A program made the position numbers and the translations under genes. 64,000 bases of DNA, from positions 62,001 through 126,000 of the forward strand of contig JAFGDE010000008.1 in the NCBI GenBank assembly GCA_016932255.1. Reading direction: 5' to 3'. Below are positions 1-64,000 of the stretch, in pieces. The notes below the pieces were generated by a model. It saw nothing but the letters and a program-made list of their open reading frames with translations. It ran no database searches and was not told the origin of the DNA. How positions within the stretch are numbered: the first letter of the stretch is position 1; each line of letters begins with the position of its first letter. Source of the DNA: Candidatus Saganbacteria bacterium (GTDB taxonomy: Bacteria; Margulisbacteria; WOR-1; O2-12-FULL-45-9).

Positions 1-2
1 TT

Positions 3-683
3 GCTCAGACCGTTACTTTAATCAAGGGCGGCGCTTCGCTGATCGGCGTGGTTATCCTATTGATCTCGTTCCTGATCATGATCATGGCAATAGTCGTGGT
101 CCAGGAAGGACAGCGGCGGATCCAGGTCCAATATGCCAAGCGGATAGTCGGCCGGAAAATGTACGGCGGGCAGAGCACTTTTATCCCGCTCAGGATCAAC
201 CAGGGCGGCGTTATCCCGATTATCTTCGCCTCATCGGTCCTGCTTTTTCCGGCAACGATCGCTCAGTTCATCCCGGCGCTACAGCCGATCGTCGGCTGGT
301 TCTCGCCTTCAGGCGGGCTGTACATGGTGTTCTTTTTCTTGTTGATCTTCTTTTTTACGTATTTTTATACCGCCATTACGTTCAACCCGGTCGAGCTGGC
401 GGATAACATCAAGAAGTACGGCGGGTTCATCATGGGGATCAGGCCTGGCAAGCCAACGGCCCAGTATCTGGAGTATGTGATCTCCAGGCTGACACTGGTT
501 GGTGCCCTGTTCCTGTCCGGCGTAGCCATTATCCCTGGCATAGTCGAGCGGTTGACCCATATCACTTCTTTTCAAGGATTGGGGTCAACTGCTTTGCTGA
601 TCGTGGTTGGCGTGGCCATGGACCTGGTCAGGCAGATCGAAACGCACCTGGTGACCCGGCAGTATGAGGGCCTGCTGGCATGA
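3..683 (+). CDS. secY: Protein translocase subunit SecY, C-terminal part (5' truncated by window edge)
   Basis: Frame is open from nt 3 (AQTVTLIKGGASLIGVV...); VVVQEGQRRIQVQYAKR and FNPVELADNIKKYGGFIMGIRPG are SecY signatures; followed by adk-map. Confidence 0.96.
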   Translation, partial: AQTVTLIKGGASLIGVVILLISFLIMIMAIVVVQEGQRRIQVQYAKRIVGRKMYGGQSTFIPLRINQGGVIPIIFASSVLLFPATIAQFIPALQPIVGWFSPSGGLYMVFFFLLIFFFTYFYTAITFNPVELADNIKKYGGFIMGIRPGKPTAQYLEYVISRLTLVGALFLSGVAIIPGIVERLTHITSFQGLGSTALLIVVGVAMDLVRQIETHLVTRQYEGLLA

Positions 684-1336
684 TGAACTTGGTATTCTTC
701 GGCCCGCCGGGGTCCGGCAAGGGTACCCAGGCCAAGCTGCTGGCGGAGAAGCTTAAAACGCCGCATATCTCGCTGGGGGACATTCTGAGGGAAGAGGTCA
801 GGCAGGGCACAGAGATCGGCAAAAAGGCCGGCGAACTGATGAACGCGGGCAAGCTGGTGCCTGATGAGTTGACCATTGCCCTGACCAAGAAGAGGATCAG
901 CCAGCCGGACTGCAAACCCGGCTTTATTCTGGATGGCTATCCGCGCTCAGCGGCACAGGCTGAAGCGCTTGATGCCATGCTCAAAGAGCTTGGCTTGAAA
1001 CTTGATAAGGTCATTTACTTCAAGGTGGATGAAGATGCGGTGGTTGAAAGATTGTCCGGCCGGCGCAGTTGCAAGGCCTGCGGCGCGGTCTTTCACATGA
1101 AGTTCAAGCCGTCCAGGGTGGCAGGCAAATGCGACGCTTGCGGCGGTGAGCTTTACCAGAGAAAAGATGACGTTGAATCGGCGATCAGAACGCGTTTTGA
1201 AGTCTATGCCAAGCAGACCGAACCGCTGCTGGAACAGTATCAGCAAAGCGGCGTGCTGGCTGAGATAAACGCTGCGGCGCCGATCGAAGAGGTTTTTAAA
1301 CGGTTGCTGACCGTTATAGGATATGACGGGAATTAA
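680..1336 (+). CDS. adk: Adenylate kinase with zinc-type lid
   Basis: FFGPPGSGKGTQAKLL P-loop, DGYPRS, CxxC...CxxC lid. Confidence 0.97.
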   Translation: MMNLVFFGPPGSGKGTQAKLLAEKLKTPHISLGDILREEVRQGTEIGKKAGELMNAGKLVPDELTIALTKKRISQPDCKPGFILDGYPRSAAQAEALDAMLKELGLKLDKVIYFKVDEDAVVERLSGRRSCKACGAVFHMKFKPSRVAGKCDACGGELYQRKDDVESAIRTRFEVYAKQTEPLLEQYQQSGVLAEINAAAPIEEVFKRLLTVIGYDGN

Positions 1337-2078
1337 AATTAAGACGGCCGAGGAGATCGAAAAGATCCGGCAGGCCTGTCGCATCGTGGCCCGGGCGCTT
1401 AAACTGACAGGTAAAGAGGTCCAGCCGGGGGTCACGACAGAGTACCTTGATAGTTTTGCGGAGAGGTTGATCAGGGAAGAGGGAGCGGACCCGGTCTTTA
1501 TCGGTTACCGCGGCTACCGCCACGCGACCTGCATGTCGGTCAATGAGGAGATCGTTCACGGCATTCCGGGGAACAAGGTCCTCAAAGAAGGCGACATCAT
1601 CGGCGTGGACATCGGCTCAAAGTTCGCCGGTTATTGCGGCGATACTGCGGCGACTTTCCCGGTCGGCGAGGTCTCCAAGAAAGTGGCCAAGCTGCTTAAA
1701 ACAGGGCAGGAAGCCCTGATAGCTGGGATCCGGCAGGCCAGGGCCGGCAATCATCTGGGAGATGTGTCCGCAGCGGTCCAGAAAGTGGCTGAGAGCAAAG
1801 GCTACAGCGTGGTCCGGGAGCTTTACGGGCACGGCATCGGCGCTGACTTGCACGAGGATCCGCTTGTTCCTAACTTCGGTCGGCCGGGCGAAGGGATTGA
1901 GCTGAAAGAAGGCATGGTCCTGGCCATTGAGCCGATGCTTAATCTGGGCGGCTGGCAGATCAGGACCTTATCGGATGGTTGGACGATAGTTACGGCCGAC
2001 AAGAGCCTGTCATGCCATTTTGAGCATACTGTTCTTATCACCGGCAAAGGGCCGGAGATACTGACAAGAAGAGATTAA
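1323..2078 (+). CDS. map: Methionine aminopeptidase type I
   Basis: [31 protein letters not shown] motifs. Confidence 0.97.
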
Positions 2079-2079
2079 G

Positions 2080-2301
2080 ATGGTCAAGAACAAAGACGTT
2101 ATAGAGCTTGAAGGTGAAATAACCGAGGCTTTGCCCAACGCGATGTTCCGGGTAAAGCTTGAAACAGGTCAGCTGATCCTGGCGCATGTGTCGGGTAAGA
2201 TCCGACGCCACTGGATCAGGATCCTGCCGGGGGACAAGGTCAAAGTTGAACTCTCACCTTATGACCTGACCAGGGGCAGGATCACATACAGGATGAAGTA
2301 A
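2080..2301 (+). CDS. infA: Translation initiation factor IF-1
   Basis: [58 protein letters not shown]. Confidence 0.97.
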
Positions 2302-2313
2302 AAGGAGACGGAT

Positions 2314-2427
2314 ATGAAGGTAAGAGCATCGGTCAAGAAAATGTGTGAAAAATGTAAAGTGGTCAGACGCCACGGCCGCGTTTATATCATTTGCGAGAAC
2401 CCGAAACACAAGCAAAGACAGGGTTGA
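2314..2427 (+). CDS. rpmJ: 50S ribosomal protein L36 (37 aa, below the ORF-track cutoff)
   Basis: Manual translation [37 protein letters not shown]; canonical infA-rpmJ-rpsM order. Confidence 0.97.
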
Positions 2428-2449
2428 TCAAGGAGGTTAAAACAAGGAT

Positions 2450-2830
2450 ATGGTCAGAATTGTAGGCGTTGATCTGCCGCCGAATAAGAGCATCAAGGTG
2501 GCTTTAACATATATTTATGGTATCGGAACCACGCTGTCACAGCAGATACTGGGCCAGGCTGGGGTTGACCCGTTCCACAAGGTCAAGGATTTAAGCGACG
2601 CAGAGGTCGTGGCCATTCGCGACGCGATCAAGAACTTTCCGGTCGAAGGCGATCTGCGCAAGGAGATCTCTTTAGCGATCAAACGGCTGGTCGAGATTGG
2701 GACCTACCGCGGTTCCAGGCACCGCAAAGGCCTGCCTTGCCGCGGTCAACGCACCAAGACCAACGGCCGGACACGCAGAGGCAAACGCAAAACGGTCGGC
2801 CTGGGCAAGGGTAAAGAGGAGGAGAAATAA
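2450..2830 (+). CDS. rpsM: 30S ribosomal protein S13
   Basis: [42 protein letters not shown]-type C-terminus. Confidence 0.97.
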
Positions 2831-2839
2831 AGATCAATC

Positions 2840-3235
2840 ATGGCTGAACAAAAGGAAAAAACGATAAAAAGAAAGAAACACAAAAAAGTGGCTGCTCTGG
2901 GGGTTGCCCATATCAAGGCCACCTTTAACAATACGATCGTTACTATTACCGATGATAATGGCGGCGTTGTTGCCTGGGCCTCGGCGGGTGGCGTGGGTTT
3001 TAAAGGGACCAAGAAAGGCACTCCTTTTGCTGCTTCTTCCGCGGCTGAACTGGCTGCACATAAAGCGATCGAGATGGGCATGCGCGAGGTCAATGTTCTG
3101 GTCAAAGGCCCTGGTTCAGGCCGCGAGACCGCGATCAGGGCTTTGCAGGCGGCCGGGCTTGAAGTGAACTCCATAAAGGATGTTACACCCATCCCCCATA
3201 ATGGCTGCCGTCCTCCGAAAAGGAGAAGGGTCTAA
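2840..3235 (+). CDS. rpsK: 30S ribosomal protein S11
   Basis: [30 protein letters not shown]. Confidence 0.97.
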
Positions 3236-3852
3236 TGGGAAGACATACTACTGCCAGCTGTAAACTGTGCCGCCGGGAAAAGGAAAAACTCTTCCTTAAA
3301 GGCGAAAAATGCTACACCGAAAAGTGTCCCTTCAGCCGCCGTTCATACGCTCCGGGGCAGCACGGCCGCCTGCCGCTTAGGGTCTCTGAGTATGGTATCC
3401 GGCTGCGCGAAAAGCAGAAGGCCCGGCGCATATACGGCCTGACCGAGCGGCAGTTCGAGGGCTATTTTGACAAGGCCTCCAGCCGCAAAGGCGCCACGGG
3501 CAATAAATTGCTTGAATATCTCGAGCGCAGGTTAGATAACGTTGTTTTCCGTCTGGGTTTTGCTCCGTCCCGCCAGGCAGCCAGACAACTGGTGCGCCAC
3601 GGCGGCATTGATGTAAATGGGACCAAGACCAATATCCCGGCCTTTCAGACCAAGCCGGGCGATCTGATCAAAGTTAGGCCGAAACGGGTCGCGCTGGTCA
3701 AGGTGCATCAGGAAAAGGCCAATGATTATGCGCCGCCTGCCTGGCTGACGCTGAAGACCGAGAACGAAGGGCAGGTCGCATCATTGCCGAAACGCGAAGA
3801 GATCGATACGGTTCTGGAAGAACATTTGATCGTTGAGTATTACTCGCGCTAA
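3235..3852 (+). CDS. rpsD: 30S ribosomal protein S4 (Cys-rich N-terminus)
   Basis: CKLCRREKEKLFLKGEKCYTEKCPFSRRSYAPGQHG; S4 domain. Confidence 0.97.
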   Translation: MGRHTTASCKLCRREKEKLFLKGEKCYTEKCPFSRRSYAPGQHGRLPLRVSEYGIRLREKQKARRIYGLTERQFEGYFDKASSRKGATGNKLLEYLERRLDNVVFRLGFAPSRQAARQLVRHGGIDVNGTKTNIPAFQTKPGDLIKVRPKRVALVKVHQEKANDYAPPAWLTLKTENEGQVASLPKREEIDTVLEEHLIVEYYSR

Positions 3853-3870
3853 TAAGGAGGCAGGAACAAA

Positions 3871-4818
3871 ATGATAACGATCGGAGAAAAACCCTGGGTC
3901 AGGTCTGCGGAGAGCACGGATACTTTCGGTCAGTTTGTGGTCGAGCCGCTGGAGCGCGGCTTTGGAGCGACCCTGGGGAATGCCCTAAGAAGAGTGCTGC
4001 TTTCGTCCCTTTATGGTGCTTCCGTCACGGCTGTAAAGGTCCAAGGGATCTCCCATCCCTTTGCTACCATGCCCGGCGTGGTCGAGAATATGCTGCAGGT
4101 CATGCTTAACCTCAAGGAAGTGGTCATCCGTTGCCATTCGGAGCAGCCAAAGACCGTGACCATAAAAGCCAAAGGCAAGGGTGAGGTCAAAGCCGGCGAT
4201 ATCGAACATGATGCAGAGATAGAGATCGTCAATCCCGATCTTAAAATCGCGACCCTTGACAGTTCCGGAAAACTGGAGATGGAGCTGATCGTTGAACGCG
4301 GGCGCGGCTATGTTTCAGCCGAGCGCAATAAAAAGCCGAACCTGCCGGTCGGCTTTATCCCGACCGATTCGATCTTCACCCCCGTGCTCAAAGTGAATCT
4401 GTCGGTCGAAGAGGTCCGCGTTGGCCAGGAGATCAATTATGACCGTCTGGTACTCTCGGTCTGGACCAACGGCAGCATTAAACCTGAAGAAGCGGTCAAG
4501 GAAAGCGCGAAGATCCTAGCCAGGCATGTAGACCTGTTTGTCCATCTGGGCGAAAAAGGCGAGATACTCGGCATGGAACAAGAGAAGAAATCAGATGTGC
4601 CTGAGTCGATCCTGGAAATGTCCATTGAGGACTTGGAACTTTCCGCCAGGTCGCTCAACTGTCTCAAGAAAGCCCAGGTCAAGACCGTGGGCGAACTAAT
4701 CGCCAATTCAGAGGCCGACCTGATGAAGTTCAAGAACTTCGGCCAGAAATCGCTGGATGAGGTTAGGGAGAAACTGACGGAATACAAATTGGCGTTAAAG
4801 GGAGAGAAAGCAGAGTGA
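3871..4818 (+). CDS. rpoA: DNA-directed RNA polymerase subunit alpha
   Basis: FVVEPLERGFGATLGNALRRVLLSSL; alpha-CTD at C-terminus. Confidence 0.97.
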   Translation: MITIGEKPWVRSAESTDTFGQFVVEPLERGFGATLGNALRRVLLSSLYGASVTAVKVQGISHPFATMPGVVENMLQVMLNLKEVVIRCHSEQPKTVTIKAKGKGEVKAGDIEHDAEIEIVNPDLKIATLDSSGKLEMELIVERGRGYVSAERNKKPNLPVGFIPTDSIFTPVLKVNLSVEEVRVGQEINYDRLVLSVWTNGSIKPEEAVKESAKILARHVDLFVHLGEKGEILGMEQEKKSDVPESILEMSIEDLELSARSLNCLKKAQVKTVGELIANSEADLMKFKNFGQKSLDEVREKLTEYKLALKGEKAE

Positions 4819-5165
4819 GACACAGTAAAGGCAATAAAAAACTGGGCAGGCCGACCGACCAGCGGCTGGCTATGCTAAAAAGCATTGTCCGTTCCCTGTT
4901 CCTGCACGGCAAGGTCAATGTGACCCTGGCGCGGGCCAAACAGGCCAGGAGACTGGCCGAGAAACTGATCGCCATATCCAAGACAAATTCTCTGGCGGCC
5001 CGGCGTCAGGTAGAGTCGATCATGGGCGAGAAGGCGATCACTTCGACCATTTTCAAGACGATACCGGACCGCTTCGAAGGCAGGGCGGGCGGGTACACGC
5101 GGATCATTAAAACAGGCAGCCGCAAGGGCGATGCTGCGCCGATGGCGGTCCTGGAATTACTCTGA
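4815..5165 (+). CDS. rplQ: 50S ribosomal protein L17
   Basis: [34 protein letters not shown]. Confidence 0.96.
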
Positions 5166-5185
5166 ACAAGGAGCTTGGTCAAGGG

Positions 5186-5623
5186 ATGAAGAAGAATAAA
5201 ACCACTTACGAGAAAAAAGAAACGGTCAAGCGCGACTGGTATCAGGTCGATGCTTCAGGCAAGATATTGGGGCGGCTTTCGACCAAAGTTGCCGCGTATC
5301 TCCGGGGCAAACATAAGCCCAGCTTTACACCGCATGTTGACTGTGGTGACAACGTGATCGTTGTCAATGCCGCTAAAATCAGGTTCACGGGCAATAAGGC
5401 CAAGGAGAAGATCTATTTTTCTCATTCCGGTTATCCGGGCGGGGCCAGGTATACAACACTCGAAGAAATGATGAATAAAGACCCTGCCAGGGTGATTGAA
5501 CATTCAATTTCCGGTATGCTGCCCAAAGGCAGGCTGGGGAGAAAGATGCTGAAAAAACTGAAAGTTTATGCGGATGATAAGCATCCGCACCGGGCGCAAA
5601 AGATCCAGGAACTTAAAGTCTGA
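5186..5623 (+). CDS. rplM: 50S ribosomal protein L13
   Basis: [38 protein letters not shown]. Confidence 0.97.
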
Positions 5624-5660
5624 TCGCTTGACGGCGCCTGGGACTGATACGGAGGTTTAA

Positions 5661-6185
5661 ATGGCGGAAAAGAAAAAGACCAGAACGAAGAAAAAAGAGA
5701 CCAAATCGGCGCTGCCGGCTGCCAAAGCGGCTAAACCGGTTGAACCGAAGGCGGTTGCCCCGGCGCAGAAAAAGACGCAGGTAAAGGCGCCCAAAGGCCA
5801 TAAATACTACGGCACGGGCAGGCGCAAGGAAGCGATTGCCCGGGTTTGGCTCAAGCCCGGCAGCGGCGCTATTACGCTCAATGGTCAAACAATGTCCGAC
5901 TATCTATGCAACCGCAAGGTCTTGGAGTTCAAGGTCACCCGCCCGCTGGCCGTGACCAATACACGAACAAGTTATGATGTGTTTGCTGAATCTTTTGGCG
6001 GCGGGATCCCGGGCCAGGCTGACGCCATTGCCCTGGGGATAGCCCGAGCCCTGCTTGAGGTCAGCCCCGATCTTCGGATCAAATTGAAGCGAGAAGGTTT
6101 GTTGAGGCGTGATCCGCGCATGAAAGAACGCAAGAAATACGGTCTCAAACGCGCCCGCAGAGCGTTCCAGTACACCAAGAGGTAA
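5661..6185 (+). CDS. rpsI: 30S ribosomal protein S9 with Lys/Ala-rich N-terminal extension
   Basis: [21 protein letters not shown]; ...[16 protein letters not shown]. Confidence 0.96.
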
Positions 6186-6190
6186 TCAGG

Positions 6191-6541
6191 ATGCCAAAAG
6201 GGAAAATGAGCAAGGAACGGTATCGCCATTATGATGATTTCCGTGCTCCTAAAAAGATCGAAGAAGGCGGCTTGATCCGGCTCTCCGGTCAATTCCTGCT
6301 CGATCATGAGGAAGAACTGCTCAGCCTGATCCGGCGTGAAGGCAAGCTGGCTGAAGAGCGCAACCCTGACCATAAAATCGTGAATATAGAGAAAGCGGAT
6401 GGTGCGATAACGGTCAGTATTTCAGAGCATAATCTGGCTATGCATATTGGCAAGGCGCTGTCCCGCGCTTACAAAGGCGAACACGCTTATAAATTCCTGA
6501 ACGGAGAAAAATACGTTGAGGTCGACTGGAAAAGGGATTAA
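6191..6541 (+). CDS. Conserved hypothetical, resembles BCAM0308/NMD3-like family C-terminal region
   Basis: GGLIRLSGQFLLDHEEELLSLIRREG...LAMHIGKALSRAYKGEHAYKF; start directly after rpsI; family call from memory. Confidence 0.55.
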   Translation: MPKGKMSKERYRHYDDFRAPKKIEEGGLIRLSGQFLLDHEEELLSLIRREGKLAEERNPDHKIVNIEKADGAITVSISEHNLAMHIGKALSRAYKGEHAYKFLNGEKYVEVDWKRD

Positions 6542-6634
6542 TTCCCAGGCCTAAAACACCTCCAGCTATTCCTTTACCGTAGGCTTTATGCTATAATTTT
6601 AGCTTCATTTTCTTAAAAGAAAGGGGTTATTGAA

Positions 6635-7795
6635 ATGACTGATAAAAAACCGATGAAACAACTGCTGATGATCCCTGGCCCCACGCCTATCCCAACAAGG
6701 ATACTAGCCGCGATGAACCACGAGATGATCGGCCACCGGGGCCCGATCTTTTCTAAGATCCTGGGTGAGGTGATCGAAGGCCTGAAATGGGCCTATCAGA
6801 CAAAGAACGATGTCATGGTCTATCCCTGCTCCGGCACCGGCGGCATGGAAGCGGCCATCGTTAACGTGCTTTCACCCGGCGATAAGACCCTGCACGTTAA
6901 TATCGGCAATTTCGGGGCCCGCTGGATCAAGATCGCCAAGGCTTACGGCGCTGAGGTGACCGATCTGATGGTTGAGCGCGGCAAGGCCTGCGATCCTAAA
7001 GTCTTGGAAGCTGAACTGGCCAAGGATAAAAAGAAGGAATTCAAGGCCGTTTTTCTGCAGCAGAACGAGACATCGACCGGCGTTCTAAATGATGTCAAAG
7101 CTCTGGCTGAAGTCGTGCATCGATCGCACCCGGACGCCCTTGTTATCGTTGACGCTGTTTCCGGGTTGCTGGCTGCCGATCTTAATACAGACGCATGGGG
7201 ACTGGATGTGGTTGTCTCCGGCTCGCAAAAAGCCTTTATGGTGCCGCCCGGTATTGCCGCCGTTTCAATGTCGGCCAAGGCCTGGAAAGCTTATGAAAGT
7301 TCGACCATGCCAAAACATTACTGGGATGTCAAGATGCAGAAGAAATTCGCTGATAAAGGCCAGACCTATACGACGCCGCCTGAATCGATCGTTTTCGGCA
7401 TGCATGAAGCCATCAAGATGATCCGCGAGGAAGGCCTGGAGAACATCTTCAAGCGCCACGAGAACAACAAGAACATCGTGCGCAGCGCTTTCAAGGCCAT
7501 CGGCTGCAAGCTTTTGGCCGAAGACAGCTGCGCTTCTCCGGCCGTGACAGCGATCTTCCCGCTGCCGGGCATTGACGCTGAAAAGGTTCGCTCTGAGATC
7601 CGCAGTCAGTTCGGGGTCGAGCTGGCGCCGGGGCAGGGGGATCTTAAGGGCAAACTGTTCCGCATCGGCCATCTGGGCTATGTTGACAAGCTCGATCTAG
7701 TCGCCGCAGTAGGCGCGATCGAATTGCTCTTTAGCCGGATGGGCGCCAAGATCGAGATCGGCAAGGGTGTCAAAGCAGCGCTCGAACAGATCTAG
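6635..7795 (+). CDS. Class V aminotransferase (serine-pyruvate / alanine-glyoxylate type)
   Basis: MIPGPTPIPTRILAAMNHEMIGHRGPIF; VDAVSGLLAADLNTDAWGLDVVVSGSQKAFMVPPG. Confidence 0.93.
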   Translation: MTDKKPMKQLLMIPGPTPIPTRILAAMNHEMIGHRGPIFSKILGEVIEGLKWAYQTKNDVMVYPCSGTGGMEAAIVNVLSPGDKTLHVNIGNFGARWIKIAKAYGAEVTDLMVERGKACDPKVLEAELAKDKKKEFKAVFLQQNETSTGVLNDVKALAEVVHRSHPDALVIVDAVSGLLAADLNTDAWGLDVVVSGSQKAFMVPPGIAAVSMSAKAWKAYESSTMPKHYWDVKMQKKFADKGQTYTTPPESIVFGMHEAIKMIREEGLENIFKRHENNKNIVRSAFKAIGCKLLAEDSCASPAVTAIFPLPGIDAEKVRSEIRSQFGVELAPGQGDLKGKLFRIGHLGYVDKLDLVAAVGAIELLFSRMGAKIEIGKGVKAALEQI

Positions 7796-8564
7796 AGCCG
7801 AGACTAGAAATCTCAAGCTAAAGCTGGCTTATGACGGGAGCGCCTTTTCAGGCCTGGAGCTCCAGCCCGGCTGTTCCACCGTCCGCGGTGAACTGGAAAA
7901 AGCTCTGCAGCAGCTCTTCCGCAAAGAGATAAAGATCATCACCGCTTCTCGCACTGATGCCGGGGTCCATGCCCGGGCTCAAGCGGTAAATTTTTATCTC
8001 GATAATAAGATCGCACCGGAAAAACTTATGGCCGCGCTCAATACAAAACTGCCGCCGGCCTTGCGCGTTCTTTCCGCTCGGCAGGTCAGCGGTCATTTTC
8101 ATTCGCGCTACAATGCAAAATACAAGGAATATGAGTATTTGATCTTTAACGGCAAAGTTTTGCCGCCCGCTTATCGCGATTTTGTCTGGCATATCCGTCA
8201 ACCCATTGATATTAAAGCTATGCAGCGTGCGGCAGCTGCTTTTTCCGGTTCTCATGATTTTTCATCTTTTTGTGCTGCCCATTCCGATGACAGGGATTTT
8301 GTCCGTGTGATGCACAAGATTGTCCTTGGCCGGCGTCAGCTCCAGCTCTGGCAAGGGCCCAAGCTCAAGGTCATCAGTTTTTATGTCCGCGGCAACGGCT
8401 TTTTATATAAAATGGTGCGCAATATGGTCGGCACGCTGGTAGAAGTGGGGGAGGGTAGATTGCGCGCTGAGGACATTCCGGGGATCATCAAGGCCCGGGA
8501 CCGTAAGGCGGCCGGCCGCACCGCGCCGGCGCACGGTCTCTGCTTGCTCAAGGTCGGCTATTAG
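7767..8564 (+). CDS. truA: tRNA pseudouridine(38-40) synthase
   Basis: ASRTDAGVHARAQAVNF; SFYVRGNGFLYKMVRNMVGTLVEVG. Confidence 0.95.
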   Translation: MSKQRSNRSRAETRNLKLKLAYDGSAFSGLELQPGCSTVRGELEKALQQLFRKEIKIITASRTDAGVHARAQAVNFYLDNKIAPEKLMAALNTKLPPALRVLSARQVSGHFHSRYNAKYKEYEYLIFNGKVLPPAYRDFVWHIRQPIDIKAMQRAAAAFSGSHDFSSFCAAHSDDRDFVRVMHKIVLGRRQLQLWQGPKLKVISFYVRGNGFLYKMVRNMVGTLVEVGEGRLRAEDIPGIIKARDRKAAGRTAPAHGLCLLKVGY

Positions 8565-8619
8565 TGTATAATGTCCATAGATTGTGATTTGATTCACAAA
8601 CTATAAGGAGTGGTGAACC

Positions 8620-10197
8620 ATGAAAGTTCTGGCAATGGATAAAACGGCTGAAGAGGGTCTGAAGCTGATACGCGAGGCGGGGATCGAGGTCGATGCCAAG
8701 TCTGGCCTGTCCGAGGATGAGCTGGTGAAAATCGTCCCGGACTATGACGCAATGATCGTGAGGTCGGAGACCAAGGTCACGCCCAAGGTCCTGGCCGCCG
8801 GCAAAAAGCTCAAGATCGTCGGCCGCGCCGGGGTGGGCGTGGATAATATCGACCTGCCCACCGCCACAAAGAACGGCGTTATCGTTGTCAATTCACCCGA
8901 AGGCAACACCGTGGCAGCGGCGGAGCATACCTGGGCGATGCTTTTGTCAATGACCCGCAATATCCCGCAGGCCCATGGCAAGCTCAAGTCTGGGACCTGG
9001 GATAAAAAATCGTACAAAGGCATAGAGGTCCTGAACAAGACCCTGGGCGTGGTCGGTTTGGGCAAGATCGGCCGCCGCGTGGCTTCATATGCTTTAGGCA
9101 TGGGCATGAAGGTGCTCGCTGCTGATCCTTTTGTGACGGATGAATACGCTAAAAGTCTGGGGATCGAGCTCAAACCGTTCGATCAGGTGATCAGCCAGGC
9201 TGATTTTATCACTTTCCATATACCGAAGACCAAAGAGACCCTTGGTCTGATTAACGCCGAAAGAATAGGTAAGATGAAAAAAGGCGTTCGTTTGGTCAAT
9301 GTCGCCAGGGGCGGGATCATAGATGAACAGGCCTTATATGACGCACTTAAAGGCGGCCAGGTAAAAGCAGCGGCTCTCGATGTTTTTGCCAAGGAACCTT
9401 GTGCCGCCAGCCCGCTGTTTGAACTGGACAATATTGTGGTCACTCCCCACCTGGGGGCATCAACAATCGAAGCGCAGGTCAATGTGGCGGTCGACGTGGC
9501 CGAGCAGATAATCGAAGTGCTGAAGGGTGGGGCGGCGCGCTCCGCGGTCAATATCCCTTCAATGAAACCGGAGCTGATCGCGCCGGTCAAGCTGTTCATG
9601 TCGATCGCTGAAAAACTGGGCAGCCTGGCGGCCCAGATCATGCCGGGCGCGGTGTCCAAGATCGGGATCGAATATTCCGGTGAGGTAGCGGAAAAGGATG
9701 TTTCGCCTTTGACCACAAGCTTCCTCAAGGGCTTGCTGACGCCGATGCTGGATGTGGTGGTCAATTTTGTCAACGCGCCTTTTATTGCTAAGGAGCGGGG
9801 CATTGAAGTGACCGAGAGCAAGATCAAGGAAGCCAAGGATTTTGCCAGCCTCATTTCGATCAAGCTCAAGTCTGATAAAGGTGACCGGGAGGTCGGCGGC
9901 ACGGTCTTTGAGGGCATGGGCGACCGGCTGGTCAGCATTGACGGTTTCCGGGTTGATGCCGAACCCCAGGGCTATCTGCTGGTCATCTCGAACATCGACA
10001 AGCCGGGCATGATCGGCAAGGTCGGGACTTTCCTGGGCAAGCATGAGATCAATATCGCCTCAATGGACGTCGGCCGTATCAAGGTGGGCGAGAAGGCTGT
10101 CATGGTGTTGAACGTTGATGGCGCGGTCTCTGCCAAGGTGCTTAAAGAGATCGCCAAGCTTGACGGTATCTCTGACGCTATTCAGGTAAAGATCTAA
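8620..10197 (+). CDS. serA: D-3-phosphoglycerate dehydrogenase (with ASB and ACT domains)
   Basis: RAGVGVDNIDLPTATKNGVIVVNSPEGNTVAAAEH; VARGGIIDEQAL; C-terminal ACT domain. Confidence 0.96.
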   Translation: MKVLAMDKTAEEGLKLIREAGIEVDAKSGLSEDELVKIVPDYDAMIVRSETKVTPKVLAAGKKLKIVGRAGVGVDNIDLPTATKNGVIVVNSPEGNTVAAAEHTWAMLLSMTRNIPQAHGKLKSGTWDKKSYKGIEVLNKTLGVVGLGKIGRRVASYALGMGMKVLAADPFVTDEYAKSLGIELKPFDQVISQADFITFHIPKTKETLGLINAERIGKMKKGVRLVNVARGGIIDEQALYDALKGGQVKAAALDVFAKEPCAASPLFELDNIVVTPHLGASTIEAQVNVAVDVAEQIIEVLKGGAARSAVNIPSMKPELIAPVKLFMSIAEKLGSLAAQIMPGAVSKIGIEYSGEVAEKDVSPLTTSFLKGLLTPMLDVVVNFVNAPFIAKERGIEVTESKIKEAKDFASLISIKLKSDKGDREVGGTVFEGMGDRLVSIDGFRVDAEPQGYLLVISNIDKPGMIGKVGTFLGKHEINIASMDVGRIKVGEKAVMVLNVDGAVSAKVLKEIAKLDGISDAIQVKI

Positions 10198-10404
10198 CTA
10201 ATCGAAAAAGAGCGTTGTTTTCGCGTGATCTATGGAATAGGGCGCATCCGTGAACGCGATATAACCTTCGTAGTGCAGTTTTTCCCGGGAAGCTATCTGT
10301 AATCCTATCTGGTCGAGTTTCTTTCTTTCTTCGGTCTTGGTGAGGTCAATTGTGTCGGGGAGCTCTTTTATCACGGAACATTCATTGGTGTGCATGATAA
10401 TCAT
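10198..10404 (-). CDS. Small hypothetical protein downstream of the EF-G-like gene
   Basis: 68-aa ORF with AAGGAGG just upstream (second ATG at 10395 is better spaced). Confidence 0.5.
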   Translation of the reverse strand: MIIMHTNECSVIKELPDTIDLTKTEERKKLDQIGLQIASREKLHYEGYIAFTDAPYSIDHAKTTLFFD

Positions 10405-10449
10405 GCCTCCTTGCCCCGGATGTCCGTTCCCGGAGCTAAAATCGGGTCC

Positions 10450-12483
10450 TTATCTCTCCACACCACCTGCCTCTCTGATCTTTTGATAAATCTCTACCAA
10501 TTTCTGCTGGGTCTGGGGCGGCACCTGTTCGTAATGAGAGAACTTGGTCGAAAAACTGCCCTGGCCGTGAGTAAAGGACCTCAGGTCTGTGGCGTATTTG
10601 GACAGTTCGCTCTGCGGCACCAGGGCGACTATCTTGTCGGTCTCGATGTTGCTGATGCGCCCGCGCCGCTTGTTCAGGTCGCCGGTCACCTCTCCGACGA
10701 ATTCCGGCGGCATGCTGACGGTTATTTCGACTATGGGTTCAAGCAGGACTGGTTTGGCATCGACAAAGATCTTCTTGAAGCCCATGGAAGCGGCGATCTT
10801 AAAGGCCATGTCAGATGAATCAACCTCATGATATGAGCCGTCATAAAGCGTGATCTTGATATCAATGGCCGGATAGCCAGCGATGACACCCTGGGTCATA
10901 GCCTCTTTAATGCCTTTCTCGACCGCTGGGATGTAGTTCTTGGGTATAGCGCCGCCGACGATCTTGTTAACGAACTCAAAACCCTGGCCCCGGGGTAGGG
11001 GTTCGATCTCCAGCCAGGTATCACCGTACTGGCCGCGGCCACCGGTCTGCTTCTTGTATTTCCCCTGGCCCTTGGACCGGCCCATGATGGTCTCTTTATA
11101 GGGGATCCTGGGTTCGCCGATCTCTATCTCAACGCCATAGCGCTCCCGGATCCGTTTGAGTATGACCTCAAGATGGACGTCGCCCATGCCGGAAATTACG
11201 GTTTCCTTGGTCTCCGGGTTATAGGACATTTTAAAGGTCGGATCCTCATGAGTGATCGCGGAAAGGCCCAGGCCCATCTTTTCCTGTTCGGCCTTTGACT
11301 TTGGCCGTACAGAAAAGGACATGACCGGTTCAGGGAACTCGGCCGGTTTGAAGAACAGTTTGCGGTTCTTGTCGCAGAGGGTATCACCGGTGCCTGTGAC
11401 CTTGAGCTTGGGCAGTACGGCAATATCGCCGGCGGTCAGCTGAGGAATGTCTACTCTTGTTTTACCGCGCATGCTGATGATCTGGCCGATACGCTCATCC
11501 TTGCCTTTGGTCGCGTTATAAACAGGGGAGGATGGCTTGATCGTGCCGGAATAGACCCTGATATAGGCAAGGTTGCCGATGTGCGCTTCGTTAACGGTCT
11601 TGAAAACGTAAGCTGAGAACGGCTCTTGATCGTCTGGCTTGACCTTGACCTCTTGGCCGTCAAGGTTCTCAGCCGGGACCTCTTTTTCGTTAGCCGGTGG
11701 CATCCAGGAAACTATCGCGTCCAATATTTCGTCCGAGCCGATATTCTTGGCGGCCGAGGCGCAGAAAACAGGGAAGATCTTGTCGTGGTCCAGGGCGGTG
11801 ATCAGATGTTCGGTCAGTTCTTCCTCCGTGATCTCCTTGTTCTCCAGGTATTCTGTCAGTATAGTATCGTCGATCTCGGCGATGCCTTCGATCATCATTT
11901 CCTTATGCAAGGCGACGGATTCTTTCAGGTTTTCCGGTACCTCATGCTTGAGCAGGCTGTGCGCACCGGAAAAATCGCCTTCTTGGCCGACCGGCACCTG
12001 GACCGGGACGATCTCCTTGCTGAACTTCTCCCGCAGCATTTCGATGGTTTTGTCAAAATCAGCCTGGGATTTATCCATTTTATTGACGACGATGATACGC
12101 GGCAAATCGAAATTATCGGCCATCTTCCAGAGATTATCAAGCGCCCCGCCGTGCCCGGTGACCGCATCGACCACGATAATAAGGCAGTCGACTATCCTCA
12201 TGGTCGAGATGGCGTCGCCGACAAAATCGATGAAGCCCGGCGTGTCGATCAGGTTGATTTTATGATCTTTCCATTCCAGGGGCAGGAGGCTTGAGTGGAT
12301 GCTGATCTGGCGTTTGATCTCTTCCGGGTCATAGTCGGAGGTTGTTGTGCCGTCAAGAACACCGCCTTGCCGGTTGATGGCCTTGGCGGTAAAGAGCAGG
12401 GCTTCGCTGAGCGAGGTCTTACCTGTCGTACCTGAACCGATTATCCCCACATTGCGGATCTTATCGGGAGGGTACTGCTTCAT
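10450..12483 (-). CDS. Elongation factor G-like GTPase (EF-G2 type)
   Basis: GSGTTGKTSL P-loop, DTPGFIDFVGD, NKMDKS; full EF-G domain order to GHGSFS-like end. Confidence 0.93.
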   Translation of the reverse strand: MKQYPPDKIRNVGIIGSGTTGKTSLSEALLFTAKAINRQGGVLDGTTTSDYDPEEIKRQISIHSSLLPLEWKDHKINLIDTPGFIDFVGDAISTMRIVDCLIIVVDAVTGHGGALDNLWKMADNFDLPRIIVVNKMDKSQADFDKTIEMLREKFSKEIVPVQVPVGQEGDFSGAHSLLKHEVPENLKESVALHKEMMIEGIAEIDDTILTEYLENKEITEEELTEHLITALDHDKIFPVFCASAAKNIGSDEILDAIVSWMPPANEKEVPAENLDGQEVKVKPDDQEPFSAYVFKTVNEAHIGNLAYIRVYSGTIKPSSPVYNATKGKDERIGQIISMRGKTRVDIPQLTAGDIAVLPKLKVTGTGDTLCDKNRKLFFKPAEFPEPVMSFSVRPKSKAEQEKMGLGLSAITHEDPTFKMSYNPETKETVISGMGDVHLEVILKRIRERYGVEIEIGEPRIPYKETIMGRSKGQGKYKKQTGGRGQYGDTWLEIEPLPRGQGFEFVNKIVGGAIPKNYIPAVEKGIKEAMTQGVIAGYPAIDIKITLYDGSYHEVDSSDMAFKIAASMGFKKIFVDAKPVLLEPIVEITVSMPPEFVGEVTGDLNKRRGRISNIETDKIVALVPQSELSKYATDLRSFTHGQGSFSTKFSHYEQVPPQTQQKLVEIYQKIREAGGVER

Positions 12484-12513
12484 ACAGAAAATTATAGCAC
12501 CAGGTCAAGCTGG

Positions 12514-13341
12514 TTGCAATGGGTTTTGGCCTTTGATATGATGAACGCCATCATGTTATGGCCGATCCTGGGCAAAAAAAAGATAGGGCTCGTCTTGGGC
12601 GGTGGGATCGCCCGGGGCATTGCGCATATCGGCGTACTCAAGGTCATTGAGCGCTATAAGATACCCATCGAATACATCTCTGCCACCTCTTCAGGTGCCT
12701 TGATCGGTTCGGCTTACGCGGCGGGGATGGAAGTGCGGCTGATCGAAGAGATTGGCCTGCGCATTTCCTGGGGCAGGATCATCAGGTTGGCTTTATTTAA
12801 GCCAGGCTTGATCTCTGACCAGGGGGTTAAAGATCTGGTCCGCAAATATATCGGGGAGCTTGAATTTAGCCAGCTGAAGATACCTTTGAGCGTGGTAGCG
12901 ACCGACCTCAAAAGCGCCCGGCCGATCATTTTTAGCAAGGGCGATCTGGCCAAGGCCGTGGCGGCCAGTTCAGCCTTTCCCGGCCTGTTCTCGCCGGAGG
13001 AGATCAACCATCATCTGGTCGTCGATGGCGCCATAACCTATAATCTGCCGGTCCAGACGGTCAGGGACATGGGGGCCAATTTTGTCATTGCTTCGGATGT
13101 TATCCCTTCAGGGTCTTACAAACATCAGCCGCATGATCCTTTGCAAGTCTTCAGCCGGGCGCTCGATATCGTCCTGCATCAACTTTCATATGAACAGCGG
13201 AAAAAGGCCAATATCCTGATCGATCCGGATTATAAGGATGACATCTGGCCGTTCGATCTGTCCCGGGCCAAAGCCTTGATCGCGGCCGGCGAGCACGCGG
13301 CGCATAACGCGCTGAGGCGCCTGCGGCGGCAGTATAAATAA
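12514..13341 (+). CDS. Patatin-like phospholipase (RssA type)
   Basis: GGGIARGIAHIGVLKVIE oxyanion motif, ATSSGALIG (GxSxG-like), DGA. Confidence 0.9.
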   Translation: MQWVLAFDMMNAIMLWPILGKKKIGLVLGGGIARGIAHIGVLKVIERYKIPIEYISATSSGALIGSAYAAGMEVRLIEEIGLRISWGRIIRLALFKPGLISDQGVKDLVRKYIGELEFSQLKIPLSVVATDLKSARPIIFSKGDLAKAVAASSAFPGLFSPEEINHHLVVDGAITYNLPVQTVRDMGANFVIASDVIPSGSYKHQPHDPLQVFSRALDIVLHQLSYEQRKKANILIDPDYKDDIWPFDLSRAKALIAAGEHAAHNALRRLRRQYK

Positions 13342-13345
13342 AAAA

Positions 13346-13368
13346 CCGCCGGTCAACTTGACCGGCGG
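13346..13368 (-). terminator. Rho-independent terminator of the 13398-14021 gene
   Basis: CCGCCGGTCAA-C-TTGACCGGCGG stem; read on minus strand it is followed by TTTTTT. Confidence 0.8.
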
Positions 13369-13397
13369 CAAAACTGCAGCAGCTGATGGGAAAGGGA

Positions 13398-14021
13398 TTA
13401 TTTTCCTCTGAGGCTTATCCTGCGTGAAACAGGCGTAGCTGTGCCTGATCTGAGACTGAATGTTGGCAGATCCACTGCAGCCCTGATTGTCTTGACCCCA
13501 TTAAAGGACGGGGGAAAATCATCTCCAGATACTTCCACGTCGCCATGGCCCTCTTCAGCGCTAGGGAGTAACGAATCAACTATATATTTAACCGCCGGCG
13601 CGTCATTGTATTTCGGTTCAATTATCTCGACCTTCTTTGAGACCGGCTGCTGGTCGGTCATTTCAGGACTAAAAGACTTTTTAAGGTCCTTTACCATATT
13701 CGGGTGCCAATTAGAAGTGAGATCATCACCACAGTCTACGGCTGCCTCACCCTGGTCGTCATCGTCATCCGGCCAATGGATATCAGGATCTGAAGGATAG
13801 GGTTGAGAAATACGAATGCCGGCAGAGCCATCGGTCGGCACTGCTTTACCTTCCCAGGTGATATAGCCGGCATCGCTTGTTTTAGCAGGGTTATCAGTAT
13901 TGTAGATAGTGCTGATCACCTGGTCAAATGCAGACAGGCCGATCTTTTTTGGTTTAACACTGGTTTCCTGGGCTTCGCTGATCCGAGTTTCTTTGGGCTG
14001 TAACACATGAAAATTATTCAT
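13398..14021 (-). CDS. Hypothetical acidic protein
   Basis: 207-aa ORF, GGAGG RBS (ATATAGGAGGCAAAAAAGATG), own promoter/leader and terminator; no family recognised. Confidence 0.7.
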   Translation of the reverse strand: MNNFHVLQPKETRISEAQETSVKPKKIGLSAFDQVISTIYNTDNPAKTSDAGYITWEGKAVPTDGSAGIRISQPYPSDPDIHWPDDDDDQGEAAVDCGDDLTSNWHPNMVKDLKKSFSPEMTDQQPVSKKVEIIEPKYNDAPAVKYIVDSLLPSAEEGHGDVEVSGDDFPPSFNGVKTIRAAVDLPTFSLRSGTATPVSRRISLRGK

Positions 14022-14023
14022 CT

Positions 14024-14168
14024 TTTTTGCCTCCTATATAAAACAAAAAAACACAGCATTTGGAACTACCATCTGCTGTGTTTACAAGCGTTTTACCCGA
14101 CCGACCTACGTTATTTAAGGGGTAGGTTTCCCTTGCAGATGGCTCTGGGCCATTGTATCGGCCTACAC
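14024..14168 (-). ncRNA. Structured 5' leader with candidate terminator/antiterminator switch
   Basis: CCATCTGC (14142-14135) is perfectly complementary to GCAGATGG (14076-14069), which overlaps the terminator 5' arm. Confidence 0.55.
14044..14083 (-). terminator. Leader terminator hairpin upstream of 13398-14021
   Basis: Minus strand AACACAGCA-loop-TGCTGTGTT followed by TTTTTTT. Confidence 0.7.
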
Positions 14169-14171
14169 TGG

Positions 14172-14202
14172 TATTATCGGGCCAGGGGGGAGCGAAACTT
14201 GC
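14172..14202 (-). promoter_or_regulatory. Sigma-28-like promoter for 13398-14021
   Basis: GCAAGTTT-N14-CCGATAA. Confidence 0.6.
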
Positions 14203-14240
14203 ATGATATTTCAAAATAATTTAAGGGCCTGGTTTTAATG

Positions 14241-14269
14241 TTGTAATGCCCATTTTGTCGTGTTAAAAT
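14241..14269 (+). promoter_or_regulatory. Sigma-70-type promoter for ileS
   Basis: TTGTAA-N17-TAAAAT; ATG at 14280. Confidence 0.6.
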
Positions 14270-14279
14270 AAGTGTTCTT

Positions 14280-17081
14280 ATGGAATATAAGAAAACCCTG
14301 AATTTACCAAAAACTGATTTTCCCATCCGGGCCAAACTCAAGGAAGTGGAGCAGCACTTTAGCGAGCATTGGGATAATGAGGATATATACCATAAAATAC
14401 AGCATAAAAACGATAAAAATGACAAGTATATCCTGCATGACGGCCCACCGTACCCTAATGGGGATATCCACCTGGGCCATGCCCTGAACAAGATCCTCAA
14501 GGATATAGTCGTTAAATATAAGTCCATGGCCGGTTTCAGCTCGCCTTATGTGCCGGGCTGGGACTGCCACGGTTTGCCGATCGAGACCCAGCTAATCAAG
14601 GAGATCAGTGACAGGCGCAAGGATATGAGCGTGACGGAATTCCGCCAGAAGTGCAAAGAGTACGCGCTCAAATACGTCGATCTGCAGCGGACTGAGTTCA
14701 AACGGCTCGGCGTGCTGGCCGAGTGGGCCAAACCTTATTTGACCATCGACCATGAGTACGAAGCTGACATCATCAGGCTGTTCGGCGTGCTGGCGGAAAA
14801 GGGCTATGTCTACCGGGGTCTCAAGCCGATCCACTGGTGCCCGGACTGCCAGACGGCGCTGGCAGAAGCGGAGATCGAATATGAGGACGATCGCTCTCCC
14901 TCGATCTTAGTCAAGTTCCAGGTCAAAGACCCTGCTGCGATCAAGATCGATAAGCGCTCGCCCATGGCCAAGTACGTTGGCCCGGTCTCTTTTGTTATCT
15001 GGACGACCACGCCCTGGACCCTGCCGGCCAACGTGGCCGTTGCCGCGCATCCGGACTATGAGTATATCTTTCTTAAGGTTTCGAGGGACGAAGGACGATG
15101 GGCGAGGGATGAGGTTTTTATTATCGCCGAGGGATTGTTAGAAGATTTTGTGAAACGCCTGGAGATCAAGGAACATAAAATAATCGACAAGATGCCTGGT
15201 AAATATCTTGAGGGTATCCTGGCCCAGCATCCGTTCGTCGACCGGGAAGTCATGCTGGTGCTGGATAAGTACGTGACCCTGGAGCAGGGCACCGGCCTGG
15301 TCCATATCGCTCCTGGTCATGGTGAAGAGGACTACAAGGTCGGCCTGAACTACAAACTGCCAATCGTCATGCCGGTCAAGGCGGACGGCCGCTTTGATGA
15401 CAGCGTGCCTGAGTTCATCCGCGGCAAGCATTATGATGAGACCAACAAGCTGATCACCCAGCGGATGAAAGATGACGGCACACTGCTCAAGCTGGAATTC
15501 TTCAAGCACCCATACCCGCATTGCTGGCGCTGTAAAAAACCGGTAATTTTCCGGGCCACGGAGCAGTGGTTCGTTTCAGTCGACCACAAGGACATGCGCG
15601 GCCAGGCCTTAAAAGCCATTGGCAGGACCAAGTGGTTCCCGGCCTGGGGCGAGAACCGCATCCGCGGCATGGTCGAGACCAGGCCGGACTGGTGCATCTC
15701 GCGCCAGCGTTCCTGGGGCGTGCCGATACCTGCCTTTTACTGTTCGAAGTGCGGCAAACCGCAAATGATTGGCAAGTTCAATGAAGCGATCCGCCAGCTG
15801 GTGCTGGAAAGAGGCACTAACGGCTGGTTCGAGCTGGAAGCCAAAGAGATCCTGCCGGCTGGGACCAAGTGCCCTGATTGCGGCGGCACTGAATTCACTA
15901 AAGAAAAGGACATCCTTGACGTCTGGTTCGAGTCCGGTTCTTCTCACGCTCTGCTGGAGCGTACCCCGGGCCTGCGCTGGCCGGCAGACCTTTATCTGGA
16001 AGGCTCGGACCAGCATCGCGGCTGGTTCCAGAGCTCGCTTTTGATCGCGGTCGGCTACAAGGACCGGGCGCCTTATGACGCGGTACTGACCCACGGCTTT
16101 ACCATCGATGAAAAAGGCAAGAAAATGAGCAAATCCCTGGGCAATGTTATCAGTCCCCAGGATGTGGTCAAGGAATATGGGGCTGATATCCTGCGGCTCT
16201 GGGTCGCTTCGACTGATTTTCGCAATGATATGGCTGCCTCGCAGAACATTTTAAAACAAGTGCGCGAGGCATATTCTAAAATACGCAATACCTGCCGTTT
16301 TTTGATGAGTAATCTGAATGATTATCAGACCGAAGACCGAAGACCAAAGACCGAAGACCTTTTGGAAATTGACAAGTGGATACTGCTTCGTTTGCAGCGG
16401 TTGATCGAGCGGGTGAGGCAGGCTTACGATGAGTTCGAGTTCCATATCGTTTATCATAAACTTTATGATTTTTGCGTTAATGACCTCTCGGCCTATTACC
16501 TGGACATGTCCAAGGACAGATTGTACTGCGGCGGGAAAGATTCCATCGAGCGCCGCTCAGCCCAGTTCGCCATGAGCCGGATACTTGACGCTTTGGTCAG
16601 GCTGATGGCGCCGGTCTTAAGCTTTACTGCCGAAGACATCCTCAGGTATATGTCTGAAGCGGTCAAGGGGCAGGAGGTCCAAAGCGTATTCTTGCTTGAT
16701 ATGCCAGAGGTCGACAAAAAATATCTCGATGCCAAGCTGGAGGCGCGCTGGGAAAAGCTATTGCAGCTAAAAGAGCAGGTTTACCAGCAGATTGAGGCCC
16801 TGCGCGCCCAAAAAGAGATCTCAGCCTCGCTCGAAGCGACCGTTGAGCTGGGCACCAAGGACCGGGACTGGCTCAAAGGCACGGAGAACATCCTGGCGAT
16901 GGTATTGATAGTTTCTTCTGTTAAGCTGACGGATAACGATCAGATCGTAGTTAAACGGTCTTCAGGCAAGAAGTGCACGCGCTGCTGGATGCTGCTGCCC
17001 AGCGTCGGTCAGGACAAAGAGCATCCGGAACTGTGCGAGCGATGTGCCGCAGTGGTCAAGGGCCTGTCAGGTCCTCAATAA
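14280..17081 (+). CDS. ileS: Isoleucyl-tRNA synthetase
   Basis: LHDGPPYPNGDIHLGHALNKILKD, GWDCHGLPIE, KMSKS, C-terminal CxxC zinc motifs. Confidence 0.97.
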   Translation: MEYKKTLNLPKTDFPIRAKLKEVEQHFSEHWDNEDIYHKIQHKNDKNDKYILHDGPPYPNGDIHLGHALNKILKDIVVKYKSMAGFSSPYVPGWDCHGLPIETQLIKEISDRRKDMSVTEFRQKCKEYALKYVDLQRTEFKRLGVLAEWAKPYLTIDHEYEADIIRLFGVLAEKGYVYRGLKPIHWCPDCQTALAEAEIEYEDDRSPSILVKFQVKDPAAIKIDKRSPMAKYVGPVSFVIWTTTPWTLPANVAVAAHPDYEYIFLKVSRDEGRWARDEVFIIAEGLLEDFVKRLEIKEHKIIDKMPGKYLEGILAQHPFVDREVMLVLDKYVTLEQGTGLVHIAPGHGEEDYKVGLNYKLPIVMPVKADGRFDDSVPEFIRGKHYDETNKLITQRMKDDGTLLKLEFFKHPYPHCWRCKKPVIFRATEQWFVSVDHKDMRGQALKAIGRTKWFPAWGENRIRGMVETRPDWCISRQRSWGVPIPAFYCSKCGKPQMIGKFNEAIRQLVLERGTNGWFELEAKEILPAGTKCPDCGGTEFTKEKDILDVWFESGSSHALLERTPGLRWPADLYLEGSDQHRGWFQSSLLIAVGYKDRAPYDAVLTHGFTIDEKGKKMSKSLGNVISPQDVVKEYGADILRLWVASTDFRNDMAASQNILKQVREAYSKIRNTCRFLMSNLNDYQTEDRRPKTEDLLEIDKWILLRLQRLIERVRQAYDEFEFHIVYHKLYDFCVNDLSAYYLDMSKDRLYCGGKDSIERRSAQFAMSRILDALVRLMAPVLSFTAEDILRYMSEAVKGQEVQSVFLLDMPEVDKKYLDAKLEARWEKLLQLKEQVYQQIEALRAQKEISASLEATVELGTKDRDWLKGTENILAMVLIVSSVKLTDNDQIVVKRSSGKKCTRCWMLLPSVGQDKEHPELCERCAAVVKGLSGPQ
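15083..15113 (+). repeat. Heptamer array GAGGGAC-type inside ileS
   Basis: GAGGGAC GAAGGAC GATGGGC GAGGGAT GAGG. Confidence 0.8.
16328..16359 (+). repeat. Heptamer array GACCGAA-type inside ileS
   Basis: GACCGAA GACCGAA GACCAAA GACCGAA GACC. Confidence 0.9.
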
Positions 17082-17893
17082 CTCCCTGGAATGCCTGCCT
17101 GGCTTGACGGCGTACCGCCGGTCCCTCTGTAATCTTCAGGATCGATATCGCCGCTCTGGTTAGCAGCTTGTTGTTGTTGGGCAGCCTCCATTTCTCTCTG
17201 GTGGTATGAGGCGATGGCGCGGACGGCTTCCGGATCGTTCTCTTTGCCCAACAGCTTAATAATATGGATAAACCCACTACCGTCCATGGTTGCTCCATCA
17301 AGGCGCGCAATCAGGGCTTTGATCAGTTCCTGATGATGTACCGGCTCGATCTCCGGCAGGATGATCGGGATGATCTCAGGGTCCAGTTTGGAAAAATCGA
17401 CCGGGCCAAAGGTCTTCAGTTTGACAAAGGCCTCTCGTCTGGTTCCTTCATCGATCACTTTGAAGAGATGGTAGCAATAGGTGTTAACGATCTCCAGAAT
17501 ATCCTCTCGGGTTGCCAGCGGGTGGTGAATGACCTTTTTTATGTTGCTGGGATGGGAAAATCCGCCGACCACCAGTTCGTCAATTAGCGCTTCAAGTTCA
17601 ACAACTTCGCTGTCCCTTCCCCTAAAGTGCAGGGCCAGGTCAAGGATGGTCGCCAGCTCTGCCGGAGTTTCAGCGCGGATCTCAGCTATGCCGAGATTGC
17701 GAAGATGCATGGCGCAGGTCCGGCTCCATTTCAGGCCTGCTCCGGCAGCTTCAAGCTCTGCTTCGCCTACCGATATTCTTGTCAGGTTTTTCGCGTTGAC
17801 GGCCCTTTCTGCCCGGACAGCGCCCAGGCGGGGCAGCAGGCTCCTTAGCCGGCTGTACCTGGAAACTAATCCTTTGATGATCAATGCTGACAT
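17075..17893 (-). CDS. Hypothetical protein
   Basis: 272-aa ORF, GAGGAGGAAG RBS; no family recognised. Confidence 0.7.
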   Translation of the reverse strand: MSALIIKGLVSRYSRLRSLLPRLGAVRAERAVNAKNLTRISVGEAELEAAGAGLKWSRTCAMHLRNLGIAEIRAETPAELATILDLALHFRGRDSEVVELEALIDELVVGGFSHPSNIKKVIHHPLATREDILEIVNTYCYHLFKVIDEGTRREAFVKLKTFGPVDFSKLDPEIIPIILPEIEPVHHQELIKALIARLDGATMDGSGFIHIIKLLGKENDPEAVRAIASYHQREMEAAQQQQAANQSGDIDPEDYRGTGGTPSSQAGIPGSY

Positions 17894-17934
17894 GTTTTCT
17901 TCCTCCTCAGATCACGATCGGTCTTGCTTATCCT

Positions 17935-17962
17935 TTATCAGGCGTTTCCGCTATAAATTTCA
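17935..17962 (-). promoter_or_regulatory. Sigma-28-like promoter for 17075-17893
   Basis: TGAAATTT-N13-CTGATAA. Confidence 0.5.
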
Positions 17963-18042
17963 TCGCTTATAAGCTCTAAATAAAACAATGCGGCAATGGT
18001 CAGCCTGAGCTGCGCGGGCGCTGCGCCGGCGTTGTTAAGTAG

Positions 18043-21000
18043 TTACTTTTGGGTCAAAGAAGCGCTTGATTGCCTTCTATCATATTCCAAAGAATAACCC
18101 AGTTGACTGATCGCGGCATTGAAATGAGCCAGCTTGGCTGGGTCCCGGCCAATCTGAAGCAGACTTCCGGAAGGGGAATGTTCTAAAATAATTTCAACGA
18201 TCTGTCTGCGTGCCTCAGCTGTTTTTACTCTAGTAGAGAGAGATCTTTCAACCCGCTGGGCAATAGCCTTTTGTTGTGGGGTTCTGATCGGGTTAACTGT
18301 TTTTGGCCCGGAGATCCTTAGCTGAAGCCTTTGTAATTGTTCAAAGTCACCCAGATTAAATCCGTTGTCCCCATTGATGATCCCTTGCCCGGGTCCATTG
18401 CCGGTATTAGGCAGGGCCAGGCTTTGTAATTTAAAATGCGGAATTTCACGCGCAACGGGAGTGGGCTCTAAGCCTCTAACAGCGATCAGAGTGCCGCATT
18501 TTTTAAGGTAGTCTTTTATGGTTTGGGCCACCCGGGGAGGGAAGAGTCTGCTGAAGTCTCTTTCAAAGTCTTGGTCCAGCTCCATGTTGTAATTTGCCGG
18601 GGTCAAAACCCGAAAGCCCAGAAAGTTTTGCAGCGCCTGAGTGAATTCCCGGTCAAATTCGTAGCCTAGTTCAGTAATGCTCAGGATACCCTGATCTGTT
18701 AACGCCCTTTTGATCTCAGCAAGTAAAGTAAATCTTGATCCTTCCGGCACGTAACGAAAAGCAGAATCAATAGTGATCAGATCAAAAGACCCAGCGGCAA
18801 AAGGCAAGGATTGGGACATACTGCTCCTGATCTTGTGAGGATTCTCTCCTTGTTTAAGCATGCCTCTGCTTTGGTCAAGATCAATGATCCTCATTACCTG
18901 TCCAAGGTTCTTCCAGGCGATAAAGGAAGTTGACGTGCCGGCGCCCAGGCTCAATTCCCGAGTAAAAGCATCAATGTCGCCTCTTTGTTTAAGGTCAAGT
19001 AAGAGAGAATTGCGGGCATGGACTGCCCAGTAGGGAGCCATACCTAAGAGCAACTCATGGTACTCGGCAGCAATGCTGTCATAATCACCCCGGCCAATAC
19101 CATAGCGTAATCTCTGTCTGGGGGATAATGATGGCGATCTAGCGCTGACTGTGGTTTCCGGCTCAGTTTCTGCTATAGTTTCTGCTGCAGTTTCTGTTGT
19201 GACAGGGACGGGCATTGGATCAAGGATAACCTGTCCATCTTTGACCAGATAGAAGCTTCCTATTTTAGTGGCTTGGTCAGTTTCGTAAACATGTGCAAAC
19301 TTATTTGTTCCAGCTTCTGCAAAGACTATCCAGACAGGACGTTTTTTCCTTCCAAGACCTCTTAAAATTCTTTGCTTTGGGCCTATTTTAGCCAGAGCTG
19401 TTTTACCGTCTGATAGATTAGCAGGATATGGCTCAGGTAGCGGAGCGTCTCCAGTCCACCAGGCAACAACTACTTTGATCCTTTCGAGCGAGATCTGACG
19501 CTCCGACTTGTTAGCTGCTTCAGGATTCTCGAGCATCTCCCCGTCTTTTATCAAGAAATAACTATTGATCAGTGTTGTTCTATCTGATTCATAGACCCTG
19601 ATTATTTTATTTTTTTCTTCTGTTGTAAATGTTAGCCAGACTGGACGATCATTTCCCAGCTGGCCTCTGAGCAATTCGGCCTTTTTGTTCAAATTTATGA
19701 GTTCAATAGACCCGCGAGTTATAGCAGCGGCAAATGGCTCCGGTTCCGGGCCGTTTGCAGTCCACCAATTTCTAATGACTTTATTTCTGGCGCGGCTTAT
19801 TTGTCGTCGTGACAGGGTAACAGGCTGGGGATCAAATAGTATTTTCCCGTCTTTGACTAGGAAGAACGAATTAAGCAGTGTTTCTCCGTCTTGTTCATAA
19901 ACGTGAATGATCTTATCAGCGCCGCTTGCTTCAAAAGTCAATAGGCAATCACGCTGCCTGGATTTGAGCCCACCAATTAAGTCTCTTTTTTGACCTTCTA
20001 GAGTGACCAGGTCAACCCGGCCCACACTTGAGATTGTATGTGCTTGATCGTCAGGCAGGCTGCCGGTCCCGGTCCACCAATCAAGGATCGCGGCGGATCT
20101 CTCTTTGGCAGCCAATTGTGGTGAAAGAACCAATGGTTCAGGTTTTAGTAAAATTTCACCATCTTTAAGCAGATAAAATGAGTTTAACTTGGTTACTTGG
20201 TCTTGTTCAAAGACATTAACCAATCTATTCTCGCCTTTAGTTGTAAAGGTGAGCCAGACAGACTGTCTCTTCCTGGTCAGATTGCCGGTTAGAGATACGA
20301 CTATATTATCATAAGAATAAAGGCGTACTCTGCCTTCATTGGAGGTCTTTGTGAAGTAGGCTTGTGGCGGGTCTGCTGCACCGGTCAGCCAATCGATCAA
20401 TGATGCGGTCCTATCCATGCTTATTTGAATGGGGGACTTGGTAATTGTTTCGATTTGTTCTAGGATTTGACCTTCTTTGGCCAGATAAAAACTTTTGATT
20501 AAAGTATTATCTGATACATCATGGACGTGCACTAATTTTTTATTATTGTTGTCTTCAAAAACCAGGCGGAACAGGGATTTGCCCGTTCCTGGACTGTCCC
20601 CAAGATATAGATATTTGCCAGCCAGGGAGATCTGTCTGGTGTTTGGCTCGAGCTCCAGGTCGTATGAGGCGGGCAGGGGGCCGATTCCTTTTAACCATGA
20701 TCTTATTGATCTATTCCTGGCTATTATTATCTGCTTGGGAGATCGGTTCAGTGATAAAGGTTTGTTTAGTATTTGATCGTTTTCCGCTAGGACAAAAGTA
20801 TTAAGCAAAGTTGTCTGGTCTTCTTCATACACGTGAACTAGTTTTTGGTTGTCTTTGGCCTCAAACTCAAGCCAGCCAGGACGAGCCTTGGCTTTTAGAC
20901 CGCCAAAGAGCATTATGTTTGTGGCTTTAAAGGTGAAAAGATCTATCCTATATTTAGAGATACTGGCAGCAAAAGCAGGTGGTTGTTGGCCGCGGCCTCT

Positions 21001-21168
21001 TAACCAATTGATAATAATCTGACTGCGAGATCTCTTTTGTTTTAATGACAGCTCAACAGTTGCGGTTCTGGGGAATAGATGGCTTATGCCATTCGTGCGC
21101 ATTTTTATGAAGCTCCTTATTGGATAGCTTTCTCCTAAAGTATCGTATTTTACCAATGAAGATTTCAT
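18043..21168 (-). CDS. Large protein: about six tandem ~105-aa repeats followed by a class I SAM-dependent methyltransferase-like domain
   Basis: Repeats RxxxIxxWWTGxGPxP...VWLTFxxExxNKxIHVYExDxxTLINSFYLVKDGQIL; MTase motifs LSLGAGTS and PFAAGSFDLITIDSAFRYVPEGSRF. Confidence 0.75.
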   Translation of the reverse strand: MKSSLVKYDTLGESYPIRSFIKMRTNGISHLFPRTATVELSLKQKRSRSQIIINWLRGRGQQPPAFAASISKYRIDLFTFKATNIMLFGGLKAKARPGWLEFEAKDNQKLVHVYEEDQTTLLNTFVLAENDQILNKPLSLNRSPKQIIIARNRSIRSWLKGIGPLPASYDLELEPNTRQISLAGKYLYLGDSPGTGKSLFRLVFEDNNNKKLVHVHDVSDNTLIKSFYLAKEGQILEQIETITKSPIQISMDRTASLIDWLTGAADPPQAYFTKTSNEGRVRLYSYDNIVVSLTGNLTRKRQSVWLTFTTKGENRLVNVFEQDQVTKLNSFYLLKDGEILLKPEPLVLSPQLAAKERSAAILDWWTGTGSLPDDQAHTISSVGRVDLVTLEGQKRDLIGGLKSRQRDCLLTFEASGADKIIHVYEQDGETLLNSFFLVKDGKILFDPQPVTLSRRQISRARNKVIRNWWTANGPEPEPFAAAITRGSIELINLNKKAELLRGQLGNDRPVWLTFTTEEKNKIIRVYESDRTTLINSYFLIKDGEMLENPEAANKSERQISLERIKVVVAWWTGDAPLPEPYPANLSDGKTALAKIGPKQRILRGLGRKKRPVWIVFAEAGTNKFAHVYETDQATKIGSFYLVKDGQVILDPMPVPVTTETAAETIAETEPETTVSARSPSLSPRQRLRYGIGRGDYDSIAAEYHELLLGMAPYWAVHARNSLLLDLKQRGDIDAFTRELSLGAGTSTSFIAWKNLGQVMRIIDLDQSRGMLKQGENPHKIRSSMSQSLPFAAGSFDLITIDSAFRYVPEGSRFTLLAEIKRALTDQGILSITELGYEFDREFTQALQNFLGFRVLTPANYNMELDQDFERDFSRLFPPRVAQTIKDYLKKCGTLIAVRGLEPTPVAREIPHFKLQSLALPNTGNGPGQGIINGDNGFNLGDFEQLQRLQLRISGPKTVNPIRTPQQKAIAQRVERSLSTRVKTAEARRQIVEIILEHSPSGSLLQIGRDPAKLAHFNAAISQLGYSLEYDRRQSSASLTQK

Positions 21169-21185
21169 TTTATAAAGCCAAATAA

Positions 21186-22477
<1,292 letters not shown>

Positions 22478-22478
<1 letters not shown>

Positions 22479-22861
22479 TGGAAAGCGGTGCTGCGGGCAA
22501 TAACGGCGGGAAGAACGTCCTCTCAGAAAGCAAGCAGATCCTGGCCGAAGAGAAGGATATCCTGCAGAGATTGAACGAAGGTGTGGGCAAGCTGGCCGAA
22601 GCCATGCAGAAGGCGCGGGTCGATGAGTATACCTCCATGATCATCAGGCCCTGGAAGTTCTTTTTAATTAACTTTGCCGCCGGCATCTTTCGGGGGCTCG
22701 GCATGGCGGTCGGATTTACTCTGGTCTTTGCGATAGTCATCTATATTATAACCTTGTTGATGAAGCGCATGGTCGATCTGCCGATCATCGGCATGTATAT
22801 AGCTGAGCTGGTCAAGTTCGTCAACCAATACCTCAACCAGGGGATCACGCCGGCGCAATAA
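22478..22861 (+). CDS. Small membrane protein (DUF5665-like)
   Basis: N-terminal helical region plus one TM hairpin; ATGA overlap with ahcY; family from memory. Confidence 0.6.
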
Positions 22862-23322
22862 TGATGTTATTCTATCTTCTGGCACTGACGATAGTCGTCG
22901 CGGACCAAGTCATCAAATATTATGTTCATAGCTTGATGAAGCTGGGACAGACCATCCCGCTGATCGATGGCATCGTTAAACTGACCTATGTCCGCAATAC
23001 AGGCGCGGCCTTTTCCCTGTTCATCGGATTTTCGCCGTACCTTATCGTGGTCGGTCTGCTGGTGGCCGTGGCAGTGATATATTTTCATTATAAAGCTCCG
23101 GCACGCAACCGGGTCCTGCAGGTCGGCCTGGCCTTTGTTTTAGGCGGCAGTCTGGGCAACCTGATCGACCGGATCTTCCGCTCCTATGTGATTGATTATC
23201 TTGATATTACCATCTGGCCGGTCTTTAACCTGGCGGACATCATGATAAACGTGGGCGTTATCATGATCGCCTTCAAGCTCTTTGCCGAAGAGGAGAACAA
23301 AAATGTGCCCGATCTTGTTTAA
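22861..23322 (+). CDS. lspA: Lipoprotein signal peptidase
   Basis: VVADQVIKYYV; YVRNTGAAFSLF; GGSLGNLIDRIFRSYVIDYLD. Confidence 0.95.
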   Translation: MMLFYLLALTIVVADQVIKYYVHSLMKLGQTIPLIDGIVKLTYVRNTGAAFSLFIGFSPYLIVVGLLVAVAVIYFHYKAPARNRVLQVGLAFVLGGSLGNLIDRIFRSYVIDYLDITIWPVFNLADIMINVGVIMIAFKLFAEEENKNVPDLV

Positions 23323-24064
23323 GCTCGGCCCTTTCCCGGTCCATGCCTACGGCTTCATGATCGCCATCGCTTTTCTGGTCGGCATCGTCATTTCCATGTA
23401 CTTTGCCAGAAGGGAAGGGGTCGGCCCGGAGAATATCCTTGATCTGGCTCTTTATGTCATCCTGTCAGCGATCATCGGCGCCCGGGCCCTTTACGTTATC
23501 GGCACCTGGGACCAGTACCAGGGCAATATCTGGGAGATGTTCGCCGTGCAGAAAGGCGGGCTGATATTTTTGGGCGGCCTGCTCCTGGCCGTGCTGACCG
23601 TCATGCTTTACGCCAGGGTCAAAAGGATCCCGATCCTGCGGCTGCTTGATATCCTGACCCCGGGCACGGCCCTCGGCTACGCCATAACCAGGATAGGCTG
23701 TTTTCTTAACGGCTGCTGTTTCGGCCTGCCGACCGATCTGCCCTGGGGCCTGGAATTCCCTTTTGGCTCACTGGCTTATTCCTATTTCCCCCACCAGCAT
23801 ATTCACCCGACCCAGCTGTATTCTTCAGCCAGCATGTTCCTGGCCTTCCTGGCCCTCATCTGGCTTTATCATAAAAAGCAAAAGGACGGGTTCATCTTTT
23901 ACTGGGGGCTGATCTTTTACTCGGTCTACAGGATGGCCGTTGAGTTCCTGCGCTTTTCACCGATCCACTGGCTGGGCCTGACGCCGTCACAGTGGCTGGT
24001 GATCTTTCTTGCGGGTGGAGCGGTTTGGGGATTGATTAGGGGAAATAAACGGATCGATGCTTAA
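23303..24064 (+). CDS. lgt: Phosphatidylglycerol--prolipoprotein diacylglyceryl transferase (start taken at internal ATG 23303)
   Basis: GPFPVHAYGFMIAIAFLVG; RIGCFLNGCCFG; HPTQLYSS. Confidence 0.94.
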   Translation: MCPILFKLGPFPVHAYGFMIAIAFLVGIVISMYFARREGVGPENILDLALYVILSAIIGARALYVIGTWDQYQGNIWEMFAVQKGGLIFLGGLLLAVLTVMLYARVKRIPILRLLDILTPGTALGYAITRIGCFLNGCCFGLPTDLPWGLEFPFGSLAYSYFPHQHIHPTQLYSSASMFLAFLALIWLYHKKQKDGFIFYWGLIFYSVYRMAVEFLRFSPIHWLGLTPSQWLVIFLAGGAVWGLIRGNKRIDA

Positions 24065-24180
24065 GAATATCAGAATACCAGATTATCAGAGCGTGATTAT
24101 CAGAATATCAGATGATCAGATTTTTCTGATATTCTGATTCTCTGACATTCTCGTTCTGGTATTCTGATTTTCTGATAATC
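24065..24180. repeat. Inverted pair of period-8 arrays (NNNYCAGA) with RCGNGA spacers
   Basis: AATATCAGA ATACCAGA TTATCAGA GCGTGA TTATCAGA ATATCAGA TGATCAGA / reverse-complement arm. Confidence 0.85.
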
Positions 24181-27100
24181 TCCCTTTAGCCTGGTGCAGG
24201 AACGCCTCAAGCCGCGTTTCTAGATTGACCCCTTCGTTGCCGTCGATCGCCAGGTCCAGCCAGGGGATATCATCATGCCTTTGCCGGACCTGTTTGCCCA
24301 GTGCCGCGACAACTGTGCCAGGCATGCAGGTAAAGGGCATGATATTGATAATGCCGGAAGCGCCTTTCTGGATGAAATCAACGGCCTTGCCGATGCTCAG
24401 GACCGCTTCGCCTTTGTAGGAATAGTGCAGATAAGGGGCGGCGTTCCTTAAGGTTTTCAGCATCGATGGCTCATGCAGGTCGCTGATCAAGCCCTTAAAA
24501 CCTTTGGTCAAACGATGCTCTTCCCACTTCTGGACCAGGTTCTGGACCACAGCGCGGACAAAGTGCTTGGGCAAACCGCGCATGTAGCTCTCATAAATAA
24601 AACCAAGGTTGGTGTAAAAGCCCCATTCTGTTATGGGCGCTACCCGGGCCACGCCGCCCAGTTTTTCAATGCGCCGCACGATCTGGCCGTTGCTGTCCGG
24701 ATTGCAGCGCAGGAATATCTCTCCGACAATGCCGATGACCGGCTTGTGACCGTTGGGCTTGAGCGAGATGGCGGCATAAGCGTCCCGGATATCCTTGATG
24801 ATAGTGAATATCTTGCCGCTGCCTGCTTCGGTCGCGTAACTAATCTGCTCAAGATAAAAATCATGCAGGGCCTGTGTTTCACCGGGATTCTTTTCATGGG
24901 CGCGTTTATTCAGGGTCAGTTTCTGCAGCAGGTCAACGGCCACGATGCCCCGCCAGGCGTTAAGCCTGAAGTTCAGGTCCAGGCCCATCATCGAACGGCT
25001 ATAGCCGTCCCTGGCGTCGGGCGAGATCAAGGGCACGTCGTCATAGCCCAGGCGTTCAAAGATCAGCTTGTGGGCTTTGTGATAATTGCCGAAACGGCAG
25101 GGGCCGGATGCGGTCGGCATGAAGAAAGCCGAGCGTTCCGGCTTGAAACCCGGTTCGGTCATTTTTTTGAGGAAGTCGCCGGCCGTGACGATGAAAGGAT
25201 GGCATTCCTTGCCTGAAGTATGCTGCCGGCCCAGCTCTAGCGTGCGGTCATCTGATGGCGGCAGGACCTCAGCTTCGCCGCCGCTTGACCTGATCGCCGC
25301 GGCCAGGGCCAGGGCATGGTCGGACATCCTGGGTAGATAAAGCACGCGTTTGCCTTTTCCTATTTTCGATTTTTTATTTTCTATTTTCAATTTTCTAGTT
25401 TTCGCGTTCTTCAGGCTGTCCAGGAAGGCTTCCAGCCGGGTGATCACTCCGGTGTCGCTGGAATGCTCGTCAACTTCCAGCTCCAGATAAGGCTTGTTCT
25501 TGATGGTATCCTGCATCAGATGAGAAATAAAGGAGTCCGGGCCGCAGCGGAAATTTGTGATGTGGACGGCAGAAAGGGTCTCATGCTCGTTGATGAAAGC
25601 GGCCGCGGCCAGCAGCTTTTGCCCGTAATTCCAGTACATGTTCGGATGCTCGTCAGCGATCTGCGCCCGGCTGATCGGCAGGTACTCAATAGGAATGGCC
25701 AGCACGCCCAATTCTTTTAACTTTTTGGGGATATCAAGATTAAGGGCCGGGTCAGCGCCGTTATAAGGCCGGCTGATGATCGCCAGGGCAGGCAGGTTCT
25801 CGGCCTTGATCCTGGCCAGGACCTGTTCGCCTTTCTCTTTAAGTTTTCTTTTGACCTTCAGATACTCTTTTTCCGCCTTTTTGGCCGCGTGCAAGGCTTG
25901 CTGTTTGGAACAACCTAAAGACTTTGCCAGGCTGATCAGCTGCTTGTTGAAATGTTTGCCGCCGCGCTGAGGTTCCAGGGCCGGGGAAAGTATCCTGGTC
26001 TTTTTATCGAACACTATACCGGCTTTGGCGAAATAAGGCAGGGCCTGAATAAAAGGACAGTTGAAAGATTCCGTGAAACCGTCATGGGCTTTTTCCATAT
26101 TGATCAAGCTGGGCAGGAAGATATGGTCAACACCTTTTACCATCAGGTCGAGGATATGGCCGTGCGCCAGGGTGATAGGGAAACAGGCTTCGGTCGCCGT
26201 GTTCTCTTTGGCGGCTTCGATTATCTTTGGGTTCGACTGGCTGGATAGGATAACGTCAAACCCCAGCGAGCTGAAAAAAGCGTTCCAGAACGGGAATCGC
26301 TCAAAAAAGAACAGAACGCGCGGTATGCCAATAGTAGGAACCGTGGCGTTCAGCCGCAGGTTCCCTTGCTTGAAGACCAATTCATTGCGTTCCTTGAATA
26401 GATCGATCTCCTGGATTCTGGGTTCTAGGTTCTGGGTTCTGGAATAACGTCGATTCTCCCACTTCTCGCAGCGGCCGCCATAAAAGAGCGGGTCTTCGCC
26501 CTCAAGATTGACCATGTTGATCTCGCAGAGATTCTCACAGCTTTTGCATTCGAAGGTCTTGATCTGATAGCCCAGCTGGCTGACCTGAAAACCCTTGAAA
26601 GCGCTCTTGTCCCAGCTGCGCTCCTTCATGGCGATGAGCGCGATGCCGATGGCGCCGGTCACTTCATGATGCGGCGGCACGGTGATCTCCTTGCCGGTGA
26701 TGTCGCCAAAGGCTTTGACCACCGCCTGGTTAAAGGCCACGCCGCCCTGGAAGAAAATCCTGCTGCCGACCGGCCGGGTCTCGACTACTTTGTTCAGGTA
26801 GTTCTTGACGATCGAACGGGCCAGGCCAGCGGCCAGCTCTGCTTTGGTCGCGCCTTTTTGCAGCTGGTTATTAAGCTCTGATTCAATGAAAACAGTACAG
26901 CGGTCGCCCAGCGGGGCAGGGCTTTCGGCCTGCGCGGCCAGCTCGGCGAATTCTTCTTTAATGTTGATATCGAGTTTTTCCGCCTGCTCTTCGAGGAACG
27001 ACCCGGTGCCCGCGGCGCAGACCTTGTTCATCGTGAAATTTACGACCGTGCCGCTTCTGACTGAAATGTATTTGGAATCCTGGCCGCCGATCTCGAAGAT

Positions 27101-27406
27101 CGTATCAACTCCAGGGTCATGGTCAATGGCTGCGGCAGCCTGGGCGGTGATCTCGTTCTTGATGATATCCGCGCCGACCAGCTCGCCGATCATGTAGCGG
27201 CCTGATCCTGTTGTGCCTACGCCGAGTATCTCAACTTGATCGCCGACTTGCTGAGATAACAGGCTGAGACACTGTTTGACTGCTTCGATCGGCCGGCCGC
27301 CGGTCATTAAATAAAGCTTGGCCAAGACCTGTTTGTCCTCTCTGAGCAGGACCAGGTTGGTACTGATCGAGCCGATATCAATGCCTAAGTAAGCCTTAGT
27401 TCTCAT
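24116..27406 (-). CDS. BcrAD/BadFG-type activase fused to DUF2229/2-hydroxyacyl-CoA dehydratase-like domains
   Basis: GIDIGSISTNLVLL; FEIGGQDSKYI; CAAGTGSFLEEQA; GDRCTVFIESE; later Cys-rich HgdB-like part. Confidence 0.9.
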   Translation of the reverse strand: MRTKAYLGIDIGSISTNLVLLREDKQVLAKLYLMTGGRPIEAVKQCLSLLSQQVGDQVEILGVGTTGSGRYMIGELVGADIIKNEITAQAAAAIDHDPGVDTIFEIGGQDSKYISVRSGTVVNFTMNKVCAAGTGSFLEEQAEKLDINIKEEFAELAAQAESPAPLGDRCTVFIESELNNQLQKGATKAELAAGLARSIVKNYLNKVVETRPVGSRIFFQGGVAFNQAVVKAFGDITGKEITVPPHHEVTGAIGIALIAMKERSWDKSAFKGFQVSQLGYQIKTFECKSCENLCEINMVNLEGEDPLFYGGRCEKWENRRYSRTQNLEPRIQEIDLFKERNELVFKQGNLRLNATVPTIGIPRVLFFFERFPFWNAFFSSLGFDVILSSQSNPKIIEAAKENTATEACFPITLAHGHILDLMVKGVDHIFLPSLINMEKAHDGFTESFNCPFIQALPYFAKAGIVFDKKTRILSPALEPQRGGKHFNKQLISLAKSLGCSKQQALHAAKKAEKEYLKVKRKLKEKGEQVLARIKAENLPALAIISRPYNGADPALNLDIPKKLKELGVLAIPIEYLPISRAQIADEHPNMYWNYGQKLLAAAAFINEHETLSAVHITNFRCGPDSFISHLMQDTIKNKPYLELEVDEHSSDTGVITRLEAFLDSLKNAKTRKLKIENKKSKIGKGKRVLYLPRMSDHALALAAAIRSSGGEAEVLPPSDDRTLELGRQHTSGKECHPFIVTAGDFLKKMTEPGFKPERSAFFMPTASGPCRFGNYHKAHKLIFERLGYDDVPLISPDARDGYSRSMMGLDLNFRLNAWRGIVAVDLLQKLTLNKRAHEKNPGETQALHDFYLEQISYATEAGSGKIFTIIKDIRDAYAAISLKPNGHKPVIGIVGEIFLRCNPDSNGQIVRRIEKLGGVARVAPITEWGFYTNLGFIYESYMRGLPKHFVRAVVQNLVQKWEEHRLTKGFKGLISDLHEPSMLKTLRNAAPYLHYSYKGEAVLSIGKAVDFIQKGASGIINIMPFTCMPGTVVAALGKQVRQRHDDIPWLDLAIDGNEGVNLETRLEAFLHQAKGRLSENQNTRTRMSENQNIRKI
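25361..25404 (+). repeat. Heptamer array TATTTTC-type inside activase gene
   Basis: TATTTTC GATTTTT TATTTTC TATTTTC AATTTTC TAGTTTTC. Confidence 0.75.
26411..26442 (+). repeat. Heptamer array GGTTCTR-type inside activase gene
   Basis: GGATTCT GGGTTCT AGGTTCT GGGTTCT GG. Confidence 0.85.
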
Positions 27407-28181
27407 TTTTAAGTGCGTGCAGTACCGCGCCGATAGCGCCCATGGCCGCGTGATGCTGCGGGATCAGCAGGCTGCCGGGATCCAGCTCGAGCACCTGTTC
27501 AAAAGCCGAGACCATACCGGCATTGGCCGCCACGCCGCCCTGAAAAGCGATGCGCTGGTGCCATTTTTTGCCTTTGCCAACGTTGCTGACAAAATTTCTG
27601 GCTACGGCAAGGCATAAACCTGCCACGATCTCATATTCCGGCGTGCCTTTCTGCTGGAGATGGATCATATCTGATTTGGCAAAGACCGTGCAGCGGCCGG
27701 CGATCCTGGGCGGATGTTTCGATCTGAGCGCCAGACGGGCGAACTCCTCGATGGTCAACCCGAGCCGGGCGGCCTGCTGGTCAAGGAACGAGCCTGTGCC
27801 TGCGGCGCAGACATTGTTGGTGGCAAAATCGATCAAACTGCCCTGTTTAAGAAAGATCAGCTTGGAATCCTCGCCGCCGATCTCGATCACGCTGCTGACC
27901 TCAGGATATAAGGCTGCGGTGGCAGTGGCCTGGGCCACGATCTCATTGACGAATTTTCCTTTGATGAGCTTGGCGCCGGAGCCCGTGGTCGCGGTCCAGG
28001 CGAGGCTGTAGCGGGAGGTGATATCCTTGATCAGCGACTCGGCGGTGGTTTGCGGTCGGCCGCGACTGCGTTGGTAGTGCGTTTCAATGACGCTCTTATT
28101 CTTATCGATCAGAGCGGTCTTAACGCTGATCGAGCCGATATCAATGCCTAAATAGTGCTGCATAGAAAAAAGAACAGGCAC
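27396..28181 (-). CDS. Second BcrAD/BadFG (HgdC-like) activase
   Basis: LGIDIGSISVKTALID; IEIGGEDSKLI; CAAGTGSFLDQQA; overlaps upstream end of the large activase. Confidence 0.9.
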   Translation of the reverse strand: MPVLFSMQHYLGIDIGSISVKTALIDKNKSVIETHYQRSRGRPQTTAESLIKDITSRYSLAWTATTGSGAKLIKGKFVNEIVAQATATAALYPEVSSVIEIGGEDSKLIFLKQGSLIDFATNNVCAAGTGSFLDQQAARLGLTIEEFARLALRSKHPPRIAGRCTVFAKSDMIHLQQKGTPEYEIVAGLCLAVARNFVSNVGKGKKWHQRIAFQGGVAANAGMVSAFEQVLELDPGSLLIPQHHAAMGAIGAVLHALKNEN

Positions 28182-28196
28182 AGGCTCAGGTTTAAA

Positions 28197-28286
28197 CGGA
28201 GGAGGAGAGATTCGAACTCTCGCCCCGGGTTGCCCCGAGCTAACGGTTTAGCAAACCGTCCCCTTCGACCACTTGGGTACTCCTCC
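28197..28286 (-). tRNA. tRNA-Ser(GCT)
   Basis: Cloverleaf on minus strand; acceptor GGAGGAG/CTCCTCC, loop TTTGCTAAA, long variable arm, no encoded CCA. Confidence 0.93.
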
Positions 28287-28366
28287 GCGCAAAGCGCCCT
28301 GTGCCTAAGCCTCTGCCTGTTCAGGTGAAGGGTCAGGACTAGGCGATTCAAATCTAAGATTTGAAT

Positions 28367-28453
28367 CGGAAGGGGTGGGATTCGAACCCACGGTACCGGT
28401 TAAGGTACACACGCTTTCCAAGCGTGCAGTATAAGCCGCTCTCTCACCCTTCC
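28367..28453 (-). tRNA. tRNA-Ser(GGA)
   Basis: Acceptor GGAAGGG/CCCTTCC, anticodon stem-loop ACGCTTGGAAAGCGT, long variable arm. Confidence 0.93.
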
Positions 28454-28495
28454 GCATGAGTCGCCCTATGCCTGCGCCTTGTCCTTATTCGAATT

Positions 28496-28569
28496 AGCGC
28501 CCAGGGCGATTCGAACGCCCGACCTCTTCCTCCGCAGGGAAGCGCTCTATCCAGCTGAGCTATGGGCGC
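28496..28569 (-). tRNA. tRNA-Arg(GCG)
   Basis: GCGCCCA.../TGGGCGC acceptor; anticodon arm CTTCC-CTGCGGA-GGAAG; T arm GGGCG TTCGAAT CGCCC. Confidence 0.88.
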
Positions 28570-28597
28570 AGCTAGCGATATGATATAATACCATATC

Positions 28598-29983
28598 ATG
28601 ATTAAATTTGGAACCGATGGCTGGCGGGCGGTAATTTCCGACGAATTTACCTTTGCCAACGTCAAAAAGGTCGGCAGAGCGATCGCCCGATACCTCATCG
28701 ATCACAAACTTGCCAAAAAGCCGCTGATCATCGGTTATGATCCCCGTTTTCTGGCTGACAAATTCGCTGAACAGATCGCAAAGATCATGGAAGAAGCCGG
28801 GATCAATGTCTTTTTAACCGAACGCGACACTCCCACGCCGATAATTGCCTGGGAAGTCAGGGACAAGCGGGCGGCCGGCGCGGTAGTGCTGACAGCTTCA
28901 CACAATCCGGCCCAGTACTGCGGCATCAAGTTTATTCCTGACTACGCCGGTCCGGCCAATGAGACCATTACGGCGGAGCTTCAGGAAAATTCCAACAGAG
29001 ACATCTCCCTGCCGGAGGCAGAACAAAAGGGCAAAGTCGAGCGTTTCGAGCCGCGCCAGCGCTATCTGAAATACCTTGCCTCCATCATTGATGTCAGCGT
29101 GATCAAACAAGCCGAGCTCAAGGTCATTTATGACGCGATGCACGGTGCAGGGCGGGGGTATACTGACCTGGCCCTGCAGGAATTCGGCTGCAAGGTGGAG
29201 ATCATCAACGGAGAGCGTGACGTGCTCTTTGGCGGCAGCCAGCCCGAGCCGGCTGATGAATATCTGGGCGACCTGAAAAAGAAAGTTGTTGAGGCTAAGG
29301 CCGAGCTTGGATTGGCCAATGACGGCGACGCGGACCGTTTCGGCGTGATCGACGAACGGGGGATATATCTCAAGGCCGATCAGATACTGGCGCTGGTCTT
29401 TGATTATCTGGTCAAGGTCAAGGGTTATCACGGTTCCGTGGTCCGCTCAGTGGGTACCAGCAGCATGCTGGACCGGATCGCTGCCAGACATCACATCAAG
29501 GTCCATGAAACGCCAGTCGGCTTCAAGCACATTGCCGGCATCATGCTCAAAGAGGACGTTATTATCGGCGGGGAGGAGAGCGGCGGCCTGTCCATCAAGG
29601 GCCATATCCCTGAGAAGGACGGCATCCTGGCTGACCTGCTGATCGTTGAAATGGTCGCGAAAAAGAAGAAGCCTCTGTCAAAGATCTGGCAGGCACTGAT
29701 CGCTGAAGTGGGCGACAGCCACACAAAAAGGATCAATCTTGAGTTGACCGAGGCCAGCAAACAGGCCTTTATGAAAAAGCTGGCAGATCAACCGCCTCAA
29801 GTCCTGGCCGGTCTTAAAGTCAAAGAGGTCAATAAGCTTGATGGCGTCAAACTGCTTCTGTCTGATGGCAGCTGGGTCCTGGCCCGGCCGTCAGGCACGG
29901 AACCATTGGTGCGGACCTACGCCGAATCCGACAGGCCCGAGAAGCTTGACTTGATTTTAGAAGCGCTCGGCAATCTGGTATAA
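28598..29983 (+). CDS. Phosphoglucomutase/phosphomannomutase family
   Basis: FGTDGWRAVISDEFT; TASHNPAQYCGIK; DGDADRFGVID; RPSGTEPLVRTYAE. Confidence 0.93.
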   Translation: MIKFGTDGWRAVISDEFTFANVKKVGRAIARYLIDHKLAKKPLIIGYDPRFLADKFAEQIAKIMEEAGINVFLTERDTPTPIIAWEVRDKRAAGAVVLTASHNPAQYCGIKFIPDYAGPANETITAELQENSNRDISLPEAEQKGKVERFEPRQRYLKYLASIIDVSVIKQAELKVIYDAMHGAGRGYTDLALQEFGCKVEIINGERDVLFGGSQPEPADEYLGDLKKKVVEAKAELGLANDGDADRFGVIDERGIYLKADQILALVFDYLVKVKGYHGSVVRSVGTSSMLDRIAARHHIKVHETPVGFKHIAGIMLKEDVIIGGEESGGLSIKGHIPEKDGILADLLIVEMVAKKKKPLSKIWQALIAEVGDSHTKRINLELTEASKQAFMKKLADQPPQVLAGLKVKEVNKLDGVKLLLSDGSWVLARPSGTEPLVRTYAESDRPEKLDLILEALGNLV

Positions 29984-30004
29984 TACTGGCTGGAGGGAAC
30001 CAAT

Positions 30005-30565
30005 ATGGCCAAAAAGAAAAAGAAGACCGAAAAAAGCCCCAACTTGAAGATCGTGATGGACAAGATCGAGATGGGGCGCGCGCTCAAGCGCATGGCCCGT
30101 CAGATAGTTGAATCCAACAAAGGTGTTGATAACCTGGCCATTGTCGGCATTATCCAGCGAGGCGTGCCCCTGGCCAAACGACTGGCCGAGATCATTGCCC
30201 AGGAAGAAGAGGTCAATATCCCGGTCGGTGAGCTGGATGTTTCCCTCTACCGCGACGACCTGACCAAAAAAGGCCAGTATATCGAAGTGAGGAAATCCGA
30301 TATTCCGTTCAGCCTGAACAACATGACGGTCGTGCTGGTGGATGACGTTATTTTTGCCGGCAGGACAGCCCGCGCCGCGCTTGACGGGCTCAAGGATTAC
30401 GGCCGCGCGGCCAAGGTCCAGCTGGCTGCATTGGTCGACCGGGGCCACAGGGAACTGCCGATCCATCCTGATTTTGTGGGCAAGGTCACACCCACGGCCA
30501 AAGGCGAAGATGTTAAGGTCGATGTGTACGAGGTCGATGGGGTGGACCGGGTCGTGATCAAGTAG
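30005..30565 (+). CDS. pyrR: Bifunctional pyr operon regulator / uracil phosphoribosyltransferase
   Basis: IVGIIQRGVPLAKRLAEII; VVLVDDVIFAGRTARAALDGL PRPP motif; LAALVDRGHRELPIHPDFVGK. Confidence 0.93.
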   Translation: MAKKKKKTEKSPNLKIVMDKIEMGRALKRMARQIVESNKGVDNLAIVGIIQRGVPLAKRLAEIIAQEEEVNIPVGELDVSLYRDDLTKKGQYIEVRKSDIPFSLNNMTVVLVDDVIFAGRTARAALDGLKDYGRAAKVQLAALVDRGHRELPIHPDFVGKVTPTAKGEDVKVDVYEVDGVDRVVIK

Positions 30566-30571
30566 GCTGCC

Positions 30572-30751
30572 TTATAGACAGACGCTGACCAGCGAGCCGC
30601 CGGTAGTTGATTTAATGTGTTCTTCTAAGGCAGCTGTATGGCGGGGATCAATATAATGATCTCTGGAGTTGGAGCCTCCGGATCCGGCATCATCATCCAA
30701 TGGAGGCATCTTGATAACAGGGGTTCGTTTCTTCTTGTTTCTGGGACTCAT
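30572..30751 (-). CDS. Small hypothetical protein (59 aa, below the ORF-track cutoff)
   Basis: Manual translation MSPRNKKKRTPVIKMPPLDDDAGSGGSNSRDHYIDPRHTAALEEHIKSTTGGSLVSVCL*; GGGAGGG RBS; sigma-28-like site upstream. Confidence 0.6.
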   Translation of the reverse strand: MSPRNKKKRTPVIKMPPLDDDAGSGGSNSRDHYIDPRHTAALEEHIKSTTGGSLVSVCL

Positions 30752-30787
30752 AACGGCCCTCCCATTTTCGGATATTTTCTATATATT

Positions 30788-30815
30788 ATATCGGGTCATA
30801 CAGCCGAGAACTTGT
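30788..30815 (-). promoter_or_regulatory. Sigma-28-like promoter for the 59-aa ORF
   Basis: ACAAGTTC-N13-CCGATAT. Confidence 0.55.
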
Positions 30816-30864
30816 ATGAAAAGTTTCCAAAGGTCGCAGCTGTTTCAGTCCTGCTATTAACTGA

Positions 30865-31512
30865 TCAAAGGGTGAGGGGCATGATTATTGAAACTTCTTC
30901 ACCCTCAGGGATCGCTGAAGTCTGAACATAGGCTGATGCGCCTGCGATCTCATCAAATAGCTGTTCCTGGGACAACCCTTCAGGCAACCTTAGTACATAA
31001 GGATGCCCATCTGCGTCTATAGTGCTGACTGATACTGTCGTAACGCCTCCGGGCGTGCCAGGGGTACCGGCTTCAATGTCAGGAGCGGTTCCGCCGCTGA
31101 CCACAACTGTCAGGGTTAATCGGCCGGACAGGGCTGGTTGATGTCTTTCAATTAATCTCAGAACAGTTGTCCGAACAGCGCTTTGGAGATCCCTGAGTTG
31201 TCCTTGCACGGCTTGCTGATCAGCTGTGAAGGGTTCCCCGGCTTCTTGAGCTGCTTCCATGGCTAAAGTAACCTCTGCCGTGCAGAGGCTGAGATCGACC
31301 GGGGCCCCATTAGGTGCGCCAACGGTTTCCAATTCCGGGACCATGTGTTCTGTGATCGATTGATGGTTGGGATTTTTTGGGTCGGGAGTAAAAGGGATGG
31401 GATTGCCGTAAGTGATTGTATTCCCGCCATCCGTTGTTATTTTTGCCGGTGGATTAGGAACCGGTCCTACACTTGGAGTGCCTCCGCCTGGTCCTTGTAC
31501 TGGTCCTGTCAT
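30865..31512 (-). CDS. Hypothetical protein
   Basis: 215-aa ORF with AAGGGGGGG RBS and sigma-28-like promoter. Confidence 0.7.
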   Translation of the reverse strand: MTGPVQGPGGGTPSVGPVPNPPAKITTDGGNTITYGNPIPFTPDPKNPNHQSITEHMVPELETVGAPNGAPVDLSLCTAEVTLAMEAAQEAGEPFTADQQAVQGQLRDLQSAVRTTVLRLIERHQPALSGRLTLTVVVSGGTAPDIEAGTPGTPGGVTTVSVSTIDADGHPYVLRLPEGLSQEQLFDEIAGASAYVQTSAIPEGEEVSIIMPLTL

Positions 31513-31547
31513 AATGATTACCCCCCCTTGTTAGGCATACGTGACTA

Positions 31548-31575
31548 TTATCGGAGTAAGAGCATAAAAACTTGC
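31548..31575 (-). promoter_or_regulatory. Sigma-28-like promoter for 30865-31512
   Basis: GCAAGTTT-N13-CCGATAA. Confidence 0.65.
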
Positions 31576-31664
31576 ATTTGCTCAGCCATGATAATAATCA
31601 ATAATATGATAATAGGTCAAATAGTCCATAGTGTCAAGACTTTTAGTGATATTTCTTGAAAGCC

Positions 31665-32531
31665 TTACTGGTTAAGGGATTCAGACAGAATGATGACCTG
31701 CCTGCCGCTGGCAAAGGCAATATGGTTGACCCCGCTTTCCGGCACTAATTCCTGCCAGTTGTCGAGATGCAAAAGATCTTGTGTGGCGGGGATCAATTCC
31801 GGTAATAGTATGTCTATTTCCATGTAACCATCGCCGAACTGTGATGATAGTTCATCACCAAAACTCAAATGATCCTGTCCTGCAACGGGCAGCTCGTTAT
31901 TATGATTAGCGCCGGTATACACGGCGATCCGGCGGTCTGGCTCGATCAGCGACTGGGTGACGGCCAGGCATCTTTCATTAAGGAATTCAACGATATTAAG
32001 TCGATTAGCATAGTATTCTCCCGTACCGCTAGCATGACAACCGTGCAGACTGATCCCCAGCGCTCGCGCCTGTCTTAAAACCTCCAGTGCACCCGGCAGA
32101 TCTGGATTATAGCCAAACCAGTGGGTTAGGAATGGCCCGAGTGCCTGGGTCTGGCCAAATGCTTCAATTTCGGCTGCGGCGCTCTCTCCGGCAGGCAGGT
32201 GTTCCCAGACCAGATCGGTAATGCCTTGGTCTGCCAGAAGCGGCATTACTTCGCGGGCAAAATATTGCATGGTGGAAACAAGATCAGAGATCTCCTTCTT
32301 ATGGATCTCGCCAAAAGCCACAACCTGTATAGAATCATTTAAAATGCTGGCAACGGCAGATCTAAGGTCCGGGTAATTCGTAACCGTGCGGTCAGGCGCG
32401 GTCTGAGGCGGCGCTATCACTGCGACCGTGGCAGCAGGCGGTTCTTCGGCCGGCGGGCTTATATGGGCCCGGCTTGCGCCGCAACCCGATAAAAGCATCA
32501 TGGTCAGCGGGAGTAATCTCAGGATGTTCAT
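31665..32531 (-). CDS. Lipoprotein with ChaN/Tiki-like domain (start moved to internal ATG)
   Basis: MNILRLLPLTMMLLSGC lipobox; FGEIHKKEISDLV...LVWEHLPAG; family by motif recall. Confidence 0.6.
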   Translation of the reverse strand: MNILRLLPLTMMLLSGCGASRAHISPPAEEPPAATVAVIAPPQTAPDRTVTNYPDLRSAVASILNDSIQVVAFGEIHKKEISDLVSTMQYFAREVMPLLADQGITDLVWEHLPAGESAAAEIEAFGQTQALGPFLTHWFGYNPDLPGALEVLRQARALGISLHGCHASGTGEYYANRLNIVEFLNERCLAVTQSLIEPDRRIAVYTGANHNNELPVAGQDHLSFGDELSSQFGDGYMEIDILLPELIPATQDLLHLDNWQELVPESGVNHIAFASGRQVIILSESLNQ

Positions 32532-32620
32532 AACCTTTGTTCCTCTGATTATTTTTCTCCTAAAAAAAGTGAAAATTTCAGGTTTTTCCAAAGCTTTTAA
32601 AATTGATGTATAATACTGGC

Positions 32621-35600
32621 ATGCCTGCTATTAAGACCCACGCTGATGTGAAAGATATCCTTAAGGGCCTAAACCCGGAACAGATAAAAGCGGTCACTCA
32701 CGGCCAGGGGCCGATGCTGGCCATTGCCGGTGCAGGGACAGGCAAGACCACTGTCATTATCCGCCGCATCGCTTATCTAATAGCCACGAAAAAGGCCAAG
32801 CCCGGCGAGATCCTGGCGTTGACCTTTACTGACAAAGCGGCCGAAGAAATGGAAGCCAGGGTAGATAAACTGGTGCCTTACGGCTATATCGACGTTTCCC
32901 TGGCCACGTTCCACGCTTTCGGCGACAGGGTCCTGCGTGACCATTGCCTTGAACTGGGGCTTGATCCTGATTACCGGGTCATGTCGCGGCCGGAACAGCT
33001 GGTCTTTTTCCGCGAGCATTTGTTCGATCTGCCGCTTAAATACTATAAAACGCTGTCCGACCCGACCAAGCATCTGGACGCCCTGATCAACGTGATCAGC
33101 CGGGCGCAGGACGAGAATATATCGCCTGAGGCTTTTCTCAAGTGGGCGAAGAAACTTAAGGTAGCTGGAAGCCAGGAATCAGTAGCCAGAGAGGAAAAAA
33201 GAAGGTACCTGGAAATAGCCGCGGTCTATCAGAAATATCAGCAGTTAAAGGCGGAAAAGGGGTTCATTGACTTTGGCGACCAGGTCAGCCTGGCCTTGAA
33301 ATTGTTCCGGGAAAGACCGGCCGTGCTCAAGGAATTCCAGCAGCGCTATAAATACATCCTGGTCGATGAATTCCAGGATACCAATCTGGCCCAGTTCGAA
33401 TTGTTAAAGCTTTTAGCCGGAAAAAAAGCCAACTTGACGGTTGTAGGAGACGATGACCAGTCGATCTACAAGTTCCGCGGGGCGGCCATTTCCAATATCC
33501 TGGGCTTTAAGAAGGTCTACAAAAAGACCAAAACAATCGTCTTGACAAAGAATTACCGCTCGTCGCAGATCATCCTGGATACGGCCCACCGCCTGATCAA
33601 ACACAATGACCCTGACCGGCTTGAGGTGAGAGCCGGGATCGATAAAAGGCTGGTTTCTTGTGTGGAACCTGCGACTGAACCCCGATGTGGGAATCGGGGC
33701 AGGCGTCGCGGTTCCACGGGTCGCGGACGGGAGGAACCGACGCGTTCAGCGGCGGGAGGGACCCGTCCGCAGCACCTGCATTTTGACCGCTTGAGCTCAG
33801 AGGCCGATTGGGTAGCTCAAACTATCAAGAGCAAACACGAGAAGGGTTATAAGTACAGCGACTTTGCTATTCTGGTGCGGGCCAACGCTGACGCGGAGAT
33901 CTTCAGGCAATCGCTGAACATGCAGAACATCCCGCACCAGTTCTTTGGCGGGGCAGGACTTTACCAGTATCCAGAGGTCCAGCTGGCCCTGTCGTTCCTC
34001 AAGTCAGTCGGCGACCTGGCCGATTCGCCGGCCCTGTTCCAGTTGTCCGTTTCCCCGGTCTACCAGCTGGACCCGCTGGACCTGCAGAAGATGAACACCT
34101 TTGCCCAAAGGCGCAATCTGACCCTGCATCATGTCTTCAGCCATCTGGAAGATAAGACCGAGGACTTTTCCGTTCTGAGCGACCTGAAAAAGAAGTCCCG
34201 GTCAACGGTGCGCAGGATCATGGATGATATAGAGCACTATCTGGCTTTTGCCAGGGAAAAGACCACAGGAGAGGTCCTCCACCGATTTCTTAAGCGTTCA
34301 GGCTATCTTGAGAAGTTGATGAAGGACGAGAGCGAGGAGAACGACCGGCGCTTGCAGAACCTGGCGCGATTCTTTGATATCCTGCATCAGTTCAAGTCTG
34401 TGGCAGAACTTGACCGGGTGTCTGAGTTCATCAAATATATCAATGTCATGCGCCAGGCAGGGGATAACCCTGAATCAGTGGCTTTTGATCCGGACCTTGA
34501 CGCGGTCCAGGTCATGACCGTGCACAAGGCTAAGGGGCTGGAGTTCCGCGAGGTCTTCCTGGTCTCACTGGTAGCGGAAAAATTTCCCTCACGCAGACGG
34601 AAGGACCCGATCGAACTGCCGCCAGGCCTGATCAAGGAAGAACTGCCTTCAGGCGATTTTCATCTTCAGGAAGAACGGCGGCTGTTCTATGTCGGCATGA
34701 CCCGGGCAAAAGAAGCGCTTTATTTGACCTCATCGGCTGACCTCGGCGGCAAGCGCCAGCGCAAGGTCTCCCAGTTCGTGCTTGAAGCCCTGGACACGCT
34801 CAAGGCCGATATCAGCATGATCAAACGTTCGGCCAAGGAGCAGATCGAGCTGTTCGCGCCGATCGAAGTGATCCTGCCCGCGGCGAAAAAGATCAGATCA
34901 GGTGAGCCGATCTATTTGAGCGCTTCCCAGATAGAGGACTATCTGCTGTGTCCTTTGAAATATAAATATGTCAGTGTTCTGCGCGTGCCGCTCTTGCCCA
35001 ATCACCAGATCATTTATGGCGTGGCCATGCACCAGGCTGCCCAGGCATTGAGCTCGGCCAGGAAGAACAAGAAGAAGTTCACTGAAAAGCAATTGATCGA
35101 GACCTTGCTGCGCAACTGGTCGTCAGAAGGGTTCATCTCCCGCGAACATGAGGAACAGCGTTTGAGCCAGGCTAAAAAGGCCCTGAAACGCTTCTTTCGC
35201 GATGAGCAGAGGTCCAAACGTAGGATAAAATATGTTGAAGAGGAGTTTTCCGTGCCCAAAGGAGACATCATTGTCCGCGGCCGCTGGGACAGGGTAGAGG
35301 AATTGGGCGGGAAAACTTATATCACTGATTTCAAGACCTCAGAGATCAGGGAGCAAGAAGACGCTGACAAGCGGGCCAAAGAGAGCAAACAGCTTAATCT
35401 CTATGCCGCGGTCTGGCAGGAGAAGTTCAAGGACCTGCCGTATCGCGTTGAGCTTTACTTTATGGACAGCGGCCTGGTCGGCTCAGTCGAAAAGGACCAG
35501 GCAGACGTGCTGAAGACCTGGCAGATGGTCAAAGATGTTGCCCAAGGCATCCGTTCCGGCAAGTTCACGGCCAAACCTAATTACCGCTCATGTTCCTATT

Positions 35601-35638
35601 GCGCTTATAATGAGATCTGTCCGGCGGCAGCGGTTTGA
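32621..35638 (+). CDS. UvrD/PcrA-type superfamily 1 helicase with C-terminal PD-(D/E)XK (AddB/Cas4-like) nuclease domain
   Basis: AGAGTGKTTVIIRRIAYLI; VDEFQDTN; GDDDQSIYKFRGA; VMTVHKAKGLEF; ITDFKTSE; CSYCAYNEIC. Confidence 0.92.
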   Translation: MPAIKTHADVKDILKGLNPEQIKAVTHGQGPMLAIAGAGTGKTTVIIRRIAYLIATKKAKPGEILALTFTDKAAEEMEARVDKLVPYGYIDVSLATFHAFGDRVLRDHCLELGLDPDYRVMSRPEQLVFFREHLFDLPLKYYKTLSDPTKHLDALINVISRAQDENISPEAFLKWAKKLKVAGSQESVAREEKRRYLEIAAVYQKYQQLKAEKGFIDFGDQVSLALKLFRERPAVLKEFQQRYKYILVDEFQDTNLAQFELLKLLAGKKANLTVVGDDDQSIYKFRGAAISNILGFKKVYKKTKTIVLTKNYRSSQIILDTAHRLIKHNDPDRLEVRAGIDKRLVSCVEPATEPRCGNRGRRRGSTGRGREEPTRSAAGGTRPQHLHFDRLSSEADWVAQTIKSKHEKGYKYSDFAILVRANADAEIFRQSLNMQNIPHQFFGGAGLYQYPEVQLALSFLKSVGDLADSPALFQLSVSPVYQLDPLDLQKMNTFAQRRNLTLHHVFSHLEDKTEDFSVLSDLKKKSRSTVRRIMDDIEHYLAFAREKTTGEVLHRFLKRSGYLEKLMKDESEENDRRLQNLARFFDILHQFKSVAELDRVSEFIKYINVMRQAGDNPESVAFDPDLDAVQVMTVHKAKGLEFREVFLVSLVAEKFPSRRRKDPIELPPGLIKEELPSGDFHLQEERRLFYVGMTRAKEALYLTSSADLGGKRQRKVSQFVLEALDTLKADISMIKRSAKEQIELFAPIEVILPAAKKIRSGEPIYLSASQIEDYLLCPLKYKYVSVLRVPLLPNHQIIYGVAMHQAAQALSSARKNKKKFTEKQLIETLLRNWSSEGFISREHEEQRLSQAKKALKRFFRDEQRSKRRIKYVEEEFSVPKGDIIVRGRWDRVEELGGKTYITDFKTSEIREQEDADKRAKESKQLNLYAAVWQEKFKDLPYRVELYFMDSGLVGSVEKDQADVLKTWQMVKDVAQGIRSGKFTAKPNYRSCSYCAYNEICPAAAV
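33161..33191 (+). repeat. Heptamer array GTAGCCA-type inside uvrD-like gene
   Basis: GTAGCTG GAAGCCA GGAATCA GTAGCCA GAG. Confidence 0.7.
33662..33770. repeat. Palindromic insertion-like element inside uvrD-like gene
   Basis: GTGGAACCTGCGAC...GTCGCGGTTCCAC enclosing CCCCGAT...ATCGGGG, then GCGGACGGG...CCCGTCCGC. Confidence 0.7.
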
Positions 35639-35640
35639 TA

Positions 35641-35670
35641 GTAGGCTGTAGTCCGTAGGCTATAGTCAGG
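35641..35670 (+). repeat. Heptamer array GTAGGCT-type
   Basis: GTAGGCT GTAGTCC GTAGGCT ATAGTCA GG. Confidence 0.75.
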
Positions 35671-35675
35671 AGGGG

Positions 35676-36737
35676 CTATTCTGATAGTTGTGGGGTTGGG
35701 TGTGTTTCCCCTATAGTTTCAAGTTTATCCCCAAACTTAATGAATCGTTTTTCAGTGTCTTCATATTTTGAAGAAGAATCTTTTAAGTGTTTGCCAAGCA
35801 CAGTGAAGTCATTCATGGCTCGTTCAAAGTCACCATTTAATCGTTTAAGACTATTCATGATTTCTTGCGCTTGTTTTTCAATTCTCATGCCATTTAAGCC
35901 AAGTAGGATTGTTTGCAGATAACCATAAAAAGAATTTGGAGAAACAGGGATTACACGATTGTCTATGGCATATTTGAAAACACCTTTGCCATCATCTAGA
36001 TCTTCGTCCTTAATTATTACTTCGTAATAAACATTTTCCGCCATGATGTACATTAAAGCAAAATCAAGTGTTCCTTCGTCTGGGAGAATGTATTTTCGCT
36101 TTATATCGTCTATGTGCTTTTTCACGTCGCGCACGAACTGTTTTTTAGCGGCAATTCGAGCAGCATCATCCTTGGCCTCAATGACTCTTTTGAAGTTCTC
36201 TAGCGGAAATTTTGAGTCGATTGGGACCATTGCTTCCTTAAGTGTAATGACGGCATCGACCTTTTCGCCACTTTTAAAACGATATTGTTCTTGATAATTT
36301 GAGGGAGGGAGGACTTGTTTTAATAAATCACTAAGAAAAAGTTCCCCTAATCCCCCGCGCATTTTTGGGGCTCTGAGTATTTCTTGCAGCGAAGCGATAT
36401 CCTTGGCCACTTCGTTGACCTGTTTGGTCGATTCCTGTACCTCGCCCAAACGGCCGTAAACGTCCTTGATCGCCTTGGCGGCATTATCCAAACGGGAATT
36501 CGTGTTCTTGTCCAGGTTCTGGATTATATTTGTGAAGTCAGCGTTGACCTTTTGCAGTATATTCTGGTTGTCCGAATAAAGACGGGTGATCGAGCCGCGG
36601 ATCTCTTCCATCTGTTTCTGGATCAGGTCAACAGCCTGGTCCTTTTGGCCGCCGGCGGGCTGCTGGCTGAACTTCAGGACAAGAAAAGCGACAGCCGCCA
36701 GGGTGGCGACGGAAATAATAATAGCGAGCAATTCCAT
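35676..36737 (-). CDS. rmuC: DNA recombination protein RmuC homolog
   Basis: APKMRGGLGELFLSDLLKQVLPPSNYQEQYRF; VDAVITLKEAMVPIDSKFPLENFKR. Confidence 0.93.
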   Translation of the reverse strand: MELLAIIISVATLAAVAFLVLKFSQQPAGGQKDQAVDLIQKQMEEIRGSITRLYSDNQNILQKVNADFTNIIQNLDKNTNSRLDNAAKAIKDVYGRLGEVQESTKQVNEVAKDIASLQEILRAPKMRGGLGELFLSDLLKQVLPPSNYQEQYRFKSGEKVDAVITLKEAMVPIDSKFPLENFKRVIEAKDDAARIAAKKQFVRDVKKHIDDIKRKYILPDEGTLDFALMYIMAENVYYEVIIKDEDLDDGKGVFKYAIDNRVIPVSPNSFYGYLQTILLGLNGMRIEKQAQEIMNSLKRLNGDFERAMNDFTVLGKHLKDSSSKYEDTEKRFIKFGDKLETIGETHPTPQLSE

Positions 36738-36814
36738 AAGGGTTATTATATCAAATCAGCTTGACTTATTCTATGGATTTGGGTAGGCTTGAATAACCTG
36801 ATCCGGGGCTTTCC

Positions 36815-37714
36815 ATGAGAAAAATCATACTATTTTTATTGAGCATAACTCTGTTCGCCTCTCTGACATTTGCCCAAGCCTCTTCTTATGATAAACAGGC
36901 TGCGGCTCTCAAAGAACAGATCGCCAAGATCCGCAATGAGATCACCCGGCTCAAGGCCAAGCAAATAACGATCGCCTCAAAAGCCAGGCAGGCCAAGATC
37001 ATTGAATTGATCGAGGGCCATGAGGCCAGGGTTGAAAGACTGGTCAAAGAGCTTGGTGATATCGAAAGGGCCAGGTTGCAGCAGGTGCGGGAAGCGGAGC
37101 AGCAGCCGTCAACGCCGGCGCCGGCGGCGGCAGAGGAGCCGGCTGAAGAAGAGCTGAGCGCGGAAGAAACGGTTGTTGAAGAGCCGCTGCCGCCAACCAG
37201 TGCCGAGGTCATCGCGCCTCTGCCGGAGCAAGGTGAATATCTGCCGGCAGCGGCAGTACCGGTAAGCCAGCAGCACCGGCTGAACTTTGAGATCGGCAGC
37301 CTGGCAGGTATTTACGCTAATTCAACCGGCATCCTGGGCGAAGTCAGGTTCCCGATGCGTTTTGTCTTGGGCCCGGCCACCAGCTCTTTTCGGTTTTGCG
37401 GCGGCCTGGTCCAGAGCGCGGACATGACCAGGCGGTTCGCGCCTGCCATGGTCGATATAATACTGAACTTCCCGGCCGGTTATTTTTCCGGAGTGGAGAA
37501 CTATCTCGGCGGCGGACTTAACTATGTGGTCAGGATGACCGGCCAGACCGCCGGCACGGTCGGCGGCCAGTGTTTCTACGGCATCGAAAGCTCCGGCTTT
37601 GGCGGCAAGCTGTTCGGCGAGATCGGTTTCGGCATCCTGCGCAGCGGCTTCAGCCCGTCGCACAAGGGCACGACAATGCTGTTCGGCTATCGCAGGGACT
37701 GGGCCCTTTTTTAG
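36815..37714 (+). CDS. Secreted protein: signal peptide, coiled coil, Pro/Glu linker, C-terminal beta-rich domain
   Basis: MRKIILFLLSITLFASLTFAQA; C-terminal region similar to that of 37816-38661. Confidence 0.75.
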   Translation: MRKIILFLLSITLFASLTFAQASSYDKQAAALKEQIAKIRNEITRLKAKQITIASKARQAKIIELIEGHEARVERLVKELGDIERARLQQVREAEQQPSTPAPAAAEEPAEEELSAEETVVEEPLPPTSAEVIAPLPEQGEYLPAAAVPVSQQHRLNFEIGSLAGIYANSTGILGEVRFPMRFVLGPATSSFRFCGGLVQSADMTRRFAPAMVDIILNFPAGYFSGVENYLGGGLNYVVRMTGQTAGTVGGQCFYGIESSGFGGKLFGEIGFGILRSGFSPSHKGTTMLFGYRRDWALF

Positions 37715-37736
37715 TTGATAATAAGTGATAATTTCC

Positions 37737-37764
37737 TTGACAATCAAAGCTTGTTTGTTATAAT
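37737..37764 (+). promoter_or_regulatory. Sigma-70 promoter for 37816-38661
   Basis: TTGACA-N16-TATAAT. Confidence 0.75.
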
Positions 37765-37815
37765 CCGCACATAATGACCCTCGATAAACTCGAGGTGAAA
37801 AGGAGGTGAAACGAA

Positions 37816-38661
37816 TTGAAAAAAGCAATCGCACTTTTTACTGTTATCGCTTTCGCAGTGGCTCTCGCGGGTATGGCTTCCGCCCAGATGGACAACCGGA
37901 CACCGGCTGAAAAGCTGGCTTCCGGTCAACAGTACTTGAAGACTCTTGATGCCAAGATCATCAAGTATCGCAAGCTGGGCAACGCGGCCGTGGTCAAGAA
38001 ACTGCAGGCCGACAAGAAGTCCACTATTGCGCGCATGAAAACGTGGAAGGCGCAGATGGAGGCCCAAGAGGCAGCTCCGCCGCCGCCACCGCCAGCTCCG
38101 CGGCCAGTTGCTCCGGCCCCGCCGCCACCAGCCCGTCCTGCGGCACGACCTGCCGCTCCGGCTCCGGCTGGCTTATTCGGTATGGGCTTGAACACTGACT
38201 TTACCGTCGGTTATATCGCCGGTAACGGAGTTATGTTCGCCAGAGGCGACCTGGTCTTGGGCGACGCCTTAGGGATCGGGCCAATGCTGGGCATGTCCGA
38301 GGATTCAGTCCAGTGGAAGCTCGGCTTGGGCGCGGCAATGGGCAAGGATATCAACGACAACGAGAAGAAAGCTCTTCCGTTGATGATCGATGGTGTTCTG
38401 AACATCCCGGCCGACGTCATGGGCGGTGTTGAGTCATACATCGGAGGCGGCGTTAACTATGTCCTTTATGGCAGCGAGAAGCTGGGTGGTTCTTACGGCG
38501 GCCAGGTCTATTATGGCGTTGCCGGGGATATCGGTCTTGGCGGCAAATCATACGCCGAGCTCGCGTATACCATCATCCGCTCGGGCGCGGACGCCGGTCA
38601 CACGGTGCCGTATTCCATGAAGGGTATTGGCGTCAACTTCGGGACTCAGATCGTATTATAA
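37816..38661 (+). CDS. Secreted protein with Pro/Ala-rich linker, paralogous to 36815-37714
   Basis: TTG start after [14 protein letters not shown]; signal peptide; GVESYIGGGVNYVLYG...GLGGKSYAELAYTIIRSG. Confidence 0.75.
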   Translation: MKKAIALFTVIAFAVALAGMASAQMDNRTPAEKLASGQQYLKTLDAKIIKYRKLGNAAVVKKLQADKKSTIARMKTWKAQMEAQEAAPPPPPPAPRPVAPAPPPPARPAARPAAPAPAGLFGMGLNTDFTVGYIAGNGVMFARGDLVLGDALGIGPMLGMSEDSVQWKLGLGAAMGKDINDNEKKALPLMIDGVLNIPADVMGGVESYIGGGVNYVLYGSEKLGGSYGGQVYYGVAGDIGLGGKSYAELAYTIIRSGADAGHTVPYSMKGIGVNFGTQIVL

Positions 38662-38733
38662 GCAGAAGGGCCCTTGCCTTTTTTAAAGAGAACAAGGATA
38701 CTTTAAGAAGGGGACGGGGCCCTTTCTGTTTCT

Positions 38734-38815
38734 AGAGAATCGAAAATCGACAATCGTAAATAGATAATCGGAGCATTCCTATTCTCGATTCTCGATTATC
38801 GACTATCGACTCTCA
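38734..38815. repeat. Inverted pair of heptamer arrays (AATCGAN)
   Basis: AATCGAA AATCGAC AATCGTA AATAGAT AATCGG / reverse arm TATTCTCGATTCTCGATTATCGACTATCGACTCTC. Confidence 0.85.
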
Positions 38816-39995
38816 TTCCTACACACTCGCCAGCTTCTGCCTGATTGACCTTGACCCTGATCAGTTGTCCAATATCCGAACTTTTCCCTTTATACCTGAC
38901 CTTAATAAAGTTGTCCGTCAACCCGACATTCTTCTGTTCAACTAGGATAGCTAACTCCTGGCCCAGGAACTTAGAAGCGAACTTTTGTCTTAACTGGCGA
39001 TCAAGGGCCAGTAGTTCGTTCTTTCTTGCCTTGATCGTCTTCGGATCAACTTGTCCCTTCATTGCAGCTGCTGGAGTGCCCGGCCTTTTTGAGTAGGGGA
39101 AAACGTGCAAGCGGCTAAGACCAGCCTCTTTTATGATCTTAAAAGTATTGCGAAAAGCGGTCTCTGTTTCGCCAGGCAGACCGGCGATCACATCCGTTGA
39201 GATGCCGCAGTCCGGAACGAGCCGTCTGATCAGCCCGATTAAAAGCAAATATTCCTCTGCGGTGTAGCGGCGCTTCATCCGCCGCAGCAGGCCGTTGTCG
39301 CCGGTTTGCAGCGGCACGTGAAAATAATGGCAGGCTTTGGGCTCGCGAGCCACGGTCTTGATCAGCTTTTCCGTCAGGTACATTGGTTCGATCGAGGAGA
39401 GGCGCAATCTTATTAGTTTCTTGAGGGACGTGAGGCGAGGGACGAGGGACCCCAGATCGTGTTGGTAAGCGCCCAGATTGATCCCTGTCAGGACGATCTC
39501 CCTGGCCCCGGCGTCAAGTAGAACTTTGGCTTCATTGATCACCTGTTCCTGCGGCCTGCTTTTGACCGGGCCGCGGGCGTAAGGCACGATGCAGTAGGCG
39601 CAGAAATTGTTGCAGCCGTCCTCGATCATTAGATTTTCTCTGATCTTAGGTTCTGGATTCTGGGTGCTAGGTTCTAGGGAGGGAGAGGGGATGGGTTTGA
39701 TTCTGGGAGAAAGTTCAGCCAATTCATTCGGGCAGAGGCGGGCATAACAACCCGTAACGATTATCTCGGCTTTTGGATTCCGGCGCAGGGCCGTTCTGAT
39801 CATCTGTCTGGACCGTCTGTCCGCGTCGCTTGTTACCGTGCAGGTGTTGATGACGTATACGTCTGCTTTGTCAGAGAAAGTCGTTAGTTGTAAGTTGTTA
39901 GTCGTAAGTTGCGCTATTAGCTGAGAGGTTTGGTATTGGTTGGCCCGACAGCCGACAGTATAATAAGCGATCTTGCGTTTACTGTTCGAGCTCAT
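38796..39995 (-). CDS. mtaB: MiaB-like radical SAM tRNA methylthiotransferase
   Basis: YTVGCRANQYQTSQL; INTCTVTSDADRRSRQMIR; EDGCNNFCAYCIVPYARG; TDVIAGLPGET. Confidence 0.93.
   Translation of the reverse strand: MSSNSKRKIAYYTVGCRANQYQTSQLIAQLTTNNLQLTTFSDKADVYVINTCTVTSDADRRSRQMIRTALRRNPKAEIIVTGCYARLCPNELAELSPRIKPIPSPSLEPSTQNPEPKIRENLMIEDGCNNFCAYCIVPYARGPVKSRPQEQVINEAKVLLDAGAREIVLTGINLGAYQHDLGSLVPRLTSLKKLIRLRLSSIEPMYLTEKLIKTVAREPKACHYFHVPLQTGDNGLLRRMKRRYTAEEYLLLIGLIRRLVPDCGISTDVIAGLPGETETAFRNTFKIIKEAGLSRLHVFPYSKRPGTPAAAMKGQVDPKTIKARKNELLALDRQLRQKFASKFLGQELAILVEQKNVGLTDNFIKVRYKGKSSDIGQLIRVKVNQAEAGECVGMRVDSR
39423..39453 (+). repeat. Heptamer array GAGGGAC-type inside mtaB
   Basis: GAGGGAC GTGAGGC GAGGGAC GAGGGAC CCC. 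Confidence 0.85.
39648..39682 (+). repeat. Heptamer array GGTTCTR-type inside mtaB
   Basis: AGGTTCT GGATTCT GGGTGCT AGGTTCT AGGGAGG. Confidence 0.85.
39879..39911 (+). repeat. Heptamer array AGTYGTN-type inside mtaB
   Basis: AGTCGTT AGTTGTA AGTTGTT AGTCGTA AGTTG. Confidence 0.85.
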
Positions 39996-40740
39996 AGCTG
40001 ATCATGGACAGGATGGCTAAACCGGCAGTCTCGGTCCTGAGGATGCGCTGTCCCAGGCTGATCGGCGTGAACCCGTTCTTTTTGGCCTGGTCGACTTCAG
40101 CTTGCGAGAAACCGCCTTCCGGGCCGATGATGACCATGATGGAGGGGTTTTTGGGTTCTGGGTTCTGGGTATTGGGTTCTAGGTTCTGGGCCTGCCTGCC
40201 GGTCAGGCAGGTTCTAGGTCCTAGGATTTTTTTAAGAGTAAGTTCCTTCTCTAATTCCCAGGGGATGAGGCAGAGATCAAAGTCTTTTGATATTGTGAGA
40301 ACGCCCTCGAACTTGGTCAGCGGATCGATCTGCGGCACGGTGGCCCGGCCGGACTGCTCGGCTGCCTCTTTGGCGATCTTGTGCCAGCGGTCAAGCTTCT
40401 CCCCCTTAGCCACGGTCCGCTCGGAAAGCACCGGGATGATACGGGCTGCGCCCAGTTCAGTGCATTTCTGGACAATTAAGTCCATCTTCCTGCCTTTGGG
40501 CAGACATTGGGCGATAGTTATTTGGGTTCTAGGTTCTGGGTTCTGGGCCCTGGACCCGGTGATCTCACAAGTAACTTTATCTTTGCTCATCGAAGATATC
40601 TTTGCCTGATAGGCCGTTCCGCTGCCGTCGAGCAGCTTAAGCTCAGCGCCGGGCTTTAAGCGCAGCACATGGATGATCTGATGCGCGTCTGAGCCGGTTA
40701 TTTCCGGTATTTGTTCCTTGCTGACAAAGAACCTATGCAT
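39979..40740 (-). CDS. rsmE: 16S rRNA (uracil1498-N3)-methyltransferase
   Basis: [10 protein letters not shown]...[21 protein letters not shown]-type start; [47 protein letters not shown]. Confidence 0.92.
40152..40225 (+). repeat. Heptamer array GGTTCTR interrupted by palindrome CCTGCCTGCCGGTCAGGCAGG, inside rsmE
   Basis: GGGTTCT GGGTTCT GGGTATT GGGTTCT AGGTTCT GG [palindrome 40191-40211] TTCTAGGTCCTAGG. Confidence 0.85.
40522..40553 (+). repeat. Second heptamer array GGTTCTR inside rsmE
   Basis: GGGTTCT AGGTTCT GGGTTCT GGGCCCT GG. Confidence 0.85.
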
Positions 40741-41809
40741 TTTTGTATTGCTTGAGCAGATCGGCCTGTTTTTTCGAGAGTTTAGTCGGTATCTCGACCT
40801 CGACCAGGACAAAGAGATTGCCGCGGTCGCGGCTGCCCAGGTGCGGCATGCCTTTGCCTTTAAGACGGAATTTGGTGTTAGGCTGGGTGCCGGCGGGTAT
40901 CTTCAGGGTGGTTGCCCCGTCAAGGGTAGGGACTTGGATCTCATCGCCCAGGACCGCCTGGATGAATGAGATCTTGGTCCGGAAGTAGATGTGTTCGCCT
41001 TCGCGATTAAAGAACGGGTGCGGATCGACCTGGATAAAGATGTAAAGATCGCCAGGCGGCGCGCCGATGCCGCCCGCATCCCCTGCGCCGGCCACGCGGA
41101 CGCGAAAACCTGAGTCAATGCCGGCCGGTATCTTTGCCTTGATGGTATGCTTTTTCTTTTGCCGGCCCTCGCCCTGGCAGGCAGGGCAGGGGTTTTCGAT
41201 AATCTGTCCGCTGCCGCGGCAGGCGGAGCAGGGCATTACCCTGGTAAAACTGCCGAGTATTGTGCGCTGGCTCTGTTTGACCTGGCCTGTGCCGTTGCAT
41301 GTTTCGCAGCGTTTTGGCTTGGTCCCTGGTTTTGCTCCAGAGCCGCCGCAGGTCTCGCAGCCGACAAAGTGGACCAGCAAGATCTCTTTTTCAATGCCTT
41401 TGGCCGCGTCTTGCAGGCTGATCCTCAGATCATATCTCAAGTCCGCGCCGCGCTGCGGCCCGGCCTGGCGGCCGCGCGATCCACCGAAGAACATGTCAAA
41501 GATGTCGCCGAACTCGCCGAAGTTCTCAAAGCCGCGGAACCCTCCGCCGCCGAAATCAAAGCCCTCAAACCCGGCGCCGCTGGGCCCGCCGGCGCTGCCG
41601 TAATAATCATACTGGGAGCGCTTGTTGGGGTCGGAGAGGACCTGGTAGGCTTCGTTGATCTCCTTGAACTTGTCCTCAGCGCCGGCATCCTTGTTAACAT
41701 CAGGATGATACTGGCGGGCAAGTTTCCGGTATGCGCGCTTGATCTGATCCGCCGAGGCGCTCTTGTTCACACCCAGCGTTTCGTAATAATCTCGCTTGCC
41801 CTTGGGCAT
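40733..41809 (-). CDS. dnaJ: Chaperone DnaJ
   Basis: [34 protein letters not shown]; four CxxCxGxG-type zinc repeats. Confidence 0.96.
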
Positions 41810-43705
41810 TTATTTCTTCTCGTCCTTGACCTCTTCAGCGTCAACGGTCTTGTCGTCGCCGCCCTGGGCCGTGCCCTGCTGTTGCTGCTGTTCTGGACCG
41901 CCCGCGGCCTGATAGATCTTGGATGATATGGCGTAGACCTCTTTCTGCAAAGCTTCGCTGGCCTGTTTGATCTTGTCGGAATCAGTGCCTTCAAGCGCTT
42001 GCCTGACCTCGGCAATAGACTTCTGGACCTTATCCTTATCCGCCTGGTCGATCTTGTCGCCCGCGTCCTTGATGGTCTTTTCCGCGGTGTAGGCCAGGCC
42101 GTCGGCCTGGTTCCTGATCTCGGCTGATTCCTTGCGCTTTTTATCTTCAGCCGAATGGGCTTCGGCCTCTTTCTGCATCTTATCGATCTCTTCTTTGGAC
42201 AGGCCGGAAGAAGCGGTGATGGTTATCTTCTGCTCCTTGTTAGTGCCTTTGTCCCTGGCCTTAACGTGCAGGATGCCATTGGCGTCGATATCAAAGGTGA
42301 CCTCGATCTGCGGGATACCTCTGGTCGCCGGCGGAATACCGTCGAGGTGGAACCGGCCCAGGGTCCGGTTATCAGCGGCCATGGGCCGCTCGCCCTGCAG
42401 CACATGCACTTCGACCGAGGGCTGTCCGTCCGCCGCGGTGGAAAAGACCTGGCTTTTGGTTGTTGGAATGGTCGTGTTCCTTTCGATCAGCGGGGTCATC
42501 ACGCTGCCCAGGGTCTCAATGCCCAGCGTCAGCGGCGTGACATCGAGCAGGACCATTTCCTTGACCTCACCGGCCAGGACGCCGCCCTGGATGGCTGCGC
42601 CGATGGCCACGACCTCGTCAGGGTTAACGCCTTTGTGCGGCTCCTTGCCGAAAAAGTTCTTGACAGTTTCCTGGACCTTGGGCATGCGGGTCTGACCGCC
42701 GACCAGGATGACCTCATCGATCTGCTTATTATCTACGCCCGCGTCCTTCATGGCCTGTTTGCAGGGGCCCAGCGTTCGCTCGACCAGGTCGGCGGTCAGC
42801 TGTTCCAGTTTGGCCCGCGTCAGCTTCATGACCAGATGTTTTGGGCCGTTCTGGTCGGCTGTGATAAAGGGCAGGTTGATCTCAGTTTCGGTTACGGTCG
42901 AGAGCTCGCATTTGGCCTTTTCCGAGGCCTCTTTGAGCCGCTGCATGGCCATGCGGTCCTTGGCCAGGTCAACGCCCTGGTCCTTTTTGAACTCCTCGGC
43001 CAGCCAGTGGATGATCTTCTGGTCGAAATCATCGCCGCCCAGGTGAGTGTCGCCGTTGGTCGCCAGGACCTCGATCGAGTTCTCCATGATATCAAGTATA
43101 GAGATATCAAAAGTTCCGCCGCCCAGGTCAAAGACAGCCACTTTTTCTTCTTTTTTCTTGCCCAGGCCGTAGGCCAGGGAAGCGGCGGTCGGCTCGTTAA
43201 TGATGCGCACGACTTCGAGTCCTGCAATGGTGCCCGCGTCCTTGGTCGCCTGGCGCTGGGAGTCATTGAAATAAGCCGGCACGGTGATAACGGCTTTCTT
43301 GACGCTTTCGCCCAGATAGTCCTCAGCCGCCTGCTTCATTTTCTGCAGGACCATGGCTGAGATCTCCGGCGGCGAATATGACTTATCACCGATCTGGATC
43401 TTGGCCTCGCCCTTGCCGCCCTCACTCACCTGAAAGGGCACATACTTCAATTCCTGCTGGACTTCCTTGAACAGCCGGCCGATGAAGCGCTTGGCCGAGA
43501 AAACAGTATTTGTTGGATTGGTCACGGCCTGTCTCTTGGCTACGGTCCCAACGGAGCGTGAGCCGTCCTTTAAGAAAGATACGACCGACGGGGTCGTGCG
43601 GCCGCCTTCCGGGTTGGGTATAACGGTCGGCTCGCCTCCCATCATCACCGCGACACAGCTGTTAGTGGTACCTAGATCGATCCCGATTATTTTTTCTTGA
43701 GCCAT
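41810..43705 (-). CDS. dnaK: Chaperone DnaK
   Basis: [31 protein letters not shown]-terminal substrate-binding domain. Confidence 0.98.
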
Positions 43706-43744
43706 TTTCTTACCTCCCGTGAATATTTATCTGTATTCTGCCTA

Positions 43745-43853
43745 AGATCATCAGAATACCAGAGGATCAGAGCGAGAAGATCAGACGATCAGAGTATCAG
43801 ATATTCTGACCCTCTGGTATTCTCGCTCTGGTTTTCTGATCCTCTGATACTCT
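43745..43853. repeat. Inverted pair of period-8 arrays (NNNYCAGA) between dnaK and grpE
   Basis: ATACCAGA GGATCAGA GCGAGA AGATCAGA CGATCAGA GTATCAGA / reverse arm. Confidence 0.85.
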
Positions 43854-43867
43854 TAAACATAAAAAGA

Positions 43868-44392
43868 TCACTTTTTCTTACTAACAATAACCATTGAAGG
43901 ACGTATTACTCTCCCGTGGAGAGTATAGCCCTTCTGTGCCTCTTCTATAATAATGCCTTCCGGGCCGTCGTGTTCCTGCTGCATGATCGCTTCATGGACG
44001 TTGGGGTCATAAGCCTGGCCCAGGGCAGGGATCTCGGCCACGCCGTGCTTTTTCAGCGCATCCTCGAACTGCTTCTTGACCAGGGCCAGGCCTTTGAGCA
44101 TCTCTTCTCCTGCCTGCATCTTCTCGGCTGCCTCGGTCGCCCGGTTAAAACCGTCCAGCACCGGCAAAAGTTCCGCGACAATGCCTTCGTTGGCGAACTG
44201 GACGAACTGTTCGCGCTCCATGGCCGATCTTTTCTTGTAGTTATCAAAATCAGCCAGGCAGCGAAGGTACTTGTTCTTGGTCTCCTCCAGCTGTTCCTTT
44301 AAGAGGGTTGTTTCTTTCTTGTCCGGCGGCAGCTCTTTCTTGACCGCCTGCATCTCTTCGTGCTTTTTCGCGGATTTCTTCTTGTCCGTCAC
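43868..44392 (-). CDS. grpE: Nucleotide exchange factor GrpE
   Basis: KNKYLRCLADFDNYKKRSAMEREQF; VHEAIMQQEHDGPEGIIIEEAQKGYTLHGRVIRPSMVIVS. Confidence 0.96.
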   Translation of the reverse strand: MTDKKKSAKKHEEMQAVKKELPPDKKETTLLKEQLEETKNKYLRCLADFDNYKKRSAMEREQFVQFANEGIVAELLPVLDGFNRATEAAEKMQAGEEMLKGLALVKKQFEDALKKHGVAEIPALGQAYDPNVHEAIMQQEHDGPEGIIIEEAQKGYTLHGRVIRPSMVIVSKKK

Positions 44393-45142
44393 TTAGAAAT
44401 CTCCAGATAGGACACGGGACAGCTCTTTGGCCACGCAATCGATAAGCGAAGCGGCCTTGCTGTAGTACATGCGGGTCGGTCCGATGATGCTGATGCCGCC
44501 GACAGGCTTGTCGTTGACCTCAAAAGACCTGACCACAACACTGCATTCCCGGATTGGCTTGAACCTGTTCTCGGAACCGATCTTGATGTTGATCGGCTCG
44601 CCCTCAGCTGAGTATTCCTCGACCAGTTCGGTCAGGGTTTCTTCCTCTTCCAGCAGTTCCAGGATCTTTTCCATCTGGGCCAGGTTCCTGAACTCAGGCT
44701 GATGGAGCAGGTTGGATGTGCCGGCTGAATAGATGCGCTGGTGCGTGCCGTGGCTGATGACCACGGTGGTGTAGTCCAGGGTATGGGAGAGCAGCTTAGC
44801 GGTCTGGTGCAGGACCTCGTCAACGCTGTGATGCAGGCTGCGGTAGGTGCTGCTGATCAGGTCGGCTTCGCGCTGGGTTGGCTGCAGGGCCTTCATCAGC
44901 CGGTCAACATAGAAGCGGTAACCTGCGTCGGTCGGGATGCGGCCGGCGGAGGTGTGCGGCTGCATGATCAGGCCAGCTTCTTCCAGGTCGGCCATTTCGT
45001 TCCTGATGGTGGCGGGAGAGAGTTCAGGCAGGTGCTTGCGCGACAGGTTGCGCGAGCCCACCGGCTCGGCAGTGTGCTGGTAATCGCGGACGATAGCGCC
45101 CAGGATCTTCTGTTTTCTTTCGTCGAGGTCGTGGCCGGTCAT
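44393..45142 (-). CDS. hrcA: Heat-inducible transcription repressor HrcA
   Basis: KILGAIVRDYQHTAEPVGSRNL; SPATIRNEMADLEEAGLIMQPHTSAGRIPTDAGYRFYVD. Confidence 0.96.
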   Translation of the reverse strand: MTGHDLDERKQKILGAIVRDYQHTAEPVGSRNLSRKHLPELSPATIRNEMADLEEAGLIMQPHTSAGRIPTDAGYRFYVDRLMKALQPTQREADLISSTYRSLHHSVDEVLHQTAKLLSHTLDYTTVVISHGTHQRIYSAGTSNLLHQPEFRNLAQMEKILELLEEEETLTELVEEYSAEGEPINIKIGSENRFKPIRECSVVVRSFEVNDKPVGGISIIGPTRMYYSKAASLIDCVAKELSRVLSGDF

Positions 45143-45146
45143 AATA

Positions 45147-45173
45147 TTAGCACTCTCGCTCCTTGAGTGCTAA
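45147..45173 (-). promoter_or_regulatory. CIRCE operator of the hrcA operon
   Basis: TTAGCACTC-N9-GAGTGCTAA, exact match to the CIRCE consensus, 5 bp from hrcA start. Confidence 0.95.
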
Positions 45174-45207
45174 GTATAGCAGTTGCGGCCGGGGGCTGTC
45201 AAGGGGG

Positions 45208-46770
45208 CTAACGGGCCACGGTCAGCATGCCGGTGCCCACTGTCCTGCCTTCGGCGTTGATCTGGATGCGGTAGACGCCGGGCGCGACCAGATGGTCGAA
45301 CAGGTCGGTGCCGTCATAGAGGATCTTGGTGACCGCGTCCCTGGTCAGGCTGGTCTGCAGGGTCTTTTTGATCTGGCCGGTGATCGACATCAGGTGGATG
45401 GTCACCGGGCCGGAAAAGCCGTTCTGCGGGGTCAGCTGGATGACCGCGGGATTGGCCGGGGTGATGTTCTTGTTGGGCGAGGGCAGGGCGACCACATCGC
45501 GTTTGGGCGTTGAACTGCCGCCGCCTCCGCCGGAATAACGTTCGATGACAGTGAACGTGGTCGAGGCCAGGCCGCCGTCGCCGTTGATCAGCCGCAGGTC
45601 CCAGGCGCCGGTGGTCGCGGTCAATGAGAGATGCAGGTTGACGATCAGTTGCGCAGCGCTGACCCAGCTGGTCGAGATGCTGTCCGCGCCGCCGCTAACA
45701 CTGGCGGCTGAGACCGTGACCGTGGCTGAAGGCAGGAAATTGGTCCCGTTCAAAGTGAAGCTGCTGTCGTAGCCTTGGTACTTTGAGGCCGGGCCGGCAG
45801 AGATCGTCGGATCGGTCACTCTTTTCAATGATGTCCCGGCCGCTCCGGCGGCCCAGCCATTGTACTGATCGCTGAAAAAGACGCTGTTAATTGCCTGGGT
45901 CGTTTCATTGGTCGCGCTCCAGTTCAGGCCGGCGTTGGTCGTGCTGAGCAATGTGCCGCTGCTGCCCGCGGCAACGCCGTTGCCGGCATCATAAAAGGCG
46001 ACTGCTTGCAGGTCACTGCCGGTACCGCTGGTCTGCAGCGTCCAGTTGGTCCCGCTGTTGGTCGTGGCCATGATAACGCCGCCGGCGCCGACCGCCCAGC
46101 CGTTATTCTGGTCGATAAAATTAAGGTCATTAAGCGTGCTGCCGGTCAGGCCGGCGGCCTGCTGGGACCAGTTGGTCCCGCCATTGGTGGTGCGGTAGAT
46201 CAAACCGTTCTCTCCGGCCACCCAGCCGGTGTCTGCGGAGATGAACTGGACACTCTTAAAGTCGGCGGTGGTGTCTAGGCCAACTACGCATGAGTTCCAG
46301 GTGCTGCCGCCGTCAGTGGTCTTATAGACCGGGATGAACGAGCCGGCGGTGGTGTCGCAGGTGACCCAGCCGGTGTCGTCGGAAATAAAAAAGATGTCGG
46401 TGATCCGGTCCGCGTTGGGGAAAGAGGTCAGCGACGACCAGTTCTCGCCGCTATCGGTCGTCTTGAGGATCAGGCCGTCAGAACCGCTGGACCCGGCGGC
46501 ATAGCCGACGCCGGCTGACGGGCAGTGGACCGCGTTCATGCTGAAGGTCAGGCCCGAGGGGCTTTTACTGGCCCAGGAAACACCGCTGTTGCTGGTCTTG
46601 ATGATCAGCTGGTCGCTGCCAACAGCCAGGCCGGTCATCTGGTCGAAAAAATAAAGTCCGTTGATCTCAGCGCTGGTCCCTGACGTCTGGGTTTGCCAGA
46701 ATGTCGCGGCCTGAGCTGAGTTCAGGCCAAGCGCGAACAATAGTAAAAGTAAAAAGATCTTTCTATTCAT
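45208..46770 (-). CDS. Secreted Ycf48/BNR-type beta-propeller with C-terminal FlgD-Ig-like domain
   Basis: Signal peptide; repeats DTGWVAGENGLIYRTTNGGTNWSQQ; C-terminal DHLVAPGVYRIQINAEGRTVGTGMLTVAR. Confidence 0.8.
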   Translation of the reverse strand: MNRKIFLLLLLFALGLNSAQAATFWQTQTSGTSAEINGLYFFDQMTGLAVGSDQLIIKTSNSGVSWASKSPSGLTFSMNAVHCPSAGVGYAAGSSGSDGLILKTTDSGENWSSLTSFPNADRITDIFFISDDTGWVTCDTTAGSFIPVYKTTDGGSTWNSCVVGLDTTADFKSVQFISADTGWVAGENGLIYRTTNGGTNWSQQAAGLTGSTLNDLNFIDQNNGWAVGAGGVIMATTNSGTNWTLQTSGTGSDLQAVAFYDAGNGVAAGSSGTLLSTTNAGLNWSATNETTQAINSVFFSDQYNGWAAGAAGTSLKRVTDPTISAGPASKYQGYDSSFTLNGTNFLPSATVTVSAASVSGGADSISTSWVSAAQLIVNLHLSLTATTGAWDLRLINGDGGLASTTFTVIERYSGGGGGSSTPKRDVVALPSPNKNITPANPAVIQLTPQNGFSGPVTIHLMSITGQIKKTLQTSLTRDAVTKILYDGTDLFDHLVAPGVYRIQINAEGRTVGTGMLTVAR

Positions 46771-46808
46771 ATTTTTATTATATCAAATATCCGCCCTGGA
46801 TATCTGGC

Positions 46809-49385
46809 TCATTTCTTGGGCGGGGCGATGATGATCTTGCCCCGTCCCAGGTTGGCGAAATTGACCACGTAAATACCGGGGGGCAGCGCTTGTCCCCAAT
46901 GGTCGGTGCCGCTATAGGTCACCTGGTTAGTGCCCGGCACCACGTTAGCGGTTAGTTTTGCCGCCACTCCGCCCACCGGGCTGATGATGTAAATGTCCGC
47001 CGGGCCGGTGTAGTCCTTTGACTCGAATTGGATGGTCACCGGGTTGCTCGGGGTCGGATTATAATTGGGCGAGGTCACGACGTTGGTGATCCTGTTCTGG
47101 TCTGCCGGAGTGACCGGTTCAAAATAGACCACGTCATAGAGCCGGGTGGTCGAATTGCTTTCATTGTCTTCAGCATAGAGGTAGAGCTTTTTAGCCGCGC
47201 TCTGGGTCAGGACCGTGCGCGCGTCAACCGTGTCACCGGTCATGAAGTTCTTGAGCCAGCGCAGGGTACCCACAGCCGTGCCTTTGGTCGTCGGCGTGGT
47301 TTGATCCGGCGTAAAAGCGGTCGTGCCGTTGAACTGCCAGTAATACTCGACGGGGTCTGATATCTTGATCGTGTAGCTGACCGTTCTGGGGTCCAGGCCG
47401 GTGAAGTCCTCGATCTGGGCCGTGAATTGAGGGTAGGCGGTGAACATTTTTGAGGCGCTGTCGACCGCGTTGCTCGCTTCATAGGTCAGGAAAGTCGGGC
47501 CCAGGCTGTCGGGCCGGACCTCGAAAGTGCTGCTGGCGATGTCAAAGCCTGTGTCCGGGTTGACCAGCATGACGTCGCGCCAGCCGGTGGCCGCGCTCGG
47601 GCTGATATCGATCAGGACCTCAAGCGAGCTGGAATCGACAAAGGTGATCGCCCCAACGCTGACCCCGCTAGTGGGAGAGAAGCTGACCGTGGCGCCGGAC
47701 TGGAAGTCAGACCCGGTGACAATGATGGTCCTGAGCGCGCCCTGGCGGTCCCAGTTGACATTGCCCAGGATCGGATGGACGCGGTAGACCGAGTTCAGCG
47801 TCGGCGGCGGGCTGACGGTAAAAACAGCGCTGTGGTAGCCGCCGTCGCCGTTGCGCACGCCGATGGTCCAATTGCCGGTCGAGCAGCTGGCGCTTAAGGT
47901 GGCGGTGAGAGTGATAGTAGTCGCGTTGTTCCTGACAAAGGTATAGCTGAAGCCGCTGCCGCCGGTCTTGGTCACTTCCACGGTCGCGTCGGCATTGAAG
48001 TTTCCGCCTTCCAGGGTGATCAGGCCGGTCCAGCCCTGGTAGCGGGCCGAAGGCGTAACATTATTAATGGTCGGCGCCGGCAGGACGGTAAAGGCTTCAG
48101 TGGTCACACCGGTATCCGGATTGGTGATCGTGATGGTCCAGTCGCCGGAAGTGGCCGTGCGGTCAAGATAGGCGTTGATGGTTATCTGTCCGTCATTATC
48201 ACGGGTGGCCGAATAATTGACGCCGCTGCCGCCGGCCTTGGTCAGGGTGATCGCTGTGCCAGACTGGAAATTGGCGCCGCTGATCGTGATCGAGCCGGTC
48301 CAGCCCTGAGGCGCTGAAGCGGGATTGACCGCTGTTATCGGCGGGTCGACCACATATTTAGCAACAAAACGGTGGGTAAAGACATTGCCGCCGACCGCCC
48401 AGCCGTTATACCGATCAATGAAATGAACTCCGTTAAGATCATAGGTCGTGCCGCTGGTCTCCGCTGACCAGGATTCACCGGTATCAGTGGTGTTTATTAT
48501 CGCGCCGTTCTGGCCGACCGCCCAGCCATTGGTCTCGTCAGGGAAACTGACACCCAACAGGTCGTTCGTGGAACCACTGGTCTTTCGCGACCAGGTGGTC
48601 CAACCGTTGGTCGATTTCTGGATCTCGCCGTCAAGGCCGAAACCGATCTGATTGCCGACCGCTATCGCGGTAGAGGCGTTGATGATCTCGATCGCGTATA
48701 GAGCTTTCCCTGTGCCTATCGTTTGATCTCCGGACCAGCTTGTCGCGCCATTGCTTGTAGTATTGATCAAGCCGTCAACGCCGGCGACACAGCCGTTGTT
48801 AGCGTCTAGAAAATCGATGCTGTAACAATGCTCTGCGGCGCCAAAAGTACAGGTGATCCCGTTGCCGCTGGCTTGCCAGGATGCGCCGCCGTCAGTGGTC
48901 CGGTAAACATTGAGGGGGTTTGTAAACCAATTTACGGCAGCCCAGCCCGTGTTAGCGTTAGCAAAACAGCAATCCATCACTGCAACACAACTGGGGTTGT
49001 CAACATAGCCTTCGCTCCAGTTGCTGCCGGCATCAGTGGTTTTCCAGTAATAGCCAAAGCTGCCGCGGTCGCCCATCACATAACCCGTGTTGCTGTCAAC
49101 AAAAAAAACTGTATTGCAGTTCTGGTTCGCGTCAGGCGTGAAAAGGGCGGTCCAGTTCTTGCCGCCGTCGGTCGATTTAAGGATGCCACGGTCTTCGCCC
49201 ACGGCAAAACCGGTGGTCTGGCTGGCAAAGTGGACCGCTAGCAGCGGCTGGTCGGAAACATCAAGCAGGGTGACCCATCTAGCTGCGGCCAGGGCAGGGG
49301 AAACGAGCAGCAGGCTGATGGCCAGTGCTGCGGCAAGATGTTTGGCGCGCGTCATCAAGGTCTTAATACCCCTTGCTGAAGTCAA
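46809..49385 (-). CDS. Secreted Ycf48/BNR-type beta-propeller with IPT/TIG-like repeats and FlgD-like C-terminus
   Basis: QTTGFAVGEDRGILKSTDGGKNWTAL; repeated P..NSV.P....GWTGSITISGANFQSGTAITL; GIYVVNFANLGRGKIIIAPPKK. Confidence 0.8.
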   Translation of the reverse strand: MTSARGIKTLMTRAKHLAAALAISLLLVSPALAAARWVTLLDVSDQPLLAVHFASQTTGFAVGEDRGILKSTDGGKNWTALFTPDANQNCNTVFFVDSNTGYVMGDRGSFGYYWKTTDAGSNWSEGYVDNPSCVAVMDCCFANANTGWAAVNWFTNPLNVYRTTDGGASWQASGNGITCTFGAAEHCYSIDFLDANNGCVAGVDGLINTTSNGATSWSGDQTIGTGKALYAIEIINASTAIAVGNQIGFGLDGEIQKSTNGWTTWSRKTSGSTNDLLGVSFPDETNGWAVGQNGAIINTTDTGESWSAETSGTTYDLNGVHFIDRYNGWAVGGNVFTHRFVAKYVVDPPITAVNPASAPQGWTGSITISGANFQSGTAITLTKAGGSGVNYSATRDNDGQITINAYLDRTATSGDWTITITNPDTGVTTEAFTVLPAPTINNVTPSARYQGWTGLITLEGGNFNADATVEVTKTGGSGFSYTFVRNNATTITLTATLSASCSTGNWTIGVRNGDGGYHSAVFTVSPPPTLNSVYRVHPILGNVNWDRQGALRTIIVTGSDFQSGATVSFSPTSGVSVGAITFVDSSSLEVLIDISPSAATGWRDVMLVNPDTGFDIASSTFEVRPDSLGPTFLTYEASNAVDSASKMFTAYPQFTAQIEDFTGLDPRTVSYTIKISDPVEYYWQFNGTTAFTPDQTTPTTKGTAVGTLRWLKNFMTGDTVDARTVLTQSAAKKLYLYAEDNESNSTTRLYDVVYFEPVTPADQNRITNVVTSPNYNPTPSNPVTIQFESKDYTGPADIYIISPVGGVAAKLTANVVPGTNQVTYSGTDHWGQALPPGIYVVNFANLGRGKIIIAPPKK

Positions 49386-51282
49386 GCAGGTCCTGGATCA
49401 GGAGGTTGACGGGTTTGCTGCGGTAGAGCATTTCGACCGCTTCAGCCCGGGTCAGGTCCAGCTTGGGCCCGAATGGTTTGCTCAGGAAATGGATCAGCAT
49501 GCCCTCTTTATAAGCGCCGGCGACGATCGGGGCGACCCAGTGAGTGCTGTCCATGTCAATAAATTCATCGGTATAAGGGACCTGCGCCACGCCGCCGAAG
49601 CGGGCGATCATGGCCAGGCCTTCGGCCCGGCTGATCCTGGCCGACGGCTTGAAACTGCCGTCAGGATAGCCTTTGACAATGCCGCTCTTGGCTGCCATGT
49701 TGATGTATTTAGCCGCCCAGTGCGTCAGCGCTACGTCAGCAAACATCTGAGCCTCGGCCTGGGGCACGTTGTCGTCGCCGCCCATCTTGGTCCTGACCAG
49801 CAGGGTGGCCAGCTCGGCCCGGGTGATGGTGCCTTCCGGCTTGAAACCGCCGTCGGGATACCCCTTGATGATACCGAGGGTGCCGATGTAGCTGATCTGA
49901 TCCGCGGCCCAGTGGTCAGCGGCCACGTCAGGATAGGTGATCAGGCGCAGAGCGCGCAGTTTGATCGCTTCGATCGAGCCGCCTTTATTATTGAGGCCCT
50001 TGACCGTGACCAGGTTCTTGCCGACCTCAAGGGCCGCTTCGGTGCGGAACTCGCCGTGCAGGTTGAGGCTGGCGCGCTGGTCATTGACCGTGACCCTGGT
50101 GATATCAGGATCAAAGGCGCGGCCTTTGACGGCCAGCTGGGCTTCCCGGGTAATGACCTTGTCAGGCGCGGCGTAGAGCCGGGTCTCGATGCGTTTGACC
50201 GGCGCTATGCCGTAGGAGAAGGAGAAAAAATGGTTCATGATGCCGGGCGCGCCAAAGAACTCGTGGTAAGCGTAATCAAAACGGAAATTGCCGTAGTAGA
50301 GGCCGACCCCGGTGGTCAGGTTATTGGCCACTTCCTTGGCGCCGACAACGTCCTGGTCAATGCCGGCCCTGATGCCGATCAGGGTGTTGGGCTTCCACTC
50401 CAGTCCGAGATGGAACAGAGCCGGTATGTAGCTTGACCGGCTGACCTCATAATCCATGTCCAGCAGCAGTTTAAGCTGATGGTCCCAGATCTTGCGCAGG
50501 GCGTCCTTGGGGCCGAGCAGGTCAACAGCTGAGCCGAGCTTGAGCAGGGCGGGATAGGATTCTTCCCAGCCTGTTTGATAGGTCAGTTTGCCGCCCATGG
50601 AAAACGGCAGGGCGTTCTGGAGGTTGGCGCCGAGCGAGAGCCAGGGCAGCGGCTTGCCCTGAACGCCCAGGTCAAGCTCCATGCCGTTGGCCGCGCCGCC
50701 GGTGATGCCGTCGCCGGTCAGGTTGACCTGGAAGAACTTGAGGTTGGCGCCGAAGTGCGTTTGCCTGAGGTCAGGCCAGCGGTCAGCCAGTCCGGACAAA
50801 AGCGGCAGATCAAGCGCCCGGTCGATCTTGTTGCCGTAGGACAGGATGAACAGATTATTATAGTAGCTGATCAATTCCTGGGAAGTGTCGACCACATAGA
50901 CCGGGTCATCAGGGTCGGAGCCGGCTTCGATCGTCGTGGGCAAAGCGCCGCCGATCGATGAACCGACAAAAGCCAGGCCAAAGGTGCCGATCTGGGTCGG
51001 ATAAAGGCCGGACAGCGATAAGTAATTGTACTCTTCCAGCAGTTTGCCGGACATTGAGGTCAATTGCCATTGTTCAGGATTGGCCAGGCCGGCGGGATTG
51101 ATGAAAATGGAATCAATGTCATCCGCCAGGCCGACAAAGGCCTTGCCCATGCCCAGCGTCCGGGCGCCGGTGGCCAGCCGGATCGGGTCAGGAGCGTTCT
51201 GGGCTAGAGCGGTGCCGGCAAAAAAGAACAGAGTGAGCTGGAAGAGAAGGCAACAAACTAGTGATCGCTTCATGTTGGCCAA
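49363..51282 (-). CDS. PorV/UPF0164-like outer-membrane protein with C-terminal SLH domains
   Basis: ATGARTLGMGKAFVGLADDIDSIFINPAGLA; three SLH units (DHWAADQISYIGTLGIIKGYPDGGFKPEGTITRAELATLLVR). Confidence 0.8.
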   Translation of the reverse strand: MANMKRSLVCCLLFQLTLFFFAGTALAQNAPDPIRLATGARTLGMGKAFVGLADDIDSIFINPAGLANPEQWQLTSMSGKLLEEYNYLSLSGLYPTQIGTFGLAFVGSSIGGALPTTIEAGSDPDDPVYVVDTSQELISYYNNLFILSYGNKIDRALDLPLLSGLADRWPDLRQTHFGANLKFFQVNLTGDGITGGAANGMELDLGVQGKPLPWLSLGANLQNALPFSMGGKLTYQTGWEESYPALLKLGSAVDLLGPKDALRKIWDHQLKLLLDMDYEVSRSSYIPALFHLGLEWKPNTLIGIRAGIDQDVVGAKEVANNLTTGVGLYYGNFRFDYAYHEFFGAPGIMNHFFSFSYGIAPVKRIETRLYAAPDKVITREAQLAVKGRAFDPDITRVTVNDQRASLNLHGEFRTEAALEVGKNLVTVKGLNNKGGSIEAIKLRALRLITYPDVAADHWAADQISYIGTLGIIKGYPDGGFKPEGTITRAELATLLVRTKMGGDDNVPQAEAQMFADVALTHWAAKYINMAAKSGIVKGYPDGSFKPSARISRAEGLAMIARFGGVAQVPYTDEFIDMDSTHWVAPIVAGAYKEGMLIHFLSKPFGPKLDLTRAEAVEMLYRSKPVNLLIQDLLDFSKGY

Positions 51283-51366
51283 TAGAATAACATTGAAAAT
51301 AATCTTTTGTCAAGGTTCAAAAAAGTTTCGGCCGTTCCTGCGCCCGGCTAAGAGCGAAAAATCCGC

Positions 51367-51395
51367 TTGACAGTTTTTGCTGGGTGTGATAATAA
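51367..51395 (+). promoter_or_regulatory. Sigma-70-like promoter for the lipoprotein pair
   Basis: TTGACA-N17-TAATAA. Confidence 0.5.
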
Positions 51396-51464
51396 TCAGG
51401 CGATGAGGCGGCCGGATCCTCTGACGATGATGGGACCGAAGCTATAAATTCCGGAAGAAAAAAT

Positions 51465-52934
51465 ATGAGTCCAAAGGAGGCTCTGCAAATGAAGAAGATA
51501 GTTCTGGCCCTTGTCCCCTTGTTCCTGTTCGCGGCGCTGATAGTTGTTTCCGGTTGCGAAGATTCCAAATTATTCCCTGACCTGACCACCACGACCCTGG
51601 CGACCACCACGACCCTGGCAACCACCACGACATCCACCACGACCACCACCTTGCCTCAGGTAGCCGCGCCGGCCTTTTCCGTGGCTTCCGGCAGCTTTAC
51701 CCAGCCCACGCTGACCGTGACGATCGAAACGGCCACGCCGGGCGCTAACATATATTATTCCCTGGGCGCGGCCAGCGCCAGCTCCCTTAAAGCAGCGGCC
51801 GGCTCCAGCGTGACCCTGACCTTGGACAGATCAAAGACCGTTACTGCTTTCGCGGTCAAGCCCGGTTATGAAGACAGCCAGACCGTGAGCGCGACCTATG
51901 AGCTGTACGGCTGGAGCCAGGTGGTTTCCGGCTCGATCGGCGATGATCCTTGCGTATATGCCCTGGCAGCCGGCAGCCTTTACGTTGGCGGTGAATTCAC
52001 ATCAATGGACGGGACAACTGTTCTTGATATCGCCGGTTTGACTGGCAGTACCTGGTCGTCTTTAGGCGGCGGGGTAGGCTCAGTTGTATATGCCCTGGCA
52101 GTGGACCCGGCCACTGGCGAGCTTTACACTGGCGGAGGTTTTACAACTGCCGGCGGACTTTCAGCTAATAGGATCGCTAAATGGAACGGCGCGACCTGGG
52201 AAGCGCTGGGCAGCGGCATGAATGACGAAGTTTTGGGCATAGCATTCAAAGACCAAACATCAAGTAATATGTATGCTGTTGGGGAATTTGACACTGCGGG
52301 AGGCCTAACTGCCCGCGGCATTGCCATGTGGAATGCTGGCACTTCATCCTGGGAAACTGTTGGCGGTGGAGGAGTGAACATAGGTGCTGACCCTGTTTAT
52401 GCCTGTGTGGTTGATCCGAACACCGGTGATCTGTATATCGGCGGCGGATTTACCAGTGTTGGCGGAGTCGGGGCCAACAATATCGCTAAATGGGACGGCA
52501 CGACCTGGGAAGCGCTGGGCAGCGGCACAAATGACTGGGTCCGAGCCCTGGCCATTGATCCGGCTACTGGCGACCTATATGTTGGCGGTGATTTTACCAC
52601 TGCCGGCGGAGAAACGGTCAACCATGTCGCCAAATGGAACGGCACAACTTGGGGTGGTCCGAATATCGGCATGAATAACAATGTCTATGCTATTGCTCTT
52701 GACAGCGCCAACAGCGTGCTTTATGTGGGAGGCAGCTTTACCAGCGCTGACGGTGTACCGGCCGATCGTATCGCGAGCTTTAACGGAACGACCTGGGAAG
52801 CATTGGATGCCGGGATCGATGGCCGGGTCGAAGCTTTATGCCTTGACTCTGCCGGCGACCTTTATGTCGGCGGCTACTTTTTAAGGGCTGGTCCATTATC
52901 AGCCTGCTGCCTGGCTAAATGGGGCAAAAAGTAA
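51465..52934 (+). CDS. Lipoprotein: Thr-rich linker, chitobiase C-terminal-like domain, repeat beta-propeller
   Basis: VSGCEDSKLFPD lipobox; TTTTLATTTTLATTTTSTTTTTL; repeats LYVGGDFTTAGGETVNHVAKWNGTTW. ATG at 51489 (MKKIVLAL) is the likelier start. Confidence 0.8.
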   Translation: MSPKEALQMKKIVLALVPLFLFAALIVVSGCEDSKLFPDLTTTTLATTTTLATTTTSTTTTTLPQVAAPAFSVASGSFTQPTLTVTIETATPGANIYYSLGAASASSLKAAAGSSVTLTLDRSKTVTAFAVKPGYEDSQTVSATYELYGWSQVVSGSIGDDPCVYALAAGSLYVGGEFTSMDGTTVLDIAGLTGSTWSSLGGGVGSVVYALAVDPATGELYTGGGFTTAGGLSANRIAKWNGATWEALGSGMNDEVLGIAFKDQTSSNMYAVGEFDTAGGLTARGIAMWNAGTSSWETVGGGGVNIGADPVYACVVDPNTGDLYIGGGFTSVGGVGANNIAKWDGTTWEALGSGTNDWVRALAIDPATGDLYVGGDFTTAGGETVNHVAKWNGTTWGGPNIGMNNNVYAIALDSANSVLYVGGSFTSADGVPADRIASFNGTTWEALDAGIDGRVEALCLDSAGDLYVGGYFLRAGPLSACCLAKWGKK

Positions 52935-54400
52935 TTAAGGAAGCAAAGGAGGATATAAAAATGAAAAACTATCTCGCGCTTAGCCTGGTCATTCTATTGT
53001 TCGCCGGAGCGTTCTTGATCTCCGGTTGTGAAGACTCAAAGCTTTTCCCTGACCTGACCACGACTACTGCGACTACGCTTAGTACCAGCACTACCAGCAC
53101 CAGCAGCACTACCAGCACCACCCTGGCCCAGGTGGCGGCCCCGACCTTCTCGATCGCTTCAGGCAGTTATGAGGCCGGGACCCTGACCGTGACCATTGAG
53201 TGCGCGACGCCTGGGGCCAGTATCTATTATGTCCAGAGCGGCGCCGGCGCGGCGGCTGCCGGGCTTAAAGCAGCGGCCAGCGGGCCGGTGACCCTGGCCC
53301 TTGATGCCTCAGCCACGATCGAGGCATTTGCGGCCAAAGCTGGCTGTCTTGACAGTGCCACGGCCTCAGCCTGGTATGATGTCTACGGCTGGCAGCAGTA
53401 TGGCGCTGATTTTTTTGATGCCAGCTCGTCGTATACGGAAATTAACGCGATATGCAGCGGCAGTATGTATGTGGGCGGTGCTTTTGATACGGTTGGCGGC
53501 GCCACCTTTAATAACATAGCAAAATGGAGCGGTTCAAGCTGGGAAGCCTTAGGCAGCGGCATGAACGGCGGTGTCCTGGCCCTGGCCAACGACGGCTCCG
53601 GCAACCTGTATGCTGGCGGTAGTTTTACCACAGCCGGCGGGGTAACTGTGAACAGGATCGCGAAATGGGATGGCAGTAACTGGTCGGGAGTGGGTGGTTC
53701 AGCGGATAATACTGTTAGAGCCCTGAAGTTTGATGGTTCCGGCAATCTGTATGCCGGAGGAAGCTTTTCTGCGCTTGGCGGAGCCTCTAACAATATCGGG
53801 CAATGGGACGGCAGTACCTGGTCAGCGCTCAGCACCGGGATGAACGGCGCTGTCCTGGCCCTGGCAAACGACACTTCAGGTAATTTATATGCCGGTGGTT
53901 ACTTTACCACAGCCGGCGGGGTAACTGTGAACAGGATCGCGAAATGGGATGGCAGTACCTGGGAGGCTCTGGCTGCCGGGGTGAGCGACTCGGTCTATGC
54001 TTTGGTTTGTGACGGTTCCGGCAACCTGTATGCCGGCGGCAGATTTAACATAGCCAGCGGTGTAACTGTGAACGCTGTCGCGAAATGGGATGGCAGTACC
54101 TGGGAAGCTCTGGGTAGCGGCATGGACTACGATGTTTATTCCCTGACTCTTGACAATGCGGGCAACCTGTATGCCGGCGGTGACTTTACCACAGCTGGTG
54201 GTGTAGTTGTGAACAGGATCGCGAAATGGGATGGCGCGAATTGGTCAGCTGTGGGTGATGGATTAGACGGTATTGTGGCTGAGGGTAACTCAGTAAAAGA
54301 TATTCTAATAGACGCGCAGGGTAATATTTTCGCGGTCGGCAGTTTTGCCGGCAGCGGCAGCACAGCTATCAGGGGAGTGGCTAAGTTCGGCAAGAAATAG
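52919..54400 (+). CDS. Lipoprotein paralog of 51465-52934
   Basis: LISGCEDSKLFPDLTTTTATTLSTSTTSTSSTTSTTL; repeats LYAGGSFTTAGGVTVNRIAKWDGSTWEAL. ATG at 52961 (MKNYLAL) is the likelier start. Confidence 0.8.
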   Translation: MGQKVIKEAKEDIKMKNYLALSLVILLFAGAFLISGCEDSKLFPDLTTTTATTLSTSTTSTSSTTSTTLAQVAAPTFSIASGSYEAGTLTVTIECATPGASIYYVQSGAGAAAAGLKAAASGPVTLALDASATIEAFAAKAGCLDSATASAWYDVYGWQQYGADFFDASSSYTEINAICSGSMYVGGAFDTVGGATFNNIAKWSGSSWEALGSGMNGGVLALANDGSGNLYAGGSFTTAGGVTVNRIAKWDGSNWSGVGGSADNTVRALKFDGSGNLYAGGSFSALGGASNNIGQWDGSTWSALSTGMNGAVLALANDTSGNLYAGGYFTTAGGVTVNRIAKWDGSTWEALAAGVSDSVYALVCDGSGNLYAGGRFNIASGVTVNAVAKWDGSTWEALGSGMDYDVYSLTLDNAGNLYAGGDFTTAGGVVVNRIAKWDGANWSAVGDGLDGIVAEGNSVKDILIDAQGNIFAVGSFAGSGSTAIRGVAKFGKK

Positions 54401-54419
54401 GCTTTCTGACGCTTAAAAA

Positions 54420-54446
54420 GGGGGCGCTTTAGCGCCCCTTTTTTTT
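54420..54446 (+). terminator. Rho-independent terminator after the lipoprotein pair
   Basis: GGGGCGC-TTTA-GCGCCCC followed by TTTTTTTT. Confidence 0.92.
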
Positions 54447-54474
54447 GCAAGTTTTTCCTTTTTTAAACCGATAA
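54447..54474 (+). promoter_or_regulatory. Sigma-28-like promoter for 54500-55822
   Basis: GCAAGTTT-N13-CCGATAA. Confidence 0.65.
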
Positions 54475-54499
54475 TATATATAGAAGAGGAGCAAATATT

Positions 54500-55822
54500 A
54501 TGGTGACTCCCGCGGGCATCAATACTGTATTATCAAGATATTTCCCCCAGCTGATCTCAAGCAGCGGGCCGGTTGACTCGGCCCTGGACCAGGCGGATGA
54601 GCCGCTGATCACGGACAGCGTCAGCCTGGGCCAGCGCGCCCAGGAGCTTGATGCTGACAACGACGGCACTGTCACAATTGGTGAGTATGTGGCGGAACTG
54701 GACGGCTCAGTGGACGGTTTTTCCGACGATCAGGTCAACGCGCCTGAATTGATCAGGGAGATCTACAGCCACCCGGAAACATACGCTTTGGTCATCGACG
54801 CCCTGCGCGAGGCCGGGCTTGAGGACCCCTTTACCCCGGCCGCTGAGGTCGAACAGGCGCTGGCCGAGATATTCCCGGATGGTGTTCCGGCCGACCGCAC
54901 GGAAGCGGCTATCGCCATTATCCAGCATCTTATCCCGGAAGGCACCAGTTTCACTATCAACGGCCAAAGTTATCCCGCGCTGCCCGGCTTTAATTTTATT
55001 TTCGACAGTAACGACCTTGGCACCGCGCTGCGCCTGTCAACCGGCAGTCCGCTGCCCTCGGAGCTGCTAAGCGCGGCTTTTGCCGCGCGGGAAAGCGGGG
55101 AAGTTGTTCATATACAATGCTTTGAATCAAGCAAACTGCTGGCCGCCCTGCTGAGAACCGCGGGGATCGAGGCCGGCGTCCATATCGAGCCGGGGCATGC
55201 TTTTGTCGTGGCACAGTTGAACGACGGCGCGGCTTACCGGCTGGACCTGACCATGAGCCTATATCAGCCGGCCGCGGCTGGTGAAGCGCCAGTGTCGGAC
55301 CTGGAGCTGGTCAGCCGTCAGTATTTTAATGAAGCCAGATACCGGGCGCAGCAGGGCAGGCCGGACGAAGCGATCGCGCTCTACCGCATGTCGCTGACCC
55401 TGGACCCGACCAATTTTTCTTCGCTCTATAACCTGGGCCGGATATTGGGCAGCCAGGGGGAAACAGAGGAAGCGCTTTACCTGCTGGAAGAAGCTTATAG
55501 CCTGGCCCCGACAGTGGGCGACCAGGCTGAAACAGCCCTGGTCATGAGCGCGGTCTATGCTCAAGCCGGCGATCACTATTACGCTCTCCAGTACCTGGCG
55601 GAAGCGCTGGAGACTAATCCGGCTTTTGCCGGCACTGAGCAGATCGCCCTGGCTGAAGAGTATTATGACCAGATCCCGCAAGAAGACCGTGACACAGAGG
55701 TCAGCCAGTGGATAAGTTCGGCCAGAAGCGCCGGCTGGCAGCTGCAGCAAATGCAGCTGCAATACCAGCAGAGAAGGGTTTCAGGCCAGGACAATTCGTA
55801 TTTTGGCTGGCAGGCGCTCTAG
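54500..55822 (+). CDS. EF-hand-like + transglutaminase-like + TPR protein
   Basis: DADNDGTVTIGEY; VHIQCFESSKLLAALLRTAGIEAGVHIEPGHAFVVAQLNDGAAYRLDL (C..H..D); TPR ARYRAQQGRPDEAIALYRMSLTLDPTN. Confidence 0.65.
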   Translation: MVTPAGINTVLSRYFPQLISSSGPVDSALDQADEPLITDSVSLGQRAQELDADNDGTVTIGEYVAELDGSVDGFSDDQVNAPELIREIYSHPETYALVIDALREAGLEDPFTPAAEVEQALAEIFPDGVPADRTEAAIAIIQHLIPEGTSFTINGQSYPALPGFNFIFDSNDLGTALRLSTGSPLPSELLSAAFAARESGEVVHIQCFESSKLLAALLRTAGIEAGVHIEPGHAFVVAQLNDGAAYRLDLTMSLYQPAAAGEAPVSDLELVSRQYFNEARYRAQQGRPDEAIALYRMSLTLDPTNFSSLYNLGRILGSQGETEEALYLLEEAYSLAPTVGDQAETALVMSAVYAQAGDHYYALQYLAEALETNPAFAGTEQIALAEEYYDQIPQEDRDTEVSQWISSARSAGWQLQQMQLQYQQRRVSGQDNSYFGWQAL

Positions 55823-56754
55823 TAAAGCGGCTGCAGCGTACTCCAGACCGGCCCGCTCTCAGGACCGCAGGTCCCCTCAGCAGGCAAATGGATAACATAT
55901 TGAGCCTCGCGAAAACCGTTCAGCTCTAAAATAAAACCTTGCTGCTGCCAGCCCAGTTGGCTGACCGCCCGGTCAAAACCCTGATGACAGTTCACTCTGC
56001 CGCCATTCAATACGATGCTGATGACCCGGGCCTGCGCCTCAACCGAAGCAATGAAGTAGGGCAGCCGCTCAGCCGAGGCGTGGATTGAGCCCCAGGTCCA
56101 GGCAATGACCTCAGGGAGCCCCCCGGACAAATACTGCGATAAAACCTTTACCGCGAAACTCTCCCTGGCTGCCAGCCAGTCAGCTTGAGGCAGTTCTGCC
56201 AGCCAGTGGTCTGAGAGTTCAGCTGTAACGCCGGTAAGCACCAGGCCGAAATCATTGGAGCGCGCGCTCTCCAGCAGGTCAAGCATCACGCCGCCTTCCG
56301 CGGGTGTCAGTTGGTCGGTGGAACAGGGCACCGGGCGGTAGCGCGGGTCGCCGGTCGTCAGGTACTGGTCAAGCAGGTATTGCGCGTCCAGGCCTTCCGG
56401 GATGAAACGGGGGTATTCCATGGCCAGATAGCTCAGGCCGCTGACGCTTTGGGCGTCACTGCCCATGGAAAACAGTTCATTAATCAGGGCCAGCTGGGCC
56501 ACGACATGATGCTCCAGGCCGAAGACCAGGTGGGTGTCACCGGGTAGCGGCGTTAGTTCGATCTCGCGCCTGATAAGTTCATAAGCCTCATGGTTATCCG
56601 GGCTGAGCCAGGTGATCAAGCCGCGGCCCTCGGCTTTCAGTAAAAATTCTGTCAGCGGCTCTATGCCGCTGGGCAGGGCCGCGGGACCGGCTTGTTTTAT
56701 GCCGGCCCTGGGCAGGGCCTTATCGTTTGAATTGATGGCTTGTGTTGCTGTCAT
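55819..56754 (-). CDS. Hypothetical, possibly ChaN/Tiki-like without signal peptide
   Basis: HLVFGLEHHVVAQLALINEL...LAMEYPRF resembles the layout of 31665-32531. Confidence 0.55.
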   Translation of the reverse strand: MTATQAINSNDKALPRAGIKQAGPAALPSGIEPLTEFLLKAEGRGLITWLSPDNHEAYELIRREIELTPLPGDTHLVFGLEHHVVAQLALINELFSMGSDAQSVSGLSYLAMEYPRFIPEGLDAQYLLDQYLTTGDPRYRPVPCSTDQLTPAEGGVMLDLLESARSNDFGLVLTGVTAELSDHWLAELPQADWLAARESFAVKVLSQYLSGGLPEVIAWTWGSIHASAERLPYFIASVEAQARVISIVLNGGRVNCHQGFDRAVSQLGWQQQGFILELNGFREAQYVIHLPAEGTCGPESGPVWSTLQPLY

Positions 56755-56786
56755 GGCCGTTCTTTTTGTATCGGTCGCTGATATTA

Positions 56787-56814
56787 TTATCGACGGTTTA
56801 ATTAGAATATTTCA
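56787..56814 (-). promoter_or_regulatory. Sigma-28-like promoter for 55819-56754
   Basis: TGAAATAT-N13-TCGATAA. Confidence 0.4.
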
Positions 56815-56887
56815 GGCTGGAGCCAGAAAACCAGCCGGCTTTAAAAGTGAAACCGCGGCGCGAGCGCGCCGATAGATCAATAAGCGG

Positions 56888-57505
56888 TCATCTCCACAAG
56901 GTTATCGGTTCAAAACCCTCGTTTTGCACCAGATGATCGAAGACCTCCAAAGCAAGTTTAAACAGTTCAAGCCGGTCCCGGCACGCTTCCTGGTCCTGTT
57001 CCGCTAAAGCGGCTTTTTGCAGATGGAATGCCTTGCGGAAAAGGCCGCGGCTTAGCAGATAGCCGTCAACTAACTGGGCGATCTCCTGATGGCTTTTGCT
57101 TGTGACCATGGCCGGCGTGTCGCGGTACATGCCGCCGGGCAGGTGGCAGGGGAAATTGTTCAGCTTCAGTCTCAAGCCCCGGAAAATATCTTCAGGAGAG
57201 GTCTCTTTGGGGCGTTCCAGGATAGCCAGCAGCCGTTCGCGCGCTTCCCGGCCGGTCCAGCCAGTGTCATCATAGACCAGGCAATGGTCGCTGAGACGGT
57301 AAAAGCAGGCGCGATAAAGCTCATCATGCCTGAGACGCTCAATGGTGCTGGCCGGCAGGCGGCGCAGGCCCATATATCTGGCGAACAGCACAATGGCTTT
57401 CAGGAGATTGCCGGTCTGGGGCGGCGTTCTTTTTCTGTTCCAGCGGGCCAGTTTAATATTACCGGGCCTGAGCTGGTCCGGCAGTTCCACTCTCATCAGT
57501 CTCAT
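56888..57505 (-). CDS. Hypothetical protein
   Basis: 205-aa ORF, no competing ORF of similar quality; no family recognised. Confidence 0.6.
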   Translation of the reverse strand: MRLMRVELPDQLRPGNIKLARWNRKRTPPQTGNLLKAIVLFARYMGLRRLPASTIERLRHDELYRACFYRLSDHCLVYDDTGWTGREARERLLAILERPKETSPEDIFRGLRLKLNNFPCHLPGGMYRDTPAMVTSKSHQEIAQLVDGYLLSRGLFRKAFHLQKAALAEQDQEACRDRLELFKLALEVFDHLVQNEGFEPITLWR

Positions 57506-57511
57506 GGATCT

Positions 57512-57539
57512 ATCTCGGCAATAATGTTTTTGGATTTCA
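57512..57539 (-). promoter_or_regulatory. Sigma-28-like site upstream of 56888-57505
   Basis: TGAAATCC-N13-CCGAGAT. Confidence 0.35.
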
Positions 57540-57558
57540 ATCAGGAGATAAGCTTTTT

Positions 57559-57586
57559 TGAAATCGGCGGCGGATATTCCTGATAA
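57559..57586 (+). promoter_or_regulatory. Sigma-28-like promoter for glgA-kinase
   Basis: TGAAATCG-N13-CTGATAA. Confidence 0.5.
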
Positions 57587-57613
57587 TAAACTGGAGAAGG
57601 TGAGCTAAGGAAC

Positions 57614-59104
57614 ATGCCAGCTGTTTTAAGACCGGTCCGGCCGCTCAGGCTGGCCTTTATCACGTCGGAAGCCAGGCCGTTCGCCAAAAGCGGCGGGCTG
57701 GCCGATGTCTCAAAAAGCCTGCCTGAAGCGCTGGCCAGGCTGGGCCACGAGGTGCGGCTGATCATGCCGCATTACAGGGCCGGCGCGGCCTTTTCACCCG
57801 GTCAACTGCACCTGCCGCTCAAGGTTACATTAGGCCAAAGAGAGAGCGAAGGCCATTTTTCAAGCAAGAGGATGCCGGAGAGCGGCCTGCCCGTGGTCCA
57901 GATCGAGCAGAACGAATTTTTCCACCGGCCGGGCATGTACGGCGAACAGGGCAGGGATTACCCTGACAACGGACTGCGCTTTACCTTTTTTTGCAAGGCA
58001 GCCCTGGCTTATCTTAAGGCCAGCGGCTTTGCGCCGGACATCGTCCATGCCAATGACTGGCAGAGCGGACTGATCGTGCCGCTCTTGCAGCAGGCCAGGC
58101 AGAACGATCCGTTCTTTCAGGGAACTTCTTCTGTCTATACGGTGCATAACCTGGGTTTTCTGGGCCTGAGCGATAGAGAGGTCCTGGAGCAGTCCGGCCT
58201 GGGAGAAGAACATTTTAGGCTTGAGGGTCTTGAGTTCTTCGGCCGGGTAAGTTTGGCCAAGGCCGGTCTGGCCTACGCGCGGCTGATCAATACCGTCAGC
58301 CCGACCTATCGCGACGAAAGCCTGACCCCGCAGTTCGGCTGCGGCCTGGACGGCTTGCTGCGCCAGCGCGGCTCTGATTATTCCGGCATACTCAACGGTA
58401 TAGATTATCGTGTCTGGGACCCGGCAGGCGACCCGCATCTGCCGGTCAATTATCAAAGGTTTGACCTGGCTGCTAAAGCGGTCATGAAAGAGCATTTGCA
58501 GAGGGAACTGGGCCTGGATACCCGGCCTGGCCTGCCGCTGATCGGCTATATCGGCCGGCTGACAGAACAAAAAGGCCTGGACCTCCTGCCGCCGGTCATC
58601 AAAGAGATCATGGGTCAGGATGTGCAGCTGGCTTTCCTGGGCACAGGCGAGCTCTGTTATCACTCATTCCTTGGCGAGATCAAACAGGCTTTTCCCGGCA
58701 GAGTAGGGCTGGCCCTGACCTTTGATGAAGGCCTGGCGCACCGCATCTACGCCGGCTCGGATTTTTTCCTGATGCCGAGCCGGTTCGAGCCCTGCGGCCT
58801 GGGCCAGATGATCGCCATGAGCTTTGCCACGCCGCCCATCGTGACCAACCGGGGCGGCCTGGCTGACACTGTGACCGATGTCGCGGCTGACAGCGGCAAT
58901 GGTTTTATCCTGCCCGAATTCAGCGCGGCGGCCCTGCTTCAGGCAGTTGGCCGCGCCCTGTCTGTTTTTACTTCAAAAGAAGAACTGGGCTGTTTAAGGC
59001 GCCGCGCCCTGGCGGCTGATTTTTCCTGGGAAACGTCGGCCCGGGCCTACGAACAGATGTACCTGGCGGCCCTGGCCAAGGAGGCTGTGTCATGGCAAAC
59101 CTGA
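57614..59104 (+). CDS. glgA: Glycogen/starch synthase (GT5)
   Basis: FITSEARPFAKSGGLADVSKSLPEALARLGHEVRLIMPHY; HANDWQSGLIV; PSRFEPCGLGQMIAM. Confidence 0.95.
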   Translation: MPAVLRPVRPLRLAFITSEARPFAKSGGLADVSKSLPEALARLGHEVRLIMPHYRAGAAFSPGQLHLPLKVTLGQRESEGHFSSKRMPESGLPVVQIEQNEFFHRPGMYGEQGRDYPDNGLRFTFFCKAALAYLKASGFAPDIVHANDWQSGLIVPLLQQARQNDPFFQGTSSVYTVHNLGFLGLSDREVLEQSGLGEEHFRLEGLEFFGRVSLAKAGLAYARLINTVSPTYRDESLTPQFGCGLDGLLRQRGSDYSGILNGIDYRVWDPAGDPHLPVNYQRFDLAAKAVMKEHLQRELGLDTRPGLPLIGYIGRLTEQKGLDLLPPVIKEIMGQDVQLAFLGTGELCYHSFLGEIKQAFPGRVGLALTFDEGLAHRIYAGSDFFLMPSRFEPCGLGQMIAMSFATPPIVTNRGGLADTVTDVAADSGNGFILPEFSAAALLQAVGRALSVFTSKEELGCLRRRALAADFSWETSARAYEQMYLAALAKEAVSWQT

Positions 59105-60162
59105 TCGGACGTTTATTGGAGTCGCGTCACCCGGCCCTGCTGGCCGGTGACAGGCTGTTCAACCGTGTCTTTGGCCGGTCAGGCCGGCAGCAGCTCCAGC
59201 CGGCCTATCTTGGCCCGGCGGTCCCGCCGCCGCCGTTCCTGTTGCAGGGCAGCGGCTCGTCATCTTTCAGGCTCAGGATCGGCCAGTGCGTGCGCGCGAC
59301 CAGGGATGCCTTTTTTGTGGTCAATTTTTTTGCCGAAGGAGGCATGGCGGACATCTTTCTGGTCAAAGATCCCCGGGGCAACGAGGCACTGCTGAAACAG
59401 CTCAAATACTTCCCTGCCCAGGACCCACAGCTTCGGAAAAACCTGCAGCTGCGTTTTGCCAGGGAAGCCTTGGTAATGAGCAGGATCAAGAGCCCCAACG
59501 TGGTCAAGGTCCTGGACATCGATCCCCAATCGCCGCCGGCATTCTATATTATGGAAAAGATCGAAGGCAAAAGTTTAATGGACGCGGTGCCGGCCGATAA
59601 ACTGCTGGGCCAGAAATTATCGCTGGTCATTATCATCCAGGTGCTTGACGGCCTGCTGGCCTTTGAGCGCGCCTGCCAGAGCGAGAGCAAAGCGGTCCAG
59701 GTGGCCCACCGCGATATCAAGCCTGATAATATCCTGCTCCGGCTGGAAGGCAACAGGGTCAAAGGCGCGGTCCTGACCGATTTTGGCATCGTTAAGGTGC
59801 CGGAAAGCGAACAGACCACGGTCCATGAACTGATGGGTTCAAGGGGCTATTTGGCGCCGGAAGTCATCGTGACCGGCGGGACCAAGAACGCCGACCAGCG
59901 GGCCGATATCTTTTCGCTGGGCGCGGTGCTTTACTGGTTATTGACCGGCCATGAGCCTTTTATTAATCATGATCTTGTCGAACTGGCTTGCGATCCCGGC
60001 CCGCTGATCAGCCGCTTGTACAAGCAGCGTCCCGGATCAGTCTCCAGGGAGGTCTGGGCGGCTGTTTTCAAGGCTTTGGCTGTCCAGCCTGAACAGAGGT
60101 TCCAGTCATACGCTGAGATGCGGCAAGCCTTCTTTGAACTTCATAAAACGCTCAATAATTGA
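59092..60162 (+). CDS. Hanks-type serine/threonine protein kinase
   Basis: GGMADIFLVKDP; VAHRDIKPDNILL; TDFGIVKVPE; GYLAPEV; DIFSLGAVLYWLLTG; overlaps glgA 3' end. Confidence 0.92.
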   Translation: MANLIGRLLESRHPALLAGDRLFNRVFGRSGRQQLQPAYLGPAVPPPPFLLQGSGSSSFRLRIGQCVRATRDAFFVVNFFAEGGMADIFLVKDPRGNEALLKQLKYFPAQDPQLRKNLQLRFAREALVMSRIKSPNVVKVLDIDPQSPPAFYIMEKIEGKSLMDAVPADKLLGQKLSLVIIIQVLDGLLAFERACQSESKAVQVAHRDIKPDNILLRLEGNRVKGAVLTDFGIVKVPESEQTTVHELMGSRGYLAPEVIVTGGTKNADQRADIFSLGAVLYWLLTGHEPFINHDLVELACDPGPLISRLYKQRPGSVSREVWAAVFKALAVQPEQRFQSYAEMRQAFFELHKTLNN

Positions 60163-60187
60163 AATCCTCACCTGAATATTACGATAT
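60160..60187 (+). promoter_or_regulatory. Sigma-28-like site upstream of 60241-60789
   Basis: TGAAATCC-N13-ACGATAT. Confidence 0.4.
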
Positions 60188-60240
60188 ATTAACATGAGAA
60201 ATTTTATCCAGCAAAAAGGAATGGATCTGAGGGAGGAAAT

Positions 60241-60789
60241 ATGAACGTCGCGAGAACAGGCAGGGTCTTTTTATTTTGCCGGAACCAGCTTTTCTTGCGC
60301 GAACCCGGTTCCCGGAACTGGACGCGCCTGCAGGGCAGTTTAGCTTCCGGGGTCTCCCGGCCGGCGCTTCAAACAGGCATAGGTTTGAGCAAAATCTGCG
60401 ATTTCCTGGCCAGGGAATTGCTGGCCGGTAAAGAGGTCTCTTACCGCGCAGGCATGATCATTACCACTGACGCCAGGGGCGCCCGGCTTGATATGAGCGC
60501 CAGAACTTTGGTCACATTACCCTGGGACGGAGAGATCAAAGCTCAGGTCGCTTTATCAGATAGGGGCGCCGGCTCGGACTATGCCATTGATGCCAGGCGC
60601 ACCGCTCATAAATTGCTCTCTTTTGCGGCGGAAGGAGCGACCTTAAAGCTGGAAAACGGGGAATTGGTCCGGTGGGTCACGCTCTTGACCGGCCAGGATG
60701 GCGTGAACAGCAAGGTCATTATCCCTTGTCCAGGCATCTTGACCGATCACCTTGTCTGGCTGCGGCCTTTCTTGAAGACCGAAGACTGA
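60241..60789 (+). CDS. Hypothetical protein
   Basis: 182-aa ORF, GAGGGAGG RBS; no family recognised. Confidence 0.65.
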   Translation: MNVARTGRVFLFCRNQLFLREPGSRNWTRLQGSLASGVSRPALQTGIGLSKICDFLARELLAGKEVSYRAGMIITTDARGARLDMSARTLVTLPWDGEIKAQVALSDRGAGSDYAIDARRTAHKLLSFAAEGATLKLENGELVRWVTLLTGQDGVNSKVIIPCPGILTDHLVWLRPFLKTED

Positions 60790-60888
60790 AGACCTTTCTG
60801 AATGACCATAGACAATGGACTATAGACTTGTTTTTGGGAACGATAGACGAGGGATGAAGGACGACAAAAGACCAAAAACCAAAGACCG
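60774..60888 (+). repeat. Composite of four adjacent heptamer arrays
   Basis: GACCGAA GACTGAA GACC; GACCATA GACAATG GACTATA GAC; GATAGAC GAGGGAT GAAGGAC; AAAGACC AAAAACC AAAGACC. Confidence 0.85.
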
Positions 60889-60919
60889 GACATGAACTGT
60901 CTTATTTAGGTCTGGATCA

Positions 60920-62146
60920 TTATGATTCTTCTTGGTCGGTCAAGTGCCAGACGTCGTTATAGAAAGTGCTGCCGTCATAACCGCCGGTCATTATCATTCT
61001 CTGGCCTCTAACTACAAGACTATGGCCTTCCCTTGAAGCCGGGTATGATGTCGTTGCGGAGAACAAAACATCCTGCCATTCGGCCCCATTGCTGGAGCAC
61101 CACACATTATTGTAATAAACATACACGTCAGGGGTCGGCCAGGTGTTTTTTCCGCCCATCACGAACATCATGGGTTCACTTCCAACTTCATAAACTACTG
61201 AAGCATGGTCCATCCGGGAAGCTTCAGAACTTGAAGTAACACCGGCCCCCATGGCGCTGACCTTGCCGGTGCTAGCCCAATCTCTTCCGTTGCTGGACGA
61301 CCAGGCGCTGTCATGGATCATAAGGTCCTGATCTCGTCCGCCAGTGAGCCAGATCGAGCCGTTAAATGTCAGGCAACTGTGCTCTATCCTGGTGCCGAAC
61401 TCCGGCGCGCTCTCTTCCTGGGTCCAGTCCACTCCGTCAGGGGAGGACCAGATATAGCCTAAAGCCGGATGAGGGTAGACATTCGGGTTATAGCCGGCAA
61501 TGACCCAGACCTTACTGTCAAAAACCACGCTGGCATGATAAGAGCAAGCTGAGAAAGCCGAACCGGTCGCTATCTGGGTCCAGTTCACCCCGTCCGCCGA
61601 GATCCAGACCTCATTTGTCTGGCCGCTGGCCGTCGTGCCGCCGATGACCCAGATCTTATTATCGAAGACAACGCTGGAATGCCCTCTAAGCGGCGGGAAC
61701 GCCGCCTCAGGCGTAGCGATATCCCAGGTTTCACCATTATCATCGCTTGACCAAACGTCGTTGGTCATGCCGCTGCCGGTCATGCCGGCGATGACCCAGA
61801 CCTTGTCATTAAAGACAACGCTGGTGTGGTCGTACCGGCCACGATAACTTGAAGCGGGAGTATTGCTTTTGTCTTTTGTCCAGTGGAATTCGGGCAGGGT
61901 GGTAGTGGTCGATGAGGTCGTTGTGCTGACAGTGGAAGTGGTAGAGCCGGCGGTGGTCGAGGTGGTCGATCCGGCGGCCGTTGTTGACGTAGTGCTGGCT
62001 GCGGTGGTCGAAGTGGTTGGGGCGCCGGTAGTAGTTGTTGTACTAGTTGTTGTTGGCAGGCTCGAATCCTGGCCGCAGCCGGCCGCGATCAGCAGGCTGA
62101 TAAAGGACAAAGCGAACAGCGGCATTAACATTAAGGCTCTTTTCAT
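60920..62146 (-). CDS. Kelch-type lipoprotein with Thr-rich linker
   Basis: LIAAGC lipobox; TTSTTTTTGAPTTSTTAAS... linker; Kelch-like repeats VVFDNKIWVIGGTTASGQTNEVWISADG. Confidence 0.8.
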   Translation of the reverse strand: MKRALMLMPLFALSFISLLIAAGCGQDSSLPTTTSTTTTTGAPTTSTTAASTTSTTAAGSTTSTTAGSTTSTVSTTTSSTTTTLPEFHWTKDKSNTPASSYRGRYDHTSVVFNDKVWVIAGMTGSGMTNDVWSSDDNGETWDIATPEAAFPPLRGHSSVVFDNKIWVIGGTTASGQTNEVWISADGVNWTQIATGSAFSACSYHASVVFDSKVWVIAGYNPNVYPHPALGYIWSSPDGVDWTQEESAPEFGTRIEHSCLTFNGSIWLTGGRDQDLMIHDSAWSSSNGRDWASTGKVSAMGAGVTSSSEASRMDHASVVYEVGSEPMMFVMGGKNTWPTPDVYVYYNNVWCSSNGAEWQDVLFSATTSYPASREGHSLVVRGQRMIMTGGYDGSTFYNDVWHLTDQEES

Positions 62147-62225
62147 GATAGATGTGTGCTCCTTATCTTTTAATGCACAAAGGTTTATGGGACGAAGGTA
62201 TTATATACTTGGGGAGGGGTGTTGT

Positions 62226-62318
62226 AAAGACCGAAGACCGAAGACCGAAGACCAAAGACCTTTCTAGGGAATGAGGGACGAGGGATGAGGGACGACGGAC
62301 GAGGGATGACGGAAGACC
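62226..62318 (+). repeat. Two adjacent heptamer arrays (GACCGAA-type then GGAYGAG-type)
   Basis: AAAGACCGAAGACCGAAGACCGAAGACCAAAGACC; GAATGAG GGACGAG GGATGAG GGACGAC GGACGAG GGATGAC GGAAGAC. Confidence 0.9.
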
Positions 62319-62403
62319 TGCGGATATGTTGTTGACAACTTTGTTTAATTATGATTACATATTAAGCAGGAAAATGAATACAATATTTTGATAAGAAGGC
62401 AAG

Positions 62404-62426
62404 GGCCGGCGAAAGCTGGCCTTTTT
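62404..62426 (+). terminator. Terminator-like hairpin in the leader of the 62471 gene
   Basis: GGCCGGC-GAAA-GCTGGCC followed by TTTTT. Confidence 0.6.
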
Positions 62427-62433
62427 GCGTTCA

Positions 62434-62456
62434 TGCCCCGAGCGAGTCGAGGGGCA
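62434..62456. repeat. Palindrome TGCCCCGAGCGAGTCGAGGGGCA
   Basis: Seen directly; abuts the RBS of the 62471 gene. Confidence 0.65.
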
Positions 62457-62470
62457 AGGAGGAGTAAAAA

Positions 62471-64000
62471 ATGAAAAAGATAATAAGATCAATGGGTATA
62501 TTCGCGGGGATAGTAGCAGTGAGCACGCTGGTGCTTCTATCTGGTTTGGCCGGGGAGGCGCAGATTATCCCGACAAGAACAACAACGACAACGACCCTTT
62601 TCAGGTCAATGTTGCCTGCAACCACGACCACTATTCCATCTGTTACAACGCCAGTTTTTCAATACATAAATGTGCAGGGGAGATTAACTAACAAGACTGG
62701 CCGGCCGATCACTAATGAGGACCAATCTATTGGGTTTAGGATTTATGACCAAGAGACTGGCGGCACGGTTCGTTGGACCGGCAGTTACAAAGTTAACTGT
62801 GACGAGAACGGTATCTTTAGCGCCGTTATAGGCCCGGTGAATTATGATTTTAAGGGGCAGATCCCGTATCTCTCAATAGATATCGGCAATGGCGAATTCA
62901 GTGACCGCCAGGCACTGGTCTCTGTTCCTTACGCGATCACGGCCAATAACGTGATCGGCGGCACGGTGGCCAATGTTGAACGCATCACGGTCCAGAGCGA
63001 TGGTTTGGTTTCCCTACCATCGAGAACGACAGTTGGCGACATTCTTATCACAGACATGGCCGGCGGCGGTAATTACGTTAGCAAAGACGGGGATACGATG
63101 ACAGGGACGCTGAATGTTAACGTCACGACTCAAGATCAACAGGGCATTATAGCGCAGAGTTTGGGTGGGAGCGGCATAAAAGGCACTTCAGGTCTTGGTC
63201 TGGGAGATGAAGCTGGGGTATACGGCGAAAACATCAATCCTGCGACTTCCGGCGCCGGCCCCGGAGTAAAAGGAAAAAGTTTATATGGCGTCGGTGTTGA
63301 TGGGGAGTCAACGAATGGAATTGGCGTTGTTGGCCGAGGGGCAAAAATCGGCGGTTCTTTTGGCAGCACGACGAATACTGGTTATGGTGTTTATGGGTTG
63401 AGTCCTTCTGGGGTAGCTGTTTATGGCGATAGCACTGGTGGAGTCGGGGTCCAAGGGAAGGGCGGCACTGCTGGCGGGAGTTTTGAGAGCGAGAGTGGGC
63501 ATGGGGTATATGGGATATCAAGAACGAAACAAGGCGTTTATGGTGTTTCAACTTTATCCTATGGAGTGAGAGGGTACAGTGAAAACAATTATGGTATTTA
63601 TGGAAGTTCTAAAAATCAGTGTGGCGTGAGAGGGGACAGCGATGCTAGTCATGGAGTAATTGGTTCTACTGGTGCGAGTAATAGGGCGGGAATTTATGGG
63701 ATTGGTGGGGCGGTTGGCGGTAATGGTGTTGTTGGAGAAAGTCTTTCGGAAAAAGGGTCTGCTCTTAAAGGAACAAACAGATATGGCGGTCCGGCCTTAG
63801 AAATAGTTGAAGGAGCGATAAAAGTACCCAATATTGATCCAGATTCTGCGCATCTCGCAGAGAATCAATCTGTGCATGTGGCCACAGCTAGTTCAATCAA
63901 TATGGATGTAGTTGCAGGAAAGATAGCCAATGGTACAGGTGAAGACAAATGGATAAGAATAAACAACAAATATGTAACGACCAATTCGATTATTATTGCG
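62471..64000 (+). CDS. Secreted repeat protein, 3' truncated by window edge (missing from the ORF track because no stop is reached)
   Basis: Manual translation is open for 510 codons: MKKIIRSMGIFAGIVAVSTLVLLSGLAGEAQIIPTRTTTTTTL..., then GVYG/GVRG/GVGVxG glycine repeats. Confidence 0.8.
   Translation, partial: MKKIIRSMGIFAGIVAVSTLVLLSGLAGEAQIIPTRTTTTTTLFRSMLPATTTTIPSVTTPVFQYINVQGRLTNKTGRPITNEDQSIGFRIYDQETGGTVRWTGSYKVNCDENGIFSAVIGPVNYDFKGQIPYLSIDIGNGEFSDRQALVSVPYAITANNVIGGTVANVERITVQSDGLVSLPSRTTVGDILITDMAGGGNYVSKDGDTMTGTLNVNVTTQDQQGIIAQSLGGSGIKGTSGLGLGDEAGVYGENINPATSGAGPGVKGKSLYGVGVDGESTNGIGVVGRGAKIGGSFGSTTNTGYGVYGLSPSGVAVYGDSTGGVGVQGKGGTAGGSFESESGHGVYGISRTKQGVYGVSTLSYGVRGYSENNYGIYGSSKNQCGVRGDSDASHGVIGSTGASNRAGIYGIGGAVGGNGVVGESLSEKGSALKGTNRYGGPALEIVEGAIKVPNIDPDSAHLAENQSVHVATASSINMDVVAGKIANGTGEDKWIRINNKYVTTNSIIIA

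Follow-up and report, generated by a model that had tools for sequence, protein, structure and literature searches.

Rickettsia palindromic elements (RPE) are palindromes of about 100-150 bp that are found in frame inside conserved protein genes. Among the long simple sequence repeats (LSSRs) of prokaryotes, 7 nt is the commonest unit in the range of 5-11 nt; such repeats are scattered over lineages, and slippage by 7 nt has been proposed for them (Mrazek et al. 2007, cited in PMC4679880). Genome-wide direct repeats of heptamers have been described as TAACTGA in the Beggiatoaceae (PMC4679880) and as GGGNATC in Xanthomonas and Nostoc (PMC4692102), and the P6b stem of the trnL intron of Nostoc and Calothrix carries heptamers of Class I (TDNGATT) and Class II (NNTGAGT), with repeated word shifts and indels of 7 or 14 nt (PMC4476775). 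The bacterial preference for a 7-nt repeat unit has long lacked an explanation, and it has mostly been investigated in intergenic sequence, whose homology is hard to trace.

Here we analyse a window of 64,000 nucleotides (G000:C18:62001-126000, G000 being the label of the window's own genome) from an uncultured relative of cyanobacteria (Cyanobacteriota/Melainabacteria group), whose closest named relative, judged by MtaB, is a Candidatus Saganbacteria MAG. Its short tandem arrays belong with the heptanucleotide LSSRs, having a 7-nt unit that is repeated head to tail beyond chance and that dominates among units of 5-11 nt. A literature search on Saganbacteria repeats found nothing relevant.

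Heptamer arrays within mtaB

38796..39995, minus strand: mtaB, tRNA t6A37 methylthiotransferase, 399 aa, intact (TIGR01579 equivalog, 379.6 bits, cut-off 357)
39423..39450, minus strand: array 1 (site 1), plus-strand word GAGGGAC, encodes GSLVPRLTSLK (TRF score 35, 71% matches)
39647..39678, minus strand: array 2 (site 2), plus-strand word GGTTCTR (coding AACCYAG), encodes SLEPSTQNPEPK in a linker (TRF, TAGGTTC, score 36, 76%)
39878..39911, minus strand: array 3 (site 3), plus-strand word AGTYGTN, encodes QLTTNNLQLTTFS (TRF, AAGTTGT, score 40, 74%)
38781..38818, minus strand: fourth array, supplies the last codons and the stop of mtaB and one arm of a hairpin
38733..38770, plus strand: inverted partner array, in the gap between mtaB and a porin-like gene, which converge at their 3' ends (RNA fold)

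An earlier note had placed three arrays in mtaB at 39423-39453, 39648-39682 and 39879-39911, and TRF recovers all of them within 1-4 bp, each being weak when taken singly. The note had also held that they encode low-complexity peptides just before the CNNFCAYC motif, which is correct for array 2, with its SPSLEPSTQNPEPKIRE, whereas arrays 1 and 3 encode GSLVPRLTSLK and QLTTNNLQLTTFS, respectively. Array 3 fits better as a 14-bp unit (90% matches, TRF score 54); read directly from the sequence, it alternates CTTAC and CTAAC units, and this alternation keeps TAA out of frame. The fourth array had been missed. It pairs with the inverted partner array as a hairpin, and the fold of 38726-38822 has an energy of -36.6 kcal/mol (z -4.83), equalled by none of 200 shuffles. 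Two further inverted array pairs in the window, at 24064-24182 and 43753-43853, have a period near 8 and are hairpin-like as is 38733-38818; the former supplies the C-terminus SENQNTRTRMSENQNIRKI of the gene at 24116-27406.

The cluster-binding cysteines of the protein are intact: Cys16, Cys52 and Cys83 and the radical-SAM cysteines C128, C132 and C135 are invariant in 19 orthologs. According to an alignment with orthologs of the family and class and to an AlphaFold2 model (mean pLDDT 88), site 1 is a helix end with the following loop, inside the radical-SAM domain. Site 2 is the linker ahead of that domain, modelled as coil between strands, and residues 106-117 are coil with pLDDT of about 70-76. 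Site 3 is a helix-strand turn of the N-terminal domain, modelled as helix end, turn and strand.

Period 7 in the window and the genome

Period 7 is the sole strongly enriched short period, both in the window and in a genome sample of 415 kb of stretches from G000. In this sample, 38 period-7 TRF matches score at least 34, as compared to 1.7 expected from order-2 Markov shuffles, and 24 score at least 40, as compared to 0 in the shuffles. A stricter lag-7 test finds 9 strong arrays in the window against 0.0 expected from shuffles. With the lag test, period 7 gives 26 cases and the other periods among 5-11 give 0-6; no period from 4 to 11 other than 7 is enriched likewise. The arrays of G000 fall mainly inside ORFs.

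The words are either class-wide or private to a genus. AATGACA is found in 27 of 31 genomes of the class, in none of 26 from the rest of the phylum and in none of 21 others of the domain. The AACCYAG arrays, on the other hand, have 27 matches in G000 (as GGTTCTR x3) and none or one in 94 relatives, and ACGACYT has 41 matches in G001 and none in nine others. GAGGGAC (x3) has 17 matches in G000 and few in five others. The unrelated words within one gene, from which the earlier note had argued, are indeed present, but they are normal here since the genome uses about ten word families.

The AATGACA word is also seen in the arms of intergenic hairpins of about 110 bp in G002 (L220-L232), which are present in about ten copies, have a variable GC-rich inner stem and are MITE-like. 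The sequence ATGACAAATGACAAATTAAAAATGACAAATGAAGG seems to stand at the start of genes as well; the left arm is seen at such apparent gene starts as MTNDKLKMTNEG (L227) and, in G000, as MTNDKLKMSNGG at a V-type ATPase subunit A-like gene (L037).

Other array-bearing genes and true insertions

39979..40740, minus strand: rsmE, 16S rRNA m3U1498 methyltransferase, adjoins mtaB, two arrays (NF008692, 210 bits, cut-off 196; TIGR00046)
40523..40553, minus strand: GGTTCTR array, rsmE site 1 (other words in G008 and G009, of equal length and in register)
40151..40190, minus strand: GGTTCTR array, rsmE site 2 (TRF score 73 at period 21)
40191..40211, no strand assigned: palindrome CCTGCCTGCCGGTCAGGCAGG inside the rsmE array, in frame, encodes a 16-letter peptide; LeuRS site 2 has the same composite
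15082..15114, plus strand: GAGGGAC-type array, ileS site 1, an insertion (G005, G007, G001 and G006 have other words)
16327..16359, plus strand: AGACCGA array, ileS site 2 (AGACCAC in G003, length and register the same)
25356..25403, minus strand: TTTTCTA array in the acyl-CoA dehydratase activase-like gene 24116-27406 (TRF)
26411..26442, minus strand: GGTTCTR array in the same gene (TRF)
62227..62260, plus strand: AAGACCG array, intergenic (TRF, lag-7 test)
62266..62317, plus strand: GAGGGAC array, intergenic (TRF, lag-7 test)

Genes with arrays include ileS, leuS, hisS, glyS, polA (PolI), thiC, rimO, hemW and rsmE, the identities of which were checked, and candidates for pyrK, queC and coaX, which are named from sequence only. 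At some of these sites the array is a true insertion. For example, five array-less orthologs are shorter by 8 aa at IleRS site 1, and the array of ThiC adds length. LeuRS site 2 and RsmE site 2 carry insertions of 16-20 aa, in which the array encloses a palindrome, CCTGCCTG..CAGGCAGG, and the site 2 loop of RsmE in G000 exceeds those of orthologs with or without arrays by 11-20 aa. The two rsmE arrays of G000, which surround the palindrome, had been missed as well. Both in rsmE and in leuS the palindrome lies within an AACCYAG array with similar junctions, which suggests a mobile composite. A scan for the CCTGCCTG palindrome in arrays gave seven candidates at up to 2 mismatches in 415 kb, two of them flanked by arrays, numbers too few for statistics. 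As a palindrome CCTGCCTG(N)CCGGCAGGCAGG, it is found in frame in rsmE, leuS and glyS (window 40191-40211; L042:2939; L050:12179).

We also note heptamer arrays at L042:4559-4590, L034:11697-11725, L241 and L245 that encode the hydrophobic core of apparent signal peptides (HLTFVIGYLSLC, LFSIFYCLFST, AIVICHLSFVIA). Repeats of a different kind, with units that are multiples of a codon, occur in the window at 51584-51650 (18 bp), 53083-53122 (9 bp) and 53888-54235 (141-bp unit, 2.5 copies).

Orthologous loops across genera

Ortholog loops were collected from nine other genera of the family and aligned, with a threshold of at least 16 matches out of 21 for an array. Period-7 arrays are present in 38 of the 145 loops, as compared to 2.9% of random control windows from the same loci, and any other period gives 0-6 cases. 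At a given site the words differ among genomes. The HisRS loop has GGGACGA in G000, AATGCCG in G009, AATTAAC in G004, AAATCCG in G007 and AATGACA in G002 and G001; IleRS site 2 has AGACCGA, AGACCAC, GGACGAT, CGAGCCA and ACGACTA; and LeuRS site 1 has AAAGACC/GAAGACC units in G000 and TACGACC units in G001.

Equal length and a shared register are nevertheless seen at LeuRS site 1, IleRS site 2, RsmE site 1, HisRS, rSAM and mtaB site 2. The 26 array pairs of equal length between genera have an identity of 0.57 when compared in the homologous register and of 0.20-0.31 upon a shift by 1-3 bases, and the homologous register is the best in 20 of them, though part of this agreement could stem from constraint on the protein or from codon preference and not from descent. 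Differences between arrays occur at all three codon positions, so the protein segment is little constrained. Identity at third codon positions is 0.54 in arrays and 0.45 in flanks, a small excess, from pairs that are not independent. A test of the phase concentration of these differences was not counted because any two periodic sequences yield its outcome almost automatically. Two arrays of a same-genus pair match at 37/37 and about 26/27 positions, with copy number unchanged, their flanks being 78-82% identical; this greater conservation of arrays could also come from selection or recent transfer.

Other dispersed in-frame repeats occupy the same loops in IleRS and GlyS of G002, G008 and G009 (L103, L110, L159, L163). 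One, SRDVQSQ/LRLNVA, perhaps represents two orientations of a single element, and another, GTGLVPVR..NGQPQGLSL, resembles REP-type palindromes. In G017:C64 (L253), the contig ends exactly at the expected start of the array of a MurE-like ortholog, which is consistent with repeats breaking assemblies.

For mtaB itself, site 1 has the same length in G003, G005 and G023, site 2 in G005 and G003, and site 3 in G001, with G023 shorter by 1 residue. The nearest orthologs thus differ in no consistent way in length, the very outcome that the earlier note had named as refuting its view. A lineage-specific insertion at each mtaB site is rejected on this comparison, and recent insertion or net expansion there is unsupported. 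At site 2, G005 has CCTAGCATCTAGCATCCAGC where G000 has CCTAGAACCTAGCACCCAGAATCCAG, with identical length and register and with related words (CTAGCAT and CTAGAAC, respectively). At site 3, G005 has an AATGTCA-type array interrupted by a palindrome. A convincing ortholog array was not found at sites 1 and 3 (G005 and G002 score just 14-15/21 at site 1), so a shared origin is shown for site 2 only. The repeated acquisition or in situ expansion that had been offered is partly supported: in situ evolution is seen in another form, at site 2 with G005, and acquisition that adds length is seen elsewhere in the genome.

Origin of the arrays

We favour, with a confidence that is moderate since constraint on the protein can produce some of the register signal, the view that these are heptanucleotide repeats of a known type that sit in permissive coding loops and evolve through local slippage or conversion and through the spread of genome-specific words. 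The arrays would form a genome-wide family of heptanucleotide tandem repeats in Ca. Saganbacteria-like bacteria, and those in genes would persist only where the protein tolerates them, viz., in loops, linkers, helix ends, signal peptides and termini. Pairing out of register by one unit, through slippage or conversion between neighbouring units, probably keeps the units alike. The word would then change together in all units of an array, often without net change in length, because an unrepaired gain or loss of 7 bp would shift the frame. Over longer times, words common in a genome may reach new places or displace older words, perhaps by recombination of fragments and through composites with palindromes, and the words of each genus would come to be partly private, at sites that are shared in part. 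New insertions contribute too, given that arrays add length at IleRS site 1, LeuRS site 2, RsmE site 2 and ThiC.

No enzyme for such a spread was found. A reverse transcriptase (PF00078) has no match in G000, G001, G004 and G007, genomes that are 85-95% complete, and a dedicated reverse transcriptase is thus unlikely; Y1 transposase domains were undetected in G001, a genome with many private-word arrays. As the genomes are incomplete, these absences are no proof, and presence/absence searches leave templating by a reverse transcriptase or a RAYT/Y1 transposase, including telomerase-like repeat addition, unsupported.

The alternative that survives best, though we regard it as doubtful, is recurrent independent insertion, wherein each genus has its own dispersing heptamer element that keeps hitting one small set of permissive loops, insertion at most other places being lethal, and wherein protein constraint brings about the similar length and register. 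The true insertions noted above, two of which share the composite of array, CCTGCCTG..CAGGCAGG palindrome and array, are in its favour, as are the MITE-like hairpins of G002 with their AATGACA-array arms and the filling of the same loops by other dispersed elements in some genera (SRDVQSQ/LRLNVA, GTGLVPVR...GQPQGLSL). It is harder to reconcile with the six sites of equal length and shared register, the lack of added length in mtaB and the failure to detect both reverse transcriptase and Y1 transposase in G001.

A bolder form of word spread, in which one heptamer word replaces another throughout the genome and so rewrites the coding DNA of essential genes where it stands, with length and register kept constant, would amount to a trans-acting concerted evolution of words without long shared homology, and appears to us unlikely.

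We give still less credence to selection at the DNA or RNA level for the 7-bp periodicity itself, for hairpin arms, protein-binding sites or G-rich structures, with the coding arrays as copies of such sites. Inverted array pairs do give stable hairpins between convergent genes and in G002, same-genus arrays are conserved above their flanks, and roles have been proposed for published heptamers (PMC4679880, PMC4692102); however, words at one site differ among genera and stand in either orientation relative to the gene, many orthologs are array-less, and single arrays within coding loops lack a partner arm.

That the arrays of mtaB arose by chance, or are simply low-complexity protein sequence of an ordinary kind, is scarcely credible, for although they score just 35-40 at period 7, near the shuffle background at 34 (1.7 per 415 kb), and no clear ortholog array was found for two of them, there are three within 500 bp with words common to other arrays of the genome, their period is not a codon multiple and involves all codon positions, and the shuffle and word-recurrence tests make chance unlikely. 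Phase-variable contingency repeats were rejected, the arrays having 4-5 degenerate units, mtaB and the other genes being intact and the ortholog lengths equal.

Comparison with known repeat systems

Since the loops that hold the arrays, in aminoacyl-tRNA synthetases, DNA polymerase I and tRNA/rRNA modification enzymes, can be aligned over about ten genera, the birth of heptamer arrays, the change of words and the change of length can be followed locus by locus. The arrays are thus well suited to studying the spread and evolution of bacterial repeats within functional genes. Odd peptides in such proteins, such as a 16-letter peptide or MTNDKLKMTNE, are repeat-derived, and the repeats may break assemblies of the genomes that bear them.

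Like the RPE, the arrays are short in-frame repeats in conserved genes, and the CCTGCCTG..CAGGCAGG palindrome of rsmE, leuS and glyS resembles an RPE. The RPE are, however, long palindromes and not heptamer arrays, and the single mtaB arrays do not qualify as RPE, as they are direct repeats; just the embedded CCTGCCTG element of rsmE and leuS is palindromic. The TAACTGA and GGGNATC repeats are similar in being genome-wide direct repeats of 2-6 or more copies, few of which lie in ORFs, at protein edges, but they have one dominant word per genome and are mainly intergenic, whereas many words, mainly genic, are found here. The trnL heptamers of Nostoc and Calothrix, from the cyanobacterial side of the same larger group, likewise show different words at one site among related lineages, though in a single intron stem whose repeats pair; the present arrays occupy many loops of protein-coding genes and need no partner arm. 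Prokaryotic heptanucleotide LSSRs share the 7-nt unit, while the present arrays are short and degenerate (4-5 units), of many words per genome, and lie largely in conserved housekeeping genes at sites shared across genera. Thus, it was already known that long repeats most often have a heptamer unit (PMC4679880) and that words can shift at a single site (PMC4476775); the present arrays add their placement within numerous housekeeping genes, the multitude of words in each genome and a homology of sites that can be traced.
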